Shown piece after piece: positions 1 to 35,883 of a stretch of DNA of 35,883 nt. The DNA is from an uncultured Clostridia bacterium (lineage in GTDB: Bacteria; Bacillota; Clostridia; Oscillospirales; JAAYOS01). Every line of letters begins with the position of its first letter. The stretch's first letter is position 1. The DNA lies in the NCBI GenBank assembly GCA_947630675.1, contig CANRIN010000015.1:1-35883 (forward strand), read 5' to 3'. Position numbers and translations under genes: made by a program. The notes under the pieces were generated by a model that saw only the letters and a program-made list of their open reading frames with translations, was not told the origin of the DNA and searched no databases.

Positions 1-53
1 GGAAGCGCGGCGGATATAGCCGCCGCGAGGATAAGCGCAAGTATCTTCTTCAA
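1..53 (-). CDS. 5' end of a secreted/membrane protein (signal-peptide-like N-terminus), truncated by window edge
   Basis: Minus strand from TTG at 53 reads MKKILALILAAAISAAL..., a typical signal peptide. Possibly a D,D-carboxypeptidase, judged only from the usual ytfJ neighbourhood. Confidence 0.4.
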   Translation of the reverse strand, partial: MKKILALILAAAISAAL

Positions 54-88
54 AAACTACCACCCCGCACAAGTATTGCACGGGGTGG
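49..88 (-). terminator. Hairpin after ytfJ, possible intrinsic terminator on the minus strand
   Basis: Arms CCACCCCG (60-67) and CGGGGTGG (81-88); on the minus strand followed by TAGTTTTT. Confidence 0.5.
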
Positions 89-102
89 GGAAAATTATGA
101 GC

Positions 103-579
103 TTATTCCGCCGGCGCTTCGGGGAGGGCGGTGTCGTCGCCGTCGGTGTGGTCGGCGGGTTCGCCGGCTTCACTCTCCTTCGCGGCCTTCTTCGACTTGC
201 GCTTCTCGAGGAACGAGCCGACCTTGTCCGCTACTATCGGCATTACCTCCGCTATCTTGTCAAGCGGGTTCACGCCGGATGACTCGACGTTGATAACGCG
301 GACGTTGCCGTCCGACACGACAAGAAAGAGCACGGGGGTGATATTGACCCCGGATCCTATTCCGCCTCCGAAATTGGCGTTCGGATTGTTCGTGTTTTTG
401 CTCCCGAACTCGCTTCCCCCGCCGCCGAGACCCATTGACAGCTTGGAAACGGGTATGATGGTCGTGCCGTCCGGGGTAGTTATCTGATCCCCGATTATCA
501 TATTCACGTCCACCATCTCTTTGATTCTCCGGAGCGCCATGTCAAGCATATTGGTTACCGGCTTTTCCATGCACTGCAC
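103..579 (-). CDS. ytfJ: GerW/YtfJ family sporulation protein
   Basis: MLDMALRRIKEMVDVNMIIGDQITTPDGTTIIPVSKLSMGLGGGGSEFG...NFGGGIGSGVNITPVLFLVV is characteristic of YtfJ. The start is likely internal to the listed ORF (MEKPVTNML...). Confidence 0.9.
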   Translation of the reverse strand: MQCMEKPVTNMLDMALRRIKEMVDVNMIIGDQITTPDGTTIIPVSKLSMGLGGGGSEFGSKNTNNPNANFGGGIGSGVNITPVLFLVVSDGNVRVINVESSGVNPLDKIAEVMPIVADKVGSFLEKRKSKKAAKESEAGEPADHTDGDDTALPEAPAE

Positions 580-1195
580 CGCCTTTCTTCCTGTTTTTCA
601 GTATTGTAACGAGCACCCGCGAGCCCTTGGAGAACGCGAACCTCACGAGCCGCCCGACAGATACCGACACTCTGAGCTCCAGCTCTATTATCGGCTTCTC
701 CGCCTCGAAGTCAAGGTCTATCGAAACGGAGTACTTTTTTACGTTTTTGTTATTGTCCAAATGCGGGATGATTATACCCGCCGCACACCACGCGTATCCG
801 TATATCGACGCGGCGGACGCCGGGTCTTTTTTGTTTGCGGACACGAACTTTACCCGAAAGATGTCGGTGTACACCATGTCAAAGAAGTCCGCCACCGCCT
901 CGAGAGCGAAGTCTATGACTTCTCCGAGGCCGCCGAGCCTGTCGATGATGCCGGGCTCGCCCTCCTTCTTCTCCTTCTTCGGTTTTTCCGGCTTCTCGGG
1001 CTTTTCCTTCTTCGGCTCGGGTATCTTCGGCTTCTCAGGCCGCGGAAAGAGGTCTATTTTCTTCCCGGCGACCTTCGCGTACGCCGCAAACTTCCCGTCC
1101 GCGAGCTCCGCGCCGAGGCGGATGCGGATAAATCCGAGCGCTAAGAAGACCGCCGCAATACACGCCAATACTATCAGCGCCGTCATGCTCCGCAC
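542..1195 (-). CDS. DUF2953 domain-containing protein
   Basis: N-terminal TM segment, acidic/lysine-rich linker, DUF2953-like C-terminus; located between scpB and ytfJ as is common in Clostridia. Confidence 0.75.
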   Translation of the reverse strand: MRSMTALIVLACIAAVFLALGFIRIRLGAELADGKFAAYAKVAGKKIDLFPRPEKPKIPEPKKEKPEKPEKPKKEKKEGEPGIIDRLGGLGEVIDFALEAVADFFDMVYTDIFRVKFVSANKKDPASAASIYGYAWCAAGIIIPHLDNNKNVKKYSVSIDLDFEAEKPIIELELRVSVSVGRLVRFAFSKGSRVLVTILKNRKKGGAVHGKAGNQYA

Positions 1196-1201
1196 CTCCC
1201 G

Positions 1202-1915
1202 TCAGCTCTGCCGAGGCTCATCCTCCGGCGTATCCGGTCCGCCCGCCTGCTCCGCACTGAGACGGGCGAGCGCCGCAAGCTCCTCAAGACCGTTCGGCTC
1301 CGCGCCGTCCTCCGTGTTTTCCTCTGCGGGCAGGGCTCCGGAACCTTCGTCTCCTATTTTAAGCTGTCCCTCGAGCATACCTTCCTCGTGCGCGCCTATG
1401 TCCGGCAGCTCCGAGAGGCCGCTTATCCCGAAGGTGCGCAGGAACGCGTCTGTCGTGCGGAAGAGCCGCGGACGGCCAGGCACGTCCATGAATCCGCAAT
1501 CCTCGACAAGTCCGCGCTCGGCGAGGCTTCCGACGGTACTCGAGCTGTCGACGCCGCGTATCTGCTCGATATACGCACGCGTCACCGGTTGATAGTAGGC
1601 TATGACCGCAAGCACCTCCATGGCCGCACGGCTCAGCGGAGGCGGCTTCCTCAGTTCGAGCGCGCGCCGCACCTGCGGCGCAAACTCCGGCGAGGAGGTC
1701 ATCTGCCACGAGTCCTCAAGGCGGACTATCCGCATCCCGCGCCGTTCAAAGCTGTACCTGCCCGAGAGCTCGGACAGCGCCGCCTCGACCGTCTCCTCCG
1801 GCAGCTCGAGCGCCTCGGCAATCTTGCTCTGCGCCACCGCGCCCCCGGACGCGAAGAGGATGCCCTCGAGCACCGCGCCCAAATCGTTTATATCCATTAT
1901 CGACCCGCTTTCCAA
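1202..1915 (-). CDS. scpB: Segregation and condensation protein B
   Basis: LGAVLEGILFASGGAVAQSKIAEAL...LSRAAMEVLAVIAYYQPVTRAYIEQIRGVDSSSTVGSLAERGLVEDCGF...GRPRLFRTTDAFLRTFGISGLSELP is ScpB. Likely start MDINDLG near 1897. Confidence 0.95.
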   Translation of the reverse strand: MESGSIMDINDLGAVLEGILFASGGAVAQSKIAEALELPEETVEAALSELSGRYSFERRGMRIVRLEDSWQMTSSPEFAPQVRRALELRKPPPLSRAAMEVLAVIAYYQPVTRAYIEQIRGVDSSSTVGSLAERGLVEDCGFMDVPGRPRLFRTTDAFLRTFGISGLSELPDIGAHEEGMLEGQLKIGDEGSGALPAEENTEDGAEPNGLEELAALARLSAEQAGGPDTPEDEPRQS

Positions 1916-2069
1916 CTCCCGACCGCCAAATCTGCGGCCTCAAGGAAACATAGCTTTACTCAATCAATATATCACATCGTCCGGCGTTTTTCAAGAGTTA
2001 TCCCGCCGCTTTCCCGGCTGGAAAGGCGTTTCGACGGGATTTTTTCCTCTTCGCGCCACCGTATGGCCG

Positions 2070-2987
2070 CTAGAAAAGCGAGATATCTCTGTTCGACCTC
2101 ACCCTCCGCTCGGAGACGCGCTCACCTTCTCCTACGCTGCCGACAAGCAGCTCGGAGGACGGGTCGTGCGCCGAAAGGCGGCGCTTTACCGCCTCGGCTC
2201 CGTCTGTCGCATAGCAGTAGACGCATCCGTTAAGGCAGGTGTTGTATGCGCCGATGTCGACCGATTCGTAGCACCCGCAGCCCTCGCGCTGGTTCCTGTC
2301 CCGCGAAACGTCGAGCCTCTGCCCTATCACCTTCTCTATCCGCTCCCGGTCGATGCAGGCGGAGCGCTGTATGCCGAACCGCTCAAGCCCGCTCTCGCAG
2401 CAGGCGACGGGACGGATGCCGTGCCGCCGCGCCGTATCCGCCATGAACGCGGCGAGCTCCTCCGTTTCGCTCTCGTCCGGCGCTCTGAAGGACGGCGAGC
2501 GGAGCTTTGTGTAGATGTCTACAAGGCTGAGCGTCACCGTGTCGGTGTGTCCCTCGAACCGTTCGCACAGCCGAAGGAATTCCTCCTTGTGGCGCTGCAC
2601 GCCGAAGCCGTCCGTGAGAAGTATCGGGTCGCAGCGCCAGACCGTGCGCTCCGCGCCGATGCGGCGTGACAGGCGAAGGAACGTCTCCTCTATCTCGGGC
2701 TTCGGGCGCAGGTTCCGCTCGACATCCCGCCCGTAGGGCGTCAGCGTGAACTGGAAGTAATATGAGTAACCGAGCCGGTCGAGCTCATCGAGATGCGGCA
2801 GGAACTTTTCCGGATCCTTCGTCCAGAAAACAATGCAGTCGACGACGTCCGGCGTGAGCGGCACGCGCGAGATCTGCGCGCGGTTCATCGGGTTACGCAC
2901 GAGCGCGTATCCCGCGCCGAGCCTCCGCATGAACCACTCCCCGAAAAAGCAGGGTATGTCGGTACGGCGTGACGCGGAGAGTATCAT
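2070..2987 (-). CDS. DUF1848 family protein with C-terminal CxxxCxxC cluster
   Basis: MILSASRRTDIPCFFGEWFMRRL...VFWTKDPEKFLPHLDELDRLGYSYYFQFTLTPYG...NTCLNGCVYCYAT; DUF1848 signature. Confidence 0.88.
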   Translation of the reverse strand: MILSASRRTDIPCFFGEWFMRRLGAGYALVRNPMNRAQISRVPLTPDVVDCIVFWTKDPEKFLPHLDELDRLGYSYYFQFTLTPYGRDVERNLRPKPEIEETFLRLSRRIGAERTVWRCDPILLTDGFGVQRHKEEFLRLCERFEGHTDTVTLSLVDIYTKLRSPSFRAPDESETEELAAFMADTARRHGIRPVACCESGLERFGIQRSACIDRERIEKVIGQRLDVSRDRNQREGCGCYESVDIGAYNTCLNGCVYCYATDGAEAVKRRLSAHDPSSELLVGSVGEGERVSERRVRSNRDISLF

Positions 2988-3820
2988 CGTTTCTCTCCGT
3001 TCTCCGCCGTGCTCTCAGTCTCGGGAGCAGGCTCCGCACCTTCGTTCGGTTCCGCCTTACGCCGTCCGGAAGAAGCGCAGAGAAGCATATCCTCCCCGTC
3101 GCCCTCTATCTCTATGCTGCCGACTCGGCAGAGCTCGAGCAGTGCGAGGAAGGTCGCTATCAGCTCGGTTCGGCTCGAACAGGTCTTCCACAGCTCGTCA
3201 GGATGCACCCTCGGGCGGAATATGAACCTCTGCTCGAGCTCGGAGAGCTTTGCATCTATCGAATACTGCTCGTGGCCGACGATGCCGCGGAACGCCGCCA
3301 CCGGCGGCGGGAGCTTTCTGTCGGTGCGCTCGCGCATATCCGCGAGCGCCCGCAGAAGCTCGTCGGTCATGTGGGTGTGGCGGTAGCCCTTGCCCTGCGG
3401 CAGAGGCTCCGCCGGGCGGACATAGATGTTCCGCCCGAGCTCGCTGTGCGCGGCGAAGTAGTCCGCGCCGAGCTGCATACGGCGGTACTCCTCCATCTGC
3501 TGCCGCTCCTCGAGCGATTTGATGAGCTTTTCCATCTCCTCGCGGGTCTCCTCGTCCTCCTCGGAGAGCATCATACGGGTCTTGAGCCAGACAAGGTGCG
3601 AGGCCATGACGACAAACTCGCTTGCCACCTCGAGGTCTAGCGCCTTGCGCGCGCGTATCCACTCGAGGTACTGGTCGAGTATCAGCGAGATCTGTATGTC
3701 CTTTATTTCTACTCTGTTGCGGTTGAGAAGGTGCAGTATGAGGTCGAGAGGGCCGTCAAAGTCGCGCGCGCCCTCCCTGTCCTGCACCACTCCGTCAAGA
3801 TGAAATGTGAGCTGCTCCAA
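2984..3820 (-). CDS. scpA: Segregation and condensation protein A
   Basis: FHLDGVVQDREGARDFDGPLDLILHLLNRNRVEIKDIQISLILDQYLEWI... is ScpA. TTG start at 3820 preceded by GGAGG; 4-nt overlap with the DUF1848 start. Confidence 0.93.
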   Translation of the reverse strand: MEQLTFHLDGVVQDREGARDFDGPLDLILHLLNRNRVEIKDIQISLILDQYLEWIRARKALDLEVASEFVVMASHLVWLKTRMMLSEEDEETREEMEKLIKSLEERQQMEEYRRMQLGADYFAAHSELGRNIYVRPAEPLPQGKGYRHTHMTDELLRALADMRERTDRKLPPPVAAFRGIVGHEQYSIDAKLSELEQRFIFRPRVHPDELWKTCSSRTELIATFLALLELCRVGSIEIEGDGEDMLLCASSGRRKAEPNEGAEPAPETESTAENGEKR

Positions 3821-3852
3821 AATATCCTCCGAAAGCCGTAAGTTTTTACCGC

Positions 3853-4587
3853 TCAGTTCAGCCCGAACGGCAGGCGTGCGAGCCATCTGAACGCGTCAAG
3901 CACCGCCTCGCGCGCGGGCGTGAGTATCCTCGCAAACAAATCGAGCTGCGGGAACGCCCTGCCTAGGAACATCAGCGCGACGAGCACGAGCATCCCGTAC
4001 CGCTCGTAGCGCAGCAGCGTGTAGTACGCCCTCTCCGGCAGGAGCGCGCCGAGTATCTTAGAGCCGTCGAGCGGAGAGAACGGGATGAGGTTGAAGATCC
4101 CGAGTCCCGCGCTCAGCGCGGCGGTGTAATAGCAGAAATTGTAGAGTATCTGTACAAGCTCGCTCACGCGTCCCACGCTCCGCACATACGCCTCGAGACA
4201 TACGCCGAAGAACACGAAGAGCAGCGCTATCACGAAGTTCATCAGCGGCCCCGCCGCGCCGACTATCGCCATATCACGGCGCGGGTGTTTGAAGTTCCGC
4301 ATATCCACCGGAACCGGCTTCGCCCAGCCGAAGCCGATGAGCACCATGGCTATCGCGCCCACCCAGTCGATGTGCTTCAGCGGGTTCAGTGTGAGGCGGC
4401 CGGCGTTCTTCGCTGTCGGGTCGCCGAGCCTGTACGCCGCAAATCCGTGCGCGCACTCGTGGAGAATGATGCATATCAGCGCCGCAAGTATTATCGGCAC
4501 CCACTCGCTCGCGATGGCGAGAAGCATCTCGGGGACGGTCTGCCACGTTCCCCAGCGTATGAGGCCGGACGCAAAGACGCGGTTCAC
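3853..4587 (-). CDS. Site-2 protease family (M50) membrane metalloprotease
   Basis: LICIILHECAHGFAAYRLGD (HExxH) ... NLIPFSPLDGSKIL. Confidence 0.9.
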   Translation of the reverse strand: MNRVFASGLIRWGTWQTVPEMLLAIASEWVPIILAALICIILHECAHGFAAYRLGDPTAKNAGRLTLNPLKHIDWVGAIAMVLIGFGWAKPVPVDMRNFKHPRRDMAIVGAAGPLMNFVIALLFVFFGVCLEAYVRSVGRVSELVQILYNFCYYTAALSAGLGIFNLIPFSPLDGSKILGALLPERAYYTLLRYERYGMLVLVALMFLGRAFPQLDLFARILTPAREAVLDAFRWLARLPFGLN

Positions 4588-5225
4588 TCGAACGCCTCCC
4601 CGTCCGCGCGCAGGAAGCGCCGCCGGGCGTACCGCGCGAAGTCCGGCGCCTTCCCCGCCGACGCGAGCGCGTCCGCAAAGTATCGCGGGTTTATCGGCGC
4701 GTTCCGCGCGTCCAGACGTGCAAGGAGCACGACAGAGCGTCCGTCCCGCGACTCCTCTCTTATCTCGGTAAACGCGTCGCGGAGGTTTGATTCCTTCACG
4801 CCGCCCTTGCTCTTCTTCATCACGGGGATGTTTTGCGCCGAGAAGGTCTCGAGTATGCCGTCCGGGACGCCGCTGTCGTAGATAAATTCAAGCGTGTAGT
4901 CTGCAAATGTTATCTCCTTTACAGAGCTCTGTGGGGTGTAAAGCTTTACTGCTTTAATGTCCTGCGGAAGCACCGAAGCAAGCCGCTCGAGCGCGTCCGG
5001 GCCCATGTCGTCCTTCGTGTCGAAGTCGACCAGCTCGGCGTATCCTTCGACGCCGACCGGCAGCGGATGCGCCACCGATATCCTCGGGTGAGGGTTGAAG
5101 CCCTGCGAGAACTTCAGCGGGAAGCCCGCGCGCATGAAAGCGCGCGTGAACGTCCGCATGACGTCGAGCTGGGAGAGATACTTCGCCGTCCCGACCTTCT
5201 GAAATATCAGCCTCAGTTCACTCAT
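4584..5225 (-). CDS. TIGR03936 family radical SAM-associated protein (DUF2344)
   Basis: LRLIFQKVGTAKYLSQLDVMRTFTRAFMRAGFPLKFSQGFNPHPRISVAHPLPVGVEGYAELVDF. Confidence 0.9.
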   Translation of the reverse strand: MSELRLIFQKVGTAKYLSQLDVMRTFTRAFMRAGFPLKFSQGFNPHPRISVAHPLPVGVEGYAELVDFDTKDDMGPDALERLASVLPQDIKAVKLYTPQSSVKEITFADYTLEFIYDSGVPDGILETFSAQNIPVMKKSKGGVKESNLRDAFTEIREESRDGRSVVLLARLDARNAPINPRYFADALASAGKAPDFARYARRRFLRADGEAFE

Positions 5226-7059
5226 CGCACTTCACCCCGTTCTCAAGCAGGCAGTTTGCGCCGCAGCCGGTGCACTGCACGCGGCAGTCCGGCGATATCT
5301 CCGAGCGGTACGCCGCGTGGCGCTCGCGGAGCATGTGGGAAAATTTCACGCCGACGTCGATGTGCGACCACGGCAGGACCTCGTCCTCCCCGTGCTCGCG
5401 GGTGGCGTAGAAGTCCGGGTCGATCCCGACCTTTCGGAACGCCTCCATCCAGCGGTCGAAGTCGTAGTATTCGTTCCAGCCGTCGAACTTCGCGCCGTCC
5501 CGCCACGCCTGCTCGAGGACGTCCGCAAGGCGGCGGTCGCCGCGCGCGAACACCGCTTCGAGAAAGCTCGTGGACGGCTCGTGCCAGTCGAGGTTTATTG
5601 CGCGCGGCATCTTCGCGCGGAGAAGCTCGATCTTGCGCAGGAACTCATCGCGCGTGTTCTGCGCCTCCCACTGGAACGCAGTGAACGCCTTCGGCACGAA
5701 GCACGCCACCGACGCGGTTATCTTCACGCCGCGCCCGGAGGTCGAGCGCTTCTTCGCGAGCTGCCACATGCGGTAGCTGAGACCCGCTATCGCCTCGACA
5801 TCCTCGTCGGTCTCGGTGGGAAGCCCTATCATGAAGTATATCTTCAGGGTGGAATATCCGCCCTCGAAAGCTATTCGGCAGGTGTTTGCAAGCTCCTCCT
5901 CGCGGACGTTCTTGTTTATCGCGTCGCGCAGGCGCTGGCTCCCGGCCTCCGCTGCGAAGGTGAGGCCGCTCTTGCGCACCTTCTGCACCCGCTCCATCAG
6001 CTCGTAGGAGAAGTTGTCGGCGCGGAGGCTCGGAAGCGAGAGGTTTATCATCCTAGGCTCGCAGTATTCGAGTAGCCCGTCGCACAGCTCGCCGAGACCC
6101 TTGTAGTCTGAGGTAGAGAGGCTCGAGAGCGATATCTCCTCGTAGCCCGAGTGCTCAAGGGCGCGCCTTGCCTGTTCGACGAGCACCTGCGGGCTCTTGC
6201 GGCGCACCGGGCGGTATATCTGCCCCGCCTGGCAGAAGCGGCAGCCGCGGATGCAGCCGCGCATCAGCTCGAGCGTGACGCGGTCGAAGACGACCTCGGT
6301 GGAGGGTATCACCGTCTCGCACGGGAAGTACATACTGTCAAGGTCGGTGACTATCCGCTTTCTCGGGTGCTCCGGCGCGCCATGCGTCGCGGTGATGCTC
6401 TTCACCGTGCCGTCCTCATTGTAAAGGACGTCGTAAAACGACGGGACGTACACCCCGGGTATCTTCGAGAGGCGCATAAGCAGCTCGGTCTTGTCCGTAA
6501 GTCCCTCGCGCTTCGCCTGCTGTATGCAGCGCACGACCTCGACGTTCATATCCTCGCCCTCGCCGAGGACGAACGCGTCCACAAACGCGGCGAGCGGCTC
6601 GCCGTTGTAGGCGCAGGAGCCGCCGGCGATGACGAGCGGGAAGATGTCCTTTCTCTCCGCCGCGCGGAGCGGCAGACCCGCGAGGTCAAGCATATTCAGC
6701 ACGTTCGAGTAGCACATCTCGTACTGGAGCGTGAAGCATATCAGCTCGAAGTCCTTTATCGGGTCGCCCGACTCGAGCGCGTAGAGCGGGAGCCCCGCCG
6801 CGCGCATCTCGCCCTCCATGTCCGGCCACGGCGCGAAGACGCGCTCGCACCACACGCCCTCCATGTTGTTCTTTATGCCGTAGAGTATCCGCAGGCCGAG
6901 GTTGCTCATCCCGACCTCGTAGGTGTCGGGAAAGCAGAACGCGACGCGCGTGTCCACCGTGCTCTTGTCCTTTATTATCGCGCCGTACTCGCCGCCGACG
7001 TACCTCGCCGGCTTCTCGACGCGGGAAAGTATCCTCTCAAGCGTTTCGGTCATTTTCAT
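5218..7059 (-). CDS. TIGR03960 family B12-binding radical SAM protein
   Basis: N-terminal ...KPARYVGGEYGAIIKDKSTVDTRVAFCFPDTYEVGMSNLGLRILYGIKN; RGCIRGCRFCQAGQIYRPVR (CxxxCxxC). Confidence 0.93.
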   Translation of the reverse strand: MKMTETLERILSRVEKPARYVGGEYGAIIKDKSTVDTRVAFCFPDTYEVGMSNLGLRILYGIKNNMEGVWCERVFAPWPDMEGEMRAAGLPLYALESGDPIKDFELICFTLQYEMCYSNVLNMLDLAGLPLRAAERKDIFPLVIAGGSCAYNGEPLAAFVDAFVLGEGEDMNVEVVRCIQQAKREGLTDKTELLMRLSKIPGVYVPSFYDVLYNEDGTVKSITATHGAPEHPRKRIVTDLDSMYFPCETVIPSTEVVFDRVTLELMRGCIRGCRFCQAGQIYRPVRRKSPQVLVEQARRALEHSGYEEISLSSLSTSDYKGLGELCDGLLEYCEPRMINLSLPSLRADNFSYELMERVQKVRKSGLTFAAEAGSQRLRDAINKNVREEELANTCRIAFEGGYSTLKIYFMIGLPTETDEDVEAIAGLSYRMWQLAKKRSTSGRGVKITASVACFVPKAFTAFQWEAQNTRDEFLRKIELLRAKMPRAINLDWHEPSTSFLEAVFARGDRRLADVLEQAWRDGAKFDGWNEYYDFDRWMEAFRKVGIDPDFYATREHGEDEVLPWSHIDVGVKFSHMLRERHAAYRSEISPDCRVQCTGCGANCLLENGVKCDE

Positions 7060-7233
7060 CCTCCGTAACGATAAAACACATTTTCACGGATAGTATTATA
7101 GCACAACTGCGGGGCGCGCGCAACAAAAAAGGCTCCGCGAAAGCGGGGCCGCAGACAGGCAGGATTTGCAAAAATCTATTGAGCGTTCTACAATAATATG
7201 CTATAATATGGTCAAATTCCCGTATGTGTCGAT

Positions 7234-7569
7234 TTGCCGAAAAGTATACCATACTGTTGTTTAGGAGGATGTAGTATGTACAGCGATGCGGTTGTATTTG
7301 GGGTCCCGTTATTGATTGGAGCTTGTGTTATAGTATTGATACTTGCATTTTTGGTTGCCCGCCAATTTGAGGCAATAGCGGAAATGAAAGGACATAAAGG
7401 ATATTTCTGGTGGTGCCTGTTGTTCGGTCCGGCTGGTTGGGCTATGGTTATAGCTTTGCCTGACCGTAACACGACATCCACTAATCACTCCGGTTTTGCA
7501 GATTCAGCTTCAAATCAGGAATCGAAATATGGCACTAACGAGCCAGACGACAGCCTTCCGCAGCTTTGA
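7234..7569 (+). CDS. Small membrane protein (one long TM plus GPAGWAMVIALPDR segment)
   Basis: ORF; the core MYSDAVVFGVPLLIGACVIVLILAFLVARQFEAIAEMKGHKGYFWWCLLFGPAGWAMVIALPDR starts near 7276 after AGGAGG. Confidence 0.75.
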   Translation: MPKSIPYCCLGGCSMYSDAVVFGVPLLIGACVIVLILAFLVARQFEAIAEMKGHKGYFWWCLLFGPAGWAMVIALPDRNTTSTNHSGFADSASNQESKYGTNEPDDSLPQL

Positions 7570-7581
7570 TGAGGTATCAAA

Positions 7582-9774
7582 ATGAGTGAACGCTATTCGC
7601 AGCTGTATGCTCTTCCGAAAAATCTATACCTGGACGGCTCCCCCGTCCTTATAGCGGCAGGGGCGCTGTTAAAGGATAACAAGACAGATAAGGTTCTCGC
7701 ACAGCTCAAAATGTGCAACCTCTATCACTCCCCGCTTACCGCCTGCAAGGTGCATATCCGGGCGTTTGAACCCGGTGGGGCGGAGCTTGAAGGGGTCGAT
7801 ACACATTTATATCTCGATATCCGCATCGCCAAGGGCAAAGATTTCGGGTCGCAGGAGGCCGTTTATCTCCCCGACAATACGACGCGCCGCATATCTGTCT
7901 GCGTGATTCAGGCGGTGTTTGAGGACGGTACGGTCTGGCAGCACCCGGTCGCCGAGTGGTCTCAGTCCGGCTTCAAAATGCAGCGCATTTTGGAGCTGTT
8001 AAAAGACAGTGAACTTCAAAAGCAGTATTCTATAGAAGTAGGCGACGGATGTACTTATGTTCCCGAAGTGCTTGGCAGTCTTTCACTCTGCACCTGTGGC
8101 GCAATCTACCTTGCGGATGAAGTCGGTTGTCCCGCCTGCGGTAGGAAAATGAATGAGCTGCTCTCTGCGTTGGACATTGGTGAACTCACCCGCAAAAAAG
8201 ATGCCCGGCTTGTTGAGGAGAAGCGCATTGCGGAAGCCGAGCGGCAGGAACGCGAACGCCGGGAAGAAGCCAAACGCATTGAACGGGAACGGGTCGCGGA
8301 GGAACAGCGTGTCGCCGCGGAAAAGAAAAAGAAAAAAAGAAAGAAAAAAATTAAACTGATTTCTGTAATAACCGCAGCTTCTGTTGCTGTTATTGCCGCA
8401 GCTTCCGTTATAATTCACACCCAGGTGATTGCTCCGGCAAACCAATATCAGGCCGCAGAAGAATTGTTGGCCGCAGGTAACTACACTGGCGCTGCCGACG
8501 CTTTCGCCGACTTGGGCAAATATAAGGATTCTGCCGAAAAAGCACAATATGCCGCTGAAAAATACAAAAGCGAAAAATATGATAAGGCTACTTTCTATCT
8601 GTCTGCCGGAAACTTCCCCGAAGCGAGAGCTATTTTTACGGAACTAGGCGACTATAAAGACTCTTCTGCCATGGCAGAGGAAACAATTTATGCAGAAAAA
8701 TACAAAAAAGCAGAGCTCACACTATTATCTGGAGATTTTAGCAACGCAGTTGCTCTCTTTACAGAACTCGGCGACTATAAGGATTCTGCTGAAAAAGTAG
8801 CGAGTATTGAAGCTCAATATGCAAACGCCATACAACTGCTAGAGGCCGGAGATTCTTATAAAGCTCTGTATCTTTTTGCCGGTCTTGAAAATTACCGTGA
8901 CTCATACGACAAAACATCTAAAATAGCACAAGAGATTCGAAATAATGTTAATGCTCATCGCGAAACAATTTCCTGCGGCAGTACTCATACCGTTGGACTG
9001 ATGTCAAACGGAACAGTTGTTGCCACAGATTACAATTCTGATGGCAGAGGCGATGTTTCTGATTGGAGCGATATTATTGCAATCAGCGCAGGAGATACGC
9101 ACACAGTCGGGTTAAAATCAGACGGGACAGTAGTGGCTACAGGTAATAATTCCTTTGGCCAATGTGACGTTGCAAATTGGAATGACATTATTGCAATCAG
9201 CGCTGGTTTCAATTATACCGTAGGACTTAAATCTGATGGACATGTTGTTGTGTCAGGCAAAAACAATAGAAGTTTATATAATGTTTCCGGTTGGCAAGAT
9301 GTTGTTGCTATTAGTGCAGGCTATAATCATGTTGTCGGTCTCAAATCAGACGGAACCGTAGTAGCTAACGGTAATACTTCCGAAGGTGAATGTATGGTTT
9401 CCCAATGGAGCAACATTATCGCAGTTAGCGCCGGCAAAAATTATACGGTCGGTCTGAAATCAGATGGTACCGTAGTTGCCGTCGGAAGCAATTCATCTGG
9501 TCAATGCAACGTTTCAAATTGGAGCGATATTATTGCCATCAGTGCTGGAAACGACCATACTGTCGGGTTAAAGTCTGATGGAACCGTGGTTGCAGTCGGA
9601 GACAATTCCACCGATCAATGCAACAGTTCCGATTGGACTGATATTGTAGAAATCAGCGCCGGTTCACGGCACACAATTGCGCTAAAAGCGGACGGAACTT
9701 TGTTCACCGCAGGCAACAATCGCCTTGGTCAATGCGATGTAAACGATTGGACCGATATTAAGCTACCGGGATGA
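7582..9774 (+). CDS. Multidomain protein: zinc-ribbon, TM, TPR-like repeats and C-terminal RCC1-like repeats
   Basis: CTCGAIYLADEVGCPACGRK zinc ribbon; KKKKKRKKKIKLISVITAASVAVIAAASVII TM; repeated 'AxxLLxxGxYxxAxxxFxxLGxYKDSxEK'; about 8 repeats of 'IIAISAGxxHTVGLKSDGTVVAxGxNSxGQCxVSxW'. Confidence 0.9.
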   Translation: MSERYSQLYALPKNLYLDGSPVLIAAGALLKDNKTDKVLAQLKMCNLYHSPLTACKVHIRAFEPGGAELEGVDTHLYLDIRIAKGKDFGSQEAVYLPDNTTRRISVCVIQAVFEDGTVWQHPVAEWSQSGFKMQRILELLKDSELQKQYSIEVGDGCTYVPEVLGSLSLCTCGAIYLADEVGCPACGRKMNELLSALDIGELTRKKDARLVEEKRIAEAERQERERREEAKRIERERVAEEQRVAAEKKKKKRKKKIKLISVITAASVAVIAAASVIIHTQVIAPANQYQAAEELLAAGNYTGAADAFADLGKYKDSAEKAQYAAEKYKSEKYDKATFYLSAGNFPEARAIFTELGDYKDSSAMAEETIYAEKYKKAELTLLSGDFSNAVALFTELGDYKDSAEKVASIEAQYANAIQLLEAGDSYKALYLFAGLENYRDSYDKTSKIAQEIRNNVNAHRETISCGSTHTVGLMSNGTVVATDYNSDGRGDVSDWSDIIAISAGDTHTVGLKSDGTVVATGNNSFGQCDVANWNDIIAISAGFNYTVGLKSDGHVVVSGKNNRSLYNVSGWQDVVAISAGYNHVVGLKSDGTVVANGNTSEGECMVSQWSNIIAVSAGKNYTVGLKSDGTVVAVGSNSSGQCNVSNWSDIIAISAGNDHTVGLKSDGTVVAVGDNSTDQCNSSDWTDIVEISAGSRHTIALKADGTLFTAGNNRLGQCDVNDWTDIKLPG

Positions 9775-9794
9775 TTGTACAATTATAAGTAACG

Positions 9795-9826
9795 CCCCCG
9801 CCGCCACGCGGCGGGGGTTCCTTTTT
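9795..9826 (+). terminator. Rho-independent terminator after the RCC1-repeat gene
   Basis: CCCCCGCCGC CAC GCGGCGGGGG followed by TTCCTTTTT. Confidence 0.85.
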
Positions 9827-10466
9827 ACTCTCCCCTTCCCCCTCCGAGCATCCACAGCGCGATCCAGAGCATCGCAGCGTTGAAGCCGCCGTGCGCCGCC
9901 GCCCACAGCCCGAGCGCCGCGAGCGAGACGGCGGTGAGAAAGTGTATCACGCGGAGCGCCGCCACCTCCCGGTCAAAGGCCATGAGTGACAGCACGCGGA
10001 GCATTCCCCCGCCGTCGAGCCCCCGCGCCGGAAGAAGGTTGAACGCCGCGAGCAGGATATTAACGCCGGCAAAGACGTAGAGCGGCTCGCTCGCGAGCGC
10101 GCGCGCCGCAAACGCGCACACGGCGCCGGCGGCGGCGTTCATCATCGGACCCGCCGCGAGCACCGCGAGCTCCGCGCGGTAGCTGAGCCGCCACGACTCA
10201 CAGCGCATCTCCATGCCGAGCGCGCCGATCGTCACGCGCTCCACCCTTCCGCCGCACAGCGCGGAGACGGCGGCGTGCGCCGCCTCATGCAGTGCCGCCG
10301 CCGCGAGAAATTCCATAAAAAGCAGTCCGGGCGCGAACAGACAACCGAGCACCGCTATGACGATGAAGCCCGGCCGCAGCTCCAGCCGTCCGAGCCGCAG
10401 CGCGCCGTCAGCCGAGATCAAGGTACTGCGTCGGCTCGAGTATCTTGTCGCCCGAGCGCACCTCAA
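9825..10466 (-). CDS. spoIVFB: SpoIVFB-like M50 metalloprotease
   Basis: FLAAAALHEAAHAAVSAL (HExxH) ... NLLPARGLDGGGMLRVL, overlapping the downstream end of an M23 protein. The likely start is the TTG near 10424 (MISADGALRLGRLELRPGF). Confidence 0.78.
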   Translation of the reverse strand: MRCARATRYSSRRSTLISADGALRLGRLELRPGFIVIAVLGCLFAPGLLFMEFLAAAALHEAAHAAVSALCGGRVERVTIGALGMEMRCESWRLSYRAELAVLAAGPMMNAAAGAVCAFAARALASEPLYVFAGVNILLAAFNLLPARGLDGGGMLRVLSLMAFDREVAALRVIHFLTAVSLAALGLWAAAHGGFNAAMLWIALWMLGGGRGE

Positions 10467-11331
10467 AGTGCAGGTGCGGCCCCGTCGACCAGCCGGTCGA
10501 GCCCACCTTCGCCACGACGTCGCCGGGGTTCACGAGCTGCCCCTCGACCGCCGTCACCTTGCTGCAATGCCCGTAGAAGGTGAGGATGCCGTCCGCGTGG
10601 CGGATGAAGAGATAGTTGCCGTAAACGTCGCTGTAACCGACGAGCTCCACCGTCCCCGCCGCGAAAGACGCTATGTCCGTGCCGAGCGGCGCGCCGATGT
10701 CCACGCCGTAGTGGAAGCTCCGCTTGCCGGTGAGCGGATGTATGCGGAAGCCGAAGCCGCAGGTGACGGTCCCCTCCACCGGCAGGACATGCTCGAAGTC
10801 GAGGACAAGGTGCTCATAGCTGACGGTACTCGGCGTGTCGGACGGGACGTCGCTCGCCTCGTCCTCCGGGAACGGAAGCAGCAGCTCCTCATATCCCGGC
10901 TCTATCGACTCGTTCAGTTCGTCCACCGTGACGGTGTCCCCGGGCTCCGGAAGTCCGAGCGCGAAGTCTCCCCCGCCGGACGCCGGAAGCGCCGCGCGGT
11001 CCGCCGAAGCCTCCTCCGCGCCGTCAAGCGCGCTCCAGACCTCGGCAAGATCTCCCTCGCCGGACACCGCCTCTCCCAGCGCCGCGAGCGCCGCGCGGTA
11101 GTCCGCGCCGCCCGAAAGATTCTTTTCCACTAAATTGCCCACGGCCGCGTCCGCGCCGGGTATCCACGCCTTTGCGGCGGCAAGCGCCGCCACCGCAAGC
11201 AGCGCCGCCGCAAGCCGCAGCGGACGCGACCTCGCGCGCCCCGAGCCGTACTCCGTATGCTTTCCCGCGCGGAGCTTCGTGAGACGTGCCCTGTCCATAG
11301 CGCCGCACCTCCCCTGTCGATATCGTATCAC
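10408..11331 (-). CDS. spoIVFA: M23 family peptidase, SpoIVFA-like
   Basis: TM segment then PVEGTVTCGFGFRIHPLTGKRSFHYGVDIGAPLGTDIASFAAGTVELVGYSDVYGNYLFIRHADGILTFYGHCSKV...GSTGWSTGPHLHFEVR; overlaps spoIVFB. Confidence 0.8.
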   Translation of the reverse strand: MIRYRQGRCGAMDRARLTKLRAGKHTEYGSGRARSRPLRLAAALLAVAALAAAKAWIPGADAAVGNLVEKNLSGGADYRAALAALGEAVSGEGDLAEVWSALDGAEEASADRAALPASGGGDFALGLPEPGDTVTVDELNESIEPGYEELLLPFPEDEASDVPSDTPSTVSYEHLVLDFEHVLPVEGTVTCGFGFRIHPLTGKRSFHYGVDIGAPLGTDIASFAAGTVELVGYSDVYGNYLFIRHADGILTFYGHCSKVTAVEGQLVNPGDVVAKVGSTGWSTGPHLHFEVRSGDKILEPTQYLDLG

Positions 11332-11367
11332 GGAGAAGGATATGTATGCGAGGCGCGGAATATAACT

Positions 11368-11416
11368 TTCGACTACAACAAGTTGCGGGCTTCGCCCGCG
11401 ACTTGTTGTAGTCGAA
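11368..11416. repeat. Terminal hairpin (module a) of mosaic repeat locus 1
   Basis: TTCGACTACAACAAGT-T-GCGGGC-TTC-GCCCGC-G-ACTTGTTGTAGTCGAA; 16 bp outer arm plus 6 bp core. Confidence 0.85.
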
Positions 11417-11498
11417 GCCGCCGGACAGAGCAGAGCTCTGCCGACGGCAACACTCTGCTACGCGCCGAGTTTTCCGCCTTCGGCGGAAAATCGACGCA
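11417..11498 (+). repeat. Module b of mosaic repeat, copy 1
   Basis: 82 nt aligned without gaps to 21940-22021, 75/82 identical by eye; contains GCCGCCGG..CCGACGGC and TTTTCCGCCTTCGGCGGAAAA hairpins. Confidence 0.85.
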
Positions 11499-11500
11499 AT

Positions 11501-11621
11501 TCCCACGCGGTCGGTGACCGCGTGGGAGCCCTTCCGATTGAAATGCTCGGGGCGAATGAATCGCCCCTGCGCAAAGTTGCTTGCCTGTGGCAAGCAACTT
11601 TAACCGCGCGAACAGGCGCGG
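11501..11621 (+). repeat. Module c of mosaic repeat, copy 1
   Basis: Matches the reverse complement of 29229-29347: TCCCACGCGGTC-GGT-GACCGCGTGGGA hairpin, box CTTCCGATTGAAATGCTC, two variable stems, CCGCGCGAACAGGCGCGG. Confidence 0.87.
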
Positions 11622-11689
11622 AGTACGGCTTCGCCGTCTTCGACGCGCGCTCCGCGAGCAGTATTTTCTATTTTGATTCGTACAATGTT

Positions 11690-11746
11690 GGGACGTCGGC
11701 GCGAAGCGCCGAGGTCTGATGCGCCCAGTAGAGAGTTGAGTGCGGT
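11690..11746 (+). repeat. 57-nt direct repeat d, copy 1 (GAA loop)
   Basis: gggacgtcggcgcGAAgcgccgaggtctgatgcgcccagtagagagttgagtgcggt. Confidence 0.92.
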
Positions 11747-11801
11747 GTGTGTGCGAGGGCGCATTGTACACGCCGCCGCCGAAAATGATTTGACTTTATT
11801 T

Positions 11802-11829
11802 CGCCGCTAAAGCGGCGAAACTCTGCGAG
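11802..11829 (+). repeat. Module e, copy 1 (GCCGCTAAAGCGGC hairpin plus GAAACTCTGCGA)
   Basis: cgccgctaaagcggcgaaactctgcga shared with 22086-22111. Confidence 0.8.
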
Positions 11830-11838
11830 GCGTCGGTA

Positions 11839-11895
11839 GGGACGTCGGCGCTTCGCGCCGAGGTCTGATGCGCCCAGTAGAGAGTTGAGTGCGGT
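11839..11895 (+). repeat. 57-nt direct repeat d, copy 2 (TTC loop)
   Basis: gggacgtcggcgcTTCgcgccgaggtctgatgcgcccagtagagagttgagtgcggt; identical to copy 1 outside the loop. Confidence 0.92.
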
Positions 11896-11951
11896 ATATC
11901 CCGAGGGGCGCATTTCTCTACGAGGCATGTACAAAACCGCTTCTGGATCTC

Positions 11952-12491
11952 TTACTGCGCCGAGGACGTATACCCCGCGGCGCGTTCAAGCTCCTCCGGT
12001 GTGAGCGCGGGCGGTGTTGCGATCTCGGGGTCTCCCTCGCTCTCGCATCCAAGGTACACCTCACGCCTCCGACCCGCGCAGTGCTCGGTTATAGCCGCGC
12101 GCAGGCGGGACGGATAGAGCGGCGCCGAGTACAAAGTCGCGACGTCCAGCCACTCGACGCCCTCCTGATTCGTATCCGCGTGAGGCGCGACGCCACGCGA
12201 CGGCCCTATATACTCGCACTCGAATACGAGGTCTATACGGTGGAAGCTCTCGCCCTTCGGACCCTCTATCACAAAAAGCAGCTCGCCCGGGCGGACGTCG
12301 ATGCCGGTCTCCTCCGCGACCTCGCGGCGGACAGCGTCGCGGAGCGGTTCTCCCGGCTCCTGTCCCCCTCCCAGGAGGATGTAGAACACGCCGTCCGCGT
12401 CCCGAAGGCGCAGCGCGAGGAGCTTTCCGTCCCGAACTACCACCGCCTTCGCGGACGTTCTTATCTCACGCACAGCCGGCTCTCCGTTCAT
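11952..12491 (-). CDS. NUDIX hydrolase
   Basis: GGGQEPGEPLRDAVRREVAEETGIDVRPGE is a Nudix box; ATG at 12491 overlaps the stop of the upstream gene (ATGA). Confidence 0.88.
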   Translation of the reverse strand: MNGEPAVREIRTSAKAVVVRDGKLLALRLRDADGVFYILLGGGQEPGEPLRDAVRREVAEETGIDVRPGELLFVIEGPKGESFHRIDLVFECEYIGPSRGVAPHADTNQEGVEWLDVATLYSAPLYPSRLRAAITEHCAGRRREVYLGCESEGDPEIATPPALTPEELERAAGYTSSAQ

Positions 12492-13987
12492 CTTTCGAGA
12501 CGGAGGCGGACCGCCATGTACTCCCTTCCGGGGAGCACTATACGGAAGCGCCCGCCGTGGACCCCGGCGTCCTCCACCGTCATGTTCCAGGTGTCTATCA
12601 CCTCGACGTGCCAACGCTCGCCCTCGTCCTTGAAAAAGTCGCGGTAGGACGGACGTCCGAAACCGTAGTAGTGTATCTCATGCCCGTATTCGAACATGCT
12701 TTCGGGGACGGCGACGGTCTCGTCAAACGACCCCTGCCCCTCCTTCAGGCCGAGGCCCGGCGTCTCCGAAAGTATCTTGTGCAGGAAGCTTATCCGCGCG
12801 GGGCTCTCACCGTGCAGCTCGCCGCCGTGGCTCCACCAGAGGATGTCGTCCGGATGGACGAAGGTCTCGCCGTGGCCGGCGTAGCCGCCGCGCATCGACG
12901 CCTCCCAGAACCGCCGCGTGAGCTCCTGGCCGGAGATGTTCCCCCAGCCCATGTCGATATTGCCCTCGTAGGCTATCTCGTCCCAGACGACCGGCTTTCC
13001 GTAGCGCGTGCGGTAGTCGGAGGTATACTCGACGTGGCGGTAGAGGTCCTGCCGCTGGAGGCTGCAATGCGTTATCCACGGGCGGGTGTGGTCGTAGAAC
13101 GCCATGCAGTTGTGTATCGAGCGGAGGTGCTTATACGGGTCGCGCTCGCAGATAAGCGCCGCGATGCGCTCCCAGTCGGAGATCTTCTTTGTGCGGAGCA
13201 GGTCGTACTCATTGGCAAGGCTCCACCAGACGTTCCGGTACGCGGCAAACCGCGCTGTGACATACTTCACATACAGGTCGTCCTGCTCAGGCGACATCTG
13301 CGAGAAGCCCCAGCGGTCGTAGGGGTGGAAAAGTATGATGTCCGCCTCTATGCCGAGTGCCATCAGCTCCTCTATCCGCTGCTCGAACCGGCGGAAATGC
13401 TCGGGATCAAAGCGCGTGAAGTCCCAGTCGTTACCCGCAAAGTCGACAAAATAAGTAAACGTCTCTTCCGAGAGACCCTCGTTACTCACCGGCGTACCCT
13501 CGTAAGGGAAGGTCTCCGGGTCACGGAAGTTGTGGATGTAGTGCTTCGGGAAAACGCAGAAGCGCATCTTGTTGAAGTATCCCTCCCGAAGCTCCTCAAG
13601 CGTCTTTTCGCGCACCGCCTCCGGCTGATGCGCCCACGCGTAGCAGGTGGTGCCGACCGAGTAGTACGGCGTACCGTCCTCGTAGACGAAGTGGCAGCCG
13701 GAGACGCGCATCGGGCCGTGATTTTCCTCGCCTGCCGGGACGACGGTGAAGTGTCCCTCTGTCTTGGCTCCGTCGAAACTGCCGTCGGTGGAGTAGGTAT
13801 ACTCCCCCTCAAAGGACGGCATGAAGCGCACCTTGTACACCCCGTCCCCGTCGTAGAAGCCGCACGCCTCGACGGTCTCGTGCTCGCCCCGGAACGTCCC
13901 CCTGAACTCGCGCTCTGTGAACGGGTTCCCGTCCGACGGACCGTGCACCTCGGCTTCAAATATTCCCCATCGTTCAACTTTTGTCAT
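12488..13987 (-). CDS. DUF5060/DUF4038/DUF5605-type glycoside hydrolase
   Basis: VERWGIFEAEVHGPSDGNPFTEREFRGTFRGEHETVEACGFYDGDGVYKVRFMPSFEGEYTYST... then TIM-barrel-like ...DIILFHPYDRWGFSQMSPEQDDLYVKYVTARFAAYRNVWWSLANEYDLL...KPVVWDEIAYEGNIDMGWGN. Confidence 0.85.
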   Translation of the reverse strand: MTKVERWGIFEAEVHGPSDGNPFTEREFRGTFRGEHETVEACGFYDGDGVYKVRFMPSFEGEYTYSTDGSFDGAKTEGHFTVVPAGEENHGPMRVSGCHFVYEDGTPYYSVGTTCYAWAHQPEAVREKTLEELREGYFNKMRFCVFPKHYIHNFRDPETFPYEGTPVSNEGLSEETFTYFVDFAGNDWDFTRFDPEHFRRFEQRIEELMALGIEADIILFHPYDRWGFSQMSPEQDDLYVKYVTARFAAYRNVWWSLANEYDLLRTKKISDWERIAALICERDPYKHLRSIHNCMAFYDHTRPWITHCSLQRQDLYRHVEYTSDYRTRYGKPVVWDEIAYEGNIDMGWGNISGQELTRRFWEASMRGGYAGHGETFVHPDDILWWSHGGELHGESPARISFLHKILSETPGLGLKEGQGSFDETVAVPESMFEYGHEIHYYGFGRPSYRDFFKDEGERWHVEVIDTWNMTVEDAGVHGGRFRIVLPGREYMAVRLRLER

Positions 13988-14009
13988 GCTTCTGCCTCCT
14001 CATTGCAGG

Positions 14010-14040
14010 GGTGCGGGACCGGGTAGTCCGGTCCCGCACC
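14010..14040. other. 13-bp perfect hairpin upstream of the glycosidase gene
   Basis: GGTGCGGGACCGG-GTAGT-CCGGTCCCGCACC; no clear T-tract on the minus strand, so a terminator role is uncertain. Confidence 0.6.
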
Positions 14041-14222
14041 GCCGTTTTCAGATCATCGTATATCCGAGCACGTTACCCCTCCGGGCCTCATATCGGCACT
14101 ACTGTATTTCCGGCACACCTTCAGAACAAAGCCTGGAAGTCATCCGCAATATCGTCGTATTTGGTGGGATGGACAACAAAAATGACATACGTTCCGTTGA
14201 AAACTATTCGGGAATCGTTTTT

Positions 14223-14795
14223 TCATACCTCTGTCGGCCGCGGATACCATGCGCCGCCGGGGCCGCTGCCGTCGCCCACCATGTAATCGATCCTCGACCG
14301 GAAAATATCCTCGACCGCAGCGACGTCCTCAATATCGCCGGTCTGTACCAATGCAAGCTCCGACTCGACCGTGGTAAAATCGTTGATGCAAACAATACAC
14401 TGCCGGAGCGCCAGGTCTGTCAGACTCTCATAATAATTATCTATTACCTGCTTGTCGGACTCATTATCGAAGTCCAGTACCATCAGTGAGATCCGCACTT
14501 CTCCGGTATCGTTATTCGTGGTAGTTACTCCGAAGGAATAGTTGTCCACCAGAGTCTGACTGAAAGCTGTCAGGTCGATATCATCCGGCGGATCTGTGGG
14601 ATCAAGCGAAGGTTCCGCGGTGGAGCATGACAGCGCCGGGTCGACGGCTTCGGCAGATGCCGAAGGCTCTGCCGCCGGCCGGGACCGAACCGGGTCTGTA
14701 CCTTCCGGAGACGGCAGGCTGACATTTGGATCGCCGCCGGCGCAGGACGTCAGGCACAGGCACAGGGAGATCAAAATAGCCGCAAATCTTTTCAT
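14223..14795 (-). CDS. Hypothetical lipoprotein
   Basis: MKRFAAILISLCLCLTSCAGGDPN: signal peptide plus lipobox LTSC. Confidence 0.75.
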   Translation of the reverse strand: MKRFAAILISLCLCLTSCAGGDPNVSLPSPEGTDPVRSRPAAEPSASAEAVDPALSCSTAEPSLDPTDPPDDIDLTAFSQTLVDNYSFGVTTTNNDTGEVRISLMVLDFDNESDKQVIDNYYESLTDLALRQCIVCINDFTTVESELALVQTGDIEDVAAVEDIFRSRIDYMVGDGSGPGGAWYPRPTEV

Positions 14796-14931
14796 AGCGG
14801 ATGCACCTTTTTACAGTATAGCGTCAGTTCGTTTCCCTCCGCCATACCGATTTTATTTTAACATATCGGCCGCGACGGCGCAAGGTCTGTCCCGCGCCGC
14901 CACGGCCGCATCTGTTGCATTCTACCCTTCT

Positions 14932-15939
14932 TCAGCGCCTCTCCTCCGGCTTCACGAAGGTGTACCACACATCGTCCGCGACGATGTATCCGTCCGCCGA
15001 GTATTTGAAGGACACCGTTGAGTCGTCGGTAAATACGACGGTGACGGTGGTAAAGGTCACGCCGTCTGCCGATTCGATGCTCGACACGACTGCCCCCGTC
15101 TCCCCGGACGGCTCCGTTTCCTTGGTGGTCTCCGTCCAGCCTGAGGTATCTATGGTTCCCGTGACTGCCGGAGCGTAGGTCACGGTCACCGCTCCATCCT
15201 GTGCGCCGTCCCCGTCCACCGGGACGAGCACAAGGCTTACGAAATACTCGGTCTCCTCCTCGGCGTCTCCGGCAAAGACAAGCGTCTCCGCCGGCTTCTC
15301 TCCGCCGGCTTTCTCTTCAAAGCGCAGCTCCTTCACGGACGAAGGTTCTATCGCAAGCGAACCGTTGCACACGAGCGGCGTCGCTGTCCCGCCCAAGCCG
15401 CGCTCGGTATCCTGCGTTAAGCCCAGCTTGTTGCTGCCGTCTTCGCCTAGGGTGGCCTGAGGCGCGGAGAGACTGTCTTCGGCGGTCGCGCCATCCGCTG
15501 TCTCGGGCTCCTCCGGTGCATCGGCCACAGCGACGGGTGTCTCAATGGAGTAGACAACGCCGCTTTCGGCATCGGACCCTGCCGACATCATATATGTGCC
15601 GGACGGCGCTTCGGCGCTCTCCGCACTGCGGAACGGCAGGCATCTCAAACCTATCGCCACCGCGAGCGACGCTGCAAGGACTCCCGCCGCAGCACCGGGA
15701 AGGACACGCCTCCGCCGCTTCTCCTTTTTCACCGCCGCCATTATGCTGCCGTGCAGCTCCCCAGGCGGCTCCGTCATATTCTCCTCCGTGAGTTCGGAGA
15801 CGGTTTTCCAGAACTCCACCTCACGTCTGCACTCCTCACAGCCGGCAAGGTGGCGTTCAAACTCGGCGCGCTCGTCACCGCAGAGCTCGCCGCGGACATA
15901 TTCTTCTATATGTTCCTCGAGGTATCCGCACTCTCTCAT
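14932..15939 (-). CDS. Anti-sigma factor with N-terminal zinc-finger (zf-HC2-like)
   Basis: ERHLAGCEECRREVEFWKTV (CxxC), single TM, extracellular domain; overlaps the end of an ECF sigma gene. Confidence 0.85.
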   Translation of the reverse strand: MRECGYLEEHIEEYVRGELCGDERAEFERHLAGCEECRREVEFWKTVSELTEENMTEPPGELHGSIMAAVKKEKRRRRVLPGAAAGVLAASLAVAIGLRCLPFRSAESAEAPSGTYMMSAGSDAESGVVYSIETPVAVADAPEEPETADGATAEDSLSAPQATLGEDGSNKLGLTQDTERGLGGTATPLVCNGSLAIEPSSVKELRFEEKAGGEKPAETLVFAGDAEEETEYFVSLVLVPVDGDGAQDGAVTVTYAPAVTGTIDTSGWTETTKETEPSGETGAVVSSIESADGVTFTTVTVVFTDDSTVSFKYSADGYIVADDVWYTFVKPEERR

Positions 15940-16544
15940 TGACGCTCTCCCCTGCCTTTCCTGTTATTAGACGCAAATCCGTTCGGAATGTTCCCTCTCT
16001 TTATCAGGAACTCCCGCAGGCGCTCACGCGCACGGTGCAGACGGCTCTTGACGGTGCCCTCCTCGATCCTCAGCGTCTCGGCTATCTCGGCGTAGCTCAG
16101 CGAATAGACCTCCCGCATGAGGAATATCTCCCTGTGCTCCGGGGCAAGCGAATCTATCGCCCGGTCGAGCTCGCGGCGGAGCTCCTCGCGCTCGAATGCA
16201 GCGTCCGGGGCGAAGCTCTCGTCGGCTATCTCGGTGTCGCGCTCCTCATCGTCCGCGCTCACCGTAAGCGGCAGCTCCCTCCGCCGCGACAGCCGGCGGA
16301 GATGGTCGGTGCAGAGATTGGAGACTATACGGAAAAGCCACGTCGAGAACTTCGCCTCGCCCTTGAATTTTCTGAGCGACTTCCACACCCGGATGAACGC
16401 CTCCTGCGAGATGTCGAGCGCGTCCTCCGCGTTTCCCGTCATGCGGAGCGCCATGTTGTATACGCGCTTCTCGTAACGCCGCACAAGCTCCTCGAAGGCG
16501 GAGTCATCTCCGCCGGCCGCTCGTTTTGCAAGCTTCTCGTCCGT
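15936..16544 (-). CDS. ECF-type RNA polymerase sigma factor (N-terminus requires a non-ATG/GTG/TTG start)
   Basis: TDEKLAKRAAGGDDSAFEELVRRYEKRVYNMALRMTGNAEDALDISQEAFIRVWKSL...LSYAEIAETLRIEEGTVKSRLHRARERLREFL. AAAGGAGG lies 9 nt before ACG at 16544. Confidence 0.87.
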   Translation of the reverse strand, partial: TDEKLAKRAAGGDDSAFEELVRRYEKRVYNMALRMTGNAEDALDISQEAFIRVWKSLRKFKGEAKFSTWLFRIVSNLCTDHLRRLSRRRELPLTVSADDEERDTEIADESFAPDAAFEREELRRELDRAIDSLAPEHREIFLMREVYSLSYAEIAETLRIEEGTVKSRLHRARERLREFLIKRGNIPNGFASNNRKGRGERQ

Positions 16545-16611
16545 AGCCTTTCGCCTCCTTTCCCGCGCCTCCGGGCGCTGAATACAATCCTTATCGTCTA
16601 AGCCTGCCGGA

Positions 16612-17595
16612 CTACTTCAGGTCGCGGCAGATGCCTTTGGTTATCGAATAGATGTCCTCAAAGCTCGAAATATGCGATATTTTCTCGCGGTAATATCCCG
16701 CGTAGGGTATCCCCTTCAGGTACCACGCGTAGTGCTTGCGCGCCTCGAGACAGGCTATGTGCTCCCCCTTGTCCTCGCGCGCACGCTCGAACTGGCGCAC
16801 CGCCGCCGCGCACTTCTCCTCGATGGACGGCTCCTCCGGAGGCTCCTCCCCGTCGAGCGCGGCGAGTATCTCGCGGAATATCCACGGCCGCCCGAATGCG
16901 CCGCGCCCGACCATCACCGCGTCCGCGCCGGTGTAGCGCAGGAGGCGCACGGCGTCCGCGCCGCAGAAGACATCTCCGTTGGCTATCACCGGTATCTTCA
17001 CCGCGCGCTTCACGTCCCGCGCGGCGTCTCTGTCCGAAAGTCCGCTGTAGAGCTGCGTGCGCGTGCGCCCGTGGACACACACGGCGGATACGCCGAGCCG
17101 TTCAGCAAGCTGCGCAAGCTCCACGCAGTTGCACGAACCAGAGTCCCAGCCCTTCCGCATCTTCACCGTCACCGGGACGGGCGAGCCCTCAAGGACCGCG
17201 TCTATGACGCGGGCCGCACGGTCGAGGTCGCGCATGAGCGCACACCCCTCGCCGTTGTTTACGATCTTGCCCATCGGGCAGCCCATGTTGATGTCTATGA
17301 CGTCCGCGCCGCTCAAATCCGCGGCTATCCTCGCGCCCTCGCGCATGACCTCCGGCTCGGAGCCGAATATCTGCGCGGCGGACGGATGCTCGTCCCGGGC
17401 GATATGCAGCAGCGCGCGCGACTTTTTGTCGCCAAAGGTGAGCGCCTTCGCGCTCACCATCTCGGTGCAGGTGTACTCCGCGCCGTATTCGCGGCAGACG
17501 GAGCGGAACGCAAAGTCGGTGACGCCCGCCATCGGTGCGAGAAGCACTCTCGCGCCGAAAAAGCCGGTATTTTCCTTTTTTGCAGACGTCTCCAT
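16612..17595 (-). CDS. dus: tRNA-dihydrouridine synthase
   Basis: VLLAPMAGVTDFAFRSVCREYGAEYTCTEMVSAKAL...INMGCPMGKIVNNGEGCALMRD...VPVTVKMRKGWD...GRTRTQLYSG. Confidence 0.95.
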   Translation of the reverse strand: METSAKKENTGFFGARVLLAPMAGVTDFAFRSVCREYGAEYTCTEMVSAKALTFGDKKSRALLHIARDEHPSAAQIFGSEPEVMREGARIAADLSGADVIDINMGCPMGKIVNNGEGCALMRDLDRAARVIDAVLEGSPVPVTVKMRKGWDSGSCNCVELAQLAERLGVSAVCVHGRTRTQLYSGLSDRDAARDVKRAVKIPVIANGDVFCGADAVRLLRYTGADAVMVGRGAFGRPWIFREILAALDGEEPPEEPSIEEKCAAAVRQFERAREDKGEHIACLEARKHYAWYLKGIPYAGYYREKISHISSFEDIYSITKGICRDLK

Positions 17596-17786
17596 CGTAT
17601 TCCCCCGGAAATATAAAAGCACCTTCCCCGCGGGAAGCGTTCCGCGAGTATGTGAATTATAGCATACTCGTCACGGCTTTGCAAGCGAACGCGGCGTCCG
17701 CAGCACCGCGGGCGGTATGACTGCGTATCGAAAGCAGGGTCGCCGGGGAAAGCTACCGACAGATCCGCATTTGAGAGGAGCATGAT

Positions 17787-18800
17787 ATGAAAGTAACCTT
17801 TTTTGACGCAAAACCGTATGACAGGCTATACTTCGAGCCGATGCTTGCTGACGCCGGCATAGACGTGAAGTTCTGCGAGTACCGCCTCTCCCCCGAGACT
17901 GCCGCGCTCGCCGCGGGCTCGGAGGCGGTCTGCATCTTCGTCAACGACGACGCGGGCGCCGAGACGATAAACGCGCTCTTCCGCGCCGGTGTGAAGCTCA
18001 TAGCGCTCCGCTGCTCCGGCTGCAACAACGTCGACCTCGGCGCGGCGGCGGGACGCATCCGCGTCGTCCGCGTACCGGCGTACTCCCCCGCCGCCGTCGC
18101 GGAATACGCCGTGGGGCTGATGCTCGCGACGAACCGCAAGATACCCCGCGCCTACGCGCGCGTGCGGAGCGGGAACTTCAGCATAAACGGCTTTCTCGGC
18201 TTCGACCTCGAGGGGCGCACAGCCGGCGTCGTCGGCACCGGCAGGATAGGAAAGAAGTTCATTTCGATATGCCGGGGCTTCGGGATGAAGATAGCGGCTT
18301 ACGACGCATACCCCGATCCCTCGCTCGGGGTGGAATATATGCCGCTCGAGGAGCTTGAGCGCCGCGCGGACGTGATAAGCCTGCACTGCCCGCTCACCGA
18401 CGGTACCCGCCACATGATAAACTCCGCCGCGATAGAGCGGATGAAGGACGGCGTTATACTGATAAACACCTCGCGCGGCGGTCTCGTAGACACCACGGCG
18501 CTCCTGGACGGCCTGAAGTCGAAGAAGATAGGCGGCGCGGGGCTCGACGTCTACGAGGAGGAGGAAGCCTACTTCTATGAAGATCTTTCAAACGAGGTCA
18601 TAACCGACGAGGAGCTGCTTCAGCTTCTTTCTATGCCGAACGTCATTCTCTCCTCGCACCAGGCGTTCTTCACCGAGGACGCAATGCGCGCGATAGCTGA
18701 GACCACCGTCGGGAGCCTCGCCGCCTTCCGGGACGGTGATGAGCTCGAAAACGAGCTGCGGTTAGAGCACGACGGCGAGCTTGCCTTCACTCCGAAGTGA
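17787..18800 (+). CDS. D-2-hydroxyacid dehydrogenase (D-lactate dehydrogenase type)
   Basis: MKVTFFDAKPYDRLYFEP...GVVGTGRIGKKFISICRGFGMKIAAYD...INTSRGGLVDTTALLDGLKSKKIGGAGLDVYEEEE. Confidence 0.93.
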   Translation: MKVTFFDAKPYDRLYFEPMLADAGIDVKFCEYRLSPETAALAAGSEAVCIFVNDDAGAETINALFRAGVKLIALRCSGCNNVDLGAAAGRIRVVRVPAYSPAAVAEYAVGLMLATNRKIPRAYARVRSGNFSINGFLGFDLEGRTAGVVGTGRIGKKFISICRGFGMKIAAYDAYPDPSLGVEYMPLEELERRADVISLHCPLTDGTRHMINSAAIERMKDGVILINTSRGGLVDTTALLDGLKSKKIGGAGLDVYEEEEAYFYEDLSNEVITDEELLQLLSMPNVILSSHQAFFTEDAMRAIAETTVGSLAAFRDGDELENELRLEHDGELAFTPK

Positions 18801-18801
18801 T

Positions 18802-18862
18802 GTAAAGCATCTTGCATTACGAGTCTGCTCTTAGGATTGCCTTGTAAGGCTATTTGCTTTAC
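18802..18862. repeat. Intergenic element with 8-bp terminal inverted repeats
   Basis: GTAAAGCA (18802-18809) ... TGCTTTAC (18855-18862), with internal GCCTTGTAAGGC hairpin. Confidence 0.5.
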
Positions 18863-18881
18863 GGTTATGCCGCGCACGGAC

Positions 18882-18910
18882 CTGCCCCTCGGAGAAATTC
18901 CGAGGGGCAG
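18882..18910. terminator. Stem-loop, possible transcription terminator
   Basis: CTGCCCCTCGG-AGAAATT-CCGAGGGGCAG; only a weak T-run follows. Confidence 0.5.
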
Positions 18911-18988
18911 ATGTATTTGCCAAATCTCCGCTTTTATGCTATAATCACAGAGCTTATTAAACTTTGACCTCGGAGGTATCTGTTCCCT

Positions 18989-19837
18989 ATGGGCATCACT
19001 ATCGGTATTGACATCGGCGGTACCACGACGAAGATCGTCGGCATCGGGCCGGAAAAGACTATCATCACCCCGATGATGGTCCGCGCGAACGACCCGGCTG
19101 CGTCGCTCTTCGGCGCGTTCGGCAAGTTTATAGACGAAAACTCGCTCTCCATATCGGACGTCGACCGCATCGCGCTCACCGGCGTCGGCGCTTCGAGCGT
19201 CTCAAAGAAGATATACGGCATCCCCACCTACCGTGTGGAGGAATTCCTCTCCAACGGCCTCGGCGGGCTGTTCCTCTCCGGCCTTGATGACGCGATAATC
19301 GTCAGCATGGGCACCGGCACGTCCTTTGTCCGCGCTCTCGGAGACGGCACGGTGGCTCATCTTGGCGGCACCGGCGTCGGCGGCGGAACGATACGAGGGC
19401 TTGCCGACCAGCTTCTCAAGATACGCGACTTCGATGTGCTCGTCGAGACCGCGAAGGACGGCGACCTCTCGAAGGTCGACCTCACAGTCGGGGACATCTC
19501 GCGCGGCAGGATACCCGAGCTCTCCCCGAACGCCACCGCCTCCAACTTCGGCAAGCTGAGCGACCGTGCGGAGAAGCAGGACATAGCACGAGCGATATTC
19601 AACCTCGTCTTCCAGACGATAGGGATGCTCTCGGTGTTTGCGGCGCGCGGCTTCGGCTCCGCGGAAGTGGTGCTTATCGGCAACCTCACGAGCATCCCCT
19701 ACTGCCACGAGATACTCGGCGGCGTGGGGCGTAAGGTGCGCGGCTTCGGCTTCATCATCCCCGAGCACTCGGAGCACGGCACCGCCGTCGGAGCCGCGCT
19801 CGCGGTCATAAACGGGCGCTCAAGCGTCGAGCTGTGA
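18989..19837 (+). CDS. coaW: Type II pantothenate kinase
   Basis: MGITIGIDIGGTTTKIVGI...ISMGTGTSFVR-like VSMGTGTSFVRALGDGTVAHLGGTGVGGGTIRGLADQLL. Confidence 0.9.
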   Translation: MGITIGIDIGGTTTKIVGIGPEKTIITPMMVRANDPAASLFGAFGKFIDENSLSISDVDRIALTGVGASSVSKKIYGIPTYRVEEFLSNGLGGLFLSGLDDAIIVSMGTGTSFVRALGDGTVAHLGGTGVGGGTIRGLADQLLKIRDFDVLVETAKDGDLSKVDLTVGDISRGRIPELSPNATASNFGKLSDRAEKQDIARAIFNLVFQTIGMLSVFAARGFGSAEVVLIGNLTSIPYCHEILGGVGRKVRGFGFIIPEHSEHGTAVGAALAVINGRSSVEL

Positions 19838-20826
19838 AAAGCATGAAGGGGCGGTTTGCCCCCAGTCCGAGCGGAAGGATGCACCTCGGCAACGTCGCGG
19901 CGTACCTGCTCGCGTGGCTCTCGGCCAAGAGCGCCGGCGGGAGCGTCGTCCTGCGCATAGAGGATCTCGACCGCGGGCGCTGCCGGAGAGAATACGCGGA
20001 GCAGGCGGCGCTCGACTTTGAGACGCTCGGTCTCACGCCGGACGAGGGCGGCGTCTTTGCGCCGTATATGCAGAGCGGACGCGGCAAGGTCTACGCGGCG
20101 GCGCTCGAAACGATAGAGAGCCGCGCGGAGGTCTATCCCTGCTTCTGCACGCGCGCGGAGCTGCATGCCGCCTCCGCGCCGCACGCCTCGGACGGCACGC
20201 CGGTGTACGACGGGCGCTGCCGCCGCCTCTCCCCGGGCGAGATAAGCGAGCTTATGAAGACCCGCTCCCCCGCGCTGCGCCTCGCCGTGCCGGACGTGAC
20301 GGTGTCCTTTGAGGACAGGCGGCTCGGGCACGTGTCGCAGCAGCTCGCACATGAGTGCGGCGACTTCGTGCTTCGCCGCTCGGACGGGACATACGCCTAC
20401 CAGCTCGCCGTCGTCGCGGACGACATAGACATGGGCGTGACGGAAGTAGTGCGCGGAAGCGATCTCGCGATGTCTGCGCCGCGCCAGATATACCTCTGCC
20501 GGCTCCTCGGCGCCGAACCGCCGGAGTATGCGCACACGCCTATGCTCGTCGCGCCGGACGGAAAGCGGCTCGCGAAGCGCGAAAGGTCGCTCGACCTCGG
20601 AAGCCTGCTCGCGGCAGCCCGGCCGCCGCGTATCATCGGGGCGCTCGCGTATCTGCTCGGCATAATCGACCGGCGTGAGGACGTTCTTCCCCGCGACCTT
20701 GTCGGGGAGTTTTCGTGGGACAAAATCACCAAAACCGATATTGTGATAAACGAGGGAACCTTTTTGCACGATTTGTCGACAAATCAGCACCATTTTCGAC
20801 CTGTTTCCGCTCAGAAAGATACCTGA
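19834..20826 (+). CDS. gluQRS: Glutamyl-Q tRNA(Asp) synthetase / GluRS-like protein
   Basis: MKGRFAPSPSGRMHLGNVAAYLLAWLSAK...LRIEDLDRGRCRREYAEQAALDFETLGLTPDEG...GKRLAKRERSLDL. Confidence 0.9.
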   Translation: MKSMKGRFAPSPSGRMHLGNVAAYLLAWLSAKSAGGSVVLRIEDLDRGRCRREYAEQAALDFETLGLTPDEGGVFAPYMQSGRGKVYAAALETIESRAEVYPCFCTRAELHAASAPHASDGTPVYDGRCRRLSPGEISELMKTRSPALRLAVPDVTVSFEDRRLGHVSQQLAHECGDFVLRRSDGTYAYQLAVVADDIDMGVTEVVRGSDLAMSAPRQIYLCRLLGAEPPEYAHTPMLVAPDGKRLAKRERSLDLGSLLAAARPPRIIGALAYLLGIIDRREDVLPRDLVGEFSWDKITKTDIVINEGTFLHDLSTNQHHFRPVSAQKDT

Positions 20827-20935
20827 CGGGCGACGCTTGACTGCAAGATCAAACTAGGTGCGATATTCGCCGGAATTATTATCCGTTTCGGCGTAAGCAA
20901 GGAAATATTTTAAAATTGCGAGAGGAGAAGTCATA

Positions 20936-21325
20936 ATGGAAAAGGTCTATGAGGCACTTAAGAAGTGCGGGGTCTACTACCTCGCCACAGTCGAGGGCGA
21001 CACGCCGCACGTCCGTCCCTTCGGCTCGCTCGCGCTCTTCGAGGGCAAGCTCTACATACAGACGGGCAAGGTAAAGCCGGTCGCTCACCAGCTCAAGGCG
21101 AATCCTAAGATAGAGATAGCGGGCATGTTTGCGGGCGGCTGGGTCCGCATTTCCGCCGAAGCGGTGCTCGACGAACGCATAGAAGCACAGGAGGCTATGC
21201 TCGACGCGAACCCCGGCATCCGGAATATGTACAAAGCCGGAGACGGCAATACCGAGGTCTATTACCTCCAAAACGGCACGATGCAGGTGTTTGGGCGCGG
21301 CGAAACAGAGAATATCCGCTTTTAG
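20936..21325 (+). CDS. Pyridoxamine 5'-phosphate oxidase family protein
   Basis: LKKCGVYYLATVEGDTPHVRPFGSLALFEGKLYIQTGKVKPVAHQLKANPKIEIAGM. Confidence 0.88.
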   Translation: MEKVYEALKKCGVYYLATVEGDTPHVRPFGSLALFEGKLYIQTGKVKPVAHQLKANPKIEIAGMFAGGWVRISAEAVLDERIEAQEAMLDANPGIRNMYKAGDGNTEVYYLQNGTMQVFGRGETENIRF

Positions 21326-21452
21326 TGAGGTAAATTCAGCTAAAATGTCCCTTTAATGTATTGTAAACGGAGGCCTTTCCAAGTATTATAATACATAGAT
21401 AACGGTATTCAATCCGGACAGACACTATTAATTATATAAAGGGGAAAGAACT

Positions 21453-21902
21453 ATGAAAGAATCGAAGTACGATGCGCTCAAGATAGAAAATCAGATATGC
21501 TTCCCGCTCTATGCCGGATCCCGTGAGATAATCAAGAGGTACAAGCCTTATCTTGACGAGCTTGGCCTTACCTACACCCAGTACATCACCATGATGATAC
21601 TCTGGGAGGAAAAGGAGGTAACGGTCAAGCAGCTCGGCAAGCGCCTGTATCTCGACAGCGGGACCCTCACCCCCCTGCTGAAGAAGCTTGAGGCAAAGGG
21701 ACTCATCACCCGTGTCCGCCCCATCTCGGACGAGCGCAGCCTGATAGTCTCCATCACGCGTGAAGGCGCAAAGCTCCGCGACCTCGCGGTGGACATCCCC
21801 GCGAAGATGGCGCCCTGCCTGCACCTCACCGAGGATGAGGCGAAGGAGCTCTACCGCCTGCTCTACAAGATACTCGCGGCGAGCGAGGAAACTTTCGCGT
21901 GA
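21453..21902 (+). CDS. MarR family transcriptional regulator (OhrR-like)
   Basis: LTYTQYITMMILWEEKEVTVKQLGKRLYLDSGTLTPLLKKLEAKGLITRVRPISDERSLIVSITREG. Confidence 0.92.
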   Translation: MKESKYDALKIENQICFPLYAGSREIIKRYKPYLDELGLTYTQYITMMILWEEKEVTVKQLGKRLYLDSGTLTPLLKKLEAKGLITRVRPISDERSLIVSITREGAKLRDLAVDIPAKMAPCLHLTEDEAKELYRLLYKILAASEETFA

Positions 21903-21939
21903 AATCGCGCGGGCTTCGCCCGCGACCTATTTCACGCGA
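21895..21939. repeat. Terminal hairpin (module a) of mosaic repeat locus 2, overlapping the marR stop
   Basis: TCGCGTGAAAT...GCGGGC-TTC-GCCCGC...ATTTCACGCGA; the 5' arm is the last codons and stop of marR. Confidence 0.85.
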
Positions 21940-22021
21940 GCCGTCGGACAGAGCGGAGCTCTGCCGACGGCAGCACTTCGCTACGCGCCGAGTTTTCCGC
22001 CTGCGGCGAAAAATCGACGCA
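21940..22021 (+). repeat. Module b of mosaic repeat, copy 2
   Basis: 82 nt ungapped match to 11417-11498. Confidence 0.85.
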
Positions 22022-22085
22022 CGCTGCGTGAGAAGAGTTTTTTCCGACGTACACGCCGCCAGAAAAAACGGATTGCACTTTTTTT

Positions 22086-22111
22086 GCCGCTAAAGCGGCG
22101 AAACTCTGCGA
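22086..22111 (+). repeat. Module e, copy 2
   Basis: gccgctaaagcggcgaaactctgcga, as at 11804-11829. Confidence 0.8.
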
Positions 22112-22120
22112 TGCTTTGAC

Positions 22121-22154
22121 AAACGCGCGCCGGAATTTCTTCCGGCGCGCGTTT
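22121..22154. terminator. Bidirectional terminator-like hairpin between convergent genes
   Basis: AAACGCGCGCCGGAA-TTTC-TTCCGGCGCGCGTTT, 15-bp perfect stem. Confidence 0.75.
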
Positions 22155-22177
22155 CTCTGCGTTATTTTCCCGAGAAT

Positions 22178-24577
22178 CTACTCTATCTCCGAAAGCTCTT
22201 TGGTAAACGCGTCCAGCGTCTCCTTCGGGACACCGGGCAGATTTCTCAAAATGTTCCCTATCGGGAAATACATATCATAGAGCATATCCGACTGCGGATT
22301 TGCTGTAAACTCCGGGAAGAACCGGTCGAGCACCGCGCGGAGCCGCCTGTCCTTCAGGACAAGCCCGACGCCGGTGTTGAGGTCGTACTTCGGGCGGCGG
22401 CGGAGCGCCGAGACATCGAATGTCTCGGGATACTCTATCGGCGCCGCATTGCAGGCCGCTTCCGCGACGGTGAGCGCGCCGCCATCCGCGTGGATTCCCA
22501 CCGCAAGCGGCATCTTTCCCGTGAGCTCGACGCTGCGGGCGTCCGGACCGTTCGTGCCGGCGTAGAGGACGTAGTCACCGTCGAGCAGAGCGCGCGAGCC
22601 ATCCTCAAGGACGCTCATGAGGCGGCGCGGAGCTATCTCTATCGCGACCTTCACGCTCTGCTCTGCCTTCACGCTCACGCGTTTGAAGAAGCAGAGCGAC
22701 GCCGCCGGCTTCTCGAAGGTGTCTCCGAGATAGGAGATGTAGCACTGCACGGTCTCGTCGCCGTCGACATGGCCGACGTTCTTCACCGTGACCGAGCCGT
22801 GCAAACCGTTTTCGTCCGCCGTCACTTCTAGCCTGCTCACCTCAAAATCCGTGTAACTGAGGCCGTATCCGAACGGATAGAGCGGCGCGGTGCGGAGATA
22901 GCGGTAGGTGCGGTCCTGCATGGAGTAGTCCGAGAAATCCGGGATAGGCTGGTTGTCGTAGTAGAACGTGACCGGCAGCTTGCCCGCGGGCGACACCTCG
23001 CCGAAGAGGATATTCGCAAGCGCCTCGCCGCCGCGCTCGCCGCTGTACCACATCTGGAGCAGAGCATTTGCGGGGTGCATGTGCGTGTCGATGCAGCTGC
23101 CGCTCGAGAGCACAAGGACAGTCGGCTTGCCGGCGGCAAGCACCTTCTCGGCAAGGAGCGACTGAGTCTTCGGAAGCAGGAGGTCTGCCCGGTCGCCGCC
23201 CGGCATTCCGTTGGAGGTGTCCCCCTCCTCGCCCTCTATCGCGTAGTTGAGGCCGAGGCAGAGCACCACGACGTCCGCCTCCTCCGCGACGCTCAGCGCT
23301 TCGCTTATAAAGCGGTTCGGCTTTGCGAGAGCCTCGTCCGCCTCGCGTGAGCGGTCGCATCCCTTGCTGTACATCACGCGGACGCCCTTCGCCTCCGCCG
23401 CGCGGCGTATGCCGTCAAGATAGGTCACATATTCGCTCGAATCGCCGTTGTAGTTGCCGAAAAGTGCGTCCGCAGAGTACGCGTTGGGACCTATAACGCC
23501 GATAGTTTTTATCTTCGAGAGGTCTACCGGCAGCACGCCGTCGTTATGCAGCAGGACGGCGGAGCGCTCCGCCGTGCGGCGCGCGAGGTCGCGGTTCTCG
23601 GGAGTGTCCACGGCGGAGTACGGGATATCGTCGTACTCGCAGTCGTCGCTGAACATACCGAGGCGGATGCGGGTGCGCATGGCGCGCTTCGCGCTCGTGC
23701 GTATCTCCTGCTCGGTGACAAGTCCTTCACGGAGGCCCTCGAGCAGACGGCGGTAGGTGCAGCCGCAGTTGATGTCGCAGCCCATCCGCACCGCGAGCGA
23801 CGCGGAGTGCGCGCCGTCCGGCGTGTACTTGTGGTTGTCGTGGAAATCGCGGACAGCCCAGCAGTCGCTCACGATATGCCCGTCAAAGCCCCACTCGCCG
23901 CGGACCTTCTCCGGCAGGAGGTGCGAGGCGCAGCACGGCTCGCCGTTGAGACGGGTGTACGCTCCCATTATTGCCTCGACGTGCCCCTCCTTCACCGCAG
24001 CCTCGAACGCGGGGAGGTAGGTCTCCTCGAGGTCTTTTTTGCTCGCGCGGACGTCCATCCTGTGCCGCTCGGCCTCCGGGCCGGAGTGCGCGGCGAAGTG
24101 CTTCGCGCAGGCGGCTATCTTGAGATACTTTCCCTTGCCCTGGAGGCCCTTCACCACGGCGACGCCCATCCGCTCCGTGAGGAAGGGGTCCTCTCCGTAG
24201 GTCTCCTGACCGCGTCCCCAGCGCGGGTCACGGAAGATGTTGATGTTCGGCGTCCAGTGAGTGAGGCCCTTGTAGATGTCGCGGTCGCCGTGCTTCACGG
24301 CGGCGTTGTACTTCGCGCGCGCCTCGGTGCTCACTACGTCGAAGACGCGCTCCACCCACTCGTCGTCAAACATGGCGGCCATGCCGATAGGCTCCGGGAA
24401 GACCGTAACCGTACCGGCTCGCGCCGCGCCGTGCAGCGCCTCGCTCCACCAGTTGTACTCGGGTATGCCGAGACGCTCTATCGCGGGCGAGGAGTGCAGG
24501 AGCTGACTTGCCGCCTCTTCTACGGTCATGGCGTCTACAAGCTCCTCCGCCTTTCGCTCTATCTCGTCGTAAGTCAT
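22178..24577 (-). CDS. Glycoside hydrolase family 3 protein
   Basis: WWSEALHGAARAG...FPEPIGMAAMFDDEWVERVFDVVSTEARAKYNA...NIFRDPRWGRGQETYGEDPFLTERMGVAVVKGLQG...KHFAAHSGPE...GEPCCASHLL; C-terminal fibronectin III-like domain. Confidence 0.95.
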   Translation of the reverse strand: MTYDEIERKAEELVDAMTVEEAASQLLHSSPAIERLGIPEYNWWSEALHGAARAGTVTVFPEPIGMAAMFDDEWVERVFDVVSTEARAKYNAAVKHGDRDIYKGLTHWTPNINIFRDPRWGRGQETYGEDPFLTERMGVAVVKGLQGKGKYLKIAACAKHFAAHSGPEAERHRMDVRASKKDLEETYLPAFEAAVKEGHVEAIMGAYTRLNGEPCCASHLLPEKVRGEWGFDGHIVSDCWAVRDFHDNHKYTPDGAHSASLAVRMGCDINCGCTYRRLLEGLREGLVTEQEIRTSAKRAMRTRIRLGMFSDDCEYDDIPYSAVDTPENRDLARRTAERSAVLLHNDGVLPVDLSKIKTIGVIGPNAYSADALFGNYNGDSSEYVTYLDGIRRAAEAKGVRVMYSKGCDRSREADEALAKPNRFISEALSVAEEADVVVLCLGLNYAIEGEEGDTSNGMPGGDRADLLLPKTQSLLAEKVLAAGKPTVLVLSSGSCIDTHMHPANALLQMWYSGERGGEALANILFGEVSPAGKLPVTFYYDNQPIPDFSDYSMQDRTYRYLRTAPLYPFGYGLSYTDFEVSRLEVTADENGLHGSVTVKNVGHVDGDETVQCYISYLGDTFEKPAASLCFFKRVSVKAEQSVKVAIEIAPRRLMSVLEDGSRALLDGDYVLYAGTNGPDARSVELTGKMPLAVGIHADGGALTVAEAACNAAPIEYPETFDVSALRRRPKYDLNTGVGLVLKDRRLRAVLDRFFPEFTANPQSDMLYDMYFPIGNILRNLPGVPKETLDAFTKELSEIE

Positions 24578-24706
24578 AAAATATCCCTCCCTGATTCTGC
24601 CCGGAATTAGTGATTTTATTGTAAATCACTTGAGGCTTCAAGTCAAGGCTTGAAGCTGCTTTCTTTTGATGTTATACTTCATTCATCACCTTCGGAGGAG
24701 TACGGA

Positions 24707-25228
24707 ATGAAGATAGCGATATACGGCATAGTCGCGAGCGGAAAGAGCACGCTTGCGCGCGAGCTCGGCGAACATCTGCGCCTCTCCGTTATCGGCGGCG
24801 ACGAGATAACCCACGGCTTTCCCACGGAGGAACGCTTCAAGCGCTCGGACGCAGAGCAGCACGAGCGCTCCGACCGCTTCTCCTCCGGGGACGGATGGGT
24901 CTTCGAGGGAGTTCTGCGGGGCACGCAGAGCGTGTTTTTCGAGCGCGCGGACAGGATAATATTTCTCGACACGCCAAAGCGCACCCGCCTTCGCAGGATA
25001 GTCACGCGATGGCTCCGTCAGCGCCTCGGCGTGGAGAAAGCGGGATACAAGCCGTCGCTTGAAATGCTTCGGATGATGTTCAAGTGGACGCGGGACTTCG
25101 AGCGCGGCGGCCGCGCGGAGTACGAGGCGATGCTTCAGCGCTATCCCGATAAGTCGGTACGCCTCAGAACAAAGCGGGAGATCGAGCGCGCCGCGCGCGG
25201 CGACTTTACATCCGGCGCAAAAACATAG
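24707..25228 (+). CDS. AAA / shikimate-kinase-like P-loop NTPase (DNA topology modulation FlaR-like)
   Basis: MKIAIYGIVASGKSTLARELGEHLRLSVIGGDEITHGFPTEERFKR...WVFEGVLRGTQSVFFERADRIIFLDTPKRTRLRRIVTRWLRQRLG. Confidence 0.8.
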   Translation: MKIAIYGIVASGKSTLARELGEHLRLSVIGGDEITHGFPTEERFKRSDAEQHERSDRFSSGDGWVFEGVLRGTQSVFFERADRIIFLDTPKRTRLRRIVTRWLRQRLGVEKAGYKPSLEMLRMMFKWTRDFERGGRAEYEAMLQRYPDKSVRLRTKREIERAARGDFTSGAKT

Positions 25229-25350
25229 CGACACCGAAACGCAGACAGCGAACGGATTTCCGCCTGCTGTCAATTATTTTACTTTATATATTTGTCTATG
25301 CCGTAAAGCGTCGTGCTTTACTGTCTTGCCGTTGATTTTGCGGATATACG

Positions 25351-25806
25351 TCAGTCCTCCCGCGCGTTCCGGTGCTCGACGGTGCACATCGTCTCGTACA
25401 TCGCAGTGCGGTTCGAGTCGTACTCGAGGCGACGCCGCGCCTCGCTGTAAGTCAGCCACGCGAAGCCGGTGTGTTCGCCGGATATTATCGGCTCATCCTC
25501 ACACTCGAAGGCAAAGCTGTGCTCCGGCAGGACGTACAGGTCCTCCGGCCAGTTTGCACGGGCTACGGCGGAGTATACGTTCGTACGTATGTACGCAAGC
25601 GATTTCAGCGGCAGAAGCGTCTCCGCGCGGATGCCGGTCTCCTCGAAGAGCTCGCGGCGCGCCGCCTCCGGCGGCGTCTCGTCGTCCTCGCCGCCTCCGC
25701 TCACGAACTGCCATATATCCCTGTCCGAGCGGTGAAAGATGCAGAACCGCATCCCATCCGCCGTCCTTCTATACAGTATTATCAGAACCTGAAACGGTGC
25801 TCTCAT
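25351..25806 (-). CDS. NUDIX hydrolase
   Basis: GGGEDDETPPEAARRELFEETGIRAETLLP Nudix box; 4-nt overlap with the upstream kinase gene. Confidence 0.9.
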   Translation of the reverse strand: MRAPFQVLIILYRRTADGMRFCIFHRSDRDIWQFVSGGGEDDETPPEAARRELFEETGIRAETLLPLKSLAYIRTNVYSAVARANWPEDLYVLPEHSFAFECEDEPIISGEHTGFAWLTYSEARRRLEYDSNRTAMYETMCTVEHRNARED

Positions 25807-27512
25807 TCGTCTTTTCCTCCGTTTTCATACAGTTTGGCCGCATTCCATTCCTTGGTAAGCTCCGCGAGTGACTGCTGCCGCTCCCCGCGGGCCTCACTCA
25901 CTGCACGCGCCGCGACCGCGTAAGTCCGGAGCCCGAGCGGCCATGCCTCCGGCGAGCGGTCGCCGTCCGCGAGAAGCGCGAACGCCGTCGCCCCCGCCGT
26001 GTAGACATTCGTTACTTCATCTAGCTCCGCTCCGAGCGTGTACTCCTCCGGGCTCATAAAGCGGGAGCTTCCCCACATCCTGCCCATGTCGTTCCGTGCG
26101 GGGAGCGGCCGGAAGAAGTCTATGTCGCAGACCGTGAGCCGGCGCGTGTCGAAGTCGTATATGAGGCTCCCGTCGTAGAAGTCCACGGCGAGGTATCCCC
26201 GCTCCGCCGTCGACCGCAGAAACTCAAGTGCGCTCTCAAAGGCCGCTGTCCGCTCGGACACAGACAGTTCATTGAACCGCCTGTGCGGGGACGGGTACAT
26301 AAGCCCTATCCCCTCGCCCTCCGCCCAGCGGAATACGGCGGCGCATCCCCCGCCGATATCTTCCGCCGAGATGAACTCGGTGAGGCTGTCCTGCCTCAGC
26401 GCTTTATATAGCGGGACCGCCCGCTTCAGCCGCTCTATCGCATCCGCCGCCGTGCCGTCGTACCGATATGTCGCCGCGCCCGCGAATTTGACAAAGAACC
26501 GTTCCCCGTCCCGCTCTACGCCGAAGCAGATGTTCCCCGAGTCCTGGTCGTCAAATACGCGGAAGACCCTGCCGTACTTCGCGAGAAACGAAAAGTCGAA
26601 GCGCTCCTTCATCCTGAACCGCGCGCCGTCCACGGTCTGCACCGTGTACCCGTCGCTGTACCATCGCGGGACGATACGCTCCATGTTGTCGTACCAGTCG
26701 AGGACGTCCGCCGCCTGACGGAGTGCTGTATCCTTCTCCTCCTCGCTGTATGCCACGGCCCACGGTATCGTGCTCAGAGTGTTCGACGAGATGTAGAGCG
26801 CGAGCAGCCGCCAGAACTCCTCCGGCACGCCGTCCGGGAAGTATCCGTCAAGCGTTCCGCGCGCGAATGCGGGCGCCGCCTGCGCGCTCCAGACTATTCG
26901 GTTGAACTCCTCCCACGGGTCGCCGAAGTCGTACTTGTCGAAGTCGATAACGACAAGATGTCCGTCCTCGAGCATCATATTGCCGATATGATAGTCGCCG
27001 TGCTGGAAGGTCTGCGGACGTCCAGCGAGCAGACCGCGGTTTTGCTCGATGTACCGCAGGAAGTTCTCCCCTCCCTCTACCTTGACGGGACAGGCGTTGT
27101 ATCCTTCGATCTTACGGTCCATCTTGCGGCCAAAGTGCGCCGCCCAGTCCTCCAGATTTTCCGGCGCGGGGATGGAGTGTATAAGGCGGGCGTACCTTCC
27201 CGCGTCGAGGCCGAGCGCGTACTGCTCCGCCTCACGGAGCTCCGGGACGGCTTCCTCCGCGTCGACTCCATTCACCCAGCGGTAGAGGATGTACACGCCG
27301 TCCGGGCGTTCCTCCCGATCGACCGGCTCGCTTATCGGAACGCCGAGCGCCGCCGCCTCCTTCTCGAACCGAGTGAGCTCCGGCCGGCCCGCCGCCTTCT
27401 CGGGCGGCATGACGCGCAGCAGGAACGCGCGCCCCTCCGCATCGGTCACGCGGTACTTTCTGTCCCCCGACCATCCCTTCTCCACCGGCTCGCAGCTCAC
27501 AAATTCGCGCAT
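25803..27512 (-). CDS. Fusion of an N-terminal APH-type phosphotransferase and a C-terminal protein-kinase-like domain
   Basis: N-domain: QHGDYHIGNMMLEDGHLVVIDFDKYDFGDPWEEFNR. C-domain: KYGRVFRVFDDQDSGNICFGVERDGERFFVKFAGA...YLAVDFYDGSLIYDFDTRRLTVCDIDFFRP...GSSRFMSPEEYTLGAELDEVTNVYTAGATAFALL. ATG at 27512 (MREFVSCE). Confidence 0.83.
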   Translation of the reverse strand: MREFVSCEPVEKGWSGDRKYRVTDAEGRAFLLRVMPPEKAAGRPELTRFEKEAAALGVPISEPVDREERPDGVYILYRWVNGVDAEEAVPELREAEQYALGLDAGRYARLIHSIPAPENLEDWAAHFGRKMDRKIEGYNACPVKVEGGENFLRYIEQNRGLLAGRPQTFQHGDYHIGNMMLEDGHLVVIDFDKYDFGDPWEEFNRIVWSAQAAPAFARGTLDGYFPDGVPEEFWRLLALYISSNTLSTIPWAVAYSEEEKDTALRQAADVLDWYDNMERIVPRWYSDGYTVQTVDGARFRMKERFDFSFLAKYGRVFRVFDDQDSGNICFGVERDGERFFVKFAGAATYRYDGTAADAIERLKRAVPLYKALRQDSLTEFISAEDIGGGCAAVFRWAEGEGIGLMYPSPHRRFNELSVSERTAAFESALEFLRSTAERGYLAVDFYDGSLIYDFDTRRLTVCDIDFFRPLPARNDMGRMWGSSRFMSPEEYTLGAELDEVTNVYTAGATAFALLADGDRSPEAWPLGLRTYAVAARAVSEARGERQQSLAELTKEWNAAKLYENGGKDE

Positions 27513-27516
27513 TTTA

Positions 27517-28242
27517 TCACCTGTCCGCCGTGCGGGCGGCCGCCTCGACAAACGCTCGGAATATCATCCTGCTGTGCTCGTCGTTGTGATGAGAAAACTC
27601 CGGGTGCCACTGGACCGCCCACACGAATTCCTCCGAGGGCATCCGCACCGCCTCCACAAGGCCGTCTTCCGCCCGCGCCATCGCCGCAAGCACGGGCGCG
27701 AGGCGCTTCACGCCCTGATGGTGACAGCTGTTCACACCTATCTCCGTCTTCCCGAGGACCGCCGCGAGCGGCGACCCCTCCGCGATTTTGACCGCGTGCT
27801 CCGCGCGGTCGTAGGGCGGCTCCATGTGGTGCGAACCTCCGCCCGCGAGCTCGGTCGGAAGGTCCTGATAGAGCGTTCCTCCGAGGCAGACATTGAGCAG
27901 CTGTATCCCGCGGCATATCCCGAGTATCGGTCGGCCCAGCCGCAGCGCCGTCTCCACCAGGCGCGGCTCCATCATGTCTCGCGCGGGGCAGACCTCGCCG
28001 CAGGTCTCCTTTGCCGGCTCGCCGTAGAGCGCCGGGGACACGTCCTGCCCGCCCGTGAGGAGCACGCCGTCCACCGAGAGCACGAGCCGTTCGAGCGCGT
28101 CCCTGTCGGAGGTCATGGGAAGCATCAGCGGTATCCCTCCCGCCTCCTCTATGCCGTCGAAGTATCCCGGCAGCATCCAGTATGAATCCTTCTCCCTGTC
28201 GTACAGCGGTACGACGCCGATAAGCGGCCTTCCGTGCATCAA
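27517..28242 (-). CDS. Gamma-glutamyl-gamma-aminobutyrate hydrolase family protein (class I GATase, peptidase C26)
   Basis: RPLIGVVPLYDREKDSYWMLPGYFDGIEEAGGIPLMLP...GVLLTGGQDVSPALYGE...GRPILGICRGIQLLNVCLGGTLYQDLP...WAVQWHPEFSH. Confidence 0.93.
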   Translation of the reverse strand: MMHGRPLIGVVPLYDREKDSYWMLPGYFDGIEEAGGIPLMLPMTSDRDALERLVLSVDGVLLTGGQDVSPALYGEPAKETCGEVCPARDMMEPRLVETALRLGRPILGICRGIQLLNVCLGGTLYQDLPTELAGGGSHHMEPPYDRAEHAVKIAEGSPLAAVLGKTEIGVNSCHHQGVKRLAPVLAAMARAEDGLVEAVRMPSEEFVWAVQWHPEFSHHNDEHSRMIFRAFVEAAARTADR

Positions 28243-28337
28243 ATCACCCCTTGAATATTAAATAAGCGGCGCCCTCGAAAAACGAGAACGCCGTTGCTCC
28301 CAATAACGATATGTGATTTTAAGGCTATATGTCCGAA

Positions 28338-28805
28338 TTACAGCTTCTTCTCAAATACATAGCGCTGGGGCGTCATCCCCATGGCTCGGTACATGGCGAC
28401 AGCCTCCTTGTTGAAATCCCACGCGTGCAGCTCCAGACGAACGGCTCCCTGCTCCTTTGCCCAAGTCTCCACCTCGCGGGAGAGCTTTGCCGCGATCCCT
28501 CTGCGGCGATATGCGGGCAAAACATAGATGTCATCCAGACAAACGGTCCTCAGCCCCTTGACCATACCGCTTTCTTCCCAAAGCGTTGCCCTGACAATGC
28601 CTACGAGCAGATCATCATCAAAGGCGCCGAGCTGCAGCACGGCGGGGTTGGCCAAGTTCTCCAGAAAAGCCTCCCTGGGATAGGATCCCTCCTTTTCCCG
28701 GTGTACAAAAAAGTCCGGCCGTGCCTGCGCATGAAGCTCATCCACAGCCGCATATCGCTCAAGGACCTGTTCGTAATCGGATCCTGCCAGTTTTCTTATC
28801 TCCAT
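28338..28805 (-). CDS. GNAT family N-acetyltransferase
   Basis: CLDDIYVLPAYRRRGIAAKLSREVETWAKEQGAVRLELHAWDFNKEAVAMYRAMGMTPQRYVFEKKL. Confidence 0.92.
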   Translation of the reverse strand: MEIRKLAGSDYEQVLERYAAVDELHAQARPDFFVHREKEGSYPREAFLENLANPAVLQLGAFDDDLLVGIVRATLWEESGMVKGLRTVCLDDIYVLPAYRRRGIAAKLSREVETWAKEQGAVRLELHAWDFNKEAVAMYRAMGMTPQRYVFEKKL

Positions 28806-28884
28806 ATATTCCCGCTCTTCTCACCAAAGAAATTCCTAAACGACGTCCGCGCCGCCCGGAACATTGCTGCAGCAAAAGCCTCAC

Positions 28885-29228
28885 AGAGTTTCGCGCCGAC
28901 GGAGCACGTTTCGCCGCGAAGCGCCGCAGGTGCTTTCCGCACTAGCACACGCTCAAGGTCGGGCAATATTTGCGAAGCAAATACTGCGGGCGAAAGCAGT
29001 ATAGTGTAGGATGAAGAATTGGTTCGCGCTTTCGCTGTTCGCAGCGGTTGATGTTGCCGAAGGCAACATCACGCGGGCGATTATGATTATATCAATGTCC
29101 GGCTTTGCCCGCGAAGCGGGTAAAGCTCACGAGGGCTGAATATGTTCCGATGCGGAATATCTCGGCGCCCTCGTGTTGCCGAGCGAGCATTTCAATCGGA
29201 AGGAGCCCCAAACGGCGCTCTGCGTCGT
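28885..29228. repeat. Left part of mosaic repeat locus 3: serial hairpins and a box copy
   Basis: GATGTTGCC-GAA-GGCAACATC, GCTTTGCCCGC-GAA-GCGGGTAAAGC, CACGAGGGC...GCCCTCGTG (29128-29175), box GAGCATTTCAATCGGAAG at 29185-29202. Confidence 0.65.
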
Positions 29229-29347
29229 CCGCGCCTGTTCGCGCGGTTGAAGTTAGCGGCAAAGCCGCTAACTTCGCGCAGCCCCGATTCATTCGGGGCG
29301 AGCATTTCAATCGGAAGGGCTCCCACGCGGTCACCGACCGCGTGGGA
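29229..29347 (-). repeat. Module c of mosaic repeat, copy 2 (inverted)
   Basis: Reverse complement aligns to 11501-11621; box GAGCATTTCAATCGGAAG at 29300-29317; TCCCACGCGGTC-ACC-GACCGCGTGGGA at 29321-29347. Confidence 0.87.
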
Positions 29348-29350
29348 ATA

Positions 29351-29393
29351 ACCAAAATAAATGCCACGACAAAGTCGTGGCATTTATTTTGGT
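29351..29393. repeat. 20-bp perfect hairpin abutting and overlapping the tRNA-Pro 3' CCA
   Basis: ACCAAAATAAATGCCACGAC-AAA-GTCGTGGCATTTATTTTGGT. Confidence 0.92.
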
Positions 29394-29466
29394 CGAGGCG
29401 ACAGGATTCGAACCTGCGGCCTCTGCGTCCCGAACGCAGCGCTCTACCAAACTGAGCCACGCCTCG
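29390..29466 (-). tRNA. tRNA-Pro (anticodon CGG), CCA encoded
   Basis: Minus strand CGAGGCG-TG-GCTC..GAGC-CTGCG TTCGGGA CGCAG-...-GCAGGTTCGAATCCTGT-CGCCTCG-A-CCA: all cloverleaf stems pair. Confidence 0.96.
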
Positions 29467-29631
29467 ACATCAACGATAGGAATTATACCAAAGGGGCGGG
29501 CAAAAATCAAGGGCTTTTCAGAAAAAATTTTTACGTTCCCGCGATACTCCTTGCAAACTCCTTTTATTTGATGTATTCTTAACCTGTCGGAACCGTGTTC
29601 CGAGCATAAAAACTACCCGGAGAGACGCCCT

Positions 29632-30213
29632 ATGATTTTACTTCGCCCTGCCAAAGAGAGCGACTGCCGCGATATCCTAGATATCTACGCGCCGTATATA
29701 ACCGACACCCCCGTTACCTTCGAGACCGAGGTCCCGTCCCATGCTGAATTTCTCGAGAGGATGCGCGGGATACTCCGCTTCTTCCCCTACCTCATAGCGG
29801 AGGAGGACGGAGAGACGGTCGGCTACGCCTACGCGCACTTTCAGCACGAGCGCGCGGCGTACCGCTGGAATGCGGAGCTCTCGGTGTATCTGAAGCGCGG
29901 CTGCGAGCGGCGCGGCATCGGAAGCGCCCTCTACCGCGCGCTCATGGAGCTGCTGCGGCTCCAGGGCTTCATACGCGTCTTCGGCGTGATAACCATACCG
30001 AACGACCCCAGCGTCGCGCTGCACGAGCGCTTCGGCTTCCGGCGCGCCGCGCTCTACCCCTCGATGGGCTACAAGTTCGGAGAGTGGCACGACGTCGCGT
30101 GGTACGAAAAGCTGCTCGCGCCCATTCCGGAAGAACCCGCGGAGCTCGTACCATTCTCCGCGCTCGACCCGGCGACCGTCCGCCGCGTGCTCGACGGCGC
30201 TGTCAGCGTATAG
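29632..30213 (+). CDS. GNAT N-acetyltransferase, phosphinothricin acetyltransferase-like
   Basis: RPAKESDCRDILDIYAPYITDTPVTFETEVPSHAEFLERMR...YRWNAELSVYLKRGCERRGIGSALYRALMELLRLQGFIRVFGVITIPNDPSVALHERFGFR. Confidence 0.93.
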   Translation: MILLRPAKESDCRDILDIYAPYITDTPVTFETEVPSHAEFLERMRGILRFFPYLIAEEDGETVGYAYAHFQHERAAYRWNAELSVYLKRGCERRGIGSALYRALMELLRLQGFIRVFGVITIPNDPSVALHERFGFRRAALYPSMGYKFGEWHDVAWYEKLLAPIPEEPAELVPFSALDPATVRRVLDGAVSV

Positions 30214-30298
30214 ACATCGAAACGTGACCGTGATAAAATAAGGAATAACTGTCCGTCCCGGAACCGAACCATATCCCCAAAAAAGGAGAAATAACGCT

Positions 30299-30778
30299 AT
30301 GGAAAACATTCTGAAACTTCTTGAACGCGACGCGCGCCTTACAAACTCCCAGCTTGCCGCCATGCTCGGCACCGACGAGGAGACGGTCGCGCAGGAGATA
30401 AAGCGCCTTGAAAACGACCACGTCATACTCGGCTACAAGACCCTCATAGACTGGGAGAAGACCGACAAGGAGGTCGTCACCGCCATTATAGAGGTGCGCG
30501 TCACCCCTCAGCGCGGCGAGGGCTTCGAGAAGGTCGCGGAGCGGATATATCAGTTTGAAGAAGTCGAGAGCCTCTACCTCATGAGCGGGGGCTTCGACCT
30601 CGCCGTGTTCATCGTGGGGCGCACGATGCGCGAGGTCGCGCTCTTTGTCGCGACGAAGCTCGCGCCGGTCGAAGGCGTTGCGAGCACCGCTACGCATTTC
30701 ATACTGAAAAAATATAAGGAGAGCGGCGTCTTCTTCGAGACCGAGCCGGAGGAGCAGGAGCGCGGCTACCTGCTGTAA
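30299..30778 (+). CDS. Lrp/AsnC family transcriptional regulator
   Basis: ILKLLERDARLTNSQLAAMLGTDEETVAQEIKRLENDHVILGYKTLIDWEKTDKEVVTAIIEVRVTPQRGEGFEKVAERIYQFEEVESLYLMSGGFDLAVFIVG. Confidence 0.93.
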   Translation: MENILKLLERDARLTNSQLAAMLGTDEETVAQEIKRLENDHVILGYKTLIDWEKTDKEVVTAIIEVRVTPQRGEGFEKVAERIYQFEEVESLYLMSGGFDLAVFIVGRTMREVALFVATKLAPVEGVASTATHFILKKYKESGVFFETEPEEQERGYLL

Positions 30779-30787
30779 GGAGAGAGT

Positions 30788-31966
30788 ATGGATTACGAAA
30801 AGCTTCTCAGCCGGACGGCGGCGGACATCCCCCCCTCCGGCATACGCAAATTCTTCGACTATCTCGAGACCATGCCGGACGCCATATCGCTCGGCGTCGG
30901 CGAGCCGGACTACCAGACCCCGTGGCACATCCGCGAGGCCGGCATCTACTCGCTGACAAAGGGCTTCACGAAGTATACCGGCAACGCCGGCCTTACCGAA
31001 CTGCGCCGCGAGATCTGTCGCTACCTCGCGCGGCGCTTCGATCTCGACGGCTACGACTGGAAGAGCGAAACGATAGTCACCGTCGGCGGCAGCGAGGCGA
31101 TAGACCTCGCGCTCCGCGCCCTCATAAACCCCGGCGACGAGGTCATAGTCCCCGAGCCCAGCTTTGTATGCTACTCGCCGATAGCCCGCCTTGCGGGCGG
31201 CGTTCCCGTCGCCGTCGCGACAAAGGCGGAAAACCGCTTCAAGCTGACGGCGGACGAGCTGCGCGCGGCGATAACGCCGCGCACCAAGGCGCTCGTCCTT
31301 CCCTTCCCGAACAACCCGACCGGTGCCATCATGGAGCGCGGTGACCTTGAGGCGATAGCCGGGGTACTGCGCGGCACCGGTATATTCGTCATATCCGATG
31401 AGATCTACGCCGAGCTGACCTACGGCAAGCGCCACGTCTCCATAGCCTCGCTTGAGGGTATGCGCGAACGGACCGTCGTAATAGGCGGCTTTTCAAAGGC
31501 TTACTCCATGACCGGGTGGCGGCTCGGCTATGCGGCGGGTCCTGAGCCCTTGATAAAAGTCATGACCAAGATACACCAGTACGCCATTATGTGCGCCCCG
31601 ACGACGAGCCAGTACGCCGCGATAGAGGCCATGCGCGCGGGCGACGAGGACATCGAAGCCATGCGCGAGGACTACGGCTACCGCCGCCGCTACATACTTA
31701 AGCGGTTCCGCGACCTCGGGCTCGACTGCTTCGAGGCGGAGGGCGCATTCTACGTTTTCCCCTGCATACGTTCCACCGGGCTCTCGAGCGAGGAATTTGC
31801 CGAGAAGCTGCTCGTCGCGGAGCATGTCGCGGTCGTTCCGGGGAACGCCTTCGGCGCGAGCGGCGAGGGCTTCATACGCTGCTGTTACGCCGCGAGCATA
31901 AAGAATATCGACGAGGCTCTTGACAGGATAGGCCGCTTCCTCGACACCCGGACGAAAGAAGAATGA
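30788..31966 (+). CDS. Pyridoxal phosphate-dependent aminotransferase (class I/II)
   Basis: SLGVGEPDYQTPWHIREAGIYSLTKGFTKYTGNAGLTELRREICRYL...LPFPNNPTGAIM...VISDEIYAELTYG...IGGFSKAYSMTGWRLGYAAGP. Confidence 0.95.
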   Translation: MDYEKLLSRTAADIPPSGIRKFFDYLETMPDAISLGVGEPDYQTPWHIREAGIYSLTKGFTKYTGNAGLTELRREICRYLARRFDLDGYDWKSETIVTVGGSEAIDLALRALINPGDEVIVPEPSFVCYSPIARLAGGVPVAVATKAENRFKLTADELRAAITPRTKALVLPFPNNPTGAIMERGDLEAIAGVLRGTGIFVISDEIYAELTYGKRHVSIASLEGMRERTVVIGGFSKAYSMTGWRLGYAAGPEPLIKVMTKIHQYAIMCAPTTSQYAAIEAMRAGDEDIEAMREDYGYRRRYILKRFRDLGLDCFEAEGAFYVFPCIRSTGLSSEEFAEKLLVAEHVAVVPGNAFGASGEGFIRCCYAASIKNIDEALDRIGRFLDTRTKEE

Positions 31967-33120
31967 CGATGGATAAGCGCGTTTTCCTCGCCGGATGCGG
32001 CGAGTATACCGAGGAGCAGGTTTTCCCCGCCGTCCACCGTGTGCTTGAGGGCTTCGGCGGTGCGCGCTCCTTCGGTGTCGAGGGAAAGAAGGTCCTCATC
32101 AAGTCAAACCTTCTCGGCGCGCACAGGCCCGAGGAGGCAGTCACCACCCACCCGCTCGTTATCGAGGCGCTCTGTCGCGAATTTATTGCGGCGGGGGCGG
32201 ATGTGACGATAGCGGACAGTCCCGGCGGGCCGTTCAACGAGACGCTGCTCCGCCGCTGTTACCGCACGACCGGCATGGAGGAAGCGGCGCGCAAGTCCGG
32301 CGCAAAGCTGAACTTCGACACCTCCCACCGTAAGGTCGAGTGCGGCGGAGAGTACTGCCGCTCCTTCGAGCTGCTGAACGCGGTACTCGACGCGGCCCTC
32401 GTCGTCTCGGCGGCAAAGCTCAAGACCCACGGACTTGCCTACTACACCGGCGCGGTGAAGAACCTCTACGGCTGCATACCCGGCCTTGACAAGGCGGCCA
32501 TGCACGCGTCGTACTCGGACAAGCGGGTATTCAACCGCGTGCTTGTCGACCTGTGCGAGCTCGTGAAGCCGGGCTTCTCAATTGTAGACGGCGTCATCGG
32601 TATGGAGGGACCCGGTCCCTCCGGCGGAACTCCCAAATTTGCGGGCGTGATAGGCGGCGCGGTGAACCCGTACGCACTCGACCTTGCCATGTGCGGGATA
32701 GCCATGCTTCCCGCGCGCCTTGTCCCGGTCCTGGGAGAGGCGGCGGCGCGCGGACTTGCGCCGGGGGACGAGCGGGAGCTCGAGTACATCGGCGAAGCGC
32801 CGGACGCCTACCGAACCGAGTTCAAACCGGCGACCGGCTCGCACCGTTCGCGCGGCAGCATGGGCTTCTTCGCGTCCTTTGTTCTCCCGCGCGGACTGCG
32901 CGAGGCGATACGCGACCGCCGGAGCCCCTACCCCGTCATACAGCGGAACTGCGTCGGCTGCGGACGCTGCGCCGAGATATGCCCGCGCAGCGCAGTCACC
33001 GTCACGGACGGCCGTGCAAAGGTGAACTACGACGAATGTATCCGCTGCTACTGCTGCCACGAGATGTGCCCAGCGCGGGCGATAGAACTGAAACGAGGCC
33101 GGCCGCATGACAAGTATTGA
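31963..33120 (+). CDS. DUF362 domain protein with two 4Fe-4S motifs
   Basis: KVLIKSNLLGAHRPEEAVTTHPLVIEALCREFIAAGADVTIADSPGGPF...LKTHGLAYYTGAVKNLYGCIPGLDKAAMH...CVGCGRCAEICPRSAV...CIRCYCCHEMCPARAIEL. Confidence 0.94.
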   Translation: MTMDKRVFLAGCGEYTEEQVFPAVHRVLEGFGGARSFGVEGKKVLIKSNLLGAHRPEEAVTTHPLVIEALCREFIAAGADVTIADSPGGPFNETLLRRCYRTTGMEEAARKSGAKLNFDTSHRKVECGGEYCRSFELLNAVLDAALVVSAAKLKTHGLAYYTGAVKNLYGCIPGLDKAAMHASYSDKRVFNRVLVDLCELVKPGFSIVDGVIGMEGPGPSGGTPKFAGVIGGAVNPYALDLAMCGIAMLPARLVPVLGEAAARGLAPGDERELEYIGEAPDAYRTEFKPATGSHRSRGSMGFFASFVLPRGLREAIRDRRSPYPVIQRNCVGCGRCAEICPRSAVTVTDGRAKVNYDECIRCYCCHEMCPARAIELKRGRPHDKY

Positions 33121-33949
33121 AGCAAACGCAAAGATAAATCTCACGCTCGACATCGTCGGGCTGCGTCCCGACGGCTACCACGAGCTGAGGACCGTCATGC
33201 ACGAGATACCGCTGGCCGACACCATCACCCTCTCGTTTGAGGGCGAGGGCGTTCGCTGCATCACAAACCTTCCGTATATCAAGAGCGGCACGAACCTCGC
33301 CCTCCGTGCCGCGAACGCCTTCTACGAGCGCACCGGCATCAGAGAGGGTCTCTCCCTGCGCATACGGAAGCGCATACCCGTCGGCGCGGGGCTCGGCGGC
33401 GGCAGTGCGGACGCCGCCGCCGTCCTTCGCTTCCTCAACGGGCGCCACGGAAGCCCTCTCGGCACGGACGAGCTCATGCGCCTCGGCGCGGAGCTGGGCG
33501 CGGACGTTCCGTTCTGCATCTCGGGCGGGTGCGCCCTCTGCGAGGGCATCGGAGAGAGGATAACGCCGCTGAAGCGGCTCCCGCACTGCTCCGCCGTCGT
33601 CGCAAAGCCGCAGACAAGTCTCTCCACGCGGGAGATGTTCCGGCGTATCGACCGCTGGCCCCGCCGCCGCGAGCGTCCCGACACCCGGGGCTTTCTCGCG
33701 GCGCTTGAGGCTGGCGACCTCGACGGTCTCGCGAAACGGATGTACAACTCGATGGAGCCCGCCGCTGCCTCGCTCGCGGGCGAGATAACCGAAATAAAGA
33801 CCTCCCTGCTCCGCCTCGGCGCACTCGGCGCGTGCATGAGCGGCAGCGGCTCCTCCGTCGCGGCGCTTTTTGACACTCACGCGGCGGCTCAGTCCGCGGC
33901 GGAGGCCCTGTGCGGAAGGGACCGGGAGATATTTGTCCTCGACCTCTGA
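33107..33949 (+). CDS. ispE: 4-(cytidine 5'-diphospho)-2-C-methyl-D-erythritol kinase
   Basis: EANAKINLTLDIVGLRPDGYHELRTVMHEIPLADTITL...KRIPVGAGLGGGSADAAAVLRFLN...LGALGACMSGSGSSVAALF. Confidence 0.96.
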   Translation: MTSIEANAKINLTLDIVGLRPDGYHELRTVMHEIPLADTITLSFEGEGVRCITNLPYIKSGTNLALRAANAFYERTGIREGLSLRIRKRIPVGAGLGGGSADAAAVLRFLNGRHGSPLGTDELMRLGAELGADVPFCISGGCALCEGIGERITPLKRLPHCSAVVAKPQTSLSTREMFRRIDRWPRRRERPDTRGFLAALEAGDLDGLAKRMYNSMEPAAASLAGEITEIKTSLLRLGALGACMSGSGSSVAALFDTHAAAQSAAEALCGRDREIFVLDL

Positions 33950-34026
33950 TTTTTCCCGAAACCGTGTATGTTTCCCCGAAAACGCGTCAATATTCATTTC
34001 AGACCGGGTTTTCGGAGGTGCATACA

Positions 34027-34608
34027 ATGAAAAATTTCCTGCTCCGCTCCGCCGCGGCGATACTTATCGCCTGCACGCTGTCGCTTGTCACCGTCTCCGC
34101 AGAACAGCGCGTCCTTGCGGATAAGCTCGTCCGGCTGCATGTCATAGCCAACTCCTCATCCGATGAGGACCAGGCTCTGAAGATCCGGGTGCGGGACGCC
34201 GTGCTCGAAGCGGCCTCCGGCCTCACGGAGGCCGACCTCCCGGAGGCACTCCCCCGCCTCCGCCTCGCAGCGGAGCGCGCCCTGCGCGAAGCCGGCTGCG
34301 ATGACGGCGTCACGGTGAAGCTCGGCCCCGAAGTCTACGGCACGCGCGAATACGATACGTTTTCGCTCCCCGCGGGAGAGTACCGCTCGCTCCGTGTGGA
34401 GATAGGCGCGGCGGAAGGACGGAACTGGTGGTGCGTGCTTTTCCCTCCGCTCTGCTTTGCCTCAAGCGAGGAGTTTGAGGAGGAAGCCGCCTCCGCCGGA
34501 CTCACTGAGGACGACCTCGAGCTTGTCCGGGGAGGCGGTCAAGATATACAAATTCGCTTCCGAATTTTGGAGCTTATTCAGAAGCTTGCACATTTGTTTC
34601 AAGATTGA
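34027..34608 (+). CDS. spoIIR: Stage II sporulation protein R
   Basis: LVRLHVIANSSSDEDQALKIRVRDAVLEA...VYGTREYDTFSLPAGEYRSLRVEIGAAEGRNWWCVLFPPLCF. Confidence 0.94.
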   Translation: MKNFLLRSAAAILIACTLSLVTVSAEQRVLADKLVRLHVIANSSSDEDQALKIRVRDAVLEAASGLTEADLPEALPRLRLAAERALREAGCDDGVTVKLGPEVYGTREYDTFSLPAGEYRSLRVEIGAAEGRNWWCVLFPPLCFASSEEFEEEAASAGLTEDDLELVRGGGQDIQIRFRILELIQKLAHLFQD

Positions 34609-34689
34609 CCCTTAATTGCGTCAAAATCCCGTTTTTTCGGTCACGTCAAAGCCCCGTTGAGATTTTTCGTTTTTTTTGCACATTTCTAC

Positions 34690-34718
34690 TTGATAATTTC
34701 CGCGGTTTCTGCTAAAAT
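34690..34718 (+). promoter_or_regulatory. SigmaA-like promoter
   Basis: TTGATA (34690-34695), 17-nt spacer, TAAAAT (34713-34718). Confidence 0.75.
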
Positions 34719-34736
34719 ATAAACAAATATTAAGGC

Positions 34737-34824
34737 GCGTCCCTTCGGACGTTCGGAGCCTTCACCTCCGGACAGATGGACCGGCACGGAGTGGTTCTTT
34801 ACATTCCGCCCGGATGGCGTGTCC
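34737..34824 (+). ncRNA. Structured 5' leader (candidate cis-regulatory RNA)
   Basis: CGTCC-CTTC-GGACG hairpin; CGGAG..CTCCG; nested GGACA(34770-74)[CCGG[GGAGTG..CATTCC]CCGG]TGTCC(34820-24). Confidence 0.5.
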
Positions 34825-34854
34825 AAAATTATTTTAAAGTGAGGGTTATTAGGT

Positions 34855-35751
34855 ATGGTAGAAATTCTCTATATGTTCGGCAGTTTTAGCCCTGCGGTTT
34901 TTACCGTTGTCGCTATACTCTGTCTGGCAGTCGGCGTCATAGGCTATCGCTTCGATAAGCCCTGTGTCGTCGTCGTCTCGCTGCTGCTTGGCTTCGGAAT
35001 CGGATACTTCATCAGCATGGCGGCGTGGCAGGAAGGCATCGGTACTCTTTACCTCGGCTCCTGTATCGGCCTTATCTCGCTGCTCGTCTCCATCAAGGTC
35101 CTGCCCGTCAAGCGCTTCTTCCTCGGCGGCGTAAGTGTGTTCCTTGCCGTGGCGGTCGCCTGCGTCGTTATCATTGACGCTGTCGCCGGCACCGATGTTA
35201 CTTACAGCTTCCAGTCCCTGTCCTCCGGTCACTATGAGGATGTTCAGGCCCCCGGCCGCAACAATGACGTCAAGGTCGCGTTTGCCGAGGTCGCCCACCT
35301 CGATAAGGACGATGTCAAGGCTTCCATCAGCGAAGACAGGATGACCGTTAAGATCCACCTGCCCGCCAGCAACCTCGCCCAGCTCACCCAGTACGGCGAC
35401 GATCTCGCAAAGCATGAGACCTTTGAGGGCATCAACCAGCTCACCGTTGAGAAGTATTCCAGCGCGTGGGGTCCCTCGCTGATAATCGCGGCTGTCATCG
35501 GCGTTGCGTGCGGCGTTCTCACGATGTTCAAGCCGAAGATCATGCAGATAATCGGCTCCAGCGTCTTTGCCGGCGTCTGCGGCTCCGTCTTTGCCTACCT
35601 CGGCCTCGGCGAGCTCGGCTTCATCCTTACCGGCCCGATCTTCTGCGCCGGCGGCATCGCTCTCCAGCGCTTCATCAACCGCAACAGGGATACCGACGTC
35701 AAGGTCTCCGAGGACTACCGTTCGGAGCTTGTCGCAGATACCCCTGTCTGA
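34855..35751 (+). CDS. Hypothetical multi-TM membrane protein
   Basis: ATG follows GAGGGTTATTAGGT; multiple hydrophobic helices flanking a soluble domain (about 110 residues). Confidence 0.8.
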   Translation: MVEILYMFGSFSPAVFTVVAILCLAVGVIGYRFDKPCVVVVSLLLGFGIGYFISMAAWQEGIGTLYLGSCIGLISLLVSIKVLPVKRFFLGGVSVFLAVAVACVVIIDAVAGTDVTYSFQSLSSGHYEDVQAPGRNNDVKVAFAEVAHLDKDDVKASISEDRMTVKIHLPASNLAQLTQYGDDLAKHETFEGINQLTVEKYSSAWGPSLIIAAVIGVACGVLTMFKPKIMQIIGSSVFAGVCGSVFAYLGLGELGFILTGPIFCAGGIALQRFINRNRDTDVKVSEDYRSELVADTPV

Positions 35752-35851
35752 GTGTGAGGCAACAACAGAACCAACAAGATCTTCAAACCCTCAAATACCC
35801 TGCGGCTTTACGGCGGGGGTCATAAGAAAGGTTTATCAAGTTTTGCAGGGA

Positions 35852-35883
35852 CGGCATGATTTCGGTCATGCCGTTTCCTGCTT
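35852..35883 (+). terminator. Stem-loop near the window end, probable terminator
   Basis: ACGGCATGA-TTTCGG-TCATGCCGT followed by TTCCTGCTT. Confidence 0.5.

Follow-up and report, generated by a model that had tools for sequence, protein, structure and literature searches.

Nested hairpin modules of an uncultured Clostridia bacterium as gene-less mobile elements with a probable link to palindrome-targeting IS1182 transposases

The window (the whole stretch of 35,883 nucleotides that was analysed) is part of contig 15 of a 2.06-Mb MAG, of which 416 kb, about one fifth of the genome, was sampled. Locus 1 covers positions 11366-11914 of the forward strand and is an a-b-e unit in which module c is inserted in b and module d in e, with another d following. 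Module a (11366-11416), the left end of the unit, is an outer hairpin, CTTTCGACTACAACAAGT...ACTTGTTGTAGTCGAAG. The left part of module b (11417-11500) contains the hairpins GCCGCCGGACAGAG...CTCTGCCGACGGC and TTTTCCGCC...GGCGGAAAA and is interrupted by module c (11497-11622), four serial hairpins inserted in b. The rest of b and the left arm of hairpin e1 (ATTTTC...TTCGTAC) lie at 11623-11686; this stretch was assigned by comparison with the uninterrupted orthologue in L103, and it is separated from the right arm by module d (11683-11768), which is inserted in the e1 hairpin with GTAC on each side. Module e (11766-11831) comprises the e1 right arm, hairpin e2 and a conserved CTCTGCGAGGC end. 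The second d (11836-11914) follows e and is 85% identical to 11687-11765. A covariance model of e, R1, for which the window's genus supplied most of the copies, matched 11752-11831 with 61 bits. The original prediction had placed modules a to e and the second d close to these coordinates; the family is larger than it had claimed, with recurrences in the window and in the genome.

Module a is a family of ~50 copies with variable stems and the consensus TTTCGCGGGAAAT...ATTTCCCGCGA; the copy of locus 1 has an orthologue in L103. Its inner hairpins (e.g. in L074, L134 and L082) are often identical to terminator hairpins that are common in the genus (GGGCGCGGAT..., AGGAGCGGGC... and GGGGGCAGAC...), as if module a had captured terminators. 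Module b is uninterrupted in L051 and L074. In four genomes, nhmmer returned 188 hits to module c, with some of the loci overlapping; the number of distinct full copies was 81. Among 60 distinct copies of d with flanks, nearly all were in the e1 loop, in the a loop or directly behind e. We had at first suspected that a takes its arms from the adjacent gene end, but its own consensus accounts for most of this resemblance.

Locus 2 (21888-22114, forward strand) is a simple, uninterrupted a-b-e unit. As predicted from the window alone, it carries copies of b (21939-22021, 92% identical to 11416-11498) and of e (22049-22114, 80% identical to 11766-11831), and R1 matched it at 22029-22114 with 82 bits. 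The basic a-b-e unit is ~230 bp long and occurs uninterrupted here and, for example, in L051 and L074; it is short and has no open reading frame of its own, and no transposase was found in the window loci, in agreement with the original prediction. L070 has an orthologue of locus 2 at the same site. A MarR-family gene (21453-21902) ends within module a of locus 2 (21888-21939). The last codons and stop of this gene fall within the left arm of the hairpin, in the same way in the congener L070; its C-terminus is thus supplied by the element.

Locus 3 (28875-29349, reverse strand) comprises an e fragment, nested modules and two c-type units, and extends up to the terminator hairpin of tRNA-Pro (29393-29466, reverse strand). 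It had been described as an inverted a-c with further hairpins. The inverted c (29270-29349, 91% identical to 11499-11578; inverted stretch overall 29228-29349) and the additional nested modules were found, and an e fragment is present besides; the supposed a is the hairpin at 29352-29392 that adjoins tRNA-Pro, not module a. Nested modules make locus 3 ~390 bp longer than its counterpart in L070. Perfect hairpins lie directly behind tRNA genes and extend into the encoded CCA end in the window (29352-29392), in L054 (~1770-1815), in L045 (~12620) and in L046 (14774-15210). One tRNA-adjacent hairpin differs from its L070 orthologue by a single compensatory pair (AATAAA/TTTATT vs AACAAA/TTTGTT). 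In the L046 region, a c unit is duplicated in tandem along with a terminator and the 3' portion of tRNA-Val; one of the two terminator hairpins has the loop AAA and the other TTT, which looks like a flipped hairpin.

Self-comparison of the sampled 416 kb revealed ~40 loci, a density near one per 10 kb; repeats of at least five hits make up 3.1% of the sample. This recurrence far exceeds chance, and the modules extend beyond the three loci first noted. A 576-bp query gave at least 102 matches in the genome of origin (40 of 200 candidates scored). Four other genomes of the genus were searched: three gave dozens of matches each, and G002 gave none. A 20-base piece of module c was found in only three genomes of an 85,462-species collection, all of them close relatives. 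The closest named relatives are three MAGs of "uncultured Clostridia bacterium" with Lapin sample names, from rabbit judging by the name. A plasmid search gave no match, and a phage search gave one, in an unannotated gut record. MAG assemblies break at such repeats, and the end repeat lies ~90 bp from the start or end of several G126 contigs. An assembly artefact or a decayed gene is ruled out as the source of these sequences, since they recur in four MAGs and at orthologous loci.

Filled and empty sites were found between close relatives. L103, a congener with ~90% identical flanks, has an orthologue of locus 1 with c, without either d and with the e1 arms intact. The window lacks, at 1843-2018, a ~375-bp element that L113 has there. 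In the pair L053/L092, a c unit lies in the loop of a in L092, flanked by the 9-11 bp repeat GCGAAGCGAGC, and L049/L137 form a filled/empty pair for d in e. Aligned sequences thus show modules coming and going at orthologous sites of close species. Together with the nesting, this presence and absence supports the original view of a non-autonomous mobile element. The orthologous copies of locus 1 and L103 also exchange whole stem alleles, which, with loops in both orientations and tandem copies of c, would fit a process without transposition, in which gene conversion, template switching and slippage at palindromes spread and shuffle the modules. We regard this as improbable, because whole-module gain at new sites and the terminator-hairpin duplications found elsewhere (see below) require insertion. 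At 25842-26643 the window has ~800 bp, apparently coding, that are not present at the orthologous site in L070.

Covariation was measured on MAFFT alignments of e and c that were not fitted to structure. In these alignments 97-99% of stem cells paired, both-sided changes occurred at 15 of 21 pairs in e and 12 of 19 in c, and none of 500 shuffles reached the observed covariation score. Such strong covariation is what a structured non-coding RNA or riboswitch-like family, with hairpins conserved for the folding of a transcript, would show, and the original prediction had offered a structured RNA as an alternative. A constraint on RNA tolerates G-U on the transcribed strand, whereas A-C is not tolerated. 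Mismatches in c stems were 16 G-T and 11 A-C among ~2,650 Watson-Crick pairs; e stems, counted on alignments fitted to the model, had 14 of each kind within the genus, and order-wide 15 G-T and 12 A-C. The tRNA control from the same genomes gave 23 G-T and 1 A-C. The near-equality of the two mismatches, unlike the tRNA pattern, indicates that the constraint is strand-symmetric and that the hairpins are maintained as DNA palindromes. Copies also occur in both orientations and behave as insertions. A search of Rfam 15 at the gathering score, in the window and the loci of 13 relatives, found only one tRNA and one T-box, elsewhere in the loci, and within the elements gathering and relaxed thresholds gave chance matches only. 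An RNA family is therefore very improbable, and this part of the original prediction was not borne out.

These results show that covariation alone is no proof of RNA. The comparison of G-T with A-C is a cheap test of strand symmetry that can be applied to orphan RNA candidates from metagenomes. The same arms were found with the loops TTT and AAA, and some target duplicates have an inverted loop (L221; L308); both observations favour DNA hairpins that are opened and re-joined. The matching of the arms may reflect either selection on the DNA hairpins or mutational palindrome correction.

At E <= 0.001, R1 found module e in 30 of 197 genomes and in 20 of 110 genera of the order, including other families, with a patchy distribution; several genera of other families have 20 to 50 copies. 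Among the sampled genera of the window's own family, it detected e in no genus other than the window's. Copies of family f13 have a longer architecture, P1-P2-P3-P4-CTCTGCGAGGC, and no Rfam family matches that part of the loci. These findings demonstrate that an element found across the order, with the serial hairpins P1, P2 and P3-P4 before its CTCTGCGAGGC end, is represented locally by a-b-e, where P1 corresponds to a, P2 to b and P3-P4 to e. Modules c and d are additional palindromes located within the a-b-e hairpins.

In three other genera of the order, copies were located at intrinsic terminators and had terminal repeats close to CAGNYTGTCRAAAAA; terminal inverted repeats were clear in the copies of G415, G440 and G021. 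The G415 copies are nearly identical, ~235-260 bp long, start with CAGCGTGTCGAA and end with TTTTTTGACAGTCTG. In 20 of 23 of them, the adjacent gene's terminator hairpin is present in full on either side, and flank match scores at the same locus were 18-41, whereas none of 506 mismatched pairs scored above 14. What is duplicated is exactly the hairpin, and the length of the duplication varies accordingly; T-rich sequence often follows the downstream copy. G440 shows hairpin duplication at L206 and, as far as the contig reaches, at L199, and G021 shows it at L262 and at L269. In L262 (G021:C12) the flanking terminator copies differ by compensatory pairs (CGGC/GCCG vs CAGC/GCTG), which indicates that the arms remain matched after duplication. 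L265 (G061:C3) is a different element without module e that has IS1182-type ends and a duplicated terminator hairpin; these ends are evidently used by more than one MITE family.

An autonomous copy is present in G021 as well; it encodes a 475-aa IS1182-family transposase, has the ends CAGACTGTCGAAAAA and TTCGACAGTCTG, and is flanked by a duplicated hairpin with the loop inverted. This transposase (L291/L308) matched NF033551 (IS1182; E 2.7e-115, 386 bits, cut-off 270). In other genera, L303, L304, L305 and L309 are autonomous IS1182 copies with ends near CAGNYTGTCRAAAAA and duplicated terminator hairpins; with L308, five autonomous copies from five genera combine duplicated hairpins with the ends seen in the MITEs. 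A simple search did not show hairpin duplication in 7 of the 12 IS1182 loci examined. MITE and IS1182 gene co-occurred in 7 of 197 genomes, against 4.4 expected, which is not significant (P=0.12). Three further CAGCGTGTCGAA sites in G415, considered as autonomous copies, were chance sites inside genes. The terminal inverted repeats, target-site duplications and autonomous partner in related genera further support a non-autonomous mobile element.

The region is probably a composite of gene-less MITEs that are moved by a palindrome-targeting IS1182 transposase and nest in one another. Five genomes of the window's genus yielded no IS1182 transposase, so we infer the link of this genus to IS1182 from its element copies. 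The end hairpin CAGTCTGTCAAAAAAGTTC...GAACTTTTTTGACAGACTG or a close variant lies directly outside module a in L102, L104, L114 and L087, all from the window's genus. Since these end hairpins stand outside a in the same order as in G415, a-b-e appears to descend from IS1182-type MITEs. Only some copies of the genus keep such end hairpins, and none in the window does. Around the composite loci of the genus we saw no whole-hairpin duplication, only one terminator on one side. Modules c and d were traced within the genus; they insert into hairpins and presumably use the same or similar machinery, and their insertion places suggest a common origin with the IS1182 system.

An unrelated transposase might instead move the MITEs of the window's genus, with the IS1182 link limited to other families that captured e. 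This would account for the lack of a detected IS1182 gene in the genus and for copies whose ends (TTTCGCGGG.../...CTCTGCGAGGC) mostly differ from CAGNYTGTCRAAAAA; however, IS1182-type end hairpins adjoin a in several contigs of the genus in the G415 order, and the hairpin-directed insertion is alike, so we consider it unlikely. High-copy intergenic palindromes in mosaic, BIME-like arrays would also be compatible with REP/BIME palindromes moved by a Y1 (RAYT) tyrosine transposase. However, Y1_Tnp (PF01797) had no match in the genome of origin, although the control matched in 5 genomes; the units are multi-hairpin and 120-260 bp long; and the relatives have DDE-type inverted ends and target duplications. 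We consider a Y1-based origin extremely improbable, and to the extent that the search gave no Y1/RAYT transposase, the original preference for a mobile element over a simple REP/BIME repeat holds.

If the IS1182 reading is correct, the transposase would recognise an extruded palindrome (cruciform), cut at the palindrome base on opposite strands and then insert the element. Repair would copy the hairpin onto both sides and at times flip its loop. The transposase of the window's genus might have been lost or be present in unsampled strains, leaving only IS1182-type end hairpins. Elements built from palindromes would themselves be targets for an enzyme with this preference and would become nested in one another recursively; hairpin targeting gives a simple cause for nested hairpin mosaics. 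We tentatively propose, as a somewhat doubtful generalisation, that a DDE transposase may read DNA shape rather than sequence; that its cut at the base might duplicate whole hairpins of any length; that palindromic elements might consequently target each other; and that palindrome correction might turn them into mosaics with RNA-like covariation. The approximately two dozen complete-terminator duplications show how a terminator can stay intact when the element inserts there, and they point to cruciform-type cutting.

In staphylococci, IS1272 of the IS1182 family targets terminator hairpins by structure and deletes part of the hairpin with no duplication (PMC4923244); palindrome targeting by other IS1182 members is covered by a review cited in PMC4923244. 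As in the IS1272/TnSha1 system (PMC4923244), the autonomous partner in the relatives is a DDE transposase (NF033551), and insertion into terminator hairpins proceeds without a primary-sequence consensus. Unlike IS1272, which reportedly makes a blunt cut and deletes part of the stem-loop (PMC4923244), the elements of related genera duplicate the whole hairpin, and no transposase copy was detected in the window's own genus. The IS1182-derived MITEs of Methanosarcina acetivorans, partners of ISMac2 (160-169 bp, with inverted repeats), are likewise short and non-autonomous (PMC3852290). The values in its MITE table are 0-4, compared with whole hairpins of ~20-40 bp here, and the description of those MITEs shows no evident multi-hairpin architecture or nesting, unlike in the window family.

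BOX, RUP and SPRITE of Streptococcus pneumoniae (up to ~125 copies; PMC3049150) are, by their description, similarly modular, structure-forming, mostly intergenic and inserted into one another; the window family is not known to be related to them in sequence and differs in having stems without RNA-type wobble and IS1182 as its partner family. REP/BIME/REPIN sequences with RAYT share high-copy extragenic palindromes and mosaic arrays, whereas the units here are longer and multi-hairpin, with no Y1 transposase in their own genome. Mitochondrial repetitive and double hairpin-forming elements (PMC2800124) are also mobile hairpins with complementary substitutions and tandem or multiple arrangements; unlike the window family, they are organellar and smaller, and no transposase is known for them.

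Module e or its end was also observed between genes in the gut viral contigs L143, L145, L146 and L147. Viral contigs are a possible route between genera for this module. L142 (MT838551.1), deposited as "Bacteriophage sp.", has an e copy behind a gene for a surface-layer-like protein and may be bacterial rather than phage.
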